Source: an uncultured Alphaproteobacteria bacterium
Lineage (GTDB): Bacteria; Pseudomonadota; Alphaproteobacteria; Rs-D84
Reading direction: 5' to 3'
Length of the DNA: 64,000 nt
Assembly (NCBI GenBank): GCA_947175875.1
Contig: CAMWON010000003.1
Location: forward strand, 1-64,000
Under the pieces are notes generated by a model. That model was given only the letters and a program-made list of their open reading frames with translations, did not search any database and had not been told where the DNA came from. Below, one piece after another: positions 1 to 64,000 of the stretch. How positions within the stretch are numbered: the stretch's first letter is position 1; each line of letters starts with the position of its first letter. Position numbers and translations under genes: made by a program.

Positions 1-33
1 GGTAAAACCGGCGGCGAAAAAATGCTGCGCTAA
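1..33 (+). CDS. C-terminal end of an upstream phage gene (partial)
   Basis: The first 33 bases read in frame as the last ten residues of a protein (ending KMLR) followed by a TAA stop and then an intrinsic terminator. In T7-like phages the gene before the capsid is the scaffolding protein, so this could be its end, but too little is visible to name it. Confidence 0.5.
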   Translation, partial: GKTGGEKMLR

Positions 34-46
34 GAAAAAATAATAT

Positions 47-72
47 TTCCCCGCGTTTGCGGGGATTTTTTT
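47..72 (+). terminator. Intrinsic terminator after the partial phage gene
   Basis: The stem CCCCGC/GCGGGG with a 4-nt loop (49-64) is followed by a T tract at 66-72. It separates the preceding gene from the capsid transcript. Confidence 0.85.
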
Positions 73-78
73 AGACTG

Positions 79-105
79 CGTCCGATTACGTCGGACGTTT
101 TTTTT
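79..105 (+). terminator. Second intrinsic terminator upstream of capsid gene
   Basis: The stem GTCCGA/TCGGAC is followed by eight Ts. With the terminator at 47-72 it makes a tandem terminator, so the capsid gene probably has its own promoter in 106-296. Confidence 0.8.
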
Positions 106-109
106 ATCT

Positions 110-163
110 GTTAAGTTTCAGTCGGATAATGAAGCGATATGTTTTGTCCGACTGAATCTTAAC
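110..163. repeat. Long imperfect palindrome before capsid gene
   Basis: Arms 110-126 and 147-163 pair over 16 of 17 positions around a 20-nt loop. No T tract follows, so it is not a simple terminator. It could be an RNase III processing hairpin or a protein-binding site in the leader of the capsid mRNA. The rest of 164-296 is AT-rich leader with a ribosome site (AAGGAAAG) just before the capsid start; I see nothing else there. Confidence 0.6.
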
Positions 164-296
164 ACGGATAATCCCGCCCGGGACCCGCGTATTTTATTTT
201 TCGGCGCATTATTTTATGCATAACCGTGAAATAAAATTTTAAACCGACGTGCATTTTTGCGCGTCTTTTTTTTAATCAATTAAACAAGGAAAGTAT

Positions 297-1139
297 ATGT
301 CAGTTTCCATAGATCAAGTCTTTGTAAAACAATTCGAAGCGGATGTTCATTTGGCGTATCAGCAAATGGGCACGAAATTGCGTTCGACCGTTCGCAGCAA
401 ATCCGGCGTCGTCGGCGCAACCACAACATTCCAGAAGGTCGGCCGTGGCACCGCCAGCACGAAATCGCGCCACGGCATTGTTCCGGTAATGAATCTGAAT
501 CACGAGCCTGTTGAATGTGTTCTGCAGGATTATTATGCCGGCGACTGGGTCGATGCATTGGATGAATTAAAGACCAATGTTGATGAGCGCCGTGTTGTCG
601 CGTCGGCCGGTGCGTATGCGTTGGGCCGCAAGACGGACGAGCTGATTATCGGTGCCATGTCCAATGCGACCGCATCGGTTGGTGATTATACCGCCGGCGC
701 CGGATTGTCAAAATCTCTTATTCTGTCCGCGTTGGAAATTTTAAACACAAACGATGTGCCGGATGACGGTCGTCGCTTTGCGGTTGTCGGCGTGCACCAG
801 TGGAACGAACTGCTGTCCATGGACGAATTCGTATCCGCGGATTACGTTGGCGACACGCCGCTGGCAAACGGTGCCGAGTCCCGCAAATGGTTGGGTATCA
901 CATGGGTCTTGCACAATGGTCTGCCGTGTACGGGCACCAACCGTGACTGCTTTATCTATCATGCGTCCGCCATCGGTCATGCATGTGGTCAAGAGGTTAA
1001 GACGGATATTTCGTGGCATGGCGAGCGTGCCGCTCACTTTATCAGCAACAGCATGTCCCAGGGCGCGGTAATGATTGATGCGTCCGGCATTGTGCGCGTA
1101 AAGTGCAACGAAGCAGCATCGTCCACCCCCACGGAATAA
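297..1139 (+). CDS. Phage major capsid protein
   Basis: A 280-residue protein at the position of the major capsid protein in a T7-like late operon, followed by a small protein and the two tail tubular genes. There is no signal peptide or membrane segment, and the composition is that of an alpha/beta shell protein. Starts at ATG 297 with AAGGAAAG 6 nt upstream. It should assemble the procapsid around the portal encoded at 9467. The assignment rests on length, synteny and general resemblance to podoviral coat proteins, not on a diagnostic motif. Base composition matches the host, suggesting long residence. Confidence 0.75.
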   Translation: MSVSIDQVFVKQFEADVHLAYQQMGTKLRSTVRSKSGVVGATTTFQKVGRGTASTKSRHGIVPVMNLNHEPVECVLQDYYAGDWVDALDELKTNVDERRVVASAGAYALGRKTDELIIGAMSNATASVGDYTAGAGLSKSLILSALEILNTNDVPDDGRRFAVVGVHQWNELLSMDEFVSADYVGDTPLANGAESRKWLGITWVLHNGLPCTGTNRDCFIYHASAIGHACGQEVKTDISWHGERAAHFISNSMSQGAVMIDASGIVRVKCNEAASSTPTE

Positions 1140-1164
1140 CCACACACAATCAAAGGATTAAGAA

Positions 1165-1395
1165 ATGGCATTTCAAAACAAAAATTTGTCTGTGATTGCA
1201 TACGCGAACGGATTCACGCTGTGGCACTATGCGTCCGAAGACAAAATGACCGCAATCAGCGCCAGCGGATATTTTGACAGCGTAAAGACATTGATGAACG
1301 TCGGTGATGTCATCATTATCAATGCTTCTGACAATACCGCGCTGAAGAAAGTTTCTGCAAACGCAAGCAACGTGACGGTGGCTGCATTGGCATAA
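1165..1395 (+). CDS. Small phage protein after capsid
   Basis: A 76-residue soluble protein directly behind the capsid gene (25 bp gap) and ahead of a strong terminator, so it is probably co-expressed with the capsid. It is rich in Ala, Asn, Val and Ser with alternating hydrophobic residues, suggesting a beta-rich fold. A head decoration or stabilising protein would fit the position, but I do not recognise the family. Confidence 0.65.
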   Translation: MAFQNKNLSVIAYANGFTLWHYASEDKMTAISASGYFDSVKTLMNVGDVIIINASDNTALKKVSANASNVTVAALA

Positions 1396-1401
1396 TTTTG
1401 C

Positions 1402-1434
1402 ACGGGCCGGGAATTATTCCGGCCCGGATTTTTA
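1402..1434 (+). terminator. Intrinsic terminator after capsid unit
   Basis: The GC-rich stem CGGGCCGG/CCGGCCCG (1403-1426) is followed by ATTTTTA. It would let capsid be made in excess over the tail genes, as in T7, where a terminator follows gene 10. Confidence 0.85.
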
Positions 1435-1459
1435 TCTGAAATAAACAAAGGGGCGTTTT

Positions 1460-1981
1460 ATGCTTACAAAAATAGATTTGTGTTCAATGGCACTGTTGAA
1501 ACTGGGCGAAGCGCCCATTCAGTCGCTGGCCGATGACACGGCGGCGTCGCAATTGTCGCGTACGCTGTTTGACCCTGTAATTGATGCGTTGCTGGCGTCG
1601 CATGTGTGGCGTTTTGCATGTCGGACGTTTGATTTGACGCGCAATGCCGACGGCGACTTTTTAATCCCGGCGGACTGTCTGCGTGTAATCAAAAGCAAAG
1701 GCGAGGTTCTGGGTAACAAAATATTGGCCCCCGGTGCGGACACGATAAGTATCGTGGGTATTGCGCGCGCGACGCCGGAACATTTTCCGGGTTATTTTGC
1801 CTCATTGGCGGCGACGCGTCTGGCGATGGAGTTTTGCATACCGTTGCTGGGCGAACAAAGTGTGTTCCGCATGCTGGCGGCGCTGTATGAAACAGAGCTG
1901 CAGTCGGCAAAGTTCATAGACAGCACGACATCGCAATCGGGCTCGATTGACAATTTTTCTTTAATCAATGCGCGTTTTTAA
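1460..1981 (+). CDS. Tail tubular protein A-like (gp11-like)
   Basis: A 173-residue protein between capsid and the 571-residue tail protein, the place of T7 gp11 (tail tubular protein A). In that family the protein forms the ring connecting portal and nozzle. The N-terminus (lcsmALlkLGeapIqsLaDd) has the pattern typical of this family: a helix with LG followed by a polar turn, then a hydrophobic helix ending in W-R-F. Length is close to the family norm of about 190-200 residues. Starts at ATG 1460 behind AAAGGGGCG. Confidence 0.8.
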   Translation: MLTKIDLCSMALLKLGEAPIQSLADDTAASQLSRTLFDPVIDALLASHVWRFACRTFDLTRNADGDFLIPADCLRVIKSKGEVLGNKILAPGADTISIVGIARATPEHFPGYFASLAATRLAMEFCIPLLGEQSVFRMLAALYETELQSAKFIDSTTSQSGSIDNFSLINARF

Positions 1982-2004
1982 TGGTGTGACAGGGGGAACA
2001 GGAC

Positions 2005-3720
2005 ATGGGTGATTTTATAAAAACACAAAATTCATTTGCCAGCGGCCAGGTGGACTCGGAATTCTTTGCGCGCGACGACATAAACGGATTGTCGGTATTG
2101 GAAAACATGGACGTAATTTCCGGCGGCGGATTAACCCGTCGTCGCGGTCTGGCGTCTGTCGCCGAACTCGGATCTGTCGCGCGCCTGATTGCTTTTTCCG
2201 TATCCGAGGCCGAAGATTACCTGCTTGCGCTGAAAGACGGTCATATATTGGTTTATTCCAACGGCCGGTTGATACGGGACCTGCTGGCGCCGTGGCCGAC
2301 CGCTGCACTGTCGCGTCTGCAGTACGCCCAGCGCTTTGGCACCATGATATTCGTGCATCCGGATTACCAGCCGCGTGTTTTAAAGAAAACCGACAGTGGT
2401 TTTTCTTTGTCGCTGTTCGGATTTTCCCGCAATGACTCGGACATGACAATAAACATTCCGTTTATGAAATTTGACGATGCCGAAGATATAAAAATAACGG
2501 TCACCCAGAACGCGCAGGGGAATAACTATGCGACACTAACGACGGATTCCGCATTTTGGACATCGGAAAATGTAAACGGGCGCCTGCTGTTGCTGGACCG
2601 TCAATGGGTCATAACAAAATATGTCAGTCCGACAGTCGTTACGGCATATACCAACGGTCCTTATACTTTGCCGTCCTCGCCCGTACTGGATTGGCGCGAG
2701 GCCGTGTTCAGTCAAAGACGTGGATGGCCGTGCAGTATTTCTTTCCACCAGGACAGATTGGTTTTCGGTGGCTCGCGCGATTGGCCGTCGGGTGTGTGGC
2801 TGTCCCAGGTCGGGCGTCATAATAACTTCAATGTCGGCACGGGCCTTGACGACGAGGCGATATTTATAACCCTGCTGTCAGAACAGCGCCAGCAGATTTG
2901 TACCGTCGTCAGCAGTGATAATCTGCAGATTTTAACATCCGTCGGCGAATGGGCGATTTCCAGCAAGCCGTTAACGCCATCGGTTGTGGATATAAAGCAG
3001 CACACCTCCGTCGGCAGTGTCGCCGCGCGATATCTGCCGCCGCAAAAAGTGGAGGGCGCCACGGTCTTTATATCCGCCACCGGCAAAGATATCCGAGAGT
3101 TGACATTGGACGAGCTGGGTGAAAATTATAACGCCACGGATTTGTGCGCACTGTCGAAAAGTTTAATGTCCGACCCGGTCGATATCGCATACAACGGCGA
3201 CACGCATCAGCTGTTTGTCGTAATGTCCGACGGCGGCATGGCCGTGTTGAACAAGAATTCCGCCCTGGGCATATCCGCATGGGGGCGCTACAAGACGGCC
3301 GGCCTGTTCAAATCGGTTGCGGTTGTCGGCGGCGAAACATATGTCGTGGTCCAGCGTGATTCCGGATACCGGCTTGAGCGTTTTTCGGACGCCGCCACAG
3401 TCGATGCCGGCGAATACGGATTTGCGTTTACGGCGGCGGCGCTGCCGCTGCGTGCCGGCGGGCATAACCCGAAAAAATTAAGAATCAGGAAAATTTCCGC
3501 CCGTGTTTTGGATACCAAATCCCTGTTTATAAACGGCTCGCGCGTGCGACTGCCGAACAGTGTGTATGCGGACGGCGCCCCGGGATACAGCGGCGATGTG
3601 TCGATTAACGTTTTGGGAACGCGCGGCGATACCATTTCGCCGATGTGGCGCCTGCACGGCAGTGAACCGTACAACGCCACCATATTGTCGGTGACGATGC
3701 ACGGTTGGTATTCGATTTAA
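2005..3720 (+). CDS. Tail tubular protein B-like (gp12-like nozzle)
   Basis: A 571-residue protein with the characteristic opening of the gp12/tail tubular protein B family: an N-terminal FASGQVDSEFFARDD segment, then GLTRRRGL, then beta-propeller-like repeats. In T7 this hexamer forms the tail nozzle below gp11. T7 gp12 is nearly 800 residues, so this is a shorter version, as in many T7-like phages outside enterobacteria. Starts at ATG 2005 with AGGGGGAAC upstream. It immediately follows the gp11-like gene. Confidence 0.85.
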   Translation: MGDFIKTQNSFASGQVDSEFFARDDINGLSVLENMDVISGGGLTRRRGLASVAELGSVARLIAFSVSEAEDYLLALKDGHILVYSNGRLIRDLLAPWPTAALSRLQYAQRFGTMIFVHPDYQPRVLKKTDSGFSLSLFGFSRNDSDMTINIPFMKFDDAEDIKITVTQNAQGNNYATLTTDSAFWTSENVNGRLLLLDRQWVITKYVSPTVVTAYTNGPYTLPSSPVLDWREAVFSQRRGWPCSISFHQDRLVFGGSRDWPSGVWLSQVGRHNNFNVGTGLDDEAIFITLLSEQRQQICTVVSSDNLQILTSVGEWAISSKPLTPSVVDIKQHTSVGSVAARYLPPQKVEGATVFISATGKDIRELTLDELGENYNATDLCALSKSLMSDPVDIAYNGDTHQLFVVMSDGGMAVLNKNSALGISAWGRYKTAGLFKSVAVVGGETYVVVQRDSGYRLERFSDAATVDAGEYGFAFTAAALPLRAGGHNPKKLRIRKISARVLDTKSLFINGSRVRLPNSVYADGAPGYSGDVSINVLGTRGDTISPMWRLHGSEPYNATILSVTMHGWYSI

Positions 3721-3752
3721 TCAGCAACAATAAATATTTAAGGAGACAAACA

Positions 3753-4106
3753 ATGGGACAGGTTGTATCTGATGTGACAGAAATATTGGATTACAAAAAA
3801 GCAAAAAAGGAAGCCAAAAGCGAACGTAAAAAGATATTGGAACAGATGGCGTCCGACGAACAGGCCAAAACCAATCTGGTAAAAAAGGCTTTGGCGGCCC
3901 AGCGTGCGAAATACGGCGCGGCCGGCATGTCTGGGGCGGGGCGCGGCATGACGGAAGAGGCCGTGTTAAAACGTCTGCGCGACGAAGCAGAGGAACCGTA
4001 CAAGGACAAGCGCCGCAGTAACTTGGAAAAATTAAAACAGGCGCATGCAAAAAAGCCGAACATAGTCAAATCATTGCTGTCAAGATTTGATGAGCTGGTC
4101 GGCTAG
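3753..4106 (+). CDS. Charged phage protein, possible internal virion protein
   Basis: A 117-residue, Lys/Glu/Ala-rich, mainly helical protein with likely coiled-coil stretches (residues about 15-50 and 65-100) around a Gly-rich hinge. ATG 3753 is chosen over an in-frame upstream start because AAGGAGACAAAC precedes it. Position between nozzle and tail-fibre genes is where T7-like phages keep internal virion proteins, but this is much shorter, so the role is open. Confidence 0.7.
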   Translation: MGQVVSDVTEILDYKKAKKEAKSERKKILEQMASDEQAKTNLVKKALAAQRAKYGAAGMSGAGRGMTEEAVLKRLRDEAEEPYKDKRRSNLEKLKQAHAKKPNIVKSLLSRFDELVG

Positions 4107-4123
4107 CACGACGGGAGGCGACA

Positions 4124-4672
4124 ATGTATAAAATCTCATACACGGGTGACGGCGTCACCTGCGAATTCTTATTCGCATTCCCGTTTTTTCAGACCGCCGA
4201 CATATGCGTCGCCGTGGACGAGCGCGCGTTGACCGCATCTGAATTCGGCGTGTATCCGAACGAGGATTTGACCGGTGGCACGGTTATCTTTCCGTCCGCG
4301 CCCGCCGATGGCGCGCGCATCGATATTTATCGCCAGGTTACGCTGTCGCGCGTTATCGATTACCAGCCGACGGCAAAAATAGACCCCGAGGATTTAAACA
4401 CCGACTTTAACTTTTTATTGGCGGCCTTGCGTGACGTGCGCCAGATTGACGTTGACATCAGCCAGTGGCAAAACACGCACGACAATGTAAAGGCTTTTTT
4501 AGAATACACCAATAATCTGGTAACGGACAAGCTGGGCGGGGGCGGCGCGCTGGGGGTGTATAACAATCTGGTGTCGGTTTTGGCGGGTGCTCTGCCGTTG
4601 CTGATAAACGATTACGGTTATATCACGGACCCGGCGCCGAACGAAAATCGCGATGATTACGGAGTTTTATAA
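4124..4672 (+). CDS. T7-like tail fibre N-terminal domain protein
   Basis: The first ~120 residues match the pattern of the T7 tail-fibre N-terminal domain: a start like YtGDGvtceFlFaFPFF, then IDIYRQVtL and a DFNFLLAALRDV helix. That domain anchors fibres to the tail. At 182 residues the protein lacks any long shaft or receptor-binding domain, so the tip must be another protein or has been lost. The last 20 bp overlap the terminase ATPase gene, indicating translational coupling. Three proteins elsewhere in the window (29807, 43545, 50195) carry another tail-fibre-type N-terminus. Confidence 0.85.
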   Translation: MYKISYTGDGVTCEFLFAFPFFQTADICVAVDERALTASEFGVYPNEDLTGGTVIFPSAPADGARIDIYRQVTLSRVIDYQPTAKIDPEDLNTDFNFLLAALRDVRQIDVDISQWQNTHDNVKAFLEYTNNLVTDKLGGGGALGVYNNLVSVLAGALPLLINDYGYITDPAPNENRDDYGVL

Positions 4673-5291
4673 ATTTCTGGACGAATGGAACGAGGTTCTG
4701 GGCTTAAAGACGCCGCGTCATCACCGGGAAATAATGCGTTTCCTGGTAGATGTATGGCGCGACAGTCCGCACCGCGGCCTGTTGATGGCGTTTCGTCATT
4801 CCGGCAAATCGACTGTTGTCGGTGTGTTTGCGGCATGCGTGCTGTATATGCGCCCCCAGACGCGCATTTTAATATTGTCGGCCGAGACGGCTCTTGCCAC
4901 GCGAATGGTGGCGCATATCCGGCATATACTGGAAAATCATCCGCGTTGCAGTGCATTGGTGCCGTCAAACAAAAAAGAATGGGCGTCGGGGCGCATTACC
5001 GTGAACCGCCCGATTGGCATACGCGAGCCCTCGGTAATATGCCAGGGGTTATACGGAAACATTACGGGATTGCGCTCTGATTTGATTCTGTGTGATGATG
5101 TGGAGGTTCCAAATACCTCCAACACCCCGCGCAAGCGCGCGGAACTGCGCGAGCGCCTGCGTGAATTGGATTTCATCCTGTCACCGTCCGGTGCGATTAT
5201 TTATATCGGCACACCGCATGCGGCGGATACGATTTACAAAACCGCCGCAGATGCCGCGTCGGCTGAAACGGCGGCTTCTTCGGGTGTTTGA
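4653..5291 (+). CDS. Large terminase, ATPase half (split gene)
   Basis: A 212-residue N-terminal half of a large terminase, the DNA-packaging motor. It shows Walker A (RHSGKST, about residue 48), Walker B (LILCDDVE, about residue 145) and the coupling motif IGTPH (about residue 184). Family-like sequence stops at IYK (about 5240). The last ~16 Ala-rich residues are only the complement of the end of the antisense gene at 5234-5941. The matching nuclease half begins at 8591 with nearly the same residues (DIVYK). T7-like terminases are normally single proteins of about 580 residues, so this is an interrupted gene. Whether the halves work together is unknown. Confidence 0.85.
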   Translation: MITEFYKFLDEWNEVLGLKTPRHHREIMRFLVDVWRDSPHRGLLMAFRHSGKSTVVGVFAACVLYMRPQTRILILSAETALATRMVAHIRHILENHPRCSALVPSNKKEWASGRITVNRPIGIREPSVICQGLYGNITGLRSDLILCDDVEVPNTSNTPRKRAELRERLRELDFILSPSGAIIYIGTPHAADTIYKTAADAASAETAASSGV

Positions 5292-5941
5292 TTTGGATTG
5301 GGTTTTATTGTGCTGATAAACGTACGCAGTTTGCCCAGTAATTCATTGCCGGCATCGCCAAACATCGGCAGATATGTTTCGTATTCCGGCATATCCACCT
5401 GTAACTGTGCGCGCACGCGGTCCGATATCGGGGTGTTTAAAATTTCGCGCGCCGTATCCCACAGATGGTACGCGCGATATGTTTGAACGACCACATCCCA
5501 CTTTTTTTGTAATTCCGCATTCCCGGCCAGAACCGCGCGCCCCGCGACAATCCATTCCGGCCCGAACTGTTGAATAACGGGTGACGCCGCCAGTCGTGCC
5601 AGCCCCGCCTGGTCCGGCGTAAATTCCGCAATCAGCGATTCCAGCGCCACCCGCTGCGCGGAATCGACCGGCGCGGCGTCGTGAGCCTGGCCCATTGCGC
5701 CGCCATACGGCAACAGTTCGCGTTCTATGGAATCCATCGGTGTTTTCCCGCTGCGCAGATTTGCAATGTGGCGCGCCAGACTGCGGCCCGTCGGCAATTC
5801 GCCCAGGGCCTCGATTACCTCATCGGTGGCCTCGTCCACAAAGACCTGGTTCACTGCGGCCCATCCGCCGATAATCACGTGTTCCTGGCGATACAGGTTT
5901 AACAGTCTTTGTGCAATGATGCTGGCTTTTACGTTCTGCAT
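5234..5941 (-). CDS. Unknown protein in the dnaB block
   Basis: A 235-residue soluble protein I do not recognise. It is rich in Ala, Leu and Glu, mostly helical, with no signal peptide or membrane segment and an Ala/Pro-rich tail. It has a good ribosome site (AGGAGAGAG) before ATG 5941 and lies 25 bp behind the HTH regulator, so the two are probably co-transcribed. Its stop codon falls at the breakpoint inside the terminase gene, marking one edge of the inserted block. Confidence 0.7.
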   Translation of the reverse strand: MQNVKASIIAQRLLNLYRQEHVIIGGWAAVNQVFVDEATDEVIEALGELPTGRSLARHIANLRSGKTPMDSIERELLPYGGAMGQAHDAAPVDSAQRVALESLIAEFTPDQAGLARLAASPVIQQFGPEWIVAGRAVLAGNAELQKKWDVVVQTYRAYHLWDTAREILNTPISDRVRAQLQVDMPEYETYLPMFGDAGNELLGKLRTFISTIKPNPNQTPEEAAVSADAASAAVL

Positions 5942-5966
5942 AATGTTCTCTCTCCTGGGGGGGATA

Positions 5967-6974
5967 TTATTCCATCACAATCATTATGACCTTGTGCACG
6001 GATTTGCCGGTCACCTTTTCTTCAGGTGACGCAATCTGGCCCTGAATCTTGCCCTTGGTGTCGGATTTTACAACGGCGATTTGGGCCGTGGCGGCGGCGT
6101 CCGCCTCCAGTGATGCGAAATCCGCGTCAATAAACACCGCCAGGTCGCCCGGCACGGGTGTCGCGCCCGCATCGGCAAAGACGTATGATTTTTCCGGGAT
6201 AAACCCGCCCAGTCGTTTGGTGTTCGGCATGATGGCGTATATGCCGTTGCGGCCCTCCAGCGGCATCGGCGCGACAATCATCGTTTTGTCGGACTTTTTA
6301 AACGCAATGGATTTGCCGGCCGGCATTCCGAATACGGGGACCAGTTTCTTGCGCGCACTGTCATACAGTTTGGCGCCATACAGACTGCCGTGCATGTCGA
6401 TGCCGGACAAAGGATTGCCGGGTACCAGAACGGATTTTACGCGTTCTTTGACCTTGCTGATTTGTTTGTTCAAATCACCGGATTTATAGAGTTTTGCAAT
6501 TTCATCAAACAGCGATTCAACACTGTACGCAAAAGATTTTGCCAGCGGCTCGATTTCGTTTTCATAGATTTCGCGCTGCCCGACCTCTATCTTGTGATAC
6601 ACCGACAGGGTCATGCCGGCGTCTTTGGCCGCCTGGGCGATGGTTTTGCCGGTTTTTTGACGGATTTTGCGAATGCCGCTGCCGAATACTTTCAGGCCGC
6701 TGTTTTCATTGTCGTTCAGACGGCGCTTAATCTCGCTCTGCCATTGGTCGGCGACGTCGTCCGATTCCTTGATGAAAATATCGGACAGTTTGCACCCCAG
6801 TATGTTGCAGATATTCAACAACTGTTTTTGGTTCAGACGGCGCACGCCTTTTTCGATTTTTGAAACCGCCGACAAAGACAGGTTGGCGCGTCGTGCCAGC
6901 TCCGTCATTTTCATGCCGTTTGCCAAACGTATGTTGCGAATATTATTTGGAAAAATGATTTCTTCCTGGGCCAT
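5967..6974 (-). CDS. Double Xre-HTH regulator with S24-like C-terminus
   Basis: A 335-residue regulator. Residues about 9-65 and 95-155 are two Xre/Cro-type HTH domains (LARRANLSLSAVSKIEKG and AAKDAGMTLSVYHKIEVG). The C-terminal ~110 residues resemble the beta fold of LexA/CI-type S24 domains (VPGDLAVFID, then KVIMIVM), but I see no clear Ser-Lys catalytic pair, so self-cleavage is doubtful. It could repress prophage genes or control dnaB. A TTGAC-N9-GTCAA dyad lies 20 bp upstream of its start, overlapping a TTGACT-type -35, which suggests autoregulation. Two HTH domains in one chain is unusual. Confidence 0.85.
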   Translation of the reverse strand: MAQEEIIFPNNIRNIRLANGMKMTELARRANLSLSAVSKIEKGVRRLNQKQLLNICNILGCKLSDIFIKESDDVADQWQSEIKRRLNDNENSGLKVFGSGIRKIRQKTGKTIAQAAKDAGMTLSVYHKIEVGQREIYENEIEPLAKSFAYSVESLFDEIAKLYKSGDLNKQISKVKERVKSVLVPGNPLSGIDMHGSLYGAKLYDSARKKLVPVFGMPAGKSIAFKKSDKTMIVAPMPLEGRNGIYAIMPNTKRLGGFIPEKSYVFADAGATPVPGDLAVFIDADFASLEADAAATAQIAVVKSDTKGKIQGQIASPEEKVTGKSVHKVIMIVME

Positions 6975-6993
6975 TGCAAACTCCTTGATAATC

Positions 6994-7012
6994 TTGACAA
7001 AATATTAGTCAA
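6994..7012. promoter_or_regulatory. Candidate operator dyad upstream of HTH regulator
   Basis: TTGAC and GTCAA form a perfect 5-bp inverted repeat with a 9-bp AT-rich spacer just before the regulator start at 6974. It sits over a minus-strand TTGACT -35 followed 16 bp later by TATCAA. The geometry fits autorepression by an Xre-type dimer. Confidence 0.45.
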
Positions 7013-7038
7013 TTTTAAAGGCGTTGGCAAGCGAATAA

Positions 7039-8601
7039 TTACAGTGGCATATCGTCGGGAATCGCACTGGCGTCGAATTTGGGTTCGTCATATTCCGGCG
7101 TCGGGGCACTGGACGGTGATGCGGCGTCCGCGAACGGATTTTCACCGCGCGCGTCCGATTCCTCCAGATTGTCGAACAGGCTGTAATCGCCCAAGAACGC
7201 AGTATGAACTGTTTCTGGTCGGCCGTGACGGTTTTTGCCGATAATGATTTCCGCCTTGCCGCGTGCGCGCTCCAGACGGCGCTGCCAGCTTTCGACCTGC
7301 GACTCGTTGGTTGTGTTTGACAGACGCTGTGACGGGTCGCGGTTTTGCAGATAGTATTCCTCGCGGTATGTGAACATAACAATGTCGGCGTCCTGTTCAA
7401 TAGAACCGGATTCACGCAAGTCGGACAGCATCGGTCGCTTGTCGTCGCGTGATTCAACGCTACGCGACAACTGGGACAGTGCGATAACCGGCACGTCCAT
7501 TTCCTTGGCCAGCATTTTAAGGCCGCGGGTGATTTCGGACAGTTCCTGAACGCGGTTGTCGTTGCGCTTGCCGCCCGGCGACGTCATCAGCTGCAGATAG
7601 TCGATGACAATCAGCGCGATTCCGCCATGCTTGCGCGCCAGACGTCGTGCGCGCGTGCGCATCATCGGCACGGACATGCCCGGCGTGTCGTCGATATGCA
7701 GCGGCACGCGCCCGATTGCATTGGAATATTGGGACATTTTTAAAAAGTCTTCGTCCGTTAAATTCCCTTCGCGCATGGCGGATGCCGGAACCTTTGACTG
7801 CGACGACAGCACACGCGCCGCCAGCTGGGACTTGCTCATTTCAAGACTGAAAAACACGACCGCGCCCTTATAGTTTGTGTTGGCGCGCCCGGCCAGAATC
7901 GCATTCGCCGCATTAAAGGCGATATTCATCGCCAGTGTCGTTTTACCCATCGCGGGTCGTCCGGCGATAATAATCAAATCGGAATGGTGCAGGCCGCTGA
8001 TGGATTTGTCCAGTGCGGTTAATCCCGTTGTCAAACCGGACAGCATTCCGTCGGCTTTGTATGCAATCTCCGCCTCGCGCAGGGCCTCTGACAATGCGTC
8101 GGCGATGGATGCGGGCTCATGCTCGGTATCGCCCATTGTTGACAGGTCGAACAGTTTTTGTTCCGCGATTTCTATCTGTCGCGCCACAGGATTGTCCAGG
8201 TCTTCGACAAATGCGGCGTCCGTAATCCCCTGGCCGATGTTAATCAGGTCGCGGCGCAGTGCGTTTTCATAAACGATGCGTCCGTATTGGTCTACATTTA
8301 CAACCGTGGCGCCGGCCCCGGCCAGCTGTGTTAAATAATCCACCCCGCCGACGGATTCCAATGTTCCCTGCTGGTCCAGATAATTTTTTGCCGTGATTAT
8401 GTCAAACGGAATACCGGCGGCAAACTGACGCTGGGCCAATTTGAATATTTCCTGGTGCGCCGGGTGCGAAAAATGTTCGGGTCGCAGAAATTCAGATACG
8501 CGTTCCAACGCGCGGTTGTTCATCAGCACGGCGGCCAATACGGCCTGTTCGGCTTCCAGATTGGTCGGCAATGTTTTAGGGGTAAAGTCCATGTCAGACA
8601 T
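7039..8601 (-). CDS. dnaB: Replicative DNA helicase DnaB
   Basis: A 520-residue DnaB: N-terminal domain (LPTNLEAEQAVLAAVLMNN), linker, RecA-like helicase domain with Walker A GRPAMGKTT near residue 213, Walker B IVIDYLQLM, and the SIEQDADIVMFTYREEYY and RHGRPETV motifs. It unwinds DNA at the fork and recruits primase. ATG 8601 is chosen because conserved sequence begins there; the longer frame upstream is the complement of the terminase. The sequence looks like a bacterial chromosomal dnaB rather than a phage helicase. Its start overlaps by 11 bp, head to head, the nuclease half of the terminase. Its presence inside a terminase gene is very unusual. Confidence 0.92.
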   Translation of the reverse strand: MSDMDFTPKTLPTNLEAEQAVLAAVLMNNRALERVSEFLRPEHFSHPAHQEIFKLAQRQFAAGIPFDIITAKNYLDQQGTLESVGGVDYLTQLAGAGATVVNVDQYGRIVYENALRRDLINIGQGITDAAFVEDLDNPVARQIEIAEQKLFDLSTMGDTEHEPASIADALSEALREAEIAYKADGMLSGLTTGLTALDKSISGLHHSDLIIIAGRPAMGKTTLAMNIAFNAANAILAGRANTNYKGAVVFFSLEMSKSQLAARVLSSQSKVPASAMREGNLTDEDFLKMSQYSNAIGRVPLHIDDTPGMSVPMMRTRARRLARKHGGIALIVIDYLQLMTSPGGKRNDNRVQELSEITRGLKMLAKEMDVPVIALSQLSRSVESRDDKRPMLSDLRESGSIEQDADIVMFTYREEYYLQNRDPSQRLSNTTNESQVESWQRRLERARGKAEIIIGKNRHGRPETVHTAFLGDYSLFDNLEESDARGENPFADAASPSSAPTPEYDEPKFDASAIPDDMPL

Positions 8602-9439
8602 AGTATATAAAAATTTTGCTATTTCCACACCTTTTTTGCGCGGATTTCGCGAATTAAAGATACCTATTATCGATAACGCCGGAAATCCGGCCTGGCCGGA
8701 GCTTTTCCCCGGCCCGCGCATAGACGACCTGCGTGCGGCGGTGGGGCGGCGGCACTTTTTGTCCCAGATGATGCTGGAATATGTGGAACTGGACAAAAGC
8801 CGCCTGGACCCCGGCGCACTGCACTTTTACGATGCAGAATTTGACGTGCATACCGCGCGTATCGGACCGGATACGATAACCGGTGCCGCACTGTATTGGG
8901 ACCCGTCGTCGGGCCGTAAAAAATCAGACGGCAGTGTCTGCGTTCTGGTCATGCGTGACGACCGAACGCGGCGCGCGTTTGTCCACGATATTCTCTACCT
9001 TGGCGTGTCCGACGACGATGCGCATCCGTTGGCGCGCCAGTGCGACATGATTCTGGACTTTATGGCGCCCCGCCATATGCGGCGTATTGCGATTGAGACA
9101 AACGGTATCGGAAATGCACTGCCCGAAATTATGCGCGATGTGGCCGCGCGTCGCGGTGCGAACATCTTTGTTCAAAAGATTGTCAACAACCGCAACAAGG
9201 AATCCAGAATCCTGGACGCTATCGAGCCGCTGTTGTCCACGGGGCGACTGCACGCGCATGTGCGTGTTCGGCAAACGCCGTTAATGTCGGAAATGCTGGG
9301 GTGGAGTCCCGTCGGCGCGTTCGCGCATGACGACGGATTGGACGCGGTGGCCGGTGCCCTGGCGATGACGCCTTGGCCGGTACGGCCCGCGGGGGCCGCG
9401 CCGCGCCTGTTCGCGGCAAATACGGATTTTAAAGTTTAA
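8591..9439 (+). CDS. Large terminase, nuclease half (split gene)
   Basis: A 282-residue protein matching the C-terminal part of T7-like large terminases, the RNase H-like nuclease that cuts concatemers. It contains the post-ATPase segment FLRGFRELKIPI, several acidic positions of the nuclease fold (ETNGIG preceded by a hydrophobic strand) and the terminal DDGLDAVAGAL motif. Translation can begin at ATG 8591, which overlaps the dnaB start on the other strand. There is no obvious ribosome site, so expression is uncertain. It continues the protein broken at 5240 with little or no loss. It is followed 27 bp later by the portal gene. Confidence 0.85.
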   Translation: MSDIVYKNFAISTPFLRGFRELKIPIIDNAGNPAWPELFPGPRIDDLRAAVGRRHFLSQMMLEYVELDKSRLDPGALHFYDAEFDVHTARIGPDTITGAALYWDPSSGRKKSDGSVCVLVMRDDRTRRAFVHDILYLGVSDDDAHPLARQCDMILDFMAPRHMRRIAIETNGIGNALPEIMRDVAARRGANIFVQKIVNNRNKESRILDAIEPLLSTGRLHAHVRVRQTPLMSEMLGWSPVGAFAHDDGLDAVAGALAMTPWPVRPAGAAPRLFAANTDFKV

Positions 9440-9466
9440 GCATTTAAAAAAACAAAAGGATAACAA

Positions 9467-10708
9467 ATGCAAAATAATATAGAAACGCTGCAAAAAATGT
9501 ATCGTCGGGCATTGTCCGCGCGCGAGCCTTGGGTCCGCCGCTGGGACGCGTGCCTGCGATATACGATGCCGCGCGACGATGCGGATGCGGCGGTGCTGTT
9601 TGATGCAACCGCCGCCGATTGCGCGGATAATTTGGCCGCGGCAATGTATTCTCTGTTAACGCCGCCGGAATCCATGTGGATTGATTTGGTGCCCGAAAGT
9701 GACGCCACCCCCGACGCCGCGCCAGCCGTTGCGGCATTGCGTGCGAATTTGAATGATTCAAATTTTTACACCACCGTACACCAGTGTTATATGGATTTGG
9801 TGACATTGGGAACATCGTGCCTGTTTATGGCCGAAAATCCGATTGGCGCCGCATCGGCTTTTTCATTTCGTGCGATACCGATGCATGATATTGCGATATT
9901 GAACGACGTCGTCTTTCATACGACATCCATGCCGGCATCCGACGTCCTGGCCCAGTATCCGTCATGGACCCCGCCGGCGGATATTCGTGACGCGATAAAG
10001 CGCGACCCCGAAATGCCGCTGCGTCTGGTTCAGTGTTTAAATGGCACGGAATTTACGGCGTGGCTGGACGCGGGCGGCGACGCGGAAAACAATATCGTAT
10101 CCCGCGGCACGTTCGAGACCAGCCCGTACATCATATTCCGCTGGTCCTTGTCCAGTGGCGAGCAGTACGGCCGCGGCCCGGTCCTGCGCGCATTGCCGGA
10201 TATCAAGACCGCGAACAAGGTCGTTGAATTGGTTCTGAAAAACGCGACAATCGCCGTGTCCGGCATCTGGCAGGCAGACGACGACGGCGTGATAAATCTG
10301 GCGAATATCAATTTAACGCCCGGCGCGATTATACCAAAGGCCGTGGGGTCTTCGGGCCTGACGCCGTTGGCGTCCGGGGCGGATTTTGACGTGTCCCAGA
10401 TAATATTAAAGGACCTGCGCGAACGTATTCGCCACGCCATGCTGGCCGACCGTCTGGGACTGCTGTCCGAAAAGGAAATGACCGCGACGGAAATTCTGGC
10501 GCGCAATGCGGATATGGTGCGTATCCTGGGCGCGACATATGGGCGCCTGTTGCACGAATTTATCAGACCCTTGGTTGACCGCGGCCTGCAGATACTGTCG
10601 CGGCGCGGCACGATTGACCGCATAAAACTGCACAGCGACGCAGAATTAAAATACTTGGCGCCGATTGTAAAAATGGCGGCGTCGGAAACAATATCGGTAC
10701 AGGAGTAG
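9467..10708 (+). CDS. Phage portal (head-tail connector) protein
   Basis: A 413-residue portal of the podoviral head-tail connector type. Typical features are the N-terminal YRRALSAREPWVRRWDACLRYTMP helix, the STPPESMWIDL-like segment with LLTPPESMWI, and MTATEILARNADM near the C-terminus. The dodecamer is the DNA entry channel and partner of terminase. T7 gp8 is about 536 residues, so this version is short. Starts at ATG 9467 after AAAAGGATAAC. Confidence 0.88.
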   Translation: MQNNIETLQKMYRRALSAREPWVRRWDACLRYTMPRDDADAAVLFDATAADCADNLAAAMYSLLTPPESMWIDLVPESDATPDAAPAVAALRANLNDSNFYTTVHQCYMDLVTLGTSCLFMAENPIGAASAFSFRAIPMHDIAILNDVVFHTTSMPASDVLAQYPSWTPPADIRDAIKRDPEMPLRLVQCLNGTEFTAWLDAGGDAENNIVSRGTFETSPYIIFRWSLSSGEQYGRGPVLRALPDIKTANKVVELVLKNATIAVSGIWQADDDGVINLANINLTPGAIIPKAVGSSGLTPLASGADFDVSQIILKDLRERIRHAMLADRLGLLSEKEMTATEILARNADMVRILGATYGRLLHEFIRPLVDRGLQILSRRGTIDRIKLHSDAELKYLAPIVKMAASETISVQE

Positions 10709-10711
10709 CCC

Positions 10712-10906
10712 ATGGACGACATAGAACAGAATTATTCGCGTTGTTTTTCAACCGCATCCGGCGCGATTGTGATGAAGCACCTTCGTAAAATCACAATAGA
10801 GCGCACATTGGGCCCGTCCGCCACCGATGCGGAGCTGCGCGGGCTTGAGGCCCAGCGCGCCTTGGTCCACCAGATAGAGGCGCTGATCCGACGGGGGAAA
10901 ATATGA
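10712..10906 (+). CDS. Small phage protein, Bbp19-like
   Basis: A 64-residue protein four bases behind the portal stop. The pattern CFSTASGAIVMKHLRKIT...EAQRALVHQIEALI resembles the small Bbp19-type phage proteins (F-stasG-vl-dL ... EG-R-lv--I) often encoded next to portal genes. The function of that family is unknown to me. Confidence 0.65.
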   Translation: MDDIEQNYSRCFSTASGAIVMKHLRKITIERTLGPSATDAELRGLEAQRALVHQIEALIRRGKI

Positions 10907-10907
10907 T

Positions 10908-11165
10908 ATGAAAAACGAAAACGGAATCATGGGGATAATCGACACGCTGCGCGACGGCTGGTTTTTGATAGCCTTTATTGCAGGCATGATATACTGGGTC
11001 GCCCGCCAGGATTCGTCACTGGCCGAGATAGAGCGCAACGAGCATCGCATCACCGCACTAGAAAACCGTGCGACGATACTGGAAACGGGCATCGGCCAGT
11101 TACAGATGAAAATCGACGGCATAAAGGAAGACGTCACCATGATAAAGACGGCGGTTATCAAATAA
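10908..11165 (+). CDS. Small membrane protein with coiled coil, possible lysis protein
   Basis: An 85-residue protein with one membrane segment (about residues 15-32, GWFLIAFIAGMIYWVA) followed by a charged heptad-like coiled coil (residues about 37-80). This shape occurs in holin/spanin-type and other phage accessory membrane proteins. It is the last phage gene before a terminator and the chromosomal recG, so the prophage edge is probably just beyond it. Confidence 0.65.
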   Translation: MKNENGIMGIIDTLRDGWFLIAFIAGMIYWVARQDSSLAEIERNEHRITALENRATILETGIGQLQMKIDGIKEDVTMIKTAVIK

Positions 11166-11180
11166 CCGCCGATTTTTTTA
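11150..11180 (+). terminator. Intrinsic terminator closing the prophage late operon
   Basis: The 9-bp perfect stem GGCGGTTAT/ATAACCGCC begins inside the end of the last phage gene and is followed by seven Ts. recG starts 40 bp further on. Confidence 0.9.
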
Positions 11181-11219
11181 TTATTGAATAATCGGGCGCT
11201 TTCGACTAAATTTTAGTAT

Positions 11220-13274
11220 ATGAAGAAAGATTTGTTCGATTTTCTAAATACCGACCTGCAATTTGTAAAGGGCGTCGGCCCAAAGGTCGCTGCGCGCTTT
11301 GACGACGTTATCGGCGGTCGGCGCGTGCTGGACTTTTTGCTGCACCGGCCGTCCGGCGTGCGCCCGCGCGAATTGACCGATGCGGCGGCCGACGCCACAC
11401 CCGGCCAGACGATTACAATCGAGCTTTTGGTAAAATCCGTGCGCCCGGGCGGCGTGTTTCGCGGGCGTCGGGCCCCGACTCAGATTATTTGCAACGACCA
11501 CGCCGGCGGCGTGGTCGTGATTCAATTTTTTAATTCAAATTTCTTGGAATACTGGCTGAAAAAATTGCCCGTCGGCGCATGGCGCATCGTCAGTGGTAAA
11601 TTAGACCGCACCGGCACACGCAATATCATAAACCATCCGGAGTTTATAGAAGAGCCTGAAAACATTTCCAAAATCCCATCAATACAGGTAATTTATCCCG
11701 CGGGCGAGGGGTTAACCCAAAAAACATTTACCGCCGTTCGCGACCAGATTTTTGCGGCCCTCCCGGACAAGCTGATTGGCACGGACGACAATACCCGCGA
11801 ATTTTTTGAGGCTTTGCACGATATACATTTTCCGCGCTCCGCCGATGATTTGCAACCAAACGCGACCTCGATGGCAAAGCTGGCGTATTACGAGCTGCTG
11901 GCGCATCAGTCTGCCATCGCAATCAGTCGCCGTGCGCGACTGGACGCGCGCAATCGGCGAACCGTGCGCCCGAAAAAGTATGATTTGATGGACCGTTTTG
12001 CGGCCACATTGCCGTTTGAATTAACCGGTGCGCAAAGCCGCGCATTAAACGAAATTTATTCGGACATGGCGCGCGACATGCCCATGATGCGCCTGGTTCA
12101 GGGCGACGTCGGCAGTGGCAAGACCATCGTCGCATTGTCCGCGGCGGTACGCATGGCCGAATCCGGCGCCCAGACGGCGTTCTTGGCGCCGACCGACACA
12201 TTGGCGCAACAGCATTATGCGAAATTAAAACCCATGTGCGACAAAATCGGAATTGTCTGCGATATCTTAACCGGCCGGGACAAAGGGGCGGCGCGTCGTG
12301 AAAAGTTAATATCATTGCGGTCCGGCCGCACGCGCGTTGTTGTCGGCACGCATGCACTGTTTTCCGAAGATGTCGAGTATAAGGATTTGGGCCTTATTAT
12401 AATAGACGAGCAGCATCGCTTTGGTGTGTCCCAGCGCGAGGCCCTGCGTGCCAAGGGCGCACATCCGGACATGCTGGCCCTGTCGGCGACGCCGATTCCG
12501 CGAACACTGTCCATGACGATGTACGGCGATATGGACGTGTCGATTATAAATGAAAAGCCCGCGGGCCGCCTGCCGATAAAAACGTCCAAGATTCCGATGG
12601 CGCGTTATAATGAGCTGGTATCGCACCTGCGTCCCCAGATTGATGCCGGCGCCCAGGTCTTCTGGGTATGCCCATTGGTGGAAGAGGGGGACGAGTCCAA
12701 CATGACGGCCGCCGCCACGCGCCACGCCGACCTGCAAAAATATTTTGAAAACGTCGGCCTGGTTCACGGCCAGATGGATAAAAAGGCCCGCGACGCGGTA
12801 ATGGCGGAATTTGCGCGCGACGGGTCCGATATGCAAATCCTGGTCGCCACCACGGTAATAGAGGTTGGTATCGACGTCCCGCACGCGACGATAATTGTCA
12901 TTGAAAATGCCGAGCGTTTTGGCCTTGCGGCCCTGCACCAGTTGCGCGGGCGCGTCGGCCGCGGCAATAAACAGTCGTATTGTATTTTGTTGTTTGGCCG
13001 GAATTTGAGCGAGGACGGCATGCGTCGCCTGGACGTGCTGTGCGAAACCGAGGACGGCTTTGCCATTGCCGAGCAAGACCTAATGATGCGTGGCGTGGGC
13101 GAGCTGATGGGAACGCGGCAAAGCGGATGGATTCAGTATCATTTTGTCGATTATCGCATGCATCGCGACTTGTTCCGTCTGGCGTCATCGGCGGCGATGG
13201 AAATGTCCGCGCCCGATGGTTGGACACGCGATTTAATGTACATATTTGACCGCGGGGATACAATCAGTGCGTAA
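11220..13274 (+). CDS. recG: ATP-dependent DNA helicase RecG
   Basis: A 684-residue RecG, the helicase that reverses stalled forks and remodels branched DNA. An N-terminal wedge/OB domain (FVKGVGPKVAARF) is followed by helicase domain 1 with Walker A GDVGSGKT near residue 295 and the DEQHRFG box near 397, and domain 2 with the HQLRGRVGRG motif. Length is normal. Starts at ATG 11220. Its last 5 bases overlap the GTG start of the M48 protease. Confidence 0.97.
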   Translation: MKKDLFDFLNTDLQFVKGVGPKVAARFDDVIGGRRVLDFLLHRPSGVRPRELTDAAADATPGQTITIELLVKSVRPGGVFRGRRAPTQIICNDHAGGVVVIQFFNSNFLEYWLKKLPVGAWRIVSGKLDRTGTRNIINHPEFIEEPENISKIPSIQVIYPAGEGLTQKTFTAVRDQIFAALPDKLIGTDDNTREFFEALHDIHFPRSADDLQPNATSMAKLAYYELLAHQSAIAISRRARLDARNRRTVRPKKYDLMDRFAATLPFELTGAQSRALNEIYSDMARDMPMMRLVQGDVGSGKTIVALSAAVRMAESGAQTAFLAPTDTLAQQHYAKLKPMCDKIGIVCDILTGRDKGAARREKLISLRSGRTRVVVGTHALFSEDVEYKDLGLIIIDEQHRFGVSQREALRAKGAHPDMLALSATPIPRTLSMTMYGDMDVSIINEKPAGRLPIKTSKIPMARYNELVSHLRPQIDAGAQVFWVCPLVEEGDESNMTAAATRHADLQKYFENVGLVHGQMDKKARDAVMAEFARDGSDMQILVATTVIEVGIDVPHATIIVIENAERFGLAALHQLRGRVGRGNKQSYCILLFGRNLSEDGMRRLDVLCETEDGFAIAEQDLMMRGVGELMGTRQSGWIQYHFVDYRMHRDLFRLASSAAMEMSAPDGWTRDLMYIFDRGDTISA

Positions 13275-14559
13275 AATTTTCATATTTTTAATGTGCTGTT
13301 TTATTGCCGTGCCCACGCGCGCGGCGACACTTATCAACGATACGGAAACGGAAAATCTGTTAACAGAACTTGTGTCGCCCATCGCCACGGCGGCCAATAT
13401 TTCGCCCGCGCGGTTAAAGATTCATATCATTCATGATGATGAATTTAACGCGTTCGTCACCGGGGGCGAAGATGTTTATATCTATACCGGCCTGTTGACG
13501 AAAATAAAATCGCCCGCCGCGCTTCAGGCCGTTGTCGCGCACGAGCTGGGGCATACCGTCGGCGGCCACATGGCCCAGATGGCGGACCGCATGGCGGCGG
13601 AAATGCGTCGGGCGCTGTTGATTCAGGCACTGGGTATCGGCTTGATGGCGGCGGGGGGCGAGCCTTCATTGGGCGCAGGCGTCTTGGCCGGTGCCGGCGG
13701 TGTCGCGACCCAGGGGATGCTGTCTTTCTCGCGTGACGAAGAACGCATGGCCGACAACATGGGGCTGGACTTAATGCGCCGTGCCGGATACGACCCCGCG
13801 GCGTTTGTTCAGGTCTTTGAACAAATGCGCGAAATCACCGGCGCCGCGGAATCCAAAATAAACCCGAACAGAATAAATCACCCCCTAACGGCCGAGCGTT
13901 TAAAGAACGTTCGTGAATATATCGCATCGCACCCCGGCAAATATAAATCGGCGAATACAAAGTACGCGGCCGAATATGAACTGGTCCGCGCAAAATTGGT
14001 CGGATATCTGGAAACACCTGCGCACATTGCGGACCTGTACCCGGCGTCCGACAAATCGACCGGCGCCGTTTACGCGCGGGCAATATCGGATATGCGCGGC
14101 GGCAAATATGACGCGGCCGCGTCGGGCGTAAAAACATTGATTGGGCGCAGTCCCAAAAATCCCTATTTTTCTGAATTGCTGGGCGATATAGAATTTGCGG
14201 CCGGCCATTATGATGCGGCCACGGCGGCATATGAAACGGCATTGAAGTATGCGCCGAACGCGCCCCAGATTCAGACGGCGCTGGCGCTGGTGCTGACCGA
14301 ACGGGCCAACCCCGGCGATGATGCGCGTGCGCGTGAATTATGCCTGCGCGCAAATCTGGCGTCGCCGTCGCCGCTGTCGTACTGGGCGCTGGCGCGCGCA
14401 TATGGCACGGATGCGCGTGCGAATTGGGCCATGGCGGAATATTATTCGCTTATGGGGAATGATAAAAAAGCGCGCGGATACGCCAAAAAAGCGCAAAAAT
14501 CACTGCCGCATGATGCGCCAGAATTTATAAAATCCGGCGATATTTTGAATAAGAAATAA
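13270..14559 (+). CDS. Periplasmic M48 metalloprotease with TPR (BepA-like)
   Basis: A 429-residue protein with a signal peptide (RKIFIFLMCCFIAVPTRA), the zinc motif HELGH near residue 91, the second-ligand helix with DEERMADNMG, and a C-terminal TPR-like region of about 200 residues. This is the BepA/YfgC architecture; those proteases degrade or rescue misassembled outer-membrane proteins such as LptD and BamA. GTG 13270 gives a clean signal peptide; ATG 13246 in the same frame is the alternative. It overlaps the end of recG. Confidence 0.88.
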   Translation, partial: RKIFIFLMCCFIAVPTRAATLINDTETENLLTELVSPIATAANISPARLKIHIIHDDEFNAFVTGGEDVYIYTGLLTKIKSPAALQAVVAHELGHTVGGHMAQMADRMAAEMRRALLIQALGIGLMAAGGEPSLGAGVLAGAGGVATQGMLSFSRDEERMADNMGLDLMRRAGYDPAAFVQVFEQMREITGAAESKINPNRINHPLTAERLKNVREYIASHPGKYKSANTKYAAEYELVRAKLVGYLETPAHIADLYPASDKSTGAVYARAISDMRGGKYDAAASGVKTLIGRSPKNPYFSELLGDIEFAAGHYDAATAAYETALKYAPNAPQIQTALALVLTERANPGDDARARELCLRANLASPSPLSYWALARAYGTDARANWAMAEYYSLMGNDKKARGYAKKAQKSLPHDAPEFIKSGDILNKK

Positions 14560-14564
14560 TTACA

Positions 14565-14650
14565 TACTGGATTGCCACGCCCTGACGGGCTCGCAATGAC
14601 AGTGAGCCTAGAACGATTGGCACCGCGAGCGAAGCGCGGCGGTCCAGTAA
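14565..14650 (-). repeat. Palindromic dispersed repeat, copy 1
   Basis: An 86-bp element with inverted ends (TACTGGA...TCCAGTA). It is nearly identical, in reverse orientation, to 19857-19944. Internal palindromes contain TCATTGCGAG-type sequence. I recall similar non-coding repeats from host-associated alphaproteobacteria. It lies just upstream of the first RNA pair. Confidence 0.85.
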
Positions 14651-14654
14651 ACAT

Positions 14655-14683
14655 TTGCAATCAATGTTTAAATAAGATATAAT
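14655..14683 (+). promoter_or_regulatory. Promoter of structured RNA copy A
   Basis: TTGCAA (14655-14660), a 17-bp spacer and TATAAT (14678-14683). The expected start, 7 nt downstream at 14690, is exactly the first base of the P1 hairpin. Confidence 0.75.
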
Positions 14684-14689
14684 ACTTTT

Positions 14690-14857
14690 GCACAAGGTGT
14701 TCTTGTGCCGAGTGTGATTACTCGTTCTAAACCGTCCATGTGACGAAAAACTCCGGTCTATAAGGCTGGAGGGTCGTGAATATATTGAATAAGCGACACT
14801 ATCCGTTTAGAATGGTAATCAACCTCCGGCCACTTTATTTAATTAAGTGTTTTTTTT
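14690..14857 (+). ncRNA. Novel structured RNA family, copy A
   Basis: A 168-nt element. P1 is GCACAAG/CTTGTGC. P2 is CGAGT/ACTCG with loop GTGATT. The pseudoknot strand TTCTAAAC pairs with GTTTAGAA in the loop of hairpin P6. P3 is CGTC/GACG. S1 (CTCCGG) and S3 (CCTCCGGCC) compete for S2 (GGCTGGAGG). The P2 loop TGATT also pairs with AATCA just before S3. A terminator (CACTT/AAGTG then eight Ts) ends it. It has its own promoter and belongs to tandem pair 1. I do not know the family. The structure is visible; regulatory or sRNA function is inference. Confidence 0.85.
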
Positions 14858-14911
14858 ATTCTAACAATCACTGTAAGCATGCGCCCTCGCCATTACCGCG
14901 GGGGATTTTAT

Positions 14912-14940
14912 TTGATTTTTATATCGCCACCTGCTAAACT
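14912..14940 (+). promoter_or_regulatory. Promoter of structured RNA copy B
   Basis: TTGATT (14912-14917), a 17-bp spacer and TAAACT (14935-14940). The predicted start at 14948 is the first base of P1. Confidence 0.65.
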
Positions 14941-14947
14941 AAAAAAT

Positions 14948-15113
14948 GCATAAGGTGTTCTTGTGCCGAGTTTGATTACTCGTTCTAAACCGTCTCTGTG
15001 ACGAAAAACTCCGGTCTATAGGCTGGAGGGTCGTGAATATACAAGAATAAGCGACACTATCTTGTTTAGAATAGTAATCAACCTCCAGCCGCCTTATATT
15101 CAGGTGGTTTTTT
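14948..15113 (+). ncRNA. Novel structured RNA family, copy B
   Basis: A 166-nt element in tandem with copy A and closest to it. P1 GCATAAG/CTTGTGC has a C-to-U change relative to A that keeps pairing. P2 loop TTGATT pairs over 6 bp with AATCAA. TTCTAAAC pairs with the P6 loop GTTTAGAA. S1 CTCCGG, S2 GGCTGGAGG and S3 CCTCCAGCC form the three-strand switch; the last CC of S3 is also the base of the terminator stem CCGCCT/AGGTGG. The ribosome site of the 58-residue ORF follows 9 nt after the terminator Ts. Confidence 0.85.
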
Positions 15114-15131
15114 CATATCCCGGGGGTGATG

Positions 15132-15308
15132 ATGCGTAAGATATGCGATAAAAAGCCAATGATAAAAACGTCAACCGACGTTGAATATGCAATAATTGAT
15201 ATGATGGCATATATTACAAAGAATCCCGGTTATACATTGCCGATACGGTATATATGGGTACTGTCCAAAATAGTGCAGGAGCAGCTGGATAGAATCCATG
15301 TAAAATAA
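15132..15308 (+). CDS. Small protein of the tandem-RNA module, copy 1
   Basis: A 58-residue protein with no signal peptide. From residue ~18 it aligns with the 46-residue ORF at 19705 (AIID...KNP-Y...P--Y...LS-I...LD; about 16 identities over 39 positions). Both follow a tandem pair of the same structured RNAs. A Lys-rich head is followed by two predicted amphipathic helices. ATG 15132 is preferred, 5 nt after GGGGG; GTG 15126 and ATG 15129 are alternatives. Paralogy supports real coding. Function is unknown: a regulator, a small toxin or an RNA-binding partner are all possible. It converges with rph. Confidence 0.7.
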   Translation: MRKICDKKPMIKTSTDVEYAIIDMMAYITKNPGYTLPIRYIWVLSKIVQEQLDRIHVK

Positions 15309-15310
15309 AC

Positions 15311-16027
15311 TTATTCCAAAACCTGCTTTTGCAATTCTATTAACCGGGCGCATGCGGCGGCGGCCATGTCCATCAGTGTGCCCAGCTGCTCGCGCGAAAA
15401 CGGATGCTGTTCGCCGGTGGCCTGAATCTCTACAAAATTGCCATCTTCGGCGACGACGAAGTTCGAATCCAGCTCCGCCTCGCAGTCTTCGTCATAATCC
15501 AAATCCAGAATCAATTCGTTCCGCCACAGGCCCGCGCTGACAGCCGCAACGTTTTCGCGTATCGGATTTTCATGTATGCGGCCGCGCGCCATCAGCCAGC
15601 GCACCGCCAGCGCCATTGCCACAAAGCCGCCCGTAACGGATGCACAGCGCGTGCCGCCGTCGCCCTGAATAACGTCGCAGTCAATGTTTATCGTGTGGCG
15701 CCCAAGGGCCTCCATATCAACCACACTGCGCAGTGCGCGGCCGATTAATCGCGATATTTCTGTGGCGCGGTGGTCACGTGTCATCTGTTCGTGCCCCTTG
15801 CGCGTGGAATTCGCGCGCGGCAACATTGAATATTCCGCCGTTACCCATCCGCCGGTCTTGTTCTGCTGGCGCTTCCACAGGGGCTGGTTCAAATCGACCG
15901 AGGCCGTGCACAAAACATGCGTGCCGCCCATTTTTATCAAACAAGACCCCTCGGCCCATTTGTTGACACCGGTCTCCATTGAAACGGGGCGCATTTGGTC
16001 GAACTTGCGCAGTGACGGACGCATCAT
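15311..16027 (-). CDS. rph: Ribonuclease PH
   Basis: A 238-residue RNase PH, the phosphorolytic 3'-5' exoribonuclease that trims tRNA 3' ends. It shows the N-terminal RP-L--FDQMRPV segment, SMLPRAN, the RLIGRALR signature and the VIQGDGGTRCASV motif that binds phosphate. Length is normal. ATG 16027 or the adjacent ATG 16024 may be the start. It converges with the small ORF at 15132 with only 2 bp between stops. Confidence 0.97.
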   Translation of the reverse strand: MMRPSLRKFDQMRPVSMETGVNKWAEGSCLIKMGGTHVLCTASVDLNQPLWKRQQNKTGGWVTAEYSMLPRANSTRKGHEQMTRDHRATEISRLIGRALRSVVDMEALGRHTINIDCDVIQGDGGTRCASVTGGFVAMALAVRWLMARGRIHENPIRENVAAVSAGLWRNELILDLDYDEDCEAELDSNFVVAEDGNFVEIQATGEQHPFSREQLGTLMDMAAAACARLIELQKQVLE

Positions 16028-16146
16028 TTTTATTCCTTTTTATGTATCCCCGCTATAATACCACCGACCGGTGGCATTGCAATTACTTTTAAGATTTGAT
16101 TTTTTCCACGTATGTTGTTAATATTTGCCCCACAGAAAGGATACAA

Positions 16147-17172
16147 ATGTCTATAAAAATCAAACGACTGTTTAAAAAGCTGGTCAGCTATTCCGGTATT
16201 TTTTTCTTTGTATTGGCCGCGGGGATGCTGTACTGGCAGCTGCGCAATTACAGTCTGCATGATATTTTGCATGCGATAATCAGCATACCTGTGCTGAATC
16301 TGGCGGCGGCGGGCGCCGCATGCTTGGCGGGGTATTTTGCGCTGGCGCTGTATGACTATCTGGCGCTGAATTACGTGGGGGAAAACAAAAAGGTATCCTG
16401 GTGGAAATGGATGCTGGCGGGAATGCTGGGGTTTGCAATCAGCAATAATGCCGGTCACGCCGTGGTCAGCGGGGGCGCCATACGCTACCGCCTGTACACG
16501 CGGTGGCGCATTCGCGGTGGCGACATTGTCAAAATGCTGACGATATCAGGATTTACATACTTTCTGGGGTGCGCCGCGATTGTTGTTATCGGGTACTTTT
16601 TAATACCGCACGACATTCTGGGGGCGGCGGCCGGGGCGCGTTTTGGCATAAACCTGCTGTTTGCATTCTGTCTGGCGGCGGTATTGTCTTATTTCGCCGT
16701 GACGATTGTCTTTCGCAAGAAAAGCATCAAAATCGGCCAGATAAAGTTTCAGGTGCCGTCAACAAAAATGGCGGCGACACAGATGCTGCTCGGCATGACG
16801 GACAGTGTTCTGGCCGGGCTGGTTCTGTATTTCTGCCTGATTCCGTTTGTTGATATTCCGTTCGGCGTGTTTATCGGCCTGTTTGTAATCGCCCAGACCA
16901 TGGGTGTGTTCAGCCAGGTTCCAGGCGGCATCGGCGTGTTCGAGACGATTTTCCTGGTGGCGTTGCCGAACACGGTGGACAAGGCCGATATTTTCGGCGC
17001 CCTGTTGGCGTACCGCATAATATATTATGTATTGCCGTTGATTGGGGTCGGCGGGCTGTTCTTTATATACGAGCGCTGGCTGCGTTCCCAGATGCTGCGC
17101 TGGAAAGAACAGGTAAAGCAAAAACTGCCCCAGATTCCGCAACTGCCCCGACGCGGGAAGAAAAGCAAATAA
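16147..17172 (+). CDS. Flippase-like membrane protein (LPG synthase TM/UPF0104)
   Basis: A 341-residue integral membrane protein with about eight hydrophobic segments and the family signature around NNAGHAVVSGGAIRYRLY and FSQVPGGIGVFE. This is the lysylphosphatidylglycerol synthase transmembrane (MprF N-terminal) family, which flips lipids. The soluble aminoacyl-transferase domain is absent, so the substrate is unknown. ATG 16147 follows AGAAAGGATACAA. It ends in a basic tail. Confidence 0.88.
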   Translation: MSIKIKRLFKKLVSYSGIFFFVLAAGMLYWQLRNYSLHDILHAIISIPVLNLAAAGAACLAGYFALALYDYLALNYVGENKKVSWWKWMLAGMLGFAISNNAGHAVVSGGAIRYRLYTRWRIRGGDIVKMLTISGFTYFLGCAAIVVIGYFLIPHDILGAAAGARFGINLLFAFCLAAVLSYFAVTIVFRKKSIKIGQIKFQVPSTKMAATQMLLGMTDSVLAGLVLYFCLIPFVDIPFGVFIGLFVIAQTMGVFSQVPGGIGVFETIFLVALPNTVDKADIFGALLAYRIIYYVLPLIGVGGLFFIYERWLRSQMLRWKEQVKQKLPQIPQLPRRGKKSK

Positions 17173-17382
17173 AATTACCTTGCGAATGTGCCCCATGACA
17201 TGCTAAGCTGTATATGCTTATATGACATGGGGTAAATAATTTGCTGTTTATACTGTCAATATTTTCCTTAATTCGCAGTGCGCTGATGGGTATCGTGGCG
17301 CCATTCCTTGGCATGGGCTGGACCGCCCCACGGGAACGGATTATTTCCATATCATATACGCCTGAAACAAAAGGATTATTAT

Positions 17383-19176
17383 ATGTCAAAGAAAATATAT
17401 GTGGACGCAGTCCACCCGGAGGAAACACGGGTCGTGGTGGTGGATACCGCAACGAATCGTGTGTCTGATTTTGACGTTGAAACAACGACCAAGCCCCAGA
17501 TAAAAGGGAACATTTATCTGGCTAAGGTAATCCGCGTCGAACCGTCGTTGCAGGCGGCGTTTGTGGATTACGGTTCGGGCAAGAACGGATTTTTACCTTT
17601 CTCGGAAATTCATCCGGATTATTATCAGGTAACGGCCGAGCAGAAAAAGAAACTGCTGGAACTGGCACATGCAAACATTGTCGAAGATGACGACGACCCG
17701 GACGACGAAGGGGACGAGGTTGCGGAATACGACGACCACAGCGCGGGCGAAGACAACAAAGAATTTGTTAAGCGCGCACGCGAGTTCAAGATTCAGGATG
17801 TTATAAAGCCAAAGCAGATTTTGCTGGTCCAGGGTGTAAAGGAAGAACGCGGCCAGAAAGGCGCGTCGATGACGACATACCTGTCGCTGGCGGGGCGCTT
17901 TGCGGTTTTGATGCCGAATTCGCGCAAACGCAACAGCTATGGCATTTCCAAAAAGATTTCCGACAAATCGGAACGCGCACGCCTGCGTGAAATTCTGCAT
18001 GGGCTGAAAATTCCAAAGGGCATGACGGTTGTTCTGCGCACGGCCGCATTCGGGGCCGAGGCTGCGGATATCGCTGCCGATTACGATTATCTGGTAAATC
18101 TGTGGAATGAAATCCGCAAGACGACACTGGAATCCGTTGCGCCCGTCACAATCCATACCGAGGATTCATTACTGCGCCGCGTGGTTCGCGATTTCTTGGC
18201 GGACAAGGACGACGTGCTGGTTATTCAGGGCGAAGAAGCGTTCGACGCCGCGAAACAGTATTTCCAGCAGATGTACGGTCGCGCACCGAAAAAGCAGTTG
18301 ATTAACTATAAAGATGCCGCCGTGCCGTTAATGGTAAAGGCCGGCGTTGAAAAACAGCTGGAGGGGCTGCACGGCCCGTATGTTCAGCTGGCGTCCGGCG
18401 GGTCGCTGGTAATTAATCAGACCGAGGCGATGGTGACAATCGACGTTAACTCGGCCCGTGCGATAAAGGAAAAAGATATCGAACAGACCGCCCTGAACAC
18501 GAATTTAGAGGCGGCGGAGGAAATCGCGCTGCAGCTGCGCCTGCGTGATTTGGCGGGGATTGTCGCGATTGACTTTATCGATATGGAAGAGGAAAAGAAC
18601 AACCGCAAGCTGGAATTAAAAATGCGCGAGGTTATGAAGCGCGACCGCGCACGCACCCAGGTTGCGAAAATAAACAATTTCGGTGTTTTGATGCTGTCGC
18701 GCCAAAGACTGCGCAGCAGCTTTATGGAATCATCGTATGTCGCATGCCCGCATTGTATGGGCGCGGGCGTGGTGCCAAGTATTCAAACGGCGGCAATTAT
18801 CATGTTCCGTCACTTACAGGAAAAACTGCTGGCGAAATCGGCCCAGAAAATCATTATGACGGTGCCGACGGACGTCGCGGTTTATCTGTTGAATCACAAG
18901 CGCGCGGAACTGGCCGCGATGGAGGCTAAATTCGAAACAGAAATCGTGATTGTCGGCGACGACAGTTTAATGAACATTGACCAGTATTCGATACAGCGCG
19001 TGGCACCGGAACAGAACAAGACGGACGATTTGCTGGAAGCGCACAGCCCGTCAACGGACGCGAAAAAGAAAAACGCCCAGCATGCGGATGCGAAAAAGAC
19101 AACAATGAACGCACCGCGTCGCAAACGTAAAAAGCAGCCCCAGAAAAAGACATTCTGGCAAAAGCTGGTCGGTTAA
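17383..19176 (+). CDS. rne: Ribonuclease E/G family endoribonuclease
   Basis: A 597-residue RNase E/G catalytic region: S1 domain near residues 37-150, interrupted by an acidic insert (DDDDPDDEGDEVAEYDD), then the DNase I-like domain with the VTIDVNSA and GIVAIDFIDM metal-binding motifs, and the zinc-link ACPHCMG. There is no long scaffold domain; the tail is short and Lys-rich. It could therefore be called rng; the acidic insert and lengthened S1 favour an alphaproteobacterial RNase E. ATG 17383 follows AAAGGATTATT. A terminator follows, then the second RNA module. Confidence 0.92.
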   Translation: MSKKIYVDAVHPEETRVVVVDTATNRVSDFDVETTTKPQIKGNIYLAKVIRVEPSLQAAFVDYGSGKNGFLPFSEIHPDYYQVTAEQKKKLLELAHANIVEDDDDPDDEGDEVAEYDDHSAGEDNKEFVKRAREFKIQDVIKPKQILLVQGVKEERGQKGASMTTYLSLAGRFAVLMPNSRKRNSYGISKKISDKSERARLREILHGLKIPKGMTVVLRTAAFGAEAADIAADYDYLVNLWNEIRKTTLESVAPVTIHTEDSLLRRVVRDFLADKDDVLVIQGEEAFDAAKQYFQQMYGRAPKKQLINYKDAAVPLMVKAGVEKQLEGLHGPYVQLASGGSLVINQTEAMVTIDVNSARAIKEKDIEQTALNTNLEAAEEIALQLRLRDLAGIVAIDFIDMEEEKNNRKLELKMREVMKRDRARTQVAKINNFGVLMLSRQRLRSSFMESSYVACPHCMGAGVVPSIQTAAIIMFRHLQEKLLAKSAQKIIMTVPTDVAVYLLNHKRAELAAMEAKFETEIVIVGDDSLMNIDQYSIQRVAPEQNKTDDLLEAHSPSTDAKKKNAQHADAKKTTMNAPRRKRKKQPQKKTFWQKLVG

Positions 19177-19212
19177 ACCAAATCCCCGCAATCCGCGGGG
19201 ATTTTTGGTTTG
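19175..19212 (+). terminator. Intrinsic terminator after RNase E/G
   Basis: CCCCGC/GCGGGG core with outer AAACCAAA/TTTGGTTT pairing and a T run. The -35 of the next RNA lies within its downstream arm. Confidence 0.85.
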
Positions 19213-19237
19213 ATTTATGGTTTTGTTAATGTATAAT
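19210..19237 (+). promoter_or_regulatory. Promoter of structured RNA copy C
   Basis: TTGATT (19210-19215), a 16-bp spacer and a perfect TATAAT (19232-19237). The expected start is at about 19244-19245, where P1 begins. Confidence 0.75.
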
Positions 19238-19243
19238 AACAAC

Positions 19244-19420
19244 TGTACTGAGTGTTAACAGTGCAGGGTGTAGAAGCCCTTTATTTAAGGTTGCTACTTA
19301 TTAGTGGCGTAAAAACTTCCAGTATTTGGCTGGAGGGCTCGCGAATATATTGAATAAGCGGCACTATACCTTAATATAGCTTCTAACCTCCGGCCACTTA
19401 GTTTAATGTGGTCTTTTTTT
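19244..19420 (+). ncRNA. Novel structured RNA family, copy C
   Basis: A 177-nt element. P1 GTACTG/CAGTGC. P2 AGGG/CCCT with loop TGTAGAAG, pairing with CTTCTA before S3. The pseudoknot strand TTAAGG pairs with CCTTAA in the P6 loop, a full sequence change from copies A and B with pairing kept. P3 GCTAC/GTGGC. S1 TTCCAG, S2 GGCTGGAGG, S3 CCTCCGGCC. Terminator GGCCAC/GTGGTC plus seven Ts, sharing bases with S3. The P5 loop AATATATTGAATA is identical to copies A and D. Confidence 0.85.
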
Positions 19421-19449
19421 AACACCAATCACTATAAAACTGCATGTCA

Positions 19450-19472
19450 CCCCGCTTCGGCGGGGATTTTTA
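19450..19472 (+). terminator. Hairpin in the spacer between RNA copies C and D
   Basis: The stem CCCCGC/GCGGGG is followed by ATTTTTAATT. A related spacer with a similar GC-rich hairpin (about 14880-14910) lies between copies A and B, so the whole two-RNA unit, spacer included, appears duplicated. Confidence 0.7.
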
Positions 19473-19473
19473 A

Positions 19474-19502
19474 TTGATAATAATATTATAATATATTATA
19501 CT
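19474..19502 (+). promoter_or_regulatory. Promoter of structured RNA copy D
   Basis: TTGATA (19474-19479), a 17-bp spacer and TATACT (19497-19502). The predicted start at 19509 is the first base of P1. Confidence 0.8.
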
Positions 19503-19508
19503 AAATAT

Positions 19509-19680
19509 GCACTGATGAATTATCGGTGCGGGGTGTAGAAGCCCCTATTAAGGCCCTTGAATTTGTTTAGGGGAAAATCTCCAGCCCGGGTTGGAGGTGT
19601 GATGGAATATATTGAATACATCACGCTATTCCTTAATATAGCTTCTACCCTCCAACCACCTAATCCTTAGGTGGTTTTTA
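19509..19680 (+). ncRNA. Novel structured RNA family, copy D
   Basis: A 172-nt element. P1 GCACTGAT/ATCGGTGC. P2 GGGG/CCCC with loop TGTAGAAG pairing with CTTCTA. ATTAAGG pairs with CCTTAAT in the P6 loop. P3 CCCTTGAA/TTTAGGGG. S1 CTCCAG, S2 GGTTGGAGG and S3 CCTCCAACC; the S2/S3 pair is a perfect 9-bp helix with different bases from copies A-C. P5 GTGATG/CATCAC. Terminator CCACCTAA/TTAGGTGG plus Ts, its base shared with S3. A GGAGG-ATG short frame (17 codons) exists inside but is not conserved. Confidence 0.87.
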
Positions 19681-19704
19681 ATTATAAAGCCGGAGGTTTA
19701 AATA

Positions 19705-19845
19705 ATGTCACAAAATCAGCCAGAAAATGCAATAATAGATTTGGCCGAGTTTTTCGCAAAAAATCCCGATTATAAAACACCACTGCACTATCTGCGAATA
19801 TTATCTTATATATTGTACAAAGAATTGGATAAATTAACTGAATAA
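19705..19845 (+). CDS. Small protein of the tandem-RNA module, copy 2
   Basis: A 46-residue protein with a clear GGAGG 8 nt before ATG 19705. It is a paralogue of the 58-residue protein at 15132 and likewise follows two structured RNAs, with only 24 nt between the terminator of copy D and its start. It has an acidic N-terminal half (ENAIIDLAEFFAKNPDY), an aromatic/Leu-rich helix (LHYLRILSYILYKELDKL) and no signal peptide. Transcription presumably reads through from copy D or starts nearby. Function unknown. Confidence 0.75.
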   Translation: MSQNQPENAIIDLAEFFAKNPDYKTPLHYLRILSYILYKELDKLTE

Positions 19846-19856
19846 AATTCTCTTAT

Positions 19857-19944
19857 TTACTGGACCGCCGTGCTTCGCTCGCGGTGACAATCGTTCTAGG
19901 CTCACTGTCATTGCGAGGGGCATCGCCCCGCGGCAATCCAGTTA
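19857..19944 (+). repeat. Palindromic dispersed repeat, copy 2
   Basis: An 88-bp element in inverted orientation to 14565-14650, with almost the same sequence apart from a changed internal hairpin. It lies just after the second module, so the two copies bracket both RNA modules, rph, the flippase-like gene and RNase E/G. Confidence 0.85.
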
Positions 19945-19945
19945 A

Positions 19946-19978
19946 ATAAAAATCACGCCACAAAGGGCGTGCTTTTTA
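19946..19978. terminator. Bidirectional terminator after the tRNA pair
   Basis: The stem CACGCC/GGCGTG has an A run on its left and a T run on its right, so it can stop the minus-strand tRNA transcript as well as plus-strand transcription. Confidence 0.75.
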
Positions 19979-19982
19979 TTAA

Positions 19983-20060
19983 TGGGGCGGATGACCGGAT
20001 TCGAACCGGCGACATCCAGTACCACAAACTGGCGCTCTAACCAACTGAGCTACATCCGCC
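19983..20060 (-). tRNA. tRNA-His (GTG)
   Basis: Cloverleaf on the minus strand with anticodon loop TTGTGGT (anticodon GTG). The acceptor GCGGATG/CATCCGC carries the extra G at -1 opposite C73 that identifies tRNA-His. CCA is encoded. Confidence 0.97.
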
Positions 20061-20096
20061 ATACTCCGAACAGGACACGAATCCTATTCAAAATAG

Positions 20097-20172
20097 TGGT
20101 GGAGCTGATCGGACTCGAACCGACGACCCCTTGCATGCCATGCAAGTGCTCTACCAACTGAGCTACAACCCC
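20097..20172 (-). tRNA. tRNA-Ala (GGC)
   Basis: Minus-strand cloverleaf with acceptor GGGGTTG/CAGCTCC, anticodon stem CTTGC/GCAAG and loop ATGGCAT (anticodon GGC). CCA is encoded. It lies 36 bp upstream of tRNA-His, probably in one transcript. Confidence 0.96.
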
Positions 20173-20253
20173 ATGCGAACGCTTATTCTATATTTCTTCT
20201 TGCCAAATGTCAAATCAATTTGCTACGATTTTTAAACATAAGGAGATTTTATC

Positions 20254-20814
20254 ATGGATTATACCGCTCTAAAGGCCGAAGTTGAACAGAAAACAGCACA
20301 AACAATCGAAGTTTTAAAGAATGAATTCGCAGGATTACGCACAGGTCGCGCGTCCGTGCACCTGTTGGACGGCGTTCGCGCAATGGTGTACGGCGCGGAA
20401 ATGCCCCTGAACCAGGTTGCAACCGTATCTGCACCGGATAATCAGACATTGTCTGTAACCGTATGGGATGCGACAAACGCTCCGGCGGTTGAAAAAGCTA
20501 TCCGTGACAGTGGTCTGGGCTTAAATCCCATGACCGCCGGCGGGGTAATTCGTCTGAACCTGCCGCCGCTTACCGAAGAGCGCCGTAAAGAACTGGTAAA
20601 GGTTTCCGGAAAATATGCCGAAGAGGCTAAGATTTCCATGCGCAACATTCGCCAGGATGCCATGGGCAAAATAAAGCGTGCGGTCACAGACAAGGAAATT
20701 TCCGAAGACGACCAGCGTAAATATGAAGATGACCTGCAAAAGGTATTTGAACGTCGTGCCGGGGAAGTAGATACTCTGGCCAAACAGAAAGAAGCCGATA
20801 TTTTATCCGTATAA
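20254..20814 (+). CDS. frr: Ribosome recycling factor
   Basis: A 186-residue RRF, which with EF-G splits post-termination ribosomes. It shows FAGLRTGRASVHLLDGV near residue 25-40, the domain II segment and the long C-terminal helix with RKELVK...AKISMRNIRQDA. Length is exactly typical. ATG 20254 follows AAGGAGATTTT. It is first in frr-uppS-cdsA-rseP-bamA. Confidence 0.98.
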   Translation: MDYTALKAEVEQKTAQTIEVLKNEFAGLRTGRASVHLLDGVRAMVYGAEMPLNQVATVSAPDNQTLSVTVWDATNAPAVEKAIRDSGLGLNPMTAGGVIRLNLPPLTEERRKELVKVSGKYAEEAKISMRNIRQDAMGKIKRAVTDKEISEDDQRKYEDDLQKVFERRAGEVDTLAKQKEADILSV

Positions 20815-20837
20815 CCGATTACATATTGGATTTGCAT

Positions 20838-21602
20838 ATGTTCAAACTGTTCAAAAAAAAGCAAACTTTGCCCGTCATTCCGGCGCGTGTCCCGTCCCAT
20901 ATTGCGTTTATATGCGATGGTAATCGCCGCTGGGCGGAAAAACGCGGATTGCCACCATTGATGGGCCATCGCGCGGGGATTTCAAATTTTGAAAATCTGG
21001 TCGACTGGTATATTGCGCGCGGCGTATCAACAATCACATTCTTCATCTTTTCGACCGAGAATTGGAACCGTTCGGATGAAGAGGTTAATTTCCTTATGGG
21101 CCTGTTTTATGAGGAATTGAAAAAGAACATGAAACATGCGCTGGAAAAGAACCTGCGCTATCGCATTGTTGGCAGTCGTGCGCGCCTGCCGAAAAAATTG
21201 GCGGATTTGTGCGATAAACTGGAGGAAACGTCCGCGGAAAACACGGGCGGCACGGTTGTGTTCGCATTGAACTATGGCGGCCAGGCGGAAATTATCGACG
21301 CCGTGAATGCGGCGATTGCAGGCGGCCGGCCGGTTGACCGCGACACGTTTGAAACATATCTGGATACGGGCGATTTGCTGCCAATTGATTTGATGGTCCG
21401 CACCAGTAACGAGTTTAGAATTTCAAACTTTTTACTGTGGAAATTGGCGTATGCTGAATTACTGTTCATGCCCCAGCATTGGCCGGATTTGGTCCGCAGT
21501 GAAAAATTGTGGCAGACGGTTCTGGACGAATACGCACATCGCGACCGTCGATTCGGCGGCGGCAAAAAGGCAAATTACGCCGGCAAGAAAAAGGTAAAAT
21601 AA
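20838..21602 (+). CDS. uppS: Undecaprenyl diphosphate synthase
   Basis: A 254-residue cis-prenyltransferase making the C55 carrier lipid for peptidoglycan and surface glycans. It shows FICDGNRRWAEKRG with the catalytic Asp, GHRAG, FSTENWNR, and the late RTSNEFRISNFLLWKLAYAE motif. ATG 20838 is chosen; an upstream in-frame TTG (20826) lacks support. It overlaps no neighbour and is followed 1 bp later by cdsA. Confidence 0.97.
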   Translation: MFKLFKKKQTLPVIPARVPSHIAFICDGNRRWAEKRGLPPLMGHRAGISNFENLVDWYIARGVSTITFFIFSTENWNRSDEEVNFLMGLFYEELKKNMKHALEKNLRYRIVGSRARLPKKLADLCDKLEETSAENTGGTVVFALNYGGQAEIIDAVNAAIAGGRPVDRDTFETYLDTGDLLPIDLMVRTSNEFRISNFLLWKLAYAELLFMPQHWPDLVRSEKLWQTVLDEYAHRDRRFGGGKKANYAGKKKVK

Positions 21603-21603
21603 C

Positions 21604-22251
21604 ATGTCCAACACAACACAAAGAATTATTGTCGGGGGCGCTTTGGCACTGATTGCGGGCCTGGCCGCGGCGGGGGAATACTTTGGCCTGCCTGCGGTGC
21701 GCTGGCTGGGGGTGGCGGTTGTCGTCATGATGATGATTGAACTGGCGGCCATGATGTCGCGCAACCGCGCGGCGCTGCGCCAAAACCGCAACTGGATTGT
21801 CTGCGGCGCGTTTATGGCGTGGCTGCTGGTTATGCTGATGGCGATTTATTCCGTCGGCACGCGTCCGTGGATTATACTGCTTCTGTTGCTGATTATTGCG
21901 GCGGCGGATATTGGCGCATGGTTCTTTGGCCGTCTGCTGGGCGGGGATAAAATGTGGGAAAGACTGTCCGCCGGCAAAACATGGTCGGGCCAGATTTGCG
22001 GAATTGCATGCGGCACGGCGGCGGCGATTATGTACGGGTTGCTGGGGACGGATACTTTTATGCCGCAACTGATGTGGATTGGCATCAGCGTGGCGTTGTT
22101 GTCCCAATACGGCGATTTGACCGCCAGCTGGATAAAGCGCCGCATGGGGGTAAAGGATTTCGGCAACATTCTTCCCGGCCACGGCGGTCTGCTGGACCGG
22201 TTTGACGGCTGGATTTATGTTCTGCCGATAATTTGGCTGGTTATGTTATAA
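21604..22251 (+). CDS. cdsA: Phosphatidate cytidylyltransferase
   Basis: A 215-residue membrane protein with six or so hydrophobic segments and the CdsA signature in its last third (SWIKRRMGVKDFGNILPGHGGLLDRFDG). It makes CDP-diacylglycerol for phospholipid synthesis. It is shorter than the E. coli enzyme (~285), having lost N-terminal membrane spans, as in several reduced alphaproteobacteria. Between uppS and rseP, its usual position. Confidence 0.95.
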   Translation: MSNTTQRIIVGGALALIAGLAAAGEYFGLPAVRWLGVAVVVMMMIELAAMMSRNRAALRQNRNWIVCGAFMAWLLVMLMAIYSVGTRPWIILLLLLIIAAADIGAWFFGRLLGGDKMWERLSAGKTWSGQICGIACGTAAAIMYGLLGTDTFMPQLMWIGISVALLSQYGDLTASWIKRRMGVKDFGNILPGHGGLLDRFDGWIYVLPIIWLVML

Positions 22252-22283
22252 GTTTTTTCAGGTAAGGGAAGGGATAGTCAATT

Positions 22284-23342
22284 ATGCATACTTTATTAAC
22301 CATTGTCGCATTGTTAATCGTTTTGGGCGTCGTGGTTTTTGTGCACGAGCTGGGGCATTTCCTGGCGGCGCGCTGGGCCGGTGTTCGCGTTGATACGTTT
22401 TCAATCGGATTTGGCCCCGCGATTGTAAAGTGGCATGACCGCCGCGGCACAACATGGAAACTGGCCTGTCTGCCGCTGGGCGGATATGTCTCCATTTACG
22501 GCCAAGAGGATATGTTCGACCGTAAAAAGTATGAAGAACTGCCCGCGGCCAAGAAAAAGGGCCATTATCTGTCCGCGCCAGCATGGAAACAGTTCATCAT
22601 CATTGCGGCCGGCGTTACAATGAACTTTATTCTGGCATGGTTTATATATTCGTTCCTGTTTATGTTTCAGCCGAAAACGGTCCAGTTGCCGGTCGTCGGC
22701 CAGGTTATTCAGGAATCGGTCGCATTTAATGCCGGCGTAAAACCGGGCGACGTTGTCATTCGCATTGATGAAGAGAAAATTACCAACTGGGGCGAACTGA
22801 TTATCGCCAAGGAAATCGCCTCAAACCGTGATGCGAACGTGTTGCTGGTTCGCGGCGACAAACTGGTTCAGGTAAAATTGGCGCCGGCCGAACGCTGGGG
22901 CCTTATCGCCGACGGCAGCAAGACCGAGTTCCGCAAGAAAGGCTTTTTCGGCGCCATTTATTCCGGCGCGCGCGAAACATATCACCAGTCGAAAACATTA
23001 CTGGTCGTATTAAAACAGATTGTAACGGGCGAACGTTCGTCAAAGCAGCTGGGCTCGTTCATCACAATCGCAGAGGTTTCCGGCCAGGCCATGGCGATGG
23101 GATTCTTTGCATTGCTGTCGATAATCGCGCTGCTGTCGGTAAACCTGGGGGTAATCAATTTGTTGCCGTTGCCGGTGCTTGATGGCGGATATCTGCTGAT
23201 ATTGATAATAGAGGCCGTTACGCGCCGCAAGCTGGGCGGTCGCGGCATGGAGATTGCAATTATTGCAGGATGGATATTGATATTCGGACTGTTTGTGCTT
23301 ACTATGTGGAACGACCTGGCGCGGGTCTTTGGATTGAATTGA
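22284..23342 (+). CDS. rseP: Site-2 protease RseP
   Basis: A 352-residue intramembrane zinc protease: HELGHF in the first membrane segment (near residue 22), one periplasmic PDZ domain (about residues 140-215, NAGVKPGDVVIRIDEEKI) and the third-helix motif NLLPLPVLDGG. E. coli RseP has two PDZ domains; one is usual here. It cleaves anti-sigma factors and signal peptides. dxr, often between cdsA and rseP, is absent. bamA follows after 1 bp. Confidence 0.96.
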   Translation: MHTLLTIVALLIVLGVVVFVHELGHFLAARWAGVRVDTFSIGFGPAIVKWHDRRGTTWKLACLPLGGYVSIYGQEDMFDRKKYEELPAAKKKGHYLSAPAWKQFIIIAAGVTMNFILAWFIYSFLFMFQPKTVQLPVVGQVIQESVAFNAGVKPGDVVIRIDEEKITNWGELIIAKEIASNRDANVLLVRGDKLVQVKLAPAERWGLIADGSKTEFRKKGFFGAIYSGARETYHQSKTLLVVLKQIVTGERSSKQLGSFITIAEVSGQAMAMGFFALLSIIALLSVNLGVINLLPLPVLDGGYLLILIIEAVTRRKLGGRGMEIAIIAGWILIFGLFVLTMWNDLARVFGLN

Positions 23343-23343
23343 T

Positions 23344-25629
23344 ATGAATAATACGAAAAAAATATTGTTTGCAACTGTTGCGGCGGCGGCCGCCATGCCG
23401 GCGGCGGCGGGCGTGTCGCGTATCGACGTCACCGGGAACCAGCGTATGGATGCCGAATCTATCCGCATTCTGGCCGATGTTAAGGTTGGTGAAAACATCT
23501 CGTCCCAGCGTACAAACCAAATCGCAAAAAAGTTGCAGGAAAGCGGATACTTTTCCAAAATCAATGTTCGCATGTCGGGCGACGTGCTGAAAATTGACAT
23601 TACCGAGGCTCCGATTGTCAATCAGGTCACGGTTGAGGGGAATGATGAAATCTCGGTCGATGACCTGAAGAAAGAGGTAAAAACGCGCGAGCGCACATCG
23701 TATGACGAATCCGTAATCGGCGGCGACGTTCAGCGTATGCTGACCCTGTACCAGCGCAAGGGATATTTCGGAACCAAAATCAATCCGAAAAAGATTGCGT
23801 TGGACGACAACCGTGTGAACATTGTCTATGAAATAACAGAAGGGCACCCGACATATATCCGCGATATAAAGTTTGAAGGGAACAAGAAATTCCGTTCCAA
23901 AGACCTGCGCGGGGCGATTTTGTCGCGTGAACACGCCTGGTGGCGCGTCATGACCCAGTTTGACGTGTTCGACGAAGACCGCATCCTGTACGACCAGCAG
24001 ATGCTGCGCCAGTTTTATCTGCGCAACGGCTATGTCGATTTTCAGGTGAAAAGCGCCAACGGCGTGTTTACGCCCGACCGCGAATATTATTCGGTTACGT
24101 TTGTCGTGGACGAAGGGCCGCAGTATAAAATCGGCGACGTCACGATTGACAACCCGTTCCCGGACGTTCCGGACAAGGTTTTGCGCGACGCGCTGAAAAT
24201 ATCCAAAAAGCAGGTTTATAACATAGACAAGGTCGAAGAGACCATAACGGCCCTGCGTGGTGCGATTGCGGAATACGGATATGCGTTTATCACGGTTGAA
24301 CCTGTCCCGGTAAAGCATGACGACACACGCACGATTGATATGGAATTCAAGATAGAGAAAACGAACAGAATCTATCTGAACTCGATAAACATTTTGGGAA
24401 ATGTCCGCACATTCGACAGCGTGATAGAGCAGTCTTTGCCGATGCGCGCGGGCGACCCGTTCTCGCTTCAGGATATTGAAACCGGCCGCCAGAATTTGAT
24501 GCGCACCCGTTATTTCAAAGATGTTCAGATGGTGCCAAGCCGCATTGCGGACGCGAACATGATGAATCTGGACGTTCGCGTCGAAGAGCAGCCCACCGGC
24601 GAACTGTCCGGCGGTTTTGGCTGGTCCAACATAAACGGTTTTATGATTGACGCCGGCATCACCGAAAGCAATTTCATGGGCCGCGGCCAGGTGGTTCAAT
24701 TACGCGGCTCAATCGCTGAATATCAAAAGCAGGCGTTGTTCAGCTTTACCGAACCGTACTTGTTCGGCCGCGCGCTGTCCGCCGGTTTTGACGTGTCCTA
24801 TACCATGTATAATTATTCGTCGCTGGGCTCGCTCGGCTATGACCGTGACTCGTTCGCCGTAACGGGGCGCATGGGATGGCGCTTAACCGACCACTGGTTC
24901 CAGACGTTGCGTCTGTCGGCATCGTTCGACCAGAACTATGATATTCAGTTGTCGGGCTGGCATGATGCGAACCTGTACACGCTGGGTACGAATTTCCGTT
25001 ATCATAATCTGGACACCAATTTCCAGCAAAACACCCATACCGGTGTTGTCGGAAATATCGGCATTGCGTACACGGGTTTTGGCGGAACCGAAACGTTCAT
25101 GCGATACAGTGCGGACGTTACCGGAATGGTTAAATTCTTTTCCGACCGGTGGCAGTTGAAATCCAGCCTGGATTTCGGTTTGATTCAGCCGCTTGACGGC
25201 GATTATGTATCGCGTGTTTACCGCTATTTCTTGGGTGGCGAGACTTTGCGCGGCTTTGACGTCGCCGGTGTCGGCAGCCGAAATTGGGCATACTCCACAT
25301 ATTCGCTTGGCGGTATGTGGAAGGTCAACGGCTCGACCCAGTTGAATTTCCCAATCTTTATCCCGGACGAATACCAGATAAAGGGATTTGTATTTATGGA
25401 TTACGGTATTTTGGGTAAACCGCCCAAGGCCGAGGATTACTATCCCCAGAACATGCACAGTCCAGAATATGCAAACCATATTGACGATGACATCCGTACG
25501 TCTTATGGTGTTGGTATTTACTGGAATACGCCCATGGGCCCGATGAACTTCAGCTGGGGCTGGCCGTTGAAGTTGAACAAGTACGACCGTGAACAGCGAT
25601 TCCTGTTGTCCTTTGAGACCCAGTTCTAA
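23344..25629 (+). CDS. bamA: Outer membrane protein assembly factor BamA
   Basis: A 761-residue BamA: signal peptide (residues 1-21), five POTRA domains (about 22-410) and a 16-strand barrel ending in the C-terminal Phe signal (LLSFETQF). The conserved barrel segment RGFDVAGVGSRN fits the VRGF loop. It inserts beta-barrel proteins into the outer membrane, showing a diderm cell. Last gene of the operon; a terminator follows. Confidence 0.98.
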   Translation: MNNTKKILFATVAAAAAMPAAAGVSRIDVTGNQRMDAESIRILADVKVGENISSQRTNQIAKKLQESGYFSKINVRMSGDVLKIDITEAPIVNQVTVEGNDEISVDDLKKEVKTRERTSYDESVIGGDVQRMLTLYQRKGYFGTKINPKKIALDDNRVNIVYEITEGHPTYIRDIKFEGNKKFRSKDLRGAILSREHAWWRVMTQFDVFDEDRILYDQQMLRQFYLRNGYVDFQVKSANGVFTPDREYYSVTFVVDEGPQYKIGDVTIDNPFPDVPDKVLRDALKISKKQVYNIDKVEETITALRGAIAEYGYAFITVEPVPVKHDDTRTIDMEFKIEKTNRIYLNSINILGNVRTFDSVIEQSLPMRAGDPFSLQDIETGRQNLMRTRYFKDVQMVPSRIADANMMNLDVRVEEQPTGELSGGFGWSNINGFMIDAGITESNFMGRGQVVQLRGSIAEYQKQALFSFTEPYLFGRALSAGFDVSYTMYNYSSLGSLGYDRDSFAVTGRMGWRLTDHWFQTLRLSASFDQNYDIQLSGWHDANLYTLGTNFRYHNLDTNFQQNTHTGVVGNIGIAYTGFGGTETFMRYSADVTGMVKFFSDRWQLKSSLDFGLIQPLDGDYVSRVYRYFLGGETLRGFDVAGVGSRNWAYSTYSLGGMWKVNGSTQLNFPIFIPDEYQIKGFVFMDYGILGKPPKAEDYYPQNMHSPEYANHIDDDIRTSYGVGIYWNTPMGPMNFSWGWPLKLNKYDREQRFLLSFETQF

Positions 25630-25645
25630 TTCGGGATACACAAAT

Positions 25646-25679
25646 AAAAAACAGGGGCCAAACGGTCCCTGTTTTTTTG
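25646..25679. terminator. Bidirectional terminator between bamA and hydrolase
   Basis: The stem ACAGGG...CCCTGT has an A run before it and seven Ts after it, serving both convergent genes. Confidence 0.88.
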
Positions 25680-25681
25680 TT

Positions 25682-26617
25682 TTATTTTTTATGCTTTCTG
25701 CGGTCCCGGATTGTATCCAAAATCACCTGAGAGTAATCAGAATACTGGCCCAGTGCATTTTCGAACGCGTGATTTGCACCCTGAATGGACACCAGCTGCT
25801 TGTTTGGAATTGTCAACCCATGAAAGAAGCGCACGTTCTGGTTATAATCCGCCATATCGTCGGCCGAGCCCAATATAAAGTGCAGATACAGCGCCATCCG
25901 CGGGTTTCTGGCGATAAAGTACGACACGCGTCGCGCCAGTTCTTCGCAGTCTGCGCGTTTTGTCCACGGCCCCGGCAGCGGTATGCACAAATTGTACAGA
26001 CACGTCGGGATTTTAAAGGTGTGACGCTCTATCTCGCGCATCTGGGTCGATACCTTGTGCGTCAGCATCTCCCAAGACGAGCCCGACGGGTCGCGCCGCA
26101 TAAATTTTTCGCGCAACAACTGCACCTTTGGCGGTGGCAGAAAGTACGGATTGTTTAACACGATTTCATTGAAATAGTTCCGGATTTCCGGTGAATCTAT
26201 CATCAAATCAGACAATGCGCGACATGATATGGAATGTATCCACCCGATGTTATAGTCGTGGTTAATTGTGCTCAGCGTACGGCAAAAATGCAGCCCAGCG
26301 TCCAGCGCCTGTTTTTGCCGGTCCAGTGTCATGGCGTTTATTTGTTTAACCTGTCCGGCGGTTGCGGACAAATCCACACCTTCCAGTGCGACCACGTCGA
26401 ACCCGTGCGCCAACGCTTTCTGCATCGGTACTTTCATGCATGGTTCAACCGGACTGCCGCCGTATCCGTGTACCAGATAAACGGTTCCGTAAACGGTGTT
26501 TGAGCGCGGCACCTGGGACCAGTATATGTTAGTCAGCGGGCGGGCTTTCTCGTCCTGAATTTGGTGATAATTTGCAAAAAATCCCTTTGATATATTGTTA
26601 TCGTTATTTTCTTCCAT
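25682..26617 (-). CDS. Alpha/beta-hydrolase fold protein with altered nucleophile elbow
   Basis: A 311-residue cytoplasmic protein. The VYLVHGYGGSP oxyanion loop (about residue 45), a GSADDMAD acid loop and a late ANHAFE histidine loop indicate an alpha/beta hydrolase. The expected GxSxG nucleophile elbow reads GWIHSISC, so the serine lacks its flanking glycines and activity is uncertain. ATG 26617 has AGAGAAC upstream; ATG 26647 is an alternative. It stands alone between convergent bamA and the lipoprotein gene. The upstream gap to 26798 contains only a small CGGGTG-type hairpin and a weak promoter-like stretch. Confidence 0.7.
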   Translation of the reverse strand: MEENNDNNISKGFFANYHQIQDEKARPLTNIYWSQVPRSNTVYGTVYLVHGYGGSPVEPCMKVPMQKALAHGFDVVALEGVDLSATAGQVKQINAMTLDRQKQALDAGLHFCRTLSTINHDYNIGWIHSISCRALSDLMIDSPEIRNYFNEIVLNNPYFLPPPKVQLLREKFMRRDPSGSSWEMLTHKVSTQMREIERHTFKIPTCLYNLCIPLPGPWTKRADCEELARRVSYFIARNPRMALYLHFILGSADDMADYNQNVRFFHGLTIPNKQLVSIQGANHAFENALGQYSDYSQVILDTIRDRRKHKK

Positions 26618-26798
26618 AATCTGTTCTCTTGAAATAGGAGCTGTCATAGTACTATTTCTTTGCCTTTTGTCAAATTATTTGTAGTGTTTGCGCCTCTTTT
26701 AGCCTTGACGGGCCGCGCGGAATTTTCTTATAATCAAACAAACGGCGGCATCTGTTTTGCTCGGGTGCCCAAACCCGAATAGGAAAGGGGGAAAAGTG

Positions 26799-26945
26799 AT
26801 GAAGAAAATTATATTGGGCCTGTTTGTGGCGATTGCATTGGCCGGTTGTGGCCAGGTCTATGACCGTGAACCTGTGGGCGTCGGATATGATAATAATGAG
26901 CTAAAGCTTAGCCCTTGCGCCTGCATAATGGTATATCAGGCATAA
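26799..26945 (+). CDS. Small lipoprotein
   Basis: A 48-residue precursor with signal peptide KKIILGLFVAIALAGCGQ and lipobox LAGC, giving a mature lipopeptide of about 32 residues with a second Cys pair near the end (PCAC). ATG 26799 lies behind AAAGGGGG; the upstream ATG at 26757 is less likely. Resembles entericidin-like small lipoproteins in size only. Confidence 0.75.
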   Translation: MKKIILGLFVAIALAGCGQVYDREPVGVGYDNNELKLSPCACIMVYQA

Positions 26946-26973
26946 GGCGACCCGGCCACGCAGGGGAGGGGCG

Positions 26974-27678
26974 ATGTTACCAGAATATCCAGGCAGTTTT
27001 AATACACCGGCATTTCCCGCGGGACGGCGCATCGCTGTTTCCCGTGCGATGGGTGTCGGCATATTGACCGCATTCTTTGTGATTGCATGTCTGTGCGGTC
27101 TGTTGATGTGGGGTGTTCGCTCCATGCGCCTGGACCCGTTTCTGATATCCACCGACAATATTACCGGCACGTGGAGTGTTATCGGGCGCAGTACATGGCG
27201 TGGTCGTGCGGTGTCTGTTTACGACACCATGCAAGAGGCGGTCGCCGGCAACTTTTTCCAAAGCTGGTTTTATATATCCGACTCTGTCGCCGATAACAAC
27301 ATGGTGTGGAGCGCATGCCCGATAGAGGAATGCAGCGGCGCTGAAAGCATGACATACGGCGACCGCAAGTGTGCGATATCCTGCGCCGCGTCGGCGGATT
27401 TGTACGACAAGTTTATCGAGGATGTGATGGAGGTATATCACCGTCGCAGCTCGGCCGGCGAAACATGGGGTGTTATGACCGATACCGTTCAGATAACCCC
27501 AATCGGTGACATTGACGCCGCAAAGGGCGGCGTATGGCGCGTTCAGGCGACGGTGTGGTCCAATATCAACGCCGCGTTTAACGTTGTTGCATTTGTGCGC
27601 ATTGCGCGCAGCGTGGGGCGCTATCCAATGACAATGGGGTATTATGTGTCGGATTTTAACGCATACAGAATAAATTGA
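26974..27678 (+). CDS. VirB8/NTF2-like membrane protein 1
   Basis: A 234-residue protein with one membrane anchor (about residues 25-50) and a periplasmic domain with the VirB8-like pattern (TGTWSVIGRSTWRG...YDTMQEAVAGNFFQSWFYIS), plus four Cys in a central insert. VirB8 proteins link inner-membrane parts of type IV secretion systems, but no other vir/dot genes are here. It overlaps the next gene by 4 bp, so the two probably work together. Confidence 0.6.
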   Translation: MLPEYPGSFNTPAFPAGRRIAVSRAMGVGILTAFFVIACLCGLLMWGVRSMRLDPFLISTDNITGTWSVIGRSTWRGRAVSVYDTMQEAVAGNFFQSWFYISDSVADNNMVWSACPIEECSGAESMTYGDRKCAISCAASADLYDKFIEDVMEVYHRRSSAGETWGVMTDTVQITPIGDIDAAKGGVWRVQATVWSNINAAFNVVAFVRIARSVGRYPMTMGYYVSDFNAYRIN

Positions 27679-28325
27679 TGAGAAAGATTGTATCGTTTTT
27701 TATCGGGCTGTGTATTTTGGCGCTGATGTTCGGGGCGATTGCCGGTGCGGCCGCAATATATGACACCGCGCGCCGGATACGTGTTGAAACATATTTCTTT
27801 CAGCCGAACAACCTGTCGGGCGAGCGCGTCGGCGTTCCGGCCACGCCGGCGGATTTGGGCCCGGACAAGATGCGTCGCCGTCTGGTTGAAAAATACATAT
27901 CGGAATATTTCTATGTCATTCCCGATTCCGCGAATGTAGAGGAACGCATGAGCGCCTTTTCACCGCTGGCCCGCATGTCCACCGCCGACGTTTTTCGCCA
28001 GTGGCAGGAGCAGGAGGGCGCCTATATCCAAACCCTTGCAGGCGAGGGGGGATTTCGCACGGTGCGGCTTGTCGGCGAAATAACCAAACCCGCCGACAGC
28101 GATTTCTGGACCGTGGAATACGAAATGAAGACATGGCGCCATCCCAACGACATGGCCGAAGAACCGATTGTCACGCGTGACGTTTTATATATGGGCCTGT
28201 CCGACCGTTACATGATGGACTTTCGTGAAAATATTGATGTGGCACAGTATTTGGAAGACGGATACGACCCGGCGGCGATTTTCCGCTTTGGCGTGACGGC
28301 AATCGGCAGACAACAGGACAAATAG
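27675..28325 (+). CDS. VirB8/NTF2-like membrane protein 2
   Basis: A 216-residue protein with an N-terminal membrane anchor (residues about 5-28) and a periplasmic domain with RRLVEKYISEYFYVIPD, RMS--DVFRQW and GEITKPADSDFWTVEYE, a VirB8/NTF2-like pattern. Translationally coupled to the preceding gene (ATGA overlap). It probably forms a heteromer with its neighbour in an envelope complex. The function is inferred from fold-like similarity only. Confidence 0.6.
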   Translation: MMRKIVSFFIGLCILALMFGAIAGAAAIYDTARRIRVETYFFQPNNLSGERVGVPATPADLGPDKMRRRLVEKYISEYFYVIPDSANVEERMSAFSPLARMSTADVFRQWQEQEGAYIQTLAGEGGFRTVRLVGEITKPADSDFWTVEYEMKTWRHPNDMAEEPIVTRDVLYMGLSDRYMMDFRENIDVAQYLEDGYDPAAIFRFGVTAIGRQQDK

Positions 28326-28328
28326 CTT

Positions 28329-29105
28329 ATGAAAAAACTGTTATTTTGCATGTTTGGTTTTTGGGCGGCGTGTGCGGTGCCGGCGGCGCGTGGCGACGAC
28401 GGGCCGTTTTTGGACTATGCAATTGAAGACAGCGAGCCTGTGGATATAACCGCGGCGCCGGTGTCCATGAATATGGATGCGGGGGGCGCCAATGTTGCGA
28501 CGTTTGATATTGCGGGGATTATGCTGGGGATGCCGTTCGATGACGTACAAACCCTGTTTTTTAAAGACCACGGCCTGTACGCCCCGCGGGAAAAGAACGC
28601 CATAATATACACGATACACCCCGACTGGAAATATAATTTGGATTACGAGTGCCGCCAGCAGAATATTTTTGCCCCGGCGGAATTGGAAAACTGTATCCGT
28701 TCGCTGGCGCGCCATCGCGGCCTGTTATACGCGTCAGAGGTGCATCTTGTCCGCGCAAACACCGGTGAAACCATAACGGTTTATTTTACCAGCAACGCCA
28801 CCGACAATCTGGTATGGCGCGTGGTATATAACAACGACGTGGACGAGATGGAGGGCTCTGCCGAAAAATTCGAGAACCAGCGCCAGAAAAAGATACTGGC
28901 ATTCTGGCAAAGCGTGCTGGACAAATACGGTGCGCCGAATTCCGGTTCGGACAAATGGATAACGACCACAAATGCGTACGACCCAATGATGACTGCGTAT
29001 TACGGTGCGCTGGATTTGGTGGATGCTGGGCGCAACGCATCCGACCAGGCAAAAAATGTCAGCGACGCCCGCGAGAATTTCAAAGCCAAACCGTATGCTT
29101 TCTAA
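28329..29105 (+). CDS. Periplasmic protein of unknown function
   Basis: A 258-residue protein with a signal peptide (KKLLFCMFGFWAACAVPAARG). The mature part has an IAGIMLGMPFDDV segment resembling short periplasmic repeats in which GM-f-dV begins a structural unit, two Cys (about 100 and 113) and a Lys-rich helix near residue 185. It lies 3 bp behind the second VirB8-like gene and overlaps yraN, so it belongs to that four-gene unit. Confidence 0.65.
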   Translation: MKKLLFCMFGFWAACAVPAARGDDGPFLDYAIEDSEPVDITAAPVSMNMDAGGANVATFDIAGIMLGMPFDDVQTLFFKDHGLYAPREKNAIIYTIHPDWKYNLDYECRQQNIFAPAELENCIRSLARHRGLLYASEVHLVRANTGETITVYFTSNATDNLVWRVVYNNDVDEMEGSAEKFENQRQKKILAFWQSVLDKYGAPNSGSDKWITTTNAYDPMMTAYYGALDLVDAGRNASDQAKNVSDARENFKAKPYAF

Positions 29106-29448
29106 CCGTACTTCTTATCGCACCGGGCTGCTTGCCGAATGGCGGGCCAGATGGATTTTGCGCCTGCACGGTTTCAGAATATTGGAATCCAGATATGTGA
29201 CAGGCCGTCATACGGGCCGCGCAGAAATTGACATTATCGCCCGCCGCGGGAATTTAATGGTGTTTGTAGAGGTAAAATGTCGCCCGACCATTGACGCGGC
29301 ATGGGCGGCGATAACCCCGGCCCAGGTCACGCGCCTGCGCGCGGCGGCATACGGATATATGGCACGTCGGCGCTTTCACGGGGATGCGCGTTTTGATGTG
29401 ATTATTATATGCGGCCGGCACAGTCACTGGGTTCGCGGCGCAATATAA
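29095..29448 (+). CDS. yraN: UPF0102 (YraN) endonuclease-like protein
   Basis: A 117-residue UPF0102 protein with the PD-(D/E)XK-like core: RAEIDIIARR followed by MVFVEVKCR. The role in DNA metabolism is unproven. ATG 29095 is chosen since the family pattern (R-G--AE--A---L---GF-IL) begins there. It overlaps the end of the preceding gene by 11 bp. Confidence 0.9.
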   Translation: MLSNRTSYRTGLLAEWRARWILRLHGFRILESRYVTGRHTGRAEIDIIARRGNLMVFVEVKCRPTIDAAWAAITPAQVTRLRAAAYGYMARRRFHGDARFDVIIICGRHSHWVRGAI

Positions 29449-29517
29449 AAAACTTGAAAACGGACACGATTCCTATTATAATAATCCTGCTTTTTTGAAG
29501 AAAAAGGAGAAAAGAAA

Positions 29518-29667
29518 ATGAAAAAAGTAATGTTGGCTCTGTTTGCCGTTATGACATTGGCTGCGTGCACCGGTTCTTACAAGTCCGGCAACTGCGAATA
29601 TGATTTCTTGCTGCACAAGGATATTTCTATTTCCAAGATTATCGGCAATGCGACCGGTGGTTGCTAA
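29518..29667 (+). CDS. Small lipoprotein
   Basis: A 49-residue precursor: KKVMLALFAVMTLAAC signal with lipobox LAAC, then a Gly/Ser-rich mature peptide with two more Cys. A strong ribosome site (AAAAAGGAGAAAAG) precedes ATG 29518 and a GC-rich terminator follows, so it is a single-gene unit. Confidence 0.75.
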   Translation: MKKVMLALFAVMTLAACTGSYKSGNCEYDFLLHKDISISKIIGNATGGC

Positions 29668-29671
29668 TCCG

Positions 29672-29696
29672 GGGCGCCCATCGGGCGCCTTTTTTA
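29672..29696 (+). terminator. Intrinsic terminator after small lipoprotein gene
   Basis: The stem GGCGCCC/GGGCGCC is followed by TTTTTTATT. Confidence 0.9.
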
Positions 29697-29725
29697 TTGA
29701 TTTTTTTGCCATTTTATGGTATAAT
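29697..29725 (+). promoter_or_regulatory. Promoter of tail-tip-like gene 1
   Basis: TTGATT (29697-29702), a 17-bp spacer and TATAAT (29720-29725). The same promoter, down to TTGATTTTT, lies before the related gene at 50195. Confidence 0.85.
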
Positions 29726-29737
29726 AAAATTAATGTT

Positions 29738-29767
29738 GGCTACGGATTTATTCCGTGGCTTTTTTTA
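29738..29767 (+). terminator. Leader terminator 1 of tail-tip-like gene 1
   Basis: The stem GCTACGGA/TCCGTGGC followed by eight Ts ends a leader of only ~35 nt. A second stem, CCGGC/GCCGG plus seven Ts, follows at 29770-29790. The gene can be expressed only by read-through. Confidence 0.85.
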
Positions 29768-29769
29768 TC

Positions 29770-29790
29770 GCCGGCAATGCCGGTTTTTTT
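29770..29790 (+). terminator. Leader terminator 2 of tail-tip-like gene 1
   Basis: The stem CCGGC/GCCGG with a 3-nt loop, then TTTTTTT, between the first leader terminator and the ribosome site of the gene at 29807. Confidence 0.75.
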
Positions 29791-29806
29791 ATTAAAGGAG
29801 ACAAAT

Positions 29807-30265
29807 ATGTCAAAAAAAGTCCAAATTCGTCGTGGTACCGCGGCCCAGCATGAAACATTTATCGGCGCCGAGGGCGAGATAACAATGGATACAACAAACA
29901 AGACCCTGCGCGTGCACGACGGCGCAACGCCCGGCGGCCATCTGGTTGGCGGCTCTGCGCTGTCGGAAATTGCGGATTATGTTATTGAAACCCAAACGCC
30001 AACCGCCGCTAATAATTATACATGGTATCGAAAATATAAATCGGGATGGATAGAACAGGGCGGCTATGTCTCGGCAACCGGAATCGCCACCGTAACATTG
30101 CCGATACCGCTGACAACATTATTTACATTTTGCCGCGGCCAGACGTCTTTATCCGGCACCAGCACCGCCAGTCACAATACATTGGCCGCCGTTTTCGGCA
30201 GTGCCACCACAACAAGCGTAAATATCAACGGTGGTGGATATTGGTTCGTCAACGGCGTTGCTTAA
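29807..30265 (+). CDS. Tail-fibre-type N-terminal domain protein 1
   Basis: A 152-residue protein. Residues 4-45 (VQIRRGTAAQHETF...GE-TMDTTNKTLRVHDG) match the N-terminal domain shared by Mtd-type and other phage tail-fibre proteins. The C-terminal ~100 residues are a beta-rich Ser/Thr/Gly domain, plausibly a trimeric tip. ATG 29807 follows AAAGGAGACAAAT. Two paralogues are at 43545 and 50195 with unrelated C-terminal parts. No other phage genes are adjacent, so it may be a remnant, an alternative fibre for the prophage, or a domesticated surface protein. Confidence 0.75.
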   Translation: MSKKVQIRRGTAAQHETFIGAEGEITMDTTNKTLRVHDGATPGGHLVGGSALSEIADYVIETQTPTAANNYTWYRKYKSGWIEQGGYVSATGIATVTLPIPLTTLFTFCRGQTSLSGTSTASHNTLAAVFGSATTTSVNINGGGYWFVNGVA

Positions 30266-31224
30266 TGCCCTCTGATTTTTCGGCGCCATTTTTTAACCGG
30301 CACCACTGATGCGGCGATACGGCGCAGCGTGTAAAATTTCGGACGTGATTTTGTATTCGGCTTCGCGGGCTTAAACAGCTCGTCGGTTGTCGAACAAAAA
30401 CAGATTTTCCCACTTAAGTCCGCAATTTTGCGCGCCTGTGCCGGCTCGCTTTCAACAAATATGTTCGTATGGCGCAGACTTTTGTATATTTTCGCCTTGT
30501 GCGATGCGTGCAGGCCTTCCTTACGTCTTTCCTCGGCCGTTTTATTTTCCAGCATGTACAATTTGTCGTACTTTACGCCGTTTCGCTTTAACCATTCCTC
30601 GGTTTCTTTTCTGTATTTCCCCAATCTGGACGTAACCAGCGCGGCCACCTTGTACTGCGGAATATACAGCGGTCTGGCATTTAAAATGAAATCAATATAC
30701 TTTTCCCCGTCGTCGTTTTGGTCTGGTAGTGGATCCATGCATAATACGCCGTCAATATCTAATGCGGCATTTTGCAGAAAAATATGGTTTAAGTAATTCC
30801 ATTGGAAAACGCGGGGCTGTGGCACGGCGCACAGTGCGACATCAACCAGATTTTCCACCCCCGGCTTGTAATATACGGCGCCGTATTTTATGTTGTATTT
30901 TGTGGCAACCGCACTGGCGCCCACGGCGGCGCGTATTTTTTCCATCGCCCGGCCGGAATTCAAGGAATCATCAACTATCAGTACGTTTTTAATTTCCGCG
31001 TCCAAGCTGACCCGGAAAGTCGCTTTGACGGTTTTTGTAAAGCTTTCATCTAAAAATTCGTTTATGCTGCACACCGGTTTTGACAGTGCCAATCCAATCA
31101 TATATGCGGGCACCATGCCGCTGCGCGGAATTCCGACAATTAAATCCACCGGCGGCAGCTTGTGAATATTTGCCTTTATGTCCAGAATTAAATCTTTGTA
31201 TGTTTTATAATGCAAATTATCCAT
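30262..31224 (-). CDS. Phosphoribosyltransferase-HAD fusion
   Basis: A 320-residue protein. The N-terminal half is a type I phosphoribosyltransferase (GIPRSGMVPA near residue 35, PRPP loop VLIVDDSLNSGRA near residue 85). The second half begins like a HAD phosphatase (LDIDGVLCMDP near residue 160). Fusions of this kind occur in surface-polysaccharide loci, where they may supply a phosphorylated sugar or polyol. The ATG at 31224 overlaps the end of the adjacent glycosyltransferase, so it is the last gene of the minus-strand glycan operon. Confidence 0.8.
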   Translation of the reverse strand: MDNLHYKTYKDLILDIKANIHKLPPVDLIVGIPRSGMVPAYMIGLALSKPVCSINEFLDESFTKTVKATFRVSLDAEIKNVLIVDDSLNSGRAMEKIRAAVGASAVATKYNIKYGAVYYKPGVENLVDVALCAVPQPRVFQWNYLNHIFLQNAALDIDGVLCMDPLPDQNDDGEKYIDFILNARPLYIPQYKVAALVTSRLGKYRKETEEWLKRNGVKYDKLYMLENKTAEERRKEGLHASHKAKIYKSLRHTNIFVESEPAQARKIADLSGKICFCSTTDELFKPAKPNTKSRPKFYTLRRIAASVVPVKKWRRKIRGH

Positions 31225-32326
31225 TATATTTAACCCCATCATTGTTTTTCGGCAGTTTCAGGCTTATCAACGGAATTCCCAATAAAGATACTCTTACATG
31301 ATTGTTGCGATATTTTTTTATCCGTGCGACAGGGATACAGTTAAACAGCTTTATCTTTGTCACGGCCGGCTTGCGCAGATTTGTTGTCGCAATATATTCA
31401 TATAACCCGTCGGTGTCATCGCATACAAGGTACGGATATATTTTGGGCTCATATTTTTGCAACATGTCCTTGTGCTTGAATTTTTTGAACAAATCAAGTG
31501 TTGCGTTCATAATCAGCATTCGAGTTTTCGCTTTGGTGGTTCTGAAAAAACAGTAGTGTGCCATAAAGCGAAACATTCCGGCAAATGCGGCATAATAGTC
31601 TTGCTCTGATAGATTCTGTTCGTTCAAGAAATCCAAGATTAAATTGGCGGCTTGTATTTTATGTTCAATTTTATCGTCAGACAAGTACTCCGATGACAGC
31701 GAGCCGGCAACGCGAACATAGTTATAAAATGTATCTGGAACAATCGCTATTTTATTTGCCAATATGGCACATTTTATAACAAATACGGTATCTTCACTGG
31801 AGCTTAACCCCTGCGGGTTTTGTACTTGGTTGTTTTTTATAAACTCGGTTTTATAAATGGCACACCATTGTGTATAGTTAAAAAATATTTTATTTTCTTC
31901 AATTTGTGATAACCATTTCGTAAAGTCCCGCGTTGTGTTGTCCAACATTCTTTCGCGTATATTACCGACTGTAATGTCGGCACCCGTTTCGACGGCCTTG
32001 GCATACAGTTTTTCATAGAAGTCCAAATTTACATAGTCATCCGGGTCAACAAAGCCCAAATACTGACCGCATGCGGCCTTGATTCCGGTATTACGTGCCA
32101 CTGCAACGCCGCTGTTTTTATCCAATGCAATTACATGAATGCGTTTGTCGGCTTGTTCATATTTGCGCAAAATATCCAACGAATTATCCGTTGATTTATC
32201 GTCTATACATATAATTTCAATATCCGACAGTGTTTGCTTAATTAAGCTATCTATACAGCGCTCTAAATATTGCGCAACATTATATACCGGAATGATAACG
32301 CTTATTTTGGGAATAGTATTTATCAT
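31217..32326 (-). CDS. Family 2 glycosyltransferase
   Basis: A 369-residue GT2 enzyme. The GT-A fold starts at residue 7 (ISVIIPVYNVAQYLERCIDSL), with DDKSTDNS, the DXD-region FVDPDDYV, and a C-terminal ~150 residues of unknown role. It transfers a sugar from an NDP donor in glycan synthesis. It overlaps the neighbouring GT2 by 4 bp and is about half identical to it in the first 120 residues, suggesting duplication. Confidence 0.92.
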   Translation of the reverse strand: MINTIPKISVIIPVYNVAQYLERCIDSLIKQTLSDIEIICIDDKSTDNSLDILRKYEQADKRIHVIALDKNSGVAVARNTGIKAACGQYLGFVDPDDYVNLDFYEKLYAKAVETGADITVGNIRERMLDNTTRDFTKWLSQIEENKIFFNYTQWCAIYKTEFIKNNQVQNPQGLSSSEDTVFVIKCAILANKIAIVPDTFYNYVRVAGSLSSEYLSDDKIEHKIQAANLILDFLNEQNLSEQDYYAAFAGMFRFMAHYCFFRTTKAKTRMLIMNATLDLFKKFKHKDMLQKYEPKIYPYLVCDDTDGLYEYIATTNLRKPAVTKIKLFNCIPVARIKKYRNNHVRVSLLGIPLISLKLPKNNDGVKYNG

Positions 32327-33483
32327 TTTGATTTAATCCTTATAATGGGCAGATACATGAAGTTTAATCTATATACACCGTATTCATTTTTTATGCGCAG
32401 TAATTGCAGGCCACACAGTCTTACTATCAATTTTTTCTCTGTATGTTGCAAACGTACAATAGGCAGACAGCCGAACAAGTAAAACGTCTTTCTGATATGC
32501 GTTTTTTTAATTTCTTTCTCCGGTGTCATATTGGACCAGCATTCTATTATTCCTTCTGCGTCATAGGATTGCAGACAGTCGGAAAAATGTTTCCCCCAGC
32601 GTAATGCCAACACTTTTGCGATTTCGGATTTTTTCTTGCATTCCTTAAACAGCTCCACGGTAGCGTTGCCGATATCGTTTCTGCATTTTTTGGAAGTGTT
32701 TTTGCGAAAGTGTGACTCCATTAACCCGATTAACCCGACATAGCGTGATACATAGTCCTTTTCTGAAATGTCGGACGCACGGTTGTATGTTTGTGCCAGC
32801 ATCGCAAAGGCTTTTAATCTTGAGGCTATCTTATGCGGCGGCATTATCTGTTCGTCCAGGCTGCCCTCGCGTCGAATGTAATAATAAAATACGTCGCTAC
32901 GCGTCAACAGCGTGTTCGCATGGCGCAGGCATTCGGTTAAAAATACGGTGTCTTGGCCGCTGATAACATCTACGGGGAAATGCAGTTTATGGCGTTTTAT
33001 CATATCAGCACGGTATATCGCGGTCCACCATTGCCATGCAAAATACCATTTCCCATGTCGTTCAATATTCTTTATTTCATTTGAGTCTGTAAAGGTAACG
33101 CCGTCCAATTTTGTAATCTTTACATTTCCGCGCACCATGTCCGCATTTTCTTTTTTTGCGGTTGCGTACAGTTTTTCGTAAAAATCGGCGTCAATATAAT
33201 CGTCACTGTCCACAAAGCCCAGATATTCGCCCCGCGCGGCGTCAATTCCGGCATTGCGGGCGGTGGCGACACCGCTGTTTTTATCCAGTGAGATTACATG
33301 TATTTGCGGATATTTGTTCTCGTATTCCTGCAAAATTTCCAGCGAATTATCTGTTGACTTGTCGTCTATACAAATAATTTCAATATCGGACAGAGTTTGG
33401 GCGACCAAAGAATCCAAGCAACGTGCCAGATACGGGCCGACATTATAAACGGGAACAACGACAGATATTTTAATATCAGACAT
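32323..33483 (-). CDS. Family 2 glycosyltransferase, first gene of minus-strand operon
   Basis: A 386-residue GT2 enzyme with SVVVPVYNVGPYLARCLDSL, IDDKSTDNSLEIL and VDSDDYIDADFYEKLY. Probable start is ATG 33483 (AAGGA 11 nt upstream); GTG 33492 is possible. Its 5' region contains the left inverted repeat at 33509-33527 and the promoter at 33549-33577, which points at this gene in the assembled orientation. Confidence 0.92.
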   Translation of the reverse strand: MSDIKISVVVPVYNVGPYLARCLDSLVAQTLSDIEIICIDDKSTDNSLEILQEYENKYPQIHVISLDKNSGVATARNAGIDAARGEYLGFVDSDDYIDADFYEKLYATAKKENADMVRGNVKITKLDGVTFTDSNEIKNIERHGKWYFAWQWWTAIYRADMIKRHKLHFPVDVISGQDTVFLTECLRHANTLLTRSDVFYYYIRREGSLDEQIMPPHKIASRLKAFAMLAQTYNRASDISEKDYVSRYVGLIGLMESHFRKNTSKKCRNDIGNATVELFKECKKKSEIAKVLALRWGKHFSDCLQSYDAEGIIECWSNMTPEKEIKKTHIRKTFYLFGCLPIVRLQHTEKKLIVRLCGLQLLRIKNEYGVYRLNFMYLPIIRIKSK

Positions 33484-33508
33484 AATAGCCACTATCCTTG
33501 GGGTGTTT

Positions 33509-33527
33509 CAATCAAAGGTTCGTTAAA
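33509..33527 (+). repeat. Left inverted repeat of invertible promoter element
   Basis: 19 bp, the exact reverse complement of 33597-33615. The wider 22-bp site (33509-33530, CAAT...ATTG) is itself an imperfect dyad, as expected of a serine-invertase crossover site. Confidence 0.85.
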
Positions 33528-33548
33528 TTGTTGCAGTTTACATACCGG

Positions 33549-33577
33549 ACTATAGGTTAATATTCCCACATTGTCAA
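33549..33577 (-). promoter_or_regulatory. Invertible promoter between glycan operons
   Basis: On the minus strand: TTGACA (33577-33572), a 17-bp spacer and TATAGT (33554-33549), a near-consensus sigma70 promoter. It lies wholly between the two 19-bp inverted repeats. As assembled it drives the minus-strand operon (33483 to 30262). Inversion would point it at the CDP-sugar operon starting at 33784. I see no equally good fixed promoter for the plus-strand operon. Confidence 0.8.
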
Positions 33578-33596
33578 CATATTTAACCCGCTCAAC

Positions 33597-33615
33597 TTTA
33601 ACGAACCTTTGATTG
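33597..33615 (-). repeat. Right inverted repeat of invertible promoter element
   Basis: Perfect 19-bp partner of 33509-33527, leaving 69 bp between the arms. Fifteen of its bases (TTAACGAACCTTTGA) recur at 62752-62766 beside a serine recombinase gene. Confidence 0.85.
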
Positions 33616-33627
33616 TTGACGCTTAAA

Positions 33628-33740
33628 AACCGCGATGGGTGCGGTACATCGCAAGATTATCGGAATCAGGTGCCTAGGGGGACTTGATTGTTTGAACACC
33701 CATCACCACAGAATAGGAATAAGTGACTATGGTTTTATGA
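33628..33740 (+). ncRNA. Structured leader of the plus-strand glycan operon
   Basis: The strand GATGGGTG can pair with downstream CACCCATC, or its GCGATG part with nearby CATCGC; the two pairings exclude each other. Inside are AATCAGG/CTTGATT and GATT/AATC hairpins. A terminator-like stem ACCACAG/CTATGGT plus TTTT follows. It lies just outside the invertible element, so a flipped promoter would transcribe it first. It lacks the P1-P2 domain of the other RNA family. Attenuation is inference. Confidence 0.5.
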
Positions 33741-33783
33741 ACGCTAATACATATAATTAGCAATAAAATCAGGGAATTATTTC

Positions 33784-34818
33784 ATGGCAGACAATGGTAT
33801 GGGACCGCAAGTATCTGTTTTAACGCCAATTTATAATACGCATGTCAAATATTTGCGCGAGTGTATTGACTCCGTTCTGGCACAGACCTTTTCAGACTTT
33901 GAATTCATCATTTTGGACAATGCATCCGATGCATATGTGGCGGAATTGGTCGCGTCTTATGACGACCCGCGCATTCGTTATTTCCGGGTGGATGAAAATA
34001 TCGGTCCGGCGGGCGGTCGTAATTTTTGTATCAGTCACGCCCGCGGGAAATATCTGGCGATACTGGATTCCGATGACGTCGCGCTGCCGGAACGCCTGGC
34101 GGACCAGGTTGCCTTTATGGATGCGCACCCGTCTGTGGGTGTCTTGGGCACGTTCAGTCGTACGACCGACGGTCGTGAATTTTTCAGCGACACATTGCCA
34201 ACGGCCAGTGACGCCATCTGCCGGCACCTGCTGTTTTGCGGAAACATGCTGTGCCATTCCAGTGTGATGATACGCGCGGACGTACTGCGCGATAATAAAT
34301 TGGAATACGACCCGAACCTGTTTCCGGCCGAAGACTATGCGTTGTGGCTGGATTTAACAGGGCGTACGGAATTCGCTCTCCTGCCGCGGGTTTTGACACT
34401 GTACCGCTTTTTCCCGACCAGCGTGTCCCAGCAAAATCTGACGCGCCAGTGGCGCAATGCCGTCCGGGCCCAGCTGGCCGCGATTGGCCGCAACCATAAT
34501 ATTGATATTGACGCCGTGGATGATTTGGCGGCCCTGTATGCCGGGGACACGTCCCGCGCGGCAAACGGGATAAAGGCTCTGGATAATCTGGTGGGGCGGT
34601 TAAACGAACAAAAACTGCCGGGAAGCATGGTCTATGACATGTTTCGCGGACAATTTAAGCATATTTGTTATCACACCCATTCGTTTGGGGGGCTATGGCG
34701 TTTGATGACGTGTCCGGCGGCCGGATATTACGGCCAAGGGATTGGCTGGCGTGCGTTTTGTTTCATAACGCGCGGCATTTTTAGAAACAAAAGCAATGTT
34801 AAAAAGGATAAAGAATGA
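33784..34818 (+). CDS. Family 2 glycosyltransferase, first gene of plus-strand operon
   Basis: A 344-residue GT2 enzyme (VSVLTPIYNTHVKYLRECID, LDNASDAYV, LDSDDVALPERLADQV). ATG 33784 follows AGGGAATT. Its stop overlaps rfbF by 4 bp, the first of several overlaps that tie the plus-strand genes into one operon. GC content is host-like here. Confidence 0.92.
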   Translation: MADNGMGPQVSVLTPIYNTHVKYLRECIDSVLAQTFSDFEFIILDNASDAYVAELVASYDDPRIRYFRVDENIGPAGGRNFCISHARGKYLAILDSDDVALPERLADQVAFMDAHPSVGVLGTFSRTTDGREFFSDTLPTASDAICRHLLFCGNMLCHSSVMIRADVLRDNKLEYDPNLFPAEDYALWLDLTGRTEFALLPRVLTLYRFFPTSVSQQNLTRQWRNAVRAQLAAIGRNHNIDIDAVDDLAALYAGDTSRAANGIKALDNLVGRLNEQKLPGSMVYDMFRGQFKHICYHTHSFGGLWRLMTCPAAGYYGQGIGWRAFCFITRGIFRNKSNVKKDKE

Positions 34819-35615
34819 AAACATTGATATTGGCGGGCGGCCTTGGAACACGTCTGGGCGAAGAAACGCATCTGCGCCCAAAACCCATGGTAGAGATTGG
34901 CGGATATCCAATCCTGTGGCATATTATGAAGACCTATTCACACTATGGCCATAATGATTTTATAATTTTATGCGGCTATAAACAGGAATATATCAAGCGC
35001 TGGTTTATCGACTATTACATGAACCAGTCGGACATAACGGTTGACCTGAGCGACAACAAGGTCGATGTTCATCGCACCACGTCCGAACCGTGGCGTGTGA
35101 CATTGCTTGACACCGGTGTTGACACCATGACCGGCAGCCGTATTAAGAAAGCCGCCAAATATATCGACGGCCAGCCCTTTATGCTGACATACGGCGACGG
35201 TGTGTCCGACGTGAATATAAACGATTTGCTGGCGGCGCATTCCGCATCCGGCAAACTGGCGACAATGACGGCAATTCAACCGGCCGGCCGCTTTGGTGTT
35301 TTGGAATTTGCCCCCGATGGCAAAACGGTTTCATCGTTTCAGGAAAAACCGCGTGGCGCGACCAGTTGGATTAACGCCGGCTTTTTTGTATGCCAGCCCC
35401 AGGTCCTGGACTATATCCCCGACGGCAACGGCATCATGTGGGAGGCCGAGCCCCTGCGCGGCCTGGTCGCCGACGGACAGCTGAATACCTTCAAGCATAC
35501 CGGATTCTGGCATCCAATGGACATGCTGCGCGATAAGGAACATTTAAACAAGCTGTGGGCGTCCGGCCAGGCGCCGTGGCATGTATGGGGCGGCAAAGGG
35601 GGAAATCAGCGATGA
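34815..35615 (+). CDS. rfbF: Glucose-1-phosphate cytidylyltransferase
   Basis: A 266-residue nucleotidyltransferase: AGGLGTRLGEETHLRPKPMVEIGG at the N-terminus binds CTP, followed by DYYMNQSD, TYGDGVSDV and INAGFFV. It makes CDP-glucose from CTP and glucose-1-phosphate, the first step to CDP-deoxysugars of O-antigens. It overlaps the next gene (ATGA). rfbG follows one gene later. Confidence 0.95.
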   Translation: MKTLILAGGLGTRLGEETHLRPKPMVEIGGYPILWHIMKTYSHYGHNDFIILCGYKQEYIKRWFIDYYMNQSDITVDLSDNKVDVHRTTSEPWRVTLLDTGVDTMTGSRIKKAAKYIDGQPFMLTYGDGVSDVNINDLLAAHSASGKLATMTAIQPAGRFGVLEFAPDGKTVSSFQEKPRGATSWINAGFFVCQPQVLDYIPDGNGIMWEAEPLRGLVADGQLNTFKHTGFWHPMDMLRDKEHLNKLWASGQAPWHVWGGKGGNQR

Positions 35616-36514
35616 AAAAAGTAGTTATTACGGGCGGGACAGGCTTTATCGGCACCAATGTCACGAACGAAATGCTGCGCCGCGGATACCAGGTACACCA
35701 GATGGTGTACGGCGGCCGTCCGGTGGCGCAGGAAAACGTCGTTTATCACGACATGAATCTGATGGACGCCGCGTCGGTTGATCGTTTTTTTGATAAAAAC
35801 CCGATTGACAGTTTAATTCATCTGGCATGGTATGTCGGGCCAAAGTGTCATGTGTCCAACCTGAACATGGACTGGGTTATCGCGACGCTGCAATTGCTCA
35901 AAAGTTTTGCAGAGCATGGTGGCCGCCGCTTCTTGGGCGCGGGCACCGTATCGGAATATGAATATAAGTACGGCTATCTGCGCGAGGATGAAACGCCGAC
36001 CAATCCCGGAACACTGTACGGCAACGGGAAAAACGCGGTTTATAACACGGCGCGCGTATATTGCGCACAAAACGGTATAGACTTTAAATGGCCGCGCATT
36101 TTCAACCTGTATGGCCCGAATGAAAAGTCGGCGCGTTTAATGCCGTCGGTTATCAATGCGTGTCTGCGGGGCGAAGACGTCCGTGTCAGCGACTGCTTAA
36201 AATTTCAAGACTATCTGCATGTAGAGGATACCGCCCGCGGCATCGCGTCGGTATTTGATTCCGATTTGCAGGGTGCGGTCAATATCTGCTCCGGCCGGCC
36301 GGTACAGCTGCGTGAAATTGTTGAGAAAATCGCGCGCTTTACCGATTTCCGTGGGCAAATTTTGTGGGGCGCCATACCCGCCGCATTCGGTGACGATTTG
36401 GTCGTGGGCCAAAACGACAAATTAAAATCAACAGGCTGGACCCCGAAATATTCATTGGATACGGGTCTTCAACAAACAATCAATTGGTGGAAAGAGGTTC
36501 AAAATGTACGGTAA
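35612..36514 (+). CDS. NAD-dependent epimerase/dehydratase (CDP-sugar reductase candidate)
   Basis: A 300-residue extended SDR: TGGTGFIGTNV nucleotide-binding motif at residue 8, catalytic-type YGNGKNAVYN (YxxxK) near residue 140. Between rfbF and rfbG, so it most likely reduces or epimerises CDP-4-keto-6-deoxyglucose. No rfbH-type 3-dehydrase is present, so the product is probably a 6-deoxyhexose rather than a 3,6-dideoxyhexose. ATG 35612 overlaps the rfbF stop. Confidence 0.85.
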   Translation: MKKVVITGGTGFIGTNVTNEMLRRGYQVHQMVYGGRPVAQENVVYHDMNLMDAASVDRFFDKNPIDSLIHLAWYVGPKCHVSNLNMDWVIATLQLLKSFAEHGGRRFLGAGTVSEYEYKYGYLREDETPTNPGTLYGNGKNAVYNTARVYCAQNGIDFKWPRIFNLYGPNEKSARLMPSVINACLRGEDVRVSDCLKFQDYLHVEDTARGIASVFDSDLQGAVNICSGRPVQLREIVEKIARFTDFRGQILWGAIPAAFGDDLVVGQNDKLKSTGWTPKYSLDTGLQQTINWWKEVQNVR

Positions 36515-37583
36515 TATTTATAAAGACAAAACTGTTTTGGTAACGGGTCATACGGGTTTTAAGGGCTCGTGGCTGACCATATGGCTCCAGATGATGGGGG
36601 CGCGCGTGGTCGGATATTCTTTGGACCCCAGCTCCGATAACGGTAATTTCGGTGCATGTCATTTAAGCGGTCGCATGTTTGCGGACGTCCGCGGTGACGT
36701 TCGTGATATAGATCATCTGGCGGCGACGGTAAAGAAATTCCGGCCGGAAATGGTCTTTCATTTGGCGGCCCAGGCGCTGGTGCGGCCCTCTTATGAATCC
36801 CCGCGCGAAACATTTGAAACGAACATTATGGGTACAATCAATGTGCTGGATATTATGCGCCGCGACGAAAATCTGCGTCGTGCGGTAATGATTACGTCCG
36901 ACAAGTGCTATGAAAATGTGGAACAGATTTGGGGGTACAAGGAAACGGACCGCATGGGCGGCCAGGACCCGTATTCCGCATCCAAAGGCGCGGCAGAGCT
37001 GACCATCGCGGCATATCGTCATTCTTATTTTGACCCGATGAAATTTGACCAGCATGGCAAGGCCGTCGCCTCTGTTCGTGCCGGCAATGTTATCGGCGGT
37101 GGCGACTGGTCCGTGAATCGCTTGATTCCGGATTGCATCCGCTATATCCAGGCGGACCGCCCGATTGAAATTCGTAACCCGGTTGCGACGCGCCCGTGGG
37201 AACATGTTTTGGAACCCTTGTCCGGATACCTGCGCGTCGGCCAGAAACTGTATGAAGACCCCGTAAAATACGCCACCAGCTTTAATTTCGGACCCGGCCT
37301 GGCCGCGAACAAGACTGTGCTGGAGGTTGTGCGCCGCTTGGTCGAATATTACGGCCGCGGCACCGTTATCGACGCATCCGACCCGAATGCGCTGCATGAA
37401 AACACTTTGCTGAATCTGGATGTGACCAAGGCGTACACCATGCTTGACTGGGAGGCGCGATGGAATCTGACCGAGGCGGTTCAGAAAACGGTCGACTGGT
37501 ACAAAGAAGCCCAGAAATCAAAAGACATGTACGATTTTTGTGTAAAACAAATTTTGGAGCATGGCGAACATCATGTCAGATAA
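36504..37583 (+). CDS. rfbG: CDP-glucose 4,6-dehydratase
   Basis: A 359-residue SDR: VTGHTGFKGSWL at residue 12, a signature of CDP-glucose dehydratases; SDKCYEN; and catalytic DPYSASKGAAEL (YxxxK) near residue 158. It converts CDP-glucose to CDP-4-keto-6-deoxyglucose. It overlaps both neighbours (11 and 23 bp), indicating tight coupling. Confidence 0.96.
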   Translation: MYGNIYKDKTVLVTGHTGFKGSWLTIWLQMMGARVVGYSLDPSSDNGNFGACHLSGRMFADVRGDVRDIDHLAATVKKFRPEMVFHLAAQALVRPSYESPRETFETNIMGTINVLDIMRRDENLRRAVMITSDKCYENVEQIWGYKETDRMGGQDPYSASKGAAELTIAAYRHSYFDPMKFDQHGKAVASVRAGNVIGGGDWSVNRLIPDCIRYIQADRPIEIRNPVATRPWEHVLEPLSGYLRVGQKLYEDPVKYATSFNFGPGLAANKTVLEVVRRLVEYYGRGTVIDASDPNALHENTLLNLDVTKAYTMLDWEARWNLTEAVQKTVDWYKEAQKSKDMYDFCVKQILEHGEHHVR

Positions 37584-38841
37584 TACGGCAATCTTGGGTG
37601 CCGGATTTGCCGGTGTTTCCGCCGCCTATCATATTGGTCGGCGCGGCGGAACACCCGTCGTGTACGAGCGTGACGCCGACTGGGGCGGCCTGTGTGGTTT
37701 TTTCACTTTGGACGGCTTTCGGTTTGACCGTTTCGTGCATTTTACATTCGCGCCCGATGATTACACCCGTGATTTGTTCGAGGCATCGTCCCCGACATAT
37801 TCGCACCCCAGTGTCTCCGGAAATTATTATCACGGACATTGGCTAAAGCACCCGGCCCAGAACAATCTGGCGCCGCTGACAACGGACGAAAAGGTAAAAA
37901 TAATCACCGATTTTATCGCGCGTCCCGCCGCGCCCGCCGACGGTTTTAAAAATTACGACCAGTGGCTGCGTACACAGTACGGTAATTATTTTACCGATAA
38001 TTTTCCGGCAATATATACCCGTAAATATTGGGGATTAAACGCACAGGATATGGAGGCGACATGGATTGCGGGCCGTATGCATTCGCCCGACCTGGCCCAG
38101 GTGCTGCGCGGCGCCTTTGAAACACAGAATGAAAATTTTTATTACACAAATTTTATGAAATATCCCCGTCAGGGCGGCTTTCGCAGTTTGATGGACAAAT
38201 GCCGCGCCGGGTTGGATATTCGCTTTAACAAACGCGTGGCACAAATAGAGCCGGCCACGCGCCGGATTACATTTGCGGACGGCACCGCCACCACATACGC
38301 GCGCTTGATTTCATCGTTGCCGATAACGGAAATGGTAAAAATGATTGCGGATGTGTCGTCGGATGTTCGTGCGGCGGCCGACGCCCTGCATTGGACGTGC
38401 GGGTACCAGGTGTCGCTGGGGTTCCGTCGGCCGGACGTGGCGAAATACCTGTGGTTTTATATATATGATGCGGATATTCCGCCGGCGCGCGTTTATTCGC
38501 CGAATTTAAAGTCGCCGGACAATGTCCCGGCGGGATGCTCCTCGCTCCAGGCAGAGGTGTTCTTTGACTGTCGCGACAAAATTCCCGCCGCGGACCGGGT
38601 TCTGCATGACACCACGGAAAAACTGAAGCAGATTTGTGATTTTACAGACGACGACATTGCCGTCCGTGATATTCGTTTTGAACCGTACGCCAATATAACA
38701 TTCGCGCATGGCACGCGTGAAAATCGTGAAGTCGTGCGCAACTATCTGCGGTCCGTCGGGATTGAAACCATCGGCCGCTTTGGCACATGGGATTATTTAT
38801 GGAGCCACGATGTTTTTGCCCAGGCAAAGGAGATTGTATAA
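37561..38841 (+). CDS. FAD-dependent oxidoreductase of the glycan locus
   Basis: A 426-residue flavoprotein: Rossmann motif AILGAGFAGVSAAYHIGRRG, then GLCGFFTLDGFRFDRFVHF, as in the protoporphyrinogen oxidase/UDP-galactopyranose mutase-like family. In this locus a mutase or oxidoreductase acting on an NDP-sugar or lipid-linked glycan is likely. ATG 37561 overlaps rfbG; ATG 37573 gives a start closer to the FAD motif. Overlaps licD by one base. Confidence 0.82.
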   Translation: MANIMSDNTAILGAGFAGVSAAYHIGRRGGTPVVYERDADWGGLCGFFTLDGFRFDRFVHFTFAPDDYTRDLFEASSPTYSHPSVSGNYYHGHWLKHPAQNNLAPLTTDEKVKIITDFIARPAAPADGFKNYDQWLRTQYGNYFTDNFPAIYTRKYWGLNAQDMEATWIAGRMHSPDLAQVLRGAFETQNENFYYTNFMKYPRQGGFRSLMDKCRAGLDIRFNKRVAQIEPATRRITFADGTATTYARLISSLPITEMVKMIADVSSDVRAAADALHWTCGYQVSLGFRRPDVAKYLWFYIYDADIPPARVYSPNLKSPDNVPAGCSSLQAEVFFDCRDKIPAADRVLHDTTEKLKQICDFTDDDIAVRDIRFEPYANITFAHGTRENREVVRNYLRSVGIETIGRFGTWDYLWSHDVFAQAKEIV

Positions 38842-39998
38842 TGAAAAAGGCGGCGTATCGTTTGTTTTCTCATGTGACGTTTGGTGAAACAAGAAGCAAT
38901 ATGAAGATGCATTATCGTCAGCTGGACAAAGCAGCGCGCCAGGCCATTGCACTGGACAATATTCACAAATCGGAAACAGTCGGTATAAGCAATATGTTTC
39001 TTCACCAGAAAATGAGCGATATTGTCAATAAACTTTCTGACATGAACGCAGAACTAAATACACGCTTGAATCTTCTTCAGGATCGTATCGCTCAGGCAGA
39101 ATCAAAGTTAGCCAATACAGTGATTGCAACCACGGCGATGAGTATGGATAAATCTTTTATTGACGTCAGGTGCGATTTTCTAAAAACTTATCCTCGCGCA
39201 ACAGGTTTTTTAGCAGATGTGCAATATTGCAATTTACATATACTAAAATTTCTGAAAAAATTAACTGATGAAAACGGCTTAAGCTTTTGGCTGCATGCAG
39301 GAACACTTATTGGTGCATTACGACACCAGGGATTTGTTCCATGGGACGATGATGTCGATGTAGGAATGATGCGTGCTGATTTTGATGCATTGGTAAATAT
39401 CGTAGCATCGCGTGATGATTGCCGAATATACAGATATTATAATGACATAACATGCAGTGTATCATACCAGTTCAAAATGAACGATATTCCTGTTTTTATA
39501 GATATTGCTGTCTTTGACTGGACAGTAGCCCCAAAACAAGAAGACCGCACAAACTTTCTTGAAAAATTTCGCAATGCCCGTCGGTCATTGGTTGGGGATT
39601 TCAGACAAAAGCTGAAATCCCCAGCCGTAGAGAATATTGGATATAATCATTGTGGACCTTATTCGCCATTAATACAAAAAAAGGTTGATGCGCTGATACA
39701 AAAATATGCGAATGCCGTTCAAGCCCGCCAAGATCATGGTGACGCCATTTATTTGGGAATGGAAAACTACCCGTTCCCTTATCCGGTAATGGCTGTAGAT
39801 CAAATGTTTCCTTTGCAAAATATATTGTTTGAAGGGTGCAGTTTTCAGGCGCCGGTAAATGCCGAACTGTATTTGTCTGGATATGGGGACATTTGGGCTT
39901 GCCCTGCGGATATTGGCAAAACGCCTCATTTATATGCCTTCGAGCCATTTAGAAAGGAAATAAAACAATTTATAGGAAAGGAAAAAATAAATGACTGA
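38841..39998 (+). CDS. LicD-family phosphotransferase
   Basis: A 385-residue protein. Residues 1-115 are a helical, coiled-coil-like extension. The LicD domain begins near residue 140: FWLHAGTLIGALRHQGFVPWDDDVDVGM, with the DDDVD nucleotidyltransferase metal site. LicD enzymes move phosphocholine or a similar phospho-alcohol onto glycans. No choline uptake or licC genes are visible, so the donor is unknown. From about residue 70 the DNA becomes clearly more AT-rich, pointing to a different origin from the rfb genes. Confidence 0.88.
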   Translation: MKKAAYRLFSHVTFGETRSNMKMHYRQLDKAARQAIALDNIHKSETVGISNMFLHQKMSDIVNKLSDMNAELNTRLNLLQDRIAQAESKLANTVIATTAMSMDKSFIDVRCDFLKTYPRATGFLADVQYCNLHILKFLKKLTDENGLSFWLHAGTLIGALRHQGFVPWDDDVDVGMMRADFDALVNIVASRDDCRIYRYYNDITCSVSYQFKMNDIPVFIDIAVFDWTVAPKQEDRTNFLEKFRNARRSLVGDFRQKLKSPAVENIGYNHCGPYSPLIQKKVDALIQKYANAVQARQDHGDAIYLGMENYPFPYPVMAVDQMFPLQNILFEGCSFQAPVNAELYLSGYGDIWACPADIGKTPHLYAFEPFRKEIKQFIGKEKIND

Positions 39999-41136
39999 AA
40001 AAGAAATGAATACTTTGGAATGCTTTGAATGCGAAATGTATTCATCAGATGTTCATAAAGACGTCAAACCTGTGTTTGATGATACATCAAGCGCAATATG
40101 CTTGGTATCCAGCGATGAATATGCGCCGTTCGCTTCGTTGGTTATTCAGGGGATAAAGGATAATGCCTCTGCGGACAAGAAGTACGATATAGTTGTTTTA
40201 ACCAAAGATATGGAGATGCGCAACATATACGTACTTGAACAAATGGCGTCAGATCACCCAAACATATCCATACGTGTTAGAAATGTTCAGTCACAGATTA
40301 AAAATTTGAAATTTTACACATGGGCGCATTTTACCATTGATACATACCTGCGGCTGCTTATTCCAAGTATATTTAAAGACTATGACCGGGTTTTATATTT
40401 GGACAGTGATATTATCGTTAATCATGATGTGGCTGATTTGCTAAATATAGATATGGGGAATAATTATATCGCGGCGGCATATGACACGCATGTCGTATCA
40501 TATAATCATTCCGTTGATGATTATAGCCAGTATAACATAGAAACGCTGGGGCTGACTGATCCTGATAAATATTTTCAAATGGGTGTTGCATTATATAACA
40601 TCGGTAAAATAAACAAAGACTACCAGCCGAGTTATCTGATAACAGAAGCATCTAAGGCTAAATTAAAATGGCTTGACCAAGATTTCTTGAATAAAACATT
40701 TCGTGGTCATATAAAACCCATTTCTAACAAATGGAATGTAATGATTTGCAACAGATTGCCCATATTAGATGAGGTTTATCTGCCTGAAAAGATGCGCCGT
40801 GAATATGCAGACGCTCGTCGAGATCCATACATCGTCCATTATGTTGGCAGATGTGCCCCGTGTTTTACATTAAAGCCTGATTTGTGGACTTTCTTCTGGA
40901 AATATGCACGTCGCAGTCCATATTACGAAATAATTTTGCAAAAGATGGCTCTAAATGCATCGCACATGTATAATTTGGATATCAAAGAACAGGAGCGCTT
41001 ATCCTATTTGCCATCTTGGCCCCGTATTAGATATGCGTATTATCGTTTAATGCAGCATATTTCAACAGGGAAAAATTATTTAAAATTTAAGCAGAAAAAG
41101 AACAACATAAAAAACGCATTGCGTGCAAGAAGATAG
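39991..41136 (+). CDS. Family 8 glycosyltransferase
   Basis: A 381-residue GT8 enzyme: an AICLVSSDEYAPFASLVIQGI start, LYLDSDIIVNHDVADL with the DXD manganese site near residue 138, LKWLDQDFLN and HYVG near the end. It uses UDP-glucose or UDP-galactose to extend LPS-type oligosaccharides. It overlaps licD by 8 bp. AT-rich like its neighbours. Confidence 0.92.
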   Translation: MTEKEMNTLECFECEMYSSDVHKDVKPVFDDTSSAICLVSSDEYAPFASLVIQGIKDNASADKKYDIVVLTKDMEMRNIYVLEQMASDHPNISIRVRNVQSQIKNLKFYTWAHFTIDTYLRLLIPSIFKDYDRVLYLDSDIIVNHDVADLLNIDMGNNYIAAAYDTHVVSYNHSVDDYSQYNIETLGLTDPDKYFQMGVALYNIGKINKDYQPSYLITEASKAKLKWLDQDFLNKTFRGHIKPISNKWNVMICNRLPILDEVYLPEKMRREYADARRDPYIVHYVGRCAPCFTLKPDLWTFFWKYARRSPYYEIILQKMALNASHMYNLDIKEQERLSYLPSWPRIRYAYYRLMQHISTGKNYLKFKQKKNNIKNALRARR

Positions 41137-41151
41137 GACTTTGTCGCGGCC

Positions 41152-42855
41152 ATGGCTTATACATATGAAATTTCAGGAAATAATAATCATATCGTTCTTT
41201 TTGACGATATGGGGAATGAGTTTTGTATAGAAGATGATATTCCTGGGCTGTTTTTGCGTGTTGGCGGTAATAATAACATCATAAGAATCCACAAAAACAC
41301 GGTGTTTAATAACAGCAGCATCGCCATTGAAAATGATAATGCAGAAATAGAAATCCAAGAATCAAGCCATCTTTGCATCTTGGTTGGGATAGCGTCCGGT
41401 TACGGTCAAAAATTACATATTGGGCGTGAAACCAGAATAGGTGGGGCTAATTTTTCACTGGCTGAAAATTCGCAGATTTTTATCGGTGATAATTGTCTGC
41501 TTTCATATGATATTCAATTTATGGCCGCCGATGGGCATTCCATTTTTGACAATGACACCCATGAATTCCTGAATAAGCCACTGCCAATCGTTATCGGGAA
41601 TCATTGCTGGATTGGGTGGCGGTGTACAATATCAAAGGGCGCAGGACTTGCAGATAACAGCGTTTTGGGAATGTGCAGTGTATTAAGCCGTAAAATATCT
41701 ACGCCAAATGTTGCCATTGCAGGGGTGCCCGCTCGCATATTGCGCAGAAATATAAACTGGTCATCGGATCAGCTGTTAACATTGTATCAGCGCGGCTGGT
41801 GTGAAGCGGTCGTTGACAAAGATGTCGTAATGGCTTTTTCATGCAGTAATTACTACGTGCCGTATTTGGGTGTGGCGCTTACATCGTTGGCGGAACACAT
41901 ATCCCGCTCAAAGAATTATAAGATTTTTATAATGGAAAACGGGCTTAGCGACAAAAACAAGTCAAATCTTATGGCGATTGCTGCAGATAAACCCAATATG
42001 TCAATTGAATTTAAAAATGTTTCCAAATTGGTGCAAAATCTGGAGCTGCCGACACGCGGCCATGTATCGCGTGAGACATTTTTTAAGTTGCTTATACCTA
42101 CATTGTTTCGTGAATATAGACGCGTTATGTTTTGTGATTCAGATATTTTGTTTATGTCGGATCCCGCGCCGCTGTTCTTTATGGATATGGGCGATAAAAA
42201 GATAGCCGCAGGTTTGTGCCATTTATGGAATGGAATCTTAAATATGCGCTCAGAAATTGCGGAATATGCATCGCACGATTTGCACTTAACGAATGCCGAT
42301 GCGTATTTTCAAGGCGGAATATTGTTGTTTAATAACGAACAAATCAGTGATGACGATGTTGCGGCGATGATGAAAATTGCTGCGGGTAAAAATTATCATT
42401 TTTTGGATCAAGATGTGCTGAATATGTATTTTCAGGATAGTTGCTGCTTGTTTGACAGTGCCTGGAATTATGAAACGCCTCAGCAAAGTTTTGTTAAAAG
42501 TAATGAATTTATGTCGCCGGCGCATTTGGCCGCATATAATGCTGCAGGCGAAAATCCGCTTATCATACATTATTCTGGGCCGGACAAGCCGTGGCTGGAT
42601 ACGCATGAAGATCATGCCGGTGATTGGTGGAAATGTGCCCGCCGCTCATTGTTTTATGAAGATTTACAAGACCGTCGTTCCGCATACGTTGCCAAAATTG
42701 TGTATATTCGTACACATACAGGACGTATGCACTTTAAGTGCATGATGTATCGGGTCGCTCGGCATTTGTGCGGCGGGGATTTAAGAAAAAAATTACGCTC
42801 TGAATATGATAGGCTTAAAACCTTAATTCGGCATGCTGCCGATTTTGATAGTTAA
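41152..42855 (+). CDS. Acyltransferase-GT8 fusion protein
   Basis: A 567-residue two-domain protein. Residues ~1-205 are a left-handed beta-helix acyltransferase (hexapeptide repeats, SKGAGLADNSVLGMCSVLS, GVPARIL). Residues ~220-500 are a GT8 domain (VVMAFSCSNYYVPYLGVALTSL, DSDILF, HFLDQDVLN, IHYSGPDKPW). It would add a sugar and an O-acetyl group in one chain. The GT8 part resembles the preceding gene, so a duplication followed by fusion is likely. AT-rich; the last plus-strand gene of the operon. No terminator is obvious. Confidence 0.88.
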   Translation: MAYTYEISGNNNHIVLFDDMGNEFCIEDDIPGLFLRVGGNNNIIRIHKNTVFNNSSIAIENDNAEIEIQESSHLCILVGIASGYGQKLHIGRETRIGGANFSLAENSQIFIGDNCLLSYDIQFMAADGHSIFDNDTHEFLNKPLPIVIGNHCWIGWRCTISKGAGLADNSVLGMCSVLSRKISTPNVAIAGVPARILRRNINWSSDQLLTLYQRGWCEAVVDKDVVMAFSCSNYYVPYLGVALTSLAEHISRSKNYKIFIMENGLSDKNKSNLMAIAADKPNMSIEFKNVSKLVQNLELPTRGHVSRETFFKLLIPTLFREYRRVMFCDSDILFMSDPAPLFFMDMGDKKIAAGLCHLWNGILNMRSEIAEYASHDLHLTNADAYFQGGILLFNNEQISDDDVAAMMKIAAGKNYHFLDQDVLNMYFQDSCCLFDSAWNYETPQQSFVKSNEFMSPAHLAAYNAAGENPLIIHYSGPDKPWLDTHEDHAGDWWKCARRSLFYEDLQDRRSAYVAKIVYIRTHTGRMHFKCMMYRVARHLCGGDLRKKLRSEYDRLKTLIRHAADFDS

Positions 42856-42874
42856 AAAAATTATAAATTGGCCA

Positions 42875-43063
42875 TTATTCCGCTTCAAGTTTGGCGCGCG
42901 CCTTGTTTATGGCAGATGCGCCTACATAGTATTGGCCGGCAATTAACTCTACTTTTTCGTCCGTTTTTACTATTTTTGTAAATTCTATACACGGCGCCGC
43001 AGTCAGCTCTTTACGTGTTTGTGCCACCATTGCCAGTAGATTGCCTTGATATCCTAAAAACAT
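42875..43063 (-). CDS. Small protein after tail-tip-like gene 2
   Basis: A 62-residue soluble protein with GAGAGGGA before ATG 43063. It lies 23 bp behind the tail-tip-like gene and is probably co-transcribed. Not recognised; a C-terminal Lys/Ala helix is visible. A chaperone or second component for the fibre-like protein is possible. Confidence 0.6.
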   Translation of the reverse strand: MFLGYQGNLLAMVAQTRKELTAAPCIEFTKIVKTDEKVELIAGQYYVGASAINKARAKLEAE

Positions 43064-43086
43064 TATTGTTCCCTCTCTGTTATACG

Positions 43087-43545
43087 CTATGCCATATAAG
43101 ATTTGGCTTTTACAAACCTGAAATATGCGGTTGCGCCGGAAAAAGAGTACGATACAGTAACCGTATCCCCCGCGGCGGCGGGCACCCACAGATACTTGGC
43201 ACCTGTTTGATAGCCATCGGTTGTTATTCCAATACCACTGCTAAGGTTTAATAGCGTAAGATATGCTCCTGATGTTCCGGCCGCTTTATTAATTGTAAAA
43301 TATCCGCTGGCGGGTGCTGTGTATCTGGCACCACTGGCGCCCAGCGCCAACTCAATATAATTGGAACCTGGCATTATTTGTGTCGCAATTTCGTCTCTGC
43401 TGGCCAATATTGTGCCGCCGGGCGTGACTCCGTCATGAACACGCAACGTGTTCAGGTCGGTGTCAACCGTAACCTCGCCGGGGGCGCCTGTAAAGTTATT
43501 ATGCTGGGCGCTGGTGCCGCGGCGCATTTGTATTTGTCTTGCCAT
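43087..43545 (-). CDS. Tail-fibre-type N-terminal domain protein 2
   Basis: A 152-residue protein with the same N-terminal 45 residues as the proteins at 29807 and 50195 (IQMRRGTSAQHNNF...GEVTVDTDLNTLRVHDG) and a different beta-rich C-terminal domain with Gly/Ala/Tyr repeats (about residues 60-145). ATG 43545 lies behind CAGGAG. Upstream are a promoter and a short leader ending in a terminator, as in the two paralogues. Confidence 0.75.
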   Translation of the reverse strand: MARQIQMRRGTSAQHNNFTGAPGEVTVDTDLNTLRVHDGVTPGGTILASRDEIATQIMPGSNYIELALGASGARYTAPASGYFTINKAAGTSGAYLTLLNLSSGIGITTDGYQTGAKYLWVPAAAGDTVTVSYSFSGATAYFRFVKAKSYMA

Positions 43546-43653
43546 CAATTTTCTCCTGTGTATTAAAAAGAAATTTGATGGATGCGTCCTGTTTGAAGTG
43601 TCTGTATCCAACCGATTTCTGTGAATAATGCCCGTCGTGCGGACATAAAAATG

Positions 43654-43673
43654 AAAAAATCCCGTTGTCGGGA
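43654..43673 (-). terminator. Leader terminator of tail-tip-like gene 2
   Basis: On the minus strand TCCCG-ACAA-CGGGA plus six Ts ends a ~44-nt leader, 108 nt before the start codon. Parallel to the leader terminators at 29738 and 50135. Confidence 0.75.
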
Positions 43674-43703
43674 AATCTAGGGGGGGAGAAATTTTCTAAG
43701 TGC

Positions 43704-43732
43704 ATTTTGACATAAAATGTCTTTAAAGTCAA
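43704..43732 (-). promoter_or_regulatory. Promoter of tail-tip-like gene 2
   Basis: Minus strand: TTGACT (43732-43727), a 17-bp spacer and CAAAAT (43709-43704). It is divergent from the serine recombinase gene starting at 43782. Confidence 0.55.
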
Positions 43733-43781
43733 GGCCTTATTTGAATTTATGATATAGTTCATATAAAGATTGGAGGTGAGA

Positions 43782-44396
43782 ATGGTATATGGTTATATCA
43801 GGGTCAGCACAGACCGTCAGGATTGTGCAAGTCAGAAAATAGGGATAGAGCGCAAGGCGAATGCATTGGGCTTGAGTATCGGCCGCTATGTCCAGGATGC
43901 GGGAATATCCGGCGTGCGGTCGCCGGATGATAGGGCTCTGGGGGCATGCCTGCGTGGGCTGCGCCCCGGTGATGTCATAATTTGCTCGGAACTGTCGCGC
44001 CTGGGGCGGCGCATGTTCATGATAATGCGAATATTGGAGCATTGCATGAACCGCGGGGCAAAGCTTTATACGGTCAAAGATAATTATGTCTTGGATGATA
44101 ATCTTCAGGCGCGCGTCCTGGCGTTTGCATTCGGCCTTGCTGCCGAAATAGAGCGCGACCTTATATCCCAGCGCACCAAAGAGGCGCTGGCCCGTCGTCG
44201 TGCATTGGGATGCCCGTTGGGACGGCGTCCCGGATCACGTAACCGCTCGCATAAACTGGACGGGCAGCACGATACAGTGCGACAAATGTTGCGTGCCGGC
44301 TACTCGTATCGTGAAATTGCCCGCCGCTTTAATGTCTGTCCTGCGACGGTATATCGCTTTCTCGGCAAGATACCATCTGTGCAGACAGCAGCCTAG
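43782..44396 (+). CDS. Mpi-like serine recombinase (DNA invertase) 1
   Basis: A 204-residue small serine recombinase. Catalytic domain: YGYIRVSTDRQD with the nucleophile Ser near residue 8, CSELSRLGRRMFMIM, and AEIERDLISQRTKEAL. C-terminal HTH: MLRAGYSYREIARRFNVCPATVYRF. Closest in style to the Mpi family of invertases that switch capsule promoters in Bacteroides. ATG 43782 follows a perfect GGAGGTGAG. About 60% identical to the copy at 62150. Its place at the end of the glycan island makes it the prime candidate for flipping 33509-33615. Confidence 0.92.
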   Translation: MVYGYIRVSTDRQDCASQKIGIERKANALGLSIGRYVQDAGISGVRSPDDRALGACLRGLRPGDVIICSELSRLGRRMFMIMRILEHCMNRGAKLYTVKDNYVLDDNLQARVLAFAFGLAAEIERDLISQRTKEALARRRALGCPLGRRPGSRNRSHKLDGQHDTVRQMLRAGYSYREIARRFNVCPATVYRFLGKIPSVQTAA

Positions 44397-44977
44397 TAGG
44401 TGCATTTGATGGTTGTAATATTAAATACTCCGCTACTATCATAATATGTGCCTATGGGTAAATAGCACTCGCCCTGGGTCTTGGCCGCAGTTGCCGATGT
44501 CCCGCGTGCTTTGTTGGTCCGGGCGCTGTCGGTATAAATGCCGGTCGCCTCCGGACATTGGGTACAGCCGGTATTTATTGCTGTCGCTGTGCCATAATAT
44601 CCCGCAGTGCATTCGTATGCCGACTGCTTTTTTTTGCATGTGTTTGTGCTGCTGTCCCAGGTTCCGCTGTATGTAACAACCGTGGTGCCAATTGTAGCGG
44701 TGCTGGTTGTATAATCGCAACATAATTGCTCCACTGCATTACAGGCCGTCGCAGATTGATTGTTGGCAAGACATGTGCACACCGCGGACGCCATGGCTGC
44801 AAAATAGCCGTTATACTGTGCAACGTAACTTGTGCTACAGGTTTGTGGCGGAGAGCTTCTATATGCAACAAGCATTTTCGTATAGTCCGATTTTAACTCG
44901 TCGCATGTTATTGCTGCATTTGCGCCGCATCCGCCGCACAGTATAAGCAGTCCGGCGCAACCAAATATGTGTTTCAT
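44393..44977 (-). CDS. Cys-rich secreted GYYG protein 1
   Basis: A 194-residue protein with a signal peptide (KHIFGCAGLLILCGGCGANA) and many Cys, including CTCLAN, QLCCDY, YECTAGYYG and CTQCPEA. The second half shares a repeat unit (C--GYYG...GCT-CP...G-Y) with the protein at 55448. Disulfide-bonded surface or periplasmic role likely. The gene follows structured RNA copy F, whose terminator lies 27 bp before the start. The end overlaps the stop of the recombinase gene on the other strand. Confidence 0.78.
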   Translation of the reverse strand: MKHIFGCAGLLILCGGCGANAAITCDELKSDYTKMLVAYRSSPPQTCSTSYVAQYNGYFAAMASAVCTCLANNQSATACNAVEQLCCDYTTSTATIGTTVVTYSGTWDSSTNTCKKKQSAYECTAGYYGTATAINTGCTQCPEATGIYTDSARTNKARGTSATAAKTQGECYLPIGTYYDSSGVFNITTIKCTY

Positions 44978-45003
44978 GATAATTCACCCCTTTGTTTTTT
45001 CTT

Positions 45004-45243
45004 AAACAAAACCGCCAATGAAACGGCGGTCGGGGATTTGAAAAATCATAATAGAAAATGACCCTGTGGCTTTTGGGTTGCCCCTTTTGTATAACCACAG
45101 ACCCCCGACTATGTCTGGTCGGGTGATATAAAATACGTGGCGCACCAAGCGCCGACAATATTCTTATCTGTCGGATGTAATACGTTGCCGTATTATTCTA
45201 TTACGGGATTTTCAAGTCCCGAATCCACTATCCACATGAATTC
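45004..45243 (-). ncRNA. Novel structured RNA family, copy F (long variant)
   Basis: A 240-nt element on the minus strand. P1 GAATTCAT/GTGGATTC starts at 45243. P2 CGGGA/TCCCG has loop CTTGAAAA, pairing over 7 bp with TTTTCAA before S3. The pseudoknot strand AATAGAA pairs with TTCTATT in the P6 loop. Extra hairpins (CCGACA/TGTCGG, GGCGC/GCGCC) enlarge the P3 region. S1 CCCGAC, S2 GTCGGGG, S3 CCCCGAC. P5 CTGTGG/CCACAG. Terminator ACCGCC/GGCGGT shares two bases with S3. It precedes Cys-rich gene 1. The most divergent copy, but every element is present. Confidence 0.75.
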
Positions 45244-45250
45244 GAAATAA

Positions 45251-45279
45251 AGTATAATTTATAAGCATGTTAAAAACAA
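45251..45279 (-). promoter_or_regulatory. Promoter of structured RNA copy F
   Basis: Minus strand: TTGTTT (45279-45274), a 17-bp spacer and TATACT (45256-45251). The expected start at 45243-45244 is the first base of P1, as in the other copies. Confidence 0.75.
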
Positions 45280-45333
45280 GGAATTTTATATGGTAATTAA
45301 AGATAAACGGCCGCATCGCGACCGTTAAATTTC

Positions 45334-45409
45334 TGGTGGGGACACAGGGACTCGAACCCTGGACCCAATGATTAAAAGTCATTTGCTCTACCAACTGAGC
45401 TATGTCCCC
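45334..45409 (-). tRNA. tRNA-Lys (TTT)
   Basis: Minus-strand cloverleaf: acceptor GGGGACA/TGTCCCC, anticodon stem AATGA/TCATT with loop CTTTTAA (anticodon TTT), TTCGAGT T-loop and encoded CCA. Confidence 0.97.
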
Positions 45410-45510
45410 AGAACCGGACCCGGAAAGGGAGAACGCAAAGGTTCTTTTTCCGTGGTTCGGGGCCAATTTTGACATATAAAAAATAAAAATGCAAGAAAAA
45501 ATACTAATTT

Positions 45511-46188
45511 TTAATTCGTTTGCGGTATTTTTGTATCCAATGCCTGTTGCAGCATTTTTTGAAAATTCATCGCCGTGCCTGCATCTGAATCCAGCCAGTC
45601 CGCAATTCTGCCAAAAATATCAATCGTGTACTTAGCAGCGGCTTTTTTATCCTTGTGAAACTCCAGTTCGTTTATAAGGTGCAGCAAATCCAGCGCCAAT
45701 CCGCCCAGATTTTGCAGACTGGCCGCGTCCAGTATGTTGTTTTTGCCGTATTTGTATATCATATCGTCCAGTTCCGTATGATACGCCCCCAGCTGGCGCA
45801 GCTGGTCTGGTTTTGTCTTGAAATGTTGCGCTGTCAAGCGGGACGATGCGTCGCGCATTTTATTCAGTGTCGCCAGTGTTAATTTCCCGTGCATTCCCGT
45901 CATCTGGCGCAACAGTATCGTAAGCCCCAGCATCGTCGCCGACAGGCGTGACGACATGCTGGTCGCCAGTGTCTGGTTAAGTTTTTTGGATATTTTATAA
46001 TTTGAATAATCGTACAGTAAAAACACAATCGGAATCGACAGCAGCGATGCCGAAATGTTGTTCATCAGGTCGGCAATATTTGGATCTTTTATGTTATCGA
46101 CCGTCACCAGAAACAGCGCCACGCCACCAGCAATGGATAACATGTACGGAATGGATTTTAACAATATGTCGCGAAATTTTGTATTCAT
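45511..46188 (-). CDS. Membrane protein of unknown function
   Basis: A 225-residue protein with two N-terminal membrane segments (about residues 12-30 and 40-60) and a ~160-residue helical cytoplasmic domain. Not recognised. The pattern of two short membrane helices plus a helical domain is seen in some sensor and defence-associated proteins, but there is no motif to support that. It is flanked by a transporter gene and tRNA-Lys, without a clear operon partner. Confidence 0.7.
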   Translation of the reverse strand: MNTKFRDILLKSIPYMLSIAGGVALFLVTVDNIKDPNIADLMNNISASLLSIPIVFLLYDYSNYKISKKLNQTLATSMSSRLSATMLGLTILLRQMTGMHGKLTLATLNKMRDASSRLTAQHFKTKPDQLRQLGAYHTELDDMIYKYGKNNILDAASLQNLGGLALDLLHLINELEFHKDKKAAAKYTIDIFGRIADWLDSDAGTAMNFQKMLQQALDTKIPQTN

Positions 46189-46233
46189 GTGGACAATTTT
46201 ATAAAATCAAGTCACATGAATACATAGGAACGT

Positions 46234-47472
46234 TTATATCACGTCTATGCCGTCGGCGCGAACCACTGCGCCGGGTGTCGGCGGCGTCTGGGTGGTGTAC
46301 CGATGTTGCCGGTATCTGCGTATGCACGTGGTCGCCCATATCCCGACCAGCCCCAGCATGCATCCCAAAATCAGCACGCTGTACCGCCAGCTGCCAAACA
46401 ACGACCCCAGACCGATTATCAGGCTAACCAGCATATATGTTGCCTGGTCCGTCATACTGTACAGTGACAGTACCTCCATTCTGTGTCGTGACGGGGTGCG
46501 GTCTTGGAAATGTGCATATGTCACGATTTTTACAATCGAGCACAGCATATACGCCGCCCCCAGCGCAATCAGCCCCCAAATGTTATAATACACGGCAAAC
46601 ACTATGAACAATGCCCCCGATACGATAACCAGTGAATACAGCCACGCCCAGCGCGCGTTATAGAACCGATGCGCGACGCCTTGGCCCGCCACCTGACAGC
46701 ACAGCATAAAGAACGGCACGATGCCGATAAATTCAGGGCGCAATCCGATATCAACCCCGATAAGGCTTAAATAATCATTTAAATATGAGAAATTTGTCAC
46801 CATAACGCACAGTGCCAACAGGGCAATCAGTACCGGTGTTTGGCGGAATGTCGCCAGTCCGGTCTTTATTTGCGCGCCCAGACTGACGTTCTGGCCAATG
46901 CCGACATATTCCTCTATCAGCTGCATCCGCATTAAAAACAGCATCGACAGCGCCAGGCATACGACCGTGGCGGCGGTAATTACCTCGTACCCAAAGAACA
47001 TCAGCAGCGAACCCGCCGCCGACAGAGCCTTGGCCGCCGACGCGATATTGCGGCGCCGTCCCAATATTTTGGCATACACGTTTGAATGCGTGCGGGCCTG
47101 AACCTCGTCATACAGTACGTCTTCGGATATGGCGTCATAAATGGCGCCATGCATTCCCCACAAAATCATGCCGATTGCAAATCCGACAAAGCACGGCCAT
47201 ATAATCCACAGAATAAAAGCGACGATTTTTAATACCTGGCCGGCGAATAACACATTTTTTGCCCCAAATTTTCTGGCAAGCCAAGTCAGCGGGAATTGCG
47301 TCACAATAATGGCCCCCGACCACAGCATCAACAGTACCGATATTCCGATATCGGAAACACCGTTCGACTGCATAAATACGGCATATACGGGCGACAGCCA
47401 CATCAGGGCGTTAAAAAAAGTGTAGCCATATATATTTGCTAAAAATCGTTTAAGTGATGAATTTCCTTCCAT
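46234..47472 (-). CDS. MFS transporter
   Basis: A 412-residue protein with 12 hydrophobic segments. The loop between helices 2 and 3 has LTWLARKFGAKN, fitting the MFS G-x-x-x-D-R/K-x-G-R/K signature loosely. A cytoplasmic middle loop contains LGRRRNIASA. Substrate unknown. ATG 47472 is chosen, where the conserved frame begins; the upstream extension is unlikely because it would overlap the promoter of the divergent gene. Confidence 0.85.
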   Translation of the reverse strand: MEGNSSLKRFLANIYGYTFFNALMWLSPVYAVFMQSNGVSDIGISVLLMLWSGAIIVTQFPLTWLARKFGAKNVLFAGQVLKIVAFILWIIWPCFVGFAIGMILWGMHGAIYDAISEDVLYDEVQARTHSNVYAKILGRRRNIASAAKALSAAGSLLMFFGYEVITAATVVCLALSMLFLMRMQLIEEYVGIGQNVSLGAQIKTGLATFRQTPVLIALLALCVMVTNFSYLNDYLSLIGVDIGLRPEFIGIVPFFMLCCQVAGQGVAHRFYNARWAWLYSLVIVSGALFIVFAVYYNIWGLIALGAAYMLCSIVKIVTYAHFQDRTPSRHRMEVLSLYSMTDQATYMLVSLIIGLGSLFGSWRYSVLILGCMLGLVGIWATTCIRRYRQHRYTTQTPPTPGAVVRADGIDVI

Positions 47473-47519
47473 GTTGGGGATATTATACACGATTTCCTGG
47501 GTTGCAAAAGCCAAAAATA

Positions 47520-47547
47520 TTGAAATTTTGTCAAAAAGTACTATAAT
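47520..47547 (+). promoter_or_regulatory. Promoter of the large coiled-coil gene
   Basis: TTGAAA (47520-47525), a 16-bp spacer and a perfect TATAAT (47542-47547), 27 bp before ATG 47574 with AAAGGGGGC between. Confidence 0.8.
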
Positions 47548-47573
47548 TATACGGGTACCAAAGGGGGCGCAAT

Positions 47574-50099
47574 ATGGCTGACGTTTCAATGAAAGACTTT
47601 TTACTGCAGTATTATATGCAGCGTCGCTTTAACAATATGCCGCCAGAGGTATTTGCCAAATATGAAGATTATCTAAAGGGAAACGAGGGCAAGGGCGACT
47701 TTCGCGGCAACATGAAAGAGTGGCGCGACAAGTTAATGCACGAGCAGCCCGCCGGCAGCGGCAAGTATGTCCAAAATGATTTGCCCGACCCGAATGGTGC
47801 GGATTTTCATTTAACGGACGACGAATGGAAAAAGCTGTACAAGGCGTTTCGCGACGCATTCCGTTCCATGTCGGCGTCGCGTGATGATTTCAAGGAAAAC
47901 AAAGACGCAATCACATTTCTGGACGAATATTTCGGCGGTGCGGCGACGCATATGTTTTCCAATATTGTTGCAATGCCGGATGCTGAAACTGAAATACAGG
48001 GTGATTTGAAATCATTCTTGCTAGCGCATCAGGATACTTTGCCCACTGTGCTTAGACAATGGGGATTGTTAGATGACGGGTTTAAGTATTCGGACCTGCT
48101 ATCTGGTATAACATCAAAAAAATATAACAAAGACTTAAAATTTCAGCAAAAACTGGTACAAATTGCTGATTATTTGACTTCTTATCAGTATGACCAGGAT
48201 TTTCGTACGCGTCTGCAAATGGGGGCAAATGACTCCATTGATTTCTCAAAAACAAGAGACGGATTCAATGATGCAGCTATTCCGGACGCAAAGTTAAACG
48301 CGTTTAAGCGCGATTATGGAAACCTGTTGAACTCTGTTGAAAAGAAGAAAATCAACCAGGTTTTCAAGAATCACGACGGCGGCAAGATTACCGGCCAGAT
48401 AGATGCGGCCAAATCAAAGGTCGAATATGACAACAAGGAAAGCGATGATTATGTCCCACCAAAACGTGACGATGAATTAACGCCTCTGCAACAGATGCGG
48501 CGATGGGCTGGGAATACCTGGGATGACATTCTGGGAAAGTATCTCAGCGCCCATGGAAACCGTGTCTATTTTTCGCCGTCCGCGCGCTTGATTGTTCAGG
48601 CGATTGACAGCGCGAAAATAAAGCCGACCGACGGTATTGATAAAGTTTTGTCCAGTGCGGGCGATATTAAAAAAGGCCTGCAATATAAATCGCCGACCGC
48701 GACCGAGCATTTTGACTGGTTCACAAAGGCGCTGACGGAATTAAAGGCGACAATGCCAAAGGCATTTGCGGGCGCCTTGAAAAACGGTTCTCAGCTAAAG
48801 GCTATCGTGGCCGAGATGATAACCATGGCCGTCCGTGACGGCAAGATGGAGCATGCCAAGACCGCATTGGAGGTTCTGTCCGTCATCAAATACGGATACA
48901 CCACCAGCAAGATTATGGATGCCATGCGACAGGAAGAGCTGAAAATCTTTTCCGACGGCGGCCTGTCGTGGAACAAGAACCAGGGAATGCAATTCGTTAC
49001 GACCGCATTGGATAAAAGTATCAAGGCGGCCTTTATCGGTGTCGGATACGGAATTACAATGGTCGGCAATGCATGGCGTTTAAACGGCAGCAAGTTTAAC
49101 GGCCGTCGCGGCCGCCTGAAGGAAGACCAGGAAAGATGGGCCGCGCAGAATGCCGCCGACAAGGCGGCGGCCACCGCGCGCCGCGATGCAGAGAATGCCG
49201 CCGACATTACCGCACGCCAGCCGTTTGAAAACGAATTGACCCGCTTAAACCGTGCCGGCATTAACGACAGCACACTGGCCGCCAAACAGGCTGAGGTTGA
49301 CCGCCGCACCCGGCGTGCCGAGGTTCGCCGCCAGCGCCTGGAACGTCGCAAGGCCAGTCCGCGCTATATCAATGCTGCGGAAAAAGTGACAAAGGTTGAC
49401 ACCTTAAATGACGAATTGGAAGCTCTGGCGTCAGAGTTGCTGGGGCTCCGGGGCGAAATAACGACATTGCAGAATGATATTAATGCACTGGATGTTCGCT
49501 TAAACGACCCGGCGACATATGCCGGCATGCCCGCGCCGGCGGCAAACGCCCTGGCGGCCAGTATTGCCCAGGAAAAGCGTGCCAAGGAAAATGAGCTGGC
49601 GGCAAAAACGACGACCGTTACCAATAAAATGAATGAAGCGGCCGCCAAGAGTGCCGAATACCAAGCGGAAACCGGCCAGACTTGGCGTACGGGAATTGCC
49701 GCAACGCCCACCGGGCATGGCGCCGGATATGCGTCGGCGAAATCCGTTGTCGATGCCGCCACACGCCAAGAGGCTTTGGACCAGCGTTATGAAGACACCA
49801 CGTCGCGTCAAAAAGAAAAGATAGAGCAGTTCAAAGAGGCACGTGATGCCGTAGAAGAACTTAATAATCGAATTGATGAGCGTAATCAGGAAATCGCCCA
49901 GTGGGATGACAAGCATAAAGACCAGTACATGGAATTGATGGCGTATTGGGATATGCTGGAAAGCGGCCGCGACAGTCATACGGGGGCCATGTACAAATGG
50001 GGATTGCTGCGCAGTAACAAGCACAGCCAGAAACAGTTTGACAAGAAAAAGGGCAATATAATCAGCTCTAATCTGAATGGATATCAATATGCCGCTTGA
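47574..50099 (+). CDS. Large coiled-coil protein of unknown function
   Basis: An 841-residue protein with its own strong promoter and no signal peptide. Residues 1-490 are polar and mostly helical. A weakly hydrophobic stretch near residue 485 (AAFIGVGYGITMVGNAW) could touch a membrane. Residues ~510-620 and ~770-810 are highly charged Ala/Arg/Glu coiled coils. It is followed by a tail-tip-like gene, whose promoter overlaps its stop. An effector, cell-structure or virion-internal role could be imagined; nothing in the sequence decides. Confidence 0.7.
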   Translation: MADVSMKDFLLQYYMQRRFNNMPPEVFAKYEDYLKGNEGKGDFRGNMKEWRDKLMHEQPAGSGKYVQNDLPDPNGADFHLTDDEWKKLYKAFRDAFRSMSASRDDFKENKDAITFLDEYFGGAATHMFSNIVAMPDAETEIQGDLKSFLLAHQDTLPTVLRQWGLLDDGFKYSDLLSGITSKKYNKDLKFQQKLVQIADYLTSYQYDQDFRTRLQMGANDSIDFSKTRDGFNDAAIPDAKLNAFKRDYGNLLNSVEKKKINQVFKNHDGGKITGQIDAAKSKVEYDNKESDDYVPPKRDDELTPLQQMRRWAGNTWDDILGKYLSAHGNRVYFSPSARLIVQAIDSAKIKPTDGIDKVLSSAGDIKKGLQYKSPTATEHFDWFTKALTELKATMPKAFAGALKNGSQLKAIVAEMITMAVRDGKMEHAKTALEVLSVIKYGYTTSKIMDAMRQEELKIFSDGGLSWNKNQGMQFVTTALDKSIKAAFIGVGYGITMVGNAWRLNGSKFNGRRGRLKEDQERWAAQNAADKAAATARRDAENAADITARQPFENELTRLNRAGINDSTLAAKQAEVDRRTRRAEVRRQRLERRKASPRYINAAEKVTKVDTLNDELEALASELLGLRGEITTLQNDINALDVRLNDPATYAGMPAPAANALAASIAQEKRAKENELAAKTTTVTNKMNEAAAKSAEYQAETGQTWRTGIAATPTGHGAGYASAKSVVDAATRQEALDQRYEDTTSRQKEKIEQFKEARDAVEELNNRIDERNQEIAQWDDKHKDQYMELMAYWDMLESGRDSHTGAMYKWGLLRSNKHSQKQFDKKKGNIISSNLNGYQYAA

Positions 50100-50124
50100 T
50101 TTTTCGGCCGATTTGTGATATAAT
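50096..50124 (+). promoter_or_regulatory. Promoter of tail-tip-like gene 3
   Basis: TTGATT (50096-50101), a 17-bp spacer and TATAAT (50119-50124): the same elements and spacing as the promoter at 29697. The -35 overlaps the stop codon of the preceding gene. Confidence 0.85.
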
Positions 50125-50134
50125 CAGAACAACA

Positions 50135-50162
50135 TGGCGCCGCGTTTCGCGGTGCTTTTTTA
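50135..50162 (+). terminator. Leader terminator of tail-tip-like gene 3
   Basis: GCGCCGCG/CGCGGTGC with a 3-nt loop followed by six Ts ends a ~30-nt leader, 33 bp before the start codon. Confidence 0.85.
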
Positions 50163-50194
50163 TTTCTCCAATTTTTAAATCAAAAGGATTTTAA

Positions 50195-50764
50195 ATGGCA
50201 CGAGTTTTACAAATTCGTCGCGGCACCGCCGCACAGAATGATAATTTTACGGGACTGGCGGGCGAACTGTCGTTTGATACGGACGCCAAAACACTGCGCG
50301 TACATGACGGTGTGTGTCTGGGCGGATATGCGCTGGCCCGCGCCGACCGAATTCCGGACCCGAACACATCGTTTGATATAAATTCTGTATCGGACGATTT
50401 CTGGACGGCCAAGATTGCGCAGTTTGCGCCCGCGCCGTTCACCGTTATAACCAGCCGCGCCGTCCCCATGCGCGCGACAACGGCGATTGAGTACATATTT
50501 AATACCGATTTAACACCGTTTCTGGTAAACACCGTTTTGGTCTGTGCCGCGGCGGATGCCGGATATTCCGTCGGCGAAGAGGTCGCCGCATTCGGCATCG
50601 GCGCATACACCGCCACGGCGCCGAACGTTTTCCGGGATGAATCCGGGGTGCATGTCCGCATGTTTGTCGGGAACCAGAACGCATGGGTGTGCCACCGCAA
50701 CACGGGCGCCGTTACCACCACGACGGCCGGCAGCTGGAACATTCAATTCCGACTTTACTGTTGA
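50195..50764 (+). CDS. Tail-fibre-type N-terminal domain protein 3
   Basis: A 189-residue protein. Residues 4-45 (LQIRRGTAAQNDNF...GELSFDTDAKTLRVHDG) match the paralogues at 29807 and 43545. The longer C-terminal domain (about residues 60-189) is different and ends in a W-x-x-Q-F-R-L-Y-C beta strand. ATG 50195 follows AAAAGGATTTT. Like its paralogues it stands behind its own promoter and leader terminator. Confidence 0.75.
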   Translation: MARVLQIRRGTAAQNDNFTGLAGELSFDTDAKTLRVHDGVCLGGYALARADRIPDPNTSFDINSVSDDFWTAKIAQFAPAPFTVITSRAVPMRATTAIEYIFNTDLTPFLVNTVLVCAAADAGYSVGEEVAAFGIGAYTATAPNVFRDESGVHVRMFVGNQNAWVCHRNTGAVTTTTAGSWNIQFRLYC

Positions 50765-50820
50765 AAATTCTTGCCGCATTTGCTAGCCTGATTGGGCATC
50801 AGTTAATGAAAGGATAAATT

Positions 50821-52062
50821 ATGTACATACTTGCGCTGAATTGTGGTTCTTCGACATTAAAGTTTCAGGTTTTCGACACAAAAACATACCTGCCGGTATT
50901 TAAGGGCAATGCCGAAAAGATAGGCGAGCAGGGGTCTTTTGTCACATTCAAGTCCGACGCAAATCGCGGCAAAAAAGAAATTGAAATGCAAAACCATTCC
51001 GATGCGTTGACGGCGGTTATCGATTTACTGAAAGAAAACGGCATCCCGTTGTCTGAAATCGGCGGTGTGGGCCACCGCGTTGTTCATGGCGGGGACAAAT
51101 TTGCCTGCTCGGTTGGGGCAACGGACGAGGTTGTAAAAACAATTCGCGAGTTAAGTTCCTTGGCGCCGCTGCATAACCCGGCGAATTTAATCGGCATTGT
51201 CGCCGCGCGCGAAGTGCTGCCGAACGCCAAACAGGTCGCCGTATTCGACACCGCGTTCCATCAGACGCTGCCGGATTACAATTACCGCTATGCCGTGCCG
51301 GGTGCATGGTATCGCGAACTGGGTGTGCGCAAGTATGGATTTCATGGCACGTCGCATTTGTATGTGGCAAAGCGTGCGGCGGCGTTGCTGGGCATGCCGG
51401 CCGGTGAATGCAACATTATATCAATGCATATGGGGTCCGGCGCGTCGGCGTGCGCGATTAAACACGGATACAGCATTGACACGTCGCTGGGTATGACACC
51501 GCTGGCGGGGCTGGTTATGGGAACTCGCTGCGGCGATCTGGACCCGTCGATTCCGTTCTATGTAAAAGAGCAGCTGGGCCTGTCCGATAAATTGATTATG
51601 GAGGCCCTGAACAAACAGTCTGGTATTTTGGGCGTGACGGAATGCTATGCGGACCGTCGCGATGTTCTGGAACACTTCCGCGAAGACGACAAATGCCGCC
51701 TGGCCATGGATATGGAGGCCGCACGTGCTAAAAAGTTCATCGGCTCTTACATGGCCGCCATCGAAGAGCCGACGCATGCAATCGTCTTTACGGCGGGTGT
51801 TGGCGAAAACAATGCGGAAATTCGCGCAAAAATATGCGAGAATATGGAACACATGGGCGTAAAACTGGACCCGGCCAAGAACGAGGCCGCCAAGGCCTTC
51901 CTGGGCGCCGGTGAAATGGAAATCAGCGCGCCGGATTCGCGTGTTAAGGTATTTATGATACCGACAAACGAAGAATTGGTTCTGGTCGAGGACACCGTTG
52001 CAATCATGAACGGAACGTATAATCCGGACCATGTAAAAATGGATTATTCATTTGCGAAATAA
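50821..52062 (+). CDS. ackA: Acetate kinase
   Basis: A 413-residue ASKHA-family kinase: LNCGSSTLKFQVF at the N-terminus, GHRVVHGG, VFDTAFHQTLP, HGTSH, and GENNAEIR near the C-terminus. It interconverts acetyl phosphate and acetate with ATP production, suggesting fermentative metabolism. No pta gene is adjacent. Starts at ATG 50821 behind AAAGGATAAATT; a terminator follows. Confidence 0.97.
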   Translation: MYILALNCGSSTLKFQVFDTKTYLPVFKGNAEKIGEQGSFVTFKSDANRGKKEIEMQNHSDALTAVIDLLKENGIPLSEIGGVGHRVVHGGDKFACSVGATDEVVKTIRELSSLAPLHNPANLIGIVAAREVLPNAKQVAVFDTAFHQTLPDYNYRYAVPGAWYRELGVRKYGFHGTSHLYVAKRAAALLGMPAGECNIISMHMGSGASACAIKHGYSIDTSLGMTPLAGLVMGTRCGDLDPSIPFYVKEQLGLSDKLIMEALNKQSGILGVTECYADRRDVLEHFREDDKCRLAMDMEAARAKKFIGSYMAAIEEPTHAIVFTAGVGENNAEIRAKICENMEHMGVKLDPAKNEAAKAFLGAGEMEISAPDSRVKVFMIPTNEELVLVEDTVAIMNGTYNPDHVKMDYSFAK

Positions 52063-52063
52063 A

Positions 52064-52092
52064 GGAAAGCCCCTTGTGGGGCTTTTTCTTTT
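52064..52092 (+). terminator. Intrinsic terminator after ackA
   Basis: AAGCCCC/GGGGCTT stem with loop TTGT, followed by TTTTCTTTTT. Confidence 0.9.
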
Positions 52093-52145
52093 TGACATTG
52101 CCTGTTTGAATTTTGTACCCTAATACCCAAAGTATGGGGGGGATT

Positions 52146-52511
52146 ATGAAATATCTCGGGCAATTTTGCGTCATAATGGTATTCGTCGCACTGGGCGAAT
52201 TGTTGGAATATTTAATCCCGCTGCCAATCGCAGGCAGTATTTACGGCCTGGTTCTGCTGTTTTTGGCGCTGGCCACGGGACTTGTAAAACTGTCGTGGGT
52301 GGCCGATGTTGCGGATTGGTTTCATGGAATCATGGGGCTGTTTTTTGTCGCCCCCGCGGTCGCAATTATAAATATATGGGGCGATATCGCCGACGTGTGG
52401 TGGCGTCTGGTCCTGCTGCTGGTTATAACTTACTTTGTGTCAATGATAACAACGGGCGTCACCGCCCAGGCGTTGATAAAGGATAAAAAAGCGCAGGAGG
52501 CCAAAAAATGA
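52146..52511 (+). CDS. lrgA: LrgA/CidA-family holin-like membrane protein
   Basis: A 121-residue protein with four membrane segments and the family pattern LPIAGSIYGLVLLFLAL, then FFVAPAVAII. LrgA/CidA proteins form small membrane pores linked to murein-hydrolase control or metabolite export. ATG 52146 follows GGGGGGATT. It overlaps lrgB by 4 bp. Next to ackA, recalling the link of this family to acetate and pyruvate overflow metabolism. Confidence 0.9.
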   Translation: MKYLGQFCVIMVFVALGELLEYLIPLPIAGSIYGLVLLFLALATGLVKLSWVADVADWFHGIMGLFFVAPAVAIINIWGDIADVWWRLVLLLVITYFVSMITTGVTAQALIKDKKAQEAKK

Positions 52512-53209
52512 TGGAATTTGTAAATGCCGCGCAATACTTTGGAATTGCTCTAACGCTTTTAATGTTCATGGCGGCGGTTTATATCAATCGGCGCATGCCG
52601 GGGGCTCTAACAACGCCGCTGTTTCTGGCAACGATATTTGTGGTTATATTTTTAACCGCGTTTGATATCCCGTACGAGGCTTATAACAAAGGTGCCCAAT
52701 ACATAACGTATTTTCTGGTTCCCGTGACGGTATGCTTTGCCGTTCCGATGTACCGCCAGATGCCGCTGTTGAAAAAACACGCGCCGGCAATATTGCTGGC
52801 CATGGCAATCGGTGTCGCATCATCTGTTTTCGCCGTATGCCTGATATGTATATTTTTAGGCCTGGGCGATATTGTTGCGCGTTCTTTGGCGGCGATATCC
52901 GTCACAACCGCAATCGCGATTGGCATTACCGAAAAATTGGGCGGTGTGGTCGCGTTGACCGTGTCGTCCGTGATTGTCACCGGAATATTGGGCGCATCGG
53001 TCAGTGACCTGGTCTGTCGCAAATTCGGATTAACCAATCCGATTGCGCGCGGTCTGGCAATCGGTAATGCGTCGCATGCGGCCGGCACAACCAAGGCGAT
53101 GGAAATGGGCCCCGTCGAAGGCGCAATGAGCAGCCTTGCCATCGTCATATCTGGTTTAATGACGGCGGTTGCGGCGCCGTTGATTGTCACAATGTTTTTT
53201 GGCGGATGA
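52508..53209 (+). CDS. lrgB: LrgB-family membrane protein
   Basis: A 233-residue membrane protein with about seven hydrophobic segments, the family motif ATTAIAIGI-type (SVTTAIAIGITEKLGG) and GNASHAAGTTKAMEMG. It forms the LrgAB pair with the preceding gene. Start ATG 52508 or ATG 52511. The following 156 bp before the next gene contain no clear terminator. Confidence 0.93.
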   Translation: MMEFVNAAQYFGIALTLLMFMAAVYINRRMPGALTTPLFLATIFVVIFLTAFDIPYEAYNKGAQYITYFLVPVTVCFAVPMYRQMPLLKKHAPAILLAMAIGVASSVFAVCLICIFLGLGDIVARSLAAISVTTAIAIGITEKLGGVVALTVSSVIVTGILGASVSDLVCRKFGLTNPIARGLAIGNASHAAGTTKAMEMGPVEGAMSSLAIVISGLMTAVAAPLIVTMFFGG

Positions 53210-53365
53210 TAAAACGCGGCAATCTGTTCGTGTAATGTGACGCAAATCCTAACTAAGAACCTTTTCCCAAATGCAGTATTCGCATTGAAACCGGATATTA
53301 AACAGGTTATAATTCGTCTGTCTTTAATCTTAAGACATTACAAACCTTGAAAGGAGAAAAAACAG

Positions 53366-53578
53366 ATGAGAGGATTGACAAACTATATTTTGAAACCGTT
53401 AACGTTTATCGGCGCTTTGAACTGGGGGCTGGTCGGCTTGTTCGGTTTCAATTTCGTGACGTTTTTGTTCGGACCGGCAACCGTCGCCAGCAGCATTGTA
53501 TACTGCATAATCGGTATTGCGGCGCTGCTGTGGCTGATTGTCATGTTTGTTGACAAACCAATCCGCGGTGAACGATAG
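53366..53578 (+). CDS. DUF378-family small membrane protein
   Basis: A 70-residue protein with two membrane helices and the DUF378 pattern (LTFIGALNWGLVGLFGF...IVYCIIGIAALLWLI). Function unknown. A strong ribosome site (AAAGGAGAAAAA) precedes ATG 53366 and a terminator follows. Confidence 0.88.
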   Translation: MRGLTNYILKPLTFIGALNWGLVGLFGFNFVTFLFGPATVASSIVYCIIGIAALLWLIVMFVDKPIRGER

Positions 53579-53605
53579 ACACCGTAACCCAATTCATGTC
53601 AATTT

Positions 53606-53634
53606 GGCGCCCCTGTTATGGGGCGCGTTTTTTT
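53606..53634 (+). terminator. Intrinsic terminator after DUF378 gene
   Basis: GCGCCCC/GGGGCGC stem followed by seven Ts. Confidence 0.9.
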
Positions 53635-53686
53635 ATAAATAAAAATCCTCTTTTCAATCAGGGCCGCCCGCGCTATATTTTCATGC

Positions 53687-54394
53687 ATGGAACATTTTGT
53701 TGACGCGCATTGCCATTTTAACCGGGCCGCCTTTTCAGATTACACGGGGGCGGGGCGCTTTATATGCAATGCCGTGACGATGGAAGACTGGGAACCGCTG
53801 GCGGCGGTGGCGCGGGCGGATACGCGTATATCGGTGGCGTTGGGCGTTCACCCGTGGCATATCGCGGGACTGCACACCGGATGGACGGACGCGCTGCGCC
53901 GAATGCTGGGCGAAAATCCGCATGCCGCGGTCGGGGAAATAGGGCTGGACGCGACGCACGATAACCCGGACGCGCAGTGCAACGCATTCATCGCGCAATA
54001 TTTGATTGCGGCCGACATGGGCCGCGCGGCGCATATCCATTGCGTTCGCGCATGGGATAAAATGCTGCATTTGCTAAAGACACTGCCGCGCGCGCCCGTG
54101 ATTGTGGCGCATCGCTTTTCCGGAAATACACATATTCTGCGCGCGCTATGCGCAATGTCTGATAATATTTATTTTTCATATCGCGACGTTTCCGGCCCGC
54201 GCACGCGCGATGCGGTTGCCGAAACGCCGCTGCACCGAATATTGGTCGAAACAGACGGCTTTGCCCCGGCGCCGGCCGCGATTGCACGCACAATATCCGA
54301 CATTGCACAAATTCGTGGCATGTCCGCCGCAGATATGGCAAATATAATATATGACAATTCATTACGGGTGGTAAATAATGGACAGATTGCATAG
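53687..54394 (+). CDS. TatD-family metal-dependent hydrolase
   Basis: A 235-residue TatD-like protein: DAHCHF at the N-terminus, GVHPWH near residue 55, GEIGLDATHD near residue 85, HCV, and VETDGF near the end, the metal ligands of this family. Shorter than classic TatD (~260). DNase activity is known for some members. It overlaps tcdA by 17 bp. Confidence 0.88.
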   Translation: MEHFVDAHCHFNRAAFSDYTGAGRFICNAVTMEDWEPLAAVARADTRISVALGVHPWHIAGLHTGWTDALRRMLGENPHAAVGEIGLDATHDNPDAQCNAFIAQYLIAADMGRAAHIHCVRAWDKMLHLLKTLPRAPVIVAHRFSGNTHILRALCAMSDNIYFSYRDVSGPRTRDAVAETPLHRILVETDGFAPAPAAIARTISDIAQIRGMSAADMANIIYDNSLRVVNNGQIA

Positions 54395-55055
54395 AACCAA
54401 AATGTTGCTGGGGGAAAACGGGGTGGCGCGCCTGCGCGCCGCGACAGTGATGGTCGTTGGTGTCGGCGCGGTCGGCTCTTTCGCGGTAGAGGCCTTGGCG
54501 CGCAGTGGTGTCGGCCATTTGATTTTAGTTGACGCCGACACGGTCGAAGAATCAAATATAAACCGCCAGTTGTTCGCGCTGGATTCGACCGTCGGTCGGG
54601 CAAAGGTTGACGTTGCCGCGGCGCGCATCCACGATATAAATCCGGATACCCGGGTTGACGCCCTGCGCATGTTCTTTGATGCGGATACAAAATTGGAATG
54701 CCGCCCGGATTATATAATCGATGCAATCGACACCGTCGGGTCCAAGGTGGCCTTGGCCCGCTGGGCCCAGGATATCGGCGCGCCGTTTATCGCCAGCATG
54801 GGCGCCGCGCGCAAGACGGACATGTCCCGCATACATGTCGCGCCGTTGTCAAAGACGTCCGTCTGTCCGTTGGCCGCGCGCATGCGGCGCCTGATACGTG
54901 ACGCAGGACTGCGTGATTTTGATGTCGTCTATTCGACCGAGGCCGCCGCCCCATGCACTGCGGCCGGACGTGCCTTTGGTTCATTGATAACCGTGACCGG
55001 GGCGTTCGGATTAACGCTTGCCAATCATGTGATAAAGAATTTAACAGATTCATAA
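54378..55055 (+). CDS. tcdA: tRNA threonylcarbamoyladenosine dehydratase (TcdA/ThiF-like)
   Basis: A 225-residue E1-like enzyme: ATP-binding VVGVGAVGSFAVEAL, VDADTVEESNINRQLFA and DAIDTVGSKVAL. Length and lack of zinc CxxC pairs fit TcdA (CsdL), which cyclises t6A at position 37 of tRNAs; a ThiF or MoeB role is less likely. Translationally coupled to TatD and to the next small gene. Confidence 0.85.
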   Translation: MDRLHRTKMLLGENGVARLRAATVMVVGVGAVGSFAVEALARSGVGHLILVDADTVEESNINRQLFALDSTVGRAKVDVAAARIHDINPDTRVDALRMFFDADTKLECRPDYIIDAIDTVGSKVALARWAQDIGAPFIASMGAARKTDMSRIHVAPLSKTSVCPLAARMRRLIRDAGLRDFDVVYSTEAAAPCTAAGRAFGSLITVTGAFGLTLANHVIKNLTDS

Positions 55056-55423
55056 TGCGGCCCCTGTCGGCATATGGTATAATTATTACAATGATTCCGG
55101 GAATTATGGCATTTTCTTTATTGGCGGCCCCGCTGGCCGCGCCCGCGGATGTTCCGGCCGCGGCGCCCGTATATGCCGGCGTCGCACTGGCGGATGCGGA
55201 CGCGTCGCCTGATTTGACGCCCGTCGCGGATGGGGACGACCCAACGCCGACCCAGACGCCGCTGATATCGATAAACACCGATGTTTTGGACATGAGCTGG
55301 ACCGGCGCCATGGAGCTGTCCGACCCGACCCTGCGCCCCGGCGGAATTGTACTGCCGTTTTTAGAATCATACCCCATTGATAATCTTGAGGTAAAACTGC
55401 GCCTGTTAAACGTAAAGTTTTAA
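55055..55423 (+). CDS. Small exported protein
   Basis: A 122-residue protein with an N-terminal hydrophobic segment ending APLAAP, then an Ala/Pro/Asp-rich low-complexity linker and a short folded tail. Start at ATG 55055 (TAATG overlap with tcdA) or ATG 55091. Probably periplasmic. Not recognised; may be specific to this lineage. Confidence 0.55.
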   Translation: MRPLSAYGIIITMIPGIMAFSLLAAPLAAPADVPAAAPVYAGVALADADASPDLTPVADGDDPTPTQTPLISINTDVLDMSWTGAMELSDPTLRPGGIVLPFLESYPIDNLEVKLRLLNVKF

Positions 55424-55447
55424 ATCCGGGGATATTCCCCGGATTTA

Positions 55448-56038
55448 TCAGTTCGTGTAATAACAATCAGATGTGAACGTATATGTCCCGACATCGTCCG
55501 TCATGGCCGTGTTTGCAGGGATATGGCATGACGTTATCGCGGTGCTGCCCGCCGCCGATGTCCCATATACGCCGCCCGATGACGGACAGCGCGTGCATCC
55601 CGACGTTCCGTTTGTGGATGCGCCGTAATATCCGACCGCGCATTGATACGCCACTGTTTCATAACAAGTGTTGCAGTTGCATGTGCGTGTCGTCTTTTTC
55701 ATGTACCCGGTGCCGGCCGCGGACCAATCGGCGTCGCTGGCGCAGTTGCTGCACCCATTGCAGTCTTCCTTACATGTGTAAAAAATCGCTTCGTTCATAC
55801 AGTCTGTCAATCTTTCCGTTGTTTTCTCTGTTCGGGTATATCCTGTCGGGCACTTCATGCATGAATAGACCTTGTTATTGCCATAACATGTCGATGTCTT
55901 GTATTGGCAGTTAGAGGTTAAGTCTATTTCTTCATACGATTGGGCGCCACATGCCGATGCCATACATGCCACGGCCACTGCATTTGCGCCGCCGGTTACA
56001 AGACTTAGTATGCCTGCGGCGGCCATTATTTTTATCAT
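55448..56038 (-). CDS. Cys-rich secreted GYYG protein 2
   Basis: A 196-residue protein with a signal peptide (IKIMAAAGILSLVTGGANA) and over 20 Cys, including CNGCSNC, CNCNTC and CAVGYYG...GCTRCP. The repeat in the second half matches the protein at 44393. Probably a disulfide-rich surface or periplasmic protein. ATG 56038 follows GGAG; the longer frame to 56068 would start within the terminator of RNA copy E. Converges with the small exported protein gene. Confidence 0.78.
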   Translation of the reverse strand: MIKIMAAAGILSLVTGGANAVAVACMASACGAQSYEEIDLTSNCQYKTSTCYGNNKVYSCMKCPTGYTRTEKTTERLTDCMNEAIFYTCKEDCNGCSNCASDADWSAAGTGYMKKTTRTCNCNTCYETVAYQCAVGYYGASTNGTSGCTRCPSSGGVYGTSAAGSTAITSCHIPANTAMTDDVGTYTFTSDCYYTN

Positions 56039-56066
56039 ATTTCGTTCTCCTGTTGTTTTTGTAAAC

Positions 56067-56236
56067 AAAAAACCACCGGAAATTCAGGTGGCAGGAGGTT
56101 CGAAACTATCGTAAAGAATAGCAGTGTGCTTTCAATATATGGCACACTCCTCCTGCCCCAAAAGACAGGAGACGTTTATCGTCCGCATGACGCTTTACGA
56201 GAGGTTTCGACGCCTCAACATCGGAAATCCCGATGT
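56067..56236 (-). ncRNA. Novel structured RNA family, copy E
   Basis: A 170-nt element on the minus strand. P1 ACATCGG/CCGATGT. P2 GAGG/CCTC with loop CGTCGAAA, pairing over 6 bp with TTTCGA before S3. The pseudoknot strand CGTAAAG pairs with CTTTACG in the P6 loop. P3 CGTC/GACG, as in copies A and B. S1 CTCCTG, S2 GGCAGGAGG, S3 CCTCCTGCC (perfect 9-bp S2/S3 helix with new bases). P5 AGTGTG/CACACT. Terminator CCACC/GGTGG plus six Ts, its base shared with S3. It precedes Cys-rich gene 2 and follows ligA. Confidence 0.87.
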
Positions 56237-56243
56237 CACAGCG

Positions 56244-56249
56244 ATTATG
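56244..56249 (-). promoter_or_regulatory. -10 element of structured RNA copy E
   Basis: CATAAT on the minus strand, 7 nt before P1. The -35 region at 17-bp spacing (TGGTAA) is weak and overlaps the end of ligA. Confidence 0.55.
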
Positions 56250-56277
56250 TCACAGATTCTAAAAATTTACCAGCGAT

Positions 56278-58296
<2,019 letters not shown>

Positions 58297-58334
58297 TCAG
58301 GTCCGCCTGCGCAATGGGAAAAAGAATCAGAAAT

Positions 58335-58365
58335 AAAAAATCCCGCCTTTCGGCGGGTGTTTTTA
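58335..58365. terminator. Terminator between fabI and ligA
   Basis: CCCGCC/GGCGGG stem with an A run on its left (Ts on the minus strand), just at the end of fabI. Serves the minus-strand fabI transcript. Confidence 0.85.
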
Positions 58366-59175
58366 TTTTTCTTCCAGACCTTTCAGCAAAACGTCTTTCA
58401 AATCGTTCGGCATCATTCCGGTTGTGGAATAACCACAGTCCACGTGGTGAATTTCGCCGGTCACCGCCGATGACAGGTTGCTAAACAGATAAACAGCCGC
58501 ACCCGATACGTCGTCCAGTGTCATATTGCGGCGCAGCGGTGTCTGTTCCGCATTCAGGCGCAGCATCGCCTTGAACCCGCCGACGCCACTGGATGCCAGT
58601 GTCATAATCGGGCCGGCGCTGATTGCATTGACGCGGATTTTGTCGCGCCCCAGGTCGGATGCCAGATAGCGAACGCTGCTGTCCAGGGCGGATTTTGCCA
58701 CACCCATGACGTTATAGTTCGGAACAGACTTTTCGCCGCCGAAATAGGTCAGGGCGACAACGCTGCCGCCGTCTTTCATCAACGGCGCTGCGCGACGTGT
58801 CAAATCAACCAGCGAATATACGGAAATATCCATGGTGTTCTTAAAGTTGTCGCGGCTTGTGTTGGCATAGCGGCCAGTCAGCTCGTTTTTATCCGAAAAG
58901 GCGATTGCGTGCAGAACACCGTCCAAATGTCCCCATTCTTTTTCGATTGCGGCAAACAGAGCGTCCATTTGCTCGTCATTTTGTACGTTGCATTCCTGAA
59001 CGAATTTCGCACCGATGGATTCGGCCAGCGGGCGCACGCGCTTTTCCAAGTTCGGCATCGCATACGGCATGGCGATTTCCGCCCCCTCGTCATGGGCGCG
59101 CTTTGCGATTGCCCAGGCCATAGACCAATCGTTGGCCACGCCTGTAATCAGAATCTTTTTCCCTTTCAATAACAT
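58363..59175 (-). CDS. fabI: Enoyl-ACP reductase (NADH)
   Basis: A 270-residue FabI: ITGVANDWSMAWAIAKRAHDEGAEIA at the N-terminus, the catalytic Tyr-x6-Lys region (YFGGEKSVPNYNVMGVAKSAL) near residue 155, and ISAGPIMTLASSG. Last step of each fatty-acid elongation round. Start ATG 59175 with AAAAAGGATTG upstream. Confidence 0.97.
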   Translation of the reverse strand: MLLKGKKILITGVANDWSMAWAIAKRAHDEGAEIAMPYAMPNLEKRVRPLAESIGAKFVQECNVQNDEQMDALFAAIEKEWGHLDGVLHAIAFSDKNELTGRYANTSRDNFKNTMDISVYSLVDLTRRAAPLMKDGGSVVALTYFGGEKSVPNYNVMGVAKSALDSSVRYLASDLGRDKIRVNAISAGPIMTLASSGVGGFKAMLRLNAEQTPLRRNMTLDDVSGAAVYLFSNLSSAVTGEIHHVDCGYSTTGMMPNDLKDVLLKGLEEK

Positions 59176-59295
59176 TTTTTCAATCCTTTTTCATGATATT
59201 GGACGTTAAAAATATAGCACCAAATATACAGAAATGCAATAAATGAAAAAAAGACTTGAAATAGAGGAAAAAAGGTTATAAGATATGCGGGCAAT

Positions 59296-59371
59296 TCGGG
59301 CATAGTTCAGTCGGTAGAACAACGGACTGTTAATCCGTATGTCGCTGGTTCGAGTCCAGCTGCCCGAGCCA
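59296..59371 (+). tRNA. tRNA-Asn (GTT)
   Basis: Acceptor TCGGGCA/TGCCCGA, anticodon stem ACGGA/TCCGT with loop CTGTTAA (anticodon GTT), TTCGAGT T-loop and encoded CCA. Likely attachment site of the integrated element downstream, since tyrosine integrases often use tRNA 3' ends. Confidence 0.97.
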
Positions 59372-59377
59372 AGAATT

Positions 59378-59406
59378 CCGGGGCTTCCACGCGAAGCCCC
59401 GTTTTC
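59378..59406 (+). terminator. Terminator after tRNA-Asn
   Basis: GGGGCTTC/GAAGCCCC stem followed by GTTTTC. The stretch 59407-59638 after it is AT-rich and holds one promoter (59490-59518); I see no gene in it. Confidence 0.85.
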
Positions 59407-59489
59407 ATTAAAAATCTTTTTGCTACCTATTTGCTACCCGCGGCACGAATTTCCACTATATTTTAATAAGAAATATTAAAGATTATGCG

Positions 59490-59518
59490 TTGACAACCCA
59501 TATTTTGAACCCTAGGAT
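59490..59518 (+). promoter_or_regulatory. Promoter at the start of the tRNA-Asn island
   Basis: TTGACA (59490-59495), a 17-bp spacer and TAGGAT (59513-59518), about 120 bp before the first gene of the element. Confidence 0.65.
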
Positions 59519-59638
59519 TTATATTAAATACCCCCTACCTAAGATGGGAAAAGTGCATATAAAAAAGGATTGTTATTTTAACTTCCACACTTAGCCCTCT
59601 TAAAATCTTATACCACCGGGGGGGACAGGGGGCATACC

Positions 59639-60313
59639 ATGACGATACAAATCCAAACTTTAGAAAAATGTAATCTATTACAGGCTTGTGAATGGATTGC
59701 CTTTTATTGGTTGCCGATGCTGGATGTTTACGAGCAAATAGAAAGGCGATATTTCAATGAACAAGAATATCAATCAAGTCTATTATTCGCCGCTCCTAAA
59801 TTACAGGCAGCGTTGTTGCAATATAAAGACAATGGACTCATTGCCACTGGATGCAGACACTATGCTCTTTTAGAGAATGTATATAATAATGAGATATTAC
59901 CGCTTTATGATATCCAAGCTAATGCAGAAAGAAATTGTAAAATAGAAAAATTTAAAAGAGAATCAAAAATACGTGTCCAAATTTCTAATTATTCAAAAGA
60001 TAACAGGCTTGATATAGCCCATGATCGCATATATATCAAAGATCCAGAAATTTTATATTACAAAGACATAGAAATTGATTTTATAAATTTACAAAAGATT
60101 TTTCCAAAACCAGTAGAAAAGAGAGGTCGACGGTCTATTTTATCAAAAGAAGAGCTATCCTTGCTTGAAAAGTATATAAGTACTCTTGCTAGTTCATTAA
60201 TGCAAAAACAAAAAGTTTATTTATGTCAAGAATGGTTATCTAAAAACCTAGGAAAAGAAGTCGCGGAAGAAACTATTCGTGGATACTTAAAACCAGTAAA
60301 AACAAACGGTTAA
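59639..60313 (+). CDS. Unknown protein of the tRNA-Asn island
   Basis: A 224-residue soluble protein, not recognised. The N-terminal half is aromatic-rich (EWIAFYWLPMLDVYEQIERRY). The C-terminal ~60 residues begin with a basic KRGRRSILSKEELSLLEKYI segment that could be a small DNA-binding helix region. Strongly AT-rich, unlike the core genome, supporting foreign origin. ATG 59639 follows GGGGGCATACC. Confidence 0.65.
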   Translation: MTIQIQTLEKCNLLQACEWIAFYWLPMLDVYEQIERRYFNEQEYQSSLLFAAPKLQAALLQYKDNGLIATGCRHYALLENVYNNEILPLYDIQANAERNCKIEKFKRESKIRVQISNYSKDNRLDIAHDRIYIKDPEILYYKDIEIDFINLQKIFPKPVEKRGRRSILSKEELSLLEKYISTLASSLMQKQKVYLCQEWLSKNLGKEVAEETIRGYLKPVKTNG

Positions 60314-60414
60314 AATAACTTTATTATTTACACCAATTACAACCAAGGCATATATTGATTAATTGCCCATAAGTGGCACATATTGACGCCAGATACAAAC
60401 GAAAAGGAGTCAAT

Positions 60415-60630
60415 ATGACAACATCAAAAATATTAATGACCCAGGCAGAGGCGGCGGCTTATCTTGGGACGACTGTCGGAACATTGAACAGCTGGCGGCA
60501 CTATGGTCGTCATGATATCCCATTTGTGCGTTGGGGTAATCGTATCAGATACCGTAAAGAGGATTTGGATATCTGGATTGCCCAGCATAGTGAAAATACG
60601 CAAATCGCAGACCAAGGAGGGATAAAATGA
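60415..60630 (+). CDS. Excisionase-like HTH protein
   Basis: A 71-residue MerR/HTH_17-type protein: LMTQAEAAAYLGTTVGTLNSWRHYGR, then PFVRWGNRIRYRKEDLDIWI with a winged hairpin. Such AlpA/Xis-like proteins direct excision of integrated elements. ATG 60415 follows AAAAGGAGTCAAT. It overlaps the integrase gene by 4 bp. Confidence 0.88.
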   Translation: MTTSKILMTQAEAAAYLGTTVGTLNSWRHYGRHDIPFVRWGNRIRYRKEDLDIWIAQHSENTQIADQGGIK

Positions 60631-62153
60631 TAACCTCCACAAAGCGAATATACAGCTCTGTTCGTATTTCAACATCTCTTTGCTATACGATAGAAGATAT
60701 TTGTCGGCTTTTTAGTGACCAAGGCCTCTGTCCAAATACTGTCCGTAACTGGATAAAGCAAGGCTTGCCGGTATGCTGCAAGGGTACACCAAAACTTATT
60801 CATGGAGCAGCCTTGGCCGAGTTTCTAAAACAGAAAAATGCCAGCCGTAAATTCAAAATGCGTTTTGACGAGATGTTTTGCCTGCACTGTCGCACAAAAC
60901 ATGTTCCGCTGAATCATTGTATAGAACTTGAGCAAGATGCGGCCTGCCTCAAGGCGCGCGGCCTGTGTCCACGTACCAGCAAAACGATGAACCGGAACTA
61001 TAAAAATAGCGACTATGACGAATTATGCCGCGTTTTCACCATAGCCAGGGACCAAAGATTATATGATTTAGTACGTCCAAGCCATAGACCTAACTTTGAT
61101 GACACTCAGGCTATACCTGAAAGTAACAATAAAAAAGGCGTTTCTAAAAAGCCAATTATGCCCATTAATGAGCACAACGAAAGGCTGAAATATAACTATA
61201 AGCTTTATCTTTGCGAGGCCAAGGGACGCGATTTAAAAACTGGCATGGCCGCTATACAGCACTTGCATCAGTTTGAAGCATTTAATAATTACTCTAATTT
61301 TGAGCAAATTGATGCTAACACCATTCATAACTATATAAGCAATATTGTAAAAAAGAGGCATTTATCGTTTTGCGAGCATAATGTACGGATGATAAAGGAT
61401 TTTTATGAATGGCTATTGCATCAGCGTGGCTACAAAATAGACTATAATATGGTGGCGCACTTTCGTTTAAGCGATAATCAGCGAAAAGCTGCCCGTGCGA
61501 CAGAATATAAAGAAAGCTATGACCTGGCCGAGATTCGCGAAGCAATTAATAAAATGCCGCGCAATACTGATATTGATCTGCGGAATCTGGCGATGGTGTC
61601 TCTACAGGCACTATGTGGATTAAGAACGGCCGAAATTAGAACGCTTAAATTAAAGCATGTTATTTTTGACAAGTCCGCCAATCGATGGATGGTCTTTGTA
61701 ACACCAAAAGATATGGAGGTAAAGTTTGCCAAGCAGCGTCAGGCTTTCTTTATGCCGTTTGATAAAGAATGGATGGATAATGTCATTTCTTGGCGTGACC
61801 GGCTGCATGAACTGGGCTGGACAGGTAAAGATCCATTTTTCCCGCCAATAGAATCACGCTTTATTAGACCAGGCGTTACCGAACACCAAATTATGAAAAC
61901 CAATATAAAAGGCAACAAGTCCATAAGAAACATATTTAGAAAGGTGTTTAATGATGCCGGCGTGCGATATTTGAATCCTCATTCTTTCCGGCATACTATT
62001 ATCAGATGGGCCAGTGCTCAATCCGCACCAATATTAAATGCGGCCAGCCAATCGTTGGGCCATTCGCATATTCAGACCAGTATGCAGTACTATGGCCAAC
62101 TACCTGCGACCAGAATAGGTGAGATTTTAAATGAGATAGAGGTGTCAAAATGA
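60627..62153 (+). CDS. Tyrosine recombinase/integrase with N-terminal HTH
   Basis: A 508-residue integrase. Residues ~15-60 look like a MerR-type HTH (YTIEDICRLFSDQGLCPNTVRNWIKQGL). Residues ~80-115 have spaced Cys (CLHC ... CLKARGLC) that may bind zinc. The SAM-like core-binding domain is near 185-270. The catalytic domain has CGLRTAEI (Arg), HSFRH and the Tyr in SMQYYGQLP near residue 490. It should insert the element at tRNA-Asn. The N-terminal HTH/Cys extension is unusual. Coupled to both neighbours by ATGA overlaps. Confidence 0.9.
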   Translation: MITSTKRIYSSVRISTSLCYTIEDICRLFSDQGLCPNTVRNWIKQGLPVCCKGTPKLIHGAALAEFLKQKNASRKFKMRFDEMFCLHCRTKHVPLNHCIELEQDAACLKARGLCPRTSKTMNRNYKNSDYDELCRVFTIARDQRLYDLVRPSHRPNFDDTQAIPESNNKKGVSKKPIMPINEHNERLKYNYKLYLCEAKGRDLKTGMAAIQHLHQFEAFNNYSNFEQIDANTIHNYISNIVKKRHLSFCEHNVRMIKDFYEWLLHQRGYKIDYNMVAHFRLSDNQRKAARATEYKESYDLAEIREAINKMPRNTDIDLRNLAMVSLQALCGLRTAEIRTLKLKHVIFDKSANRWMVFVTPKDMEVKFAKQRQAFFMPFDKEWMDNVISWRDRLHELGWTGKDPFFPPIESRFIRPGVTEHQIMKTNIKGNKSIRNIFRKVFNDAGVRYLNPHSFRHTIIRWASAQSAPILNAASQSLGHSHIQTSMQYYGQLPATRIGEILNEIEVSK

Positions 62154-62755
62154 CCTATGGTTATATCAGGGTCAGCACCGACCGCCAAGATTGCGAAAAT
62201 CAAAAGCTGGGGATAGAGGCCAAGGCAAGGTCCCTTGGCCTTGCCATAGACAAATATATCAAAGATTCTGGAATTTCTGGCACAGCCGAACCAGATGCGC
62301 GTGCGCTGGGTGGCTGTCTAAAGAATTTGAAAGCTGGGGATATTATTATTTGCAGTGAACTGTCCCGACTGGGGCGGAAACTGTTTATGATTATGCGAAT
62401 TTTAGAGCATTGCATGAAATCCGGCGCAAAGGTTTACACCGTCAAAGACGGCTATGAACTGGGCGATAATATCCAATCCAAAGTTTTGGCTTTCGCGTTT
62501 GCGCTTTCCGCAGAAATAGAGCGGGATTTGATAAGTCAGCGCACCCGTGAATCTTTGGCCAGAATAAAGGCCCAAGGCCGTAAACTGGGGCGCGCCTTTG
62601 GCAGTAAAAACCACAGTCATAAACTGGATGGCCAAGCATCAAAGATACAAAAACTAATAAAATCAGGTCTATCTAAGCGCAAAATCGCAAAAAAATTAAA
62701 GGTCAGTGCCCCGACCCTTAACGCCTTTATTCGCAATAATATTGATATTAATTAA
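62150..62755 (+). CDS. Mpi-like serine recombinase (DNA invertase) 2
   Basis: A 201-residue small serine recombinase: YGYIRVSTDRQD (Ser near residue 8), CSELSRLGRKLFMIM, AEIERDLISQRTRESL, and a C-terminal HTH (LIKSGLSKRKIAKKLKVSAPTLNAFI). About 60% identical to the copy at 43782. It overlaps the integrase gene by 4 bp, so one element carries both a tyrosine and a serine recombinase. A 15-bp match to the invertible-promoter repeat overlaps its last codons. Confidence 0.93.
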   Translation: MTYGYIRVSTDRQDCENQKLGIEAKARSLGLAIDKYIKDSGISGTAEPDARALGGCLKNLKAGDIIICSELSRLGRKLFMIMRILEHCMKSGAKVYTVKDGYELGDNIQSKVLAFAFALSAEIERDLISQRTRESLARIKAQGRKLGRAFGSKNHSHKLDGQASKIQKLIKSGLSKRKIAKKLKVSAPTLNAFIRNNIDIN

Positions 62756-62766
62756 CGAACCTTTGA
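62752..62766 (+). repeat. Third copy of the invertible-promoter repeat core
   Basis: TTAACGAACCTTTGA is identical to 15 bases of the inverted repeat at 33597-33615. It overlaps the stop codon of recombinase 2. It may be a recombination site. 62767-62907 is otherwise AT-rich with no clear gene. Confidence 0.6.
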
Positions 62767-62907
62767 AACTTACAATTTTCATTCCTATTTTATTTAAAAA
62801 TCCTCACTTTTTCAATCAAAATCATTAACAAAATTTAACCTTCATTAGAATTTTATCACAGATTTTATGGACCTTTAAACGTATCCGAATACGAGTAAGG
62901 GGAAATT

Positions 62908-63024
62908 ATGGGAAAAATGATATTCAAAAGTGCAGGATCAAGAACTTATAGAAGTGCATCTGGCAGCATAAAATCAACAAGAGTAAGAAGTTCAGTCTAT
63001 TTTAGAAAAGGAAGGATAAAATGA
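62908..63024 (+). CDS. Small basic protein before island lipoprotein
   Basis: A 38-residue, strongly basic, Ser/Arg/Lys-rich peptide. It has AAGGGG before ATG 62908 and its stop overlaps the lipoprotein start (ATGA), which supports translation. Not recognised; a leader or small nucleic-acid-binding peptide is possible. Confidence 0.55.
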   Translation: MGKMIFKSAGSRTYRSASGSIKSTRVRSSVYFRKGRIK

Positions 63025-63845
63025 AAAGAGCTTATATTTTAGTGTTAATATGTATTTTTATGTCCAGCTGTGCATCACCAAGTGCAACATTAGAAACATC
63101 AAAGGACCCCGTTGAAATAATAAAAGCTTATAAAAAATATCCTACAGCATCAGATTGTTCTCAGGCCAAAACTGACATATACCTTTCTCCACTTACGGTT
63201 GTGGGGACACTTGGATTGGGAGCGCCTTTCTTATTAGGAAGCCTGAATACATTACGATTATGTAATACATTATCTGAGCCGGGCACAAAATTCTCATGCA
63301 TTACTGGCGATAGTTCTGATGATTGCATATTATGGCGCAGAAATACCCCTGATTCTGATGTTGGCTATTTTGACTATAAGCGCTTCTTGCCAAATAATAG
63401 TTTAATAAAAACGGATGACGATTTTAAAAAGCTTGTGTCATATTATAATGATAATATTACTCAATGTAACAAAATGTCCGACAAGACTAGTGAGGAAAAG
63501 GAAGCTTGTAAAGAGACAGTCGCAAACAATACTCGGACTTTAGCAGTTTCGAAAGTACATTGCAGTATGTTATACACAGAGGAATACCATGAAAAACTGC
63601 AAGAAACAGCTAAGTGGTACAATTGGGCAATAAATCACGACCCAAATGAAGCAGTAAGGGTAGTACAGTATTATGCGCAAACAGTAAGCGAATGGAATAG
63701 TTCTAAATTTTATTACCGTCCAGTCAGAAGTAAAAGCGAAGCATTAAAAGAAACTCAGGATTCCCTAACTGCATTTGCCGAGGAGCACTTTTGCACAATC
63801 GATAACTGGAAACAGGATTTAAAAAAGCTGGGGGCACGGATGTAA
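63021..63845 (+). CDS. Lipoprotein of the tRNA-Asn island
   Basis: A 274-residue lipoprotein precursor: signal KRAYILVLICIFMSSC with lipobox MSSC. A hydrophobic stretch near residue 58-75 (LTVVGTLGLGAPFLLGSL) could re-enter the membrane. Several Cys follow. No family recognised. AT-rich, like the rest of the element, so probably cargo. Confidence 0.75.
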   Translation: MKRAYILVLICIFMSSCASPSATLETSKDPVEIIKAYKKYPTASDCSQAKTDIYLSPLTVVGTLGLGAPFLLGSLNTLRLCNTLSEPGTKFSCITGDSSDDCILWRRNTPDSDVGYFDYKRFLPNNSLIKTDDDFKKLVSYYNDNITQCNKMSDKTSEEKEACKETVANNTRTLAVSKVHCSMLYTEEYHEKLQETAKWYNWAINHDPNEAVRVVQYYAQTVSEWNSSKFYYRPVRSKSEALKETQDSLTAFAEEHFCTIDNWKQDLKKLGARM

Positions 63846-63856
63846 CGCACGTGTAC

Positions 63857-64000
63857 TTAGTCGTTTTTGACTGAATATACTGTAGATAATAAGTTGGGGA
63901 TATTTTTTGCGTTCGATAAGTTATACTCCTGGGCTAATTCGCGCAAGCGTGCTTTTGCGTCATCCTTGTAGCCATTAAACATACTGGTTTGACCACAGAT
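63857..64000 (-). CDS. C-terminal part of a minus-strand protein (partial)
   Basis: An open frame runs from the window edge to a stop at 63857, giving 47 residues ending LLSTVYSVKND, with a charged helical segment (YKDDAKARLRELAQEY). It converges with the lipoprotein gene. An internal ATG exists, but the frame is open to the edge. Confidence 0.5.
   Translation of the reverse strand: MCGQTSMFNGYKDDAKARLRELAQEYNLSNAKNIPNLLSTVYSVKND

Follow-up and report, generated by a model that had tools for sequence, protein, structure and literature searches.

A 107-bp element that separates two divergent glycan operons in an uncultured alphaproteobacterium is very probably a phase switch, flipped by the locus-linked serine invertase P0001 and giving alternative surface-glycan states. 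We propose that P0001 would recombine two sites and flip the segment between them, which carries a single predicted promoter. In the orientation found in the window (the whole stretch of 64,000 nucleotides analyzed here), this promoter would drive the minus-strand genes for two GT2 glycosyltransferases and a phosphoribosyltransferase, and in the reverse orientation, found in the congeneric genome G048, it would drive a plus-strand cassette (GT2, rfbF, epimerase, rfbG, oxidoreductase, licD, GT8, and GT8) through a leader RNA. The resulting surface-glycan states would probably be mutually exclusive. In genome size and lineage the organism resembles Candidatus Enterousia of the order Rs-D84 from animal guts (PMC12306168), to which it may belong. 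Our literature searches yielded no account of invertons in its lineage.

The first-pass annotation had pointed to two perfect 19-bp inverted repeats 69 bp apart, and both the coordinates and the exact reverse complementarity of these arms agree with our search (Table 1). The promoter that it placed on the minus strand between the arms was likewise found, with TTGACA at 33577-33572, a 17-nt spacer, and TATAGT at 33554-33549, agreeing with the consensus at 11 of 12 positions. The element thus displays the inverted repeats flanking a promoter that characterize invertons. Exact 19-bp inverted repeats within 400 bp occur once in the window and in none of 60 dinucleotide-preserving shuffles; at 15 bp, such shuffles yield 0.02 inverted repeats apiece over the same span. 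When ~0.89 Mb of the organism's own genome was scanned for inverted repeats (part of C5 was left out), this element was the top-scoring one among those bearing a promoter.

Table 1. Coordinates of the switch element, leader RNA, invertases, and neighboring genes in the window
Feature	Position	Strand	Basis
Left arm, CAATCAAAGGTTCGTTAAA	33509-33527	+	Exact-repeat search
Right arm, exact reverse complement of left arm	33597-33615	-	Exact-repeat search
Invertible segment, 69 bp	33528-33596	.	Reversed relative to flanks in G048
Predicted sigma-70-type promoter, TTGACA-N17-TATAGT	33549-33577	-	Consensus match
Recombination site core, CAATCAAAGG-TT-CGTTAAATTG	33509-33530	+	Homologous sites in G048, G155, and G023
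Structured leader RNA core	33634-33704	+	Closing stem 33634-33641/33697-33704 plus two hairpins
GT2 glycosyltransferase, first gene of minus operon	32323-33492	-	Probable start ATG 33484
GT2 glycosyltransferase	31217-32326	-	
Phosphoribosyltransferase-domain protein	30262-31242	-	Pribosyltran, 28.5 bits (cut-off 26.3)
GT2 glycosyltransferase, first gene of plus operon	33784-34818	+	
Glucose-1-phosphate cytidylyltransferase RfbF	34815-35615	+	TIGR02623, over cut-off
NAD-dependent epimerase/dehydratase	35555-36514	+	
CDP-glucose 4,6-dehydratase RfbG	36504-37583	+	TIGR02622, over cut-off
Flavin amine-oxidoreductase family protein	37561-38841	+	
LicD family protein	38787-39998	+	
GT8 glycosyltransferase	39991-41136	+	
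GT8 glycosyltransferase with hexapeptide acetyltransferase-like part	41152-42855	+	
Mtd_N-domain protein, between cassette and P0001	43087-43611	-	Domain match
Mpi-like serine invertase P0001	43782-44396	+	PF00239, NF009949, invertase alignment
P0002, second Mpi-like invertase	62150-62755		

Comparison with 156 genomes of the genus, the organism's own included, revealed the inversion itself. Apart from the own genome, G048 (CANSHD010000001.1, an uncultured Alphaproteobacteria metagenome-assembled genome) was the only one to match the intergenic region. The arms of G048 are identical to those of the window and its flanks are collinear (86% and 98.5% over 200 bp), whereas its inner segment is identical to that of the window at 66 of 69 positions (96%) when inverted, as against 42 of 72 (58%) when collinear. 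The breakpoints lie at the arms: the outer flank bases keep with the flanks and the inner bases change sides, the pattern that recombination within the arms should leave. Both orientations therefore occur in nature, in two congeneric species. Misassembly is unlikely to account for the orientation seen, given that a 107-bp element should fall within an ordinary read length. Searches for the exact arms in IMG/VR and, outside G048, in genome_contigs yielded no match and so no extra strains of the species.

Diverged elements in the same arrangement, between GT2 genes homologous to those that flank the window element, were found in G155 (24-bp arms, TCAATCTAAGGTTCCTTAAATTGA, and a 61-bp gap) and G023 (22-bp arms, CAATCTAGGGACCGTTAGATTG, and a 63-bp gap). 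Together with the segment inverted at the arms in G048, these bear out the earlier proposal of an invertible promoter between opposing glycan operons. All four elements share the promoter pattern TTGAC[AT]-N17-TA.A.T, which takes the form TTGACT-N17-TA.A.T in G155 and G023, and have GGAATATT in common in the promoter spacer. The promoter points toward the leader-RNA (plus) operon in G048, G155, and G023; in the window it points the other way, toward the minus operon. The two arms of a pair are identical inside each species and differ between species, with the exception that the window and G048 have the same arms. At up to three mismatches, the site pattern was retrieved from 3 of the 156 genomes (own, G048, and G155); the site of G023 is more diverged and has AC in place of the TT that is the putative central dinucleotide of the recombination site in the window. 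Divided into two half-sites around TT (AC in G023), the site appears quasi-symmetric, which would suit a serine invertase.

The likely invertase of the switch is P0001, which starts at ATG 43782 (the listed open reading frame begins at TTG 43770). It unites the features of a serine recombinase, namely, a resolvase domain (PF00239, 108.9 bits), the YxRVST serine motif (as YGYIRVST, accompanied by SRLGR), and a C-terminal HTH (PF02796, 36 bits), and aligns over its full length with a solved DNA invertase. The first-pass annotation had invoked an Mpi-type invertase. An Mpi-like serine invertase is indeed linked to the switch in the window, G048, and G155, and P0001 matches the NCBIfam model NF009949, "master DNA invertase Mpi family," at 2e-71; however, P0001 (239.9 bits) and P0002 (256.4 bits) both miss the curated cut-off of 272 bits, and P0001 is accordingly termed Mpi-like here and is not filed as a member of the Mpi equivalog. 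Neither does it resemble one master invertase serving many promoters through shared repeats: at up to three mismatches, the arm sequence is found genome-wide at the switch locus only, so P0001 appears to be matched to its locus. The four closest invertases (from the window, G048, G155, and G023) are 73-91% identical to each other and at most 69% identical to the other invertases compared, and the genomes that encode them are the four with the switch architecture. In the window, G048, and G155, the invertase gene lies past the far (downstream) end of the plus cassette; in G023 it lies beside an Mtd_N-type gene, both on another contig than the switch. The N-terminal motif of the Mtd_N-domain protein next to P0001 recurs in a gene that adjoins the invertase in all three relatives, on the opposite strand in G048 and G155. 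The distance of 10.2 kb between P0001 and the switch is unlike that in most of the genus and counts against this assignment.

It is possible, though in our view unlikely, that the element is inverted by some other recombinase, be it P0002, the C6 invertase, or a tyrosine recombinase such as XerC/D or the 508-aa integrase encoded at 60627-62153. Six resolvase-domain and six phage-integrase-domain genes are present to draw on, and AACGAACCTTTGA, a 13-bp stretch of the arm, ends the P0002 gene (window 62752-62768; no clear partner site was seen by eye), which raises the prospect of P0002 acting on the switch too. Against this, as far as Mpi-like invertases go, G048, G155, and G023 possess the switch without a close P0002 counterpart, the only Mpi-like invertase of G023 is that of the P0001 clade (no second one at E≤1e-20), and site similarity tracks the P0001 clade. 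We give still less weight to a past inversion at the repeats that is now fixed in each species, switching having ceased. A single orientation was seen per species, which would fit such fixation, but arms that are perfectly matched within four species yet diverged between lineages, an invertase reading frame that is open in all four genomes, and the several inversions across the genus all speak against it. Perfect dyads can also be regulator sites, and one sequence cannot discriminate, but the notion that the repeats merely surround an ordinary promoter as an operator pair or a terminator-like hairpin, with no inversion, is contradicted by the reversed inside of the G048 element with its breakpoints at the arms and is extremely improbable.

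On the reading that we favor, P0001 would catalyze the inversion, switching would go on within populations, and the promoter would be active in both directions, with either/or expression of the flanking operons and a corresponding glycan phenotype. The predicted functions of the plus operon comprise CDP-glucose synthesis and 4,6-dehydration, LicD, and glycosyltransferases. The RfbF/RfbG/LicD/GT8 genes originally assigned to it are present, with the correction that a GT2 gene precedes rfbF as the first gene. On the other side, a GT2-GT2-PRTase/HAD operon had been read; both GT2 genes and, just above cut-off, the phosphoribosyltransferase domain were recovered, while the HAD assignment received no support from Pfam or NCBIfam. 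The cassette of G048 matches that of the window to about 38.8 kb and then continues with different genes, suggesting that the distal cassette genes can be exchanged whereas the switch and the invertase stay in place. Both glycan operons are bracketed by two inward-facing Mtd_N-domain genes (29600-30265 and 43087-43611).

A structured leader RNA lies between the switch and the plus operon. The plus leader folds better than shuffled sequence (z score -3.3) and contains no promoter-like site with nine or more consensus matches. A first covariance model made from three leaders, whose alignment had too few pair counts to decide, returned 17 matches, the number needed for a judgment. In the 17-sequence alignment, which was fitted to the model, 94.8% of the cells pair, compared with 77.4% after shuffling and at most 50% after sliding, and 17 of 24 pairs show compensatory changes on both sides. 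An alignment based on sequence only and folded independently recovered the closing stem and the third hairpin as well as some of the second one, and 9 of its 18 pairs are compensated. The refined model detected the RNA in 33 of the 156 genomes at E≤0.001, the weakest of these matches being doubtful, and in no other genus of the order (23 genera searched, E≤1e-6). Matches under about 42 bits were treated as chance because they are mostly upstream of unrelated genes. Downstream of the good-score matches, the next gene encodes a glycosyltransferase or an RgpF-like, UDP-galactopyranose mutase, or HAD-type protein, with one (L202) lacking any match in Pfam; in G142, G059, and G123 (the last a weak match), the RNA shortly follows an invertase gene. 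Searches of Rfam gave no match over the RNA at E≤5, and none by gathering score, for the window or its relatives; the possibility of a 6S RNA relative or some other known RNA was discarded. A small open reading frame that starts at ATG 33635 of the leader was discounted, as base-pair covariation better explains the conservation. Just upstream of the leader RNA at L204 (1364-1459), there is a full-length, sub-threshold match to sRNA-Xcc1 (37.1 bits; gathering score 53). A genome search found a single NusG and no second NusG-type antiterminator gene. The leader RNA may control long glycan operons.

Mpi-like invertases are encoded by 117 of the 156 genomes. An all-against-all comparison of their neighborhoods (up to 20 kb each) uncovered five further inversion groups at or near such invertases, with independent events numbering roughly five, as the L098 and L107 groups may share ancestry. 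The short segments reversed between relatives mostly abut or overlap the 3' end of the invertase gene, as in the groups L098/L103/L104/L131, L107-L109/L112, L120/L123, and L124/L125/L127, where they lie at the 3' end of Mpi-like invertase genes and before methylase/restriction genes. Among the genes downstream of the inversions are glycan genes, one for an Eco57I-type methylase, and others for methylase and restriction subunits that are type III-like. A further inverted pair (L090 6721-6835 and L100 12732-12846), 2-3 kb from the invertase, adjoins the gene for a possible surface protein of 1830-1972 aa that matches nothing in Pfam. In L098, L103, L104, and L131, the reversed segment extends into the final codons of the invertase gene, and its inversion may thus yield alternative invertase C termini. 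Many contigs (G056:C7, G056:C4, G010:C4, G121:C4, G153:C5, and G000:C2) end no more than a few hundred bases from an Mpi-like invertase gene, as if the assembly breaks at variable DNA. Twice in the organism's own genome, a tyrosine recombinase gene and an Mpi-like serine recombinase gene stand side by side (window 60627-62755 and G000:C2:24-1252). A broader picture, which we hold to be evenly poised, is that the genus uses diversified, locus-specific Mpi-like invertases with cognate sites to phase-switch glycans, a giant surface protein, and restriction-modification; the glycan switches would feed a new class of structured leader RNA, through which long glycan operons would be controlled, perhaps via antitermination, although the genome encodes one NusG only, and at the present locus an exchangeable cassette would sit between switch and invertase.

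The closest parallel is the Mpi system of Bacteroides fragilis, which likewise has a short promoter segment within inverted repeats before surface polysaccharide operons and a small Mpi-group serine invertase. In B. fragilis, seven polysaccharide loci have invertible promoters that are ON or OFF (PMC10939037). Unlike this arrangement, the single promoter of the window faces two divergent glycan operons, its invertase is locus-linked and apparently site-matched instead of being one master for many loci, and the host is an alphaproteobacterium with a genome of ~0.95 Mb. With the Hin/Gin invertases P0001 shares its small size and its resolvase domain followed by a C-terminal HTH, and the hix/gix sites are quasi-symmetric around a central dinucleotide, as the window site appears to be; however, the window segment measures 69 bp versus kilobases, and the invertase gene lies outside it. 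The sap system of Campylobacter fetus also has one invertible promoter that can serve genes on either side but differs in its large segment, its S-layer genes, and its recombination machinery. Conserved transcribed elements at the start of long polysaccharide operons are represented by the EAR leader RNA of Bacillus eps operons and by ops/JUMPstart; the leader RNA of the window holds a comparable position in front of a long glycan operon, but it has no Rfam match even at a relaxed threshold.

Phase-variable promoters are well documented in Bacteroides, and comparative genomics places one here in an uncultured alphaproteobacterium with a genome of less than 1 Mb, where such a switch would cost much to keep. 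One promoter facing two glycan operons is an alternative-state rather than an ON/OFF design. In this genus, elements that occur inverted between relatives are numerous and lie beside their likely invertases, so that the pairing of serine invertases with sites can be tested directly. The leader RNA is structured, strongly covarying, and previously undescribed, and in the genomes searched it is confined to the genus; it offers a concrete target for understanding how long glycan operons may be regulated without a NusG paralogue of the RfaH/UpxY type.
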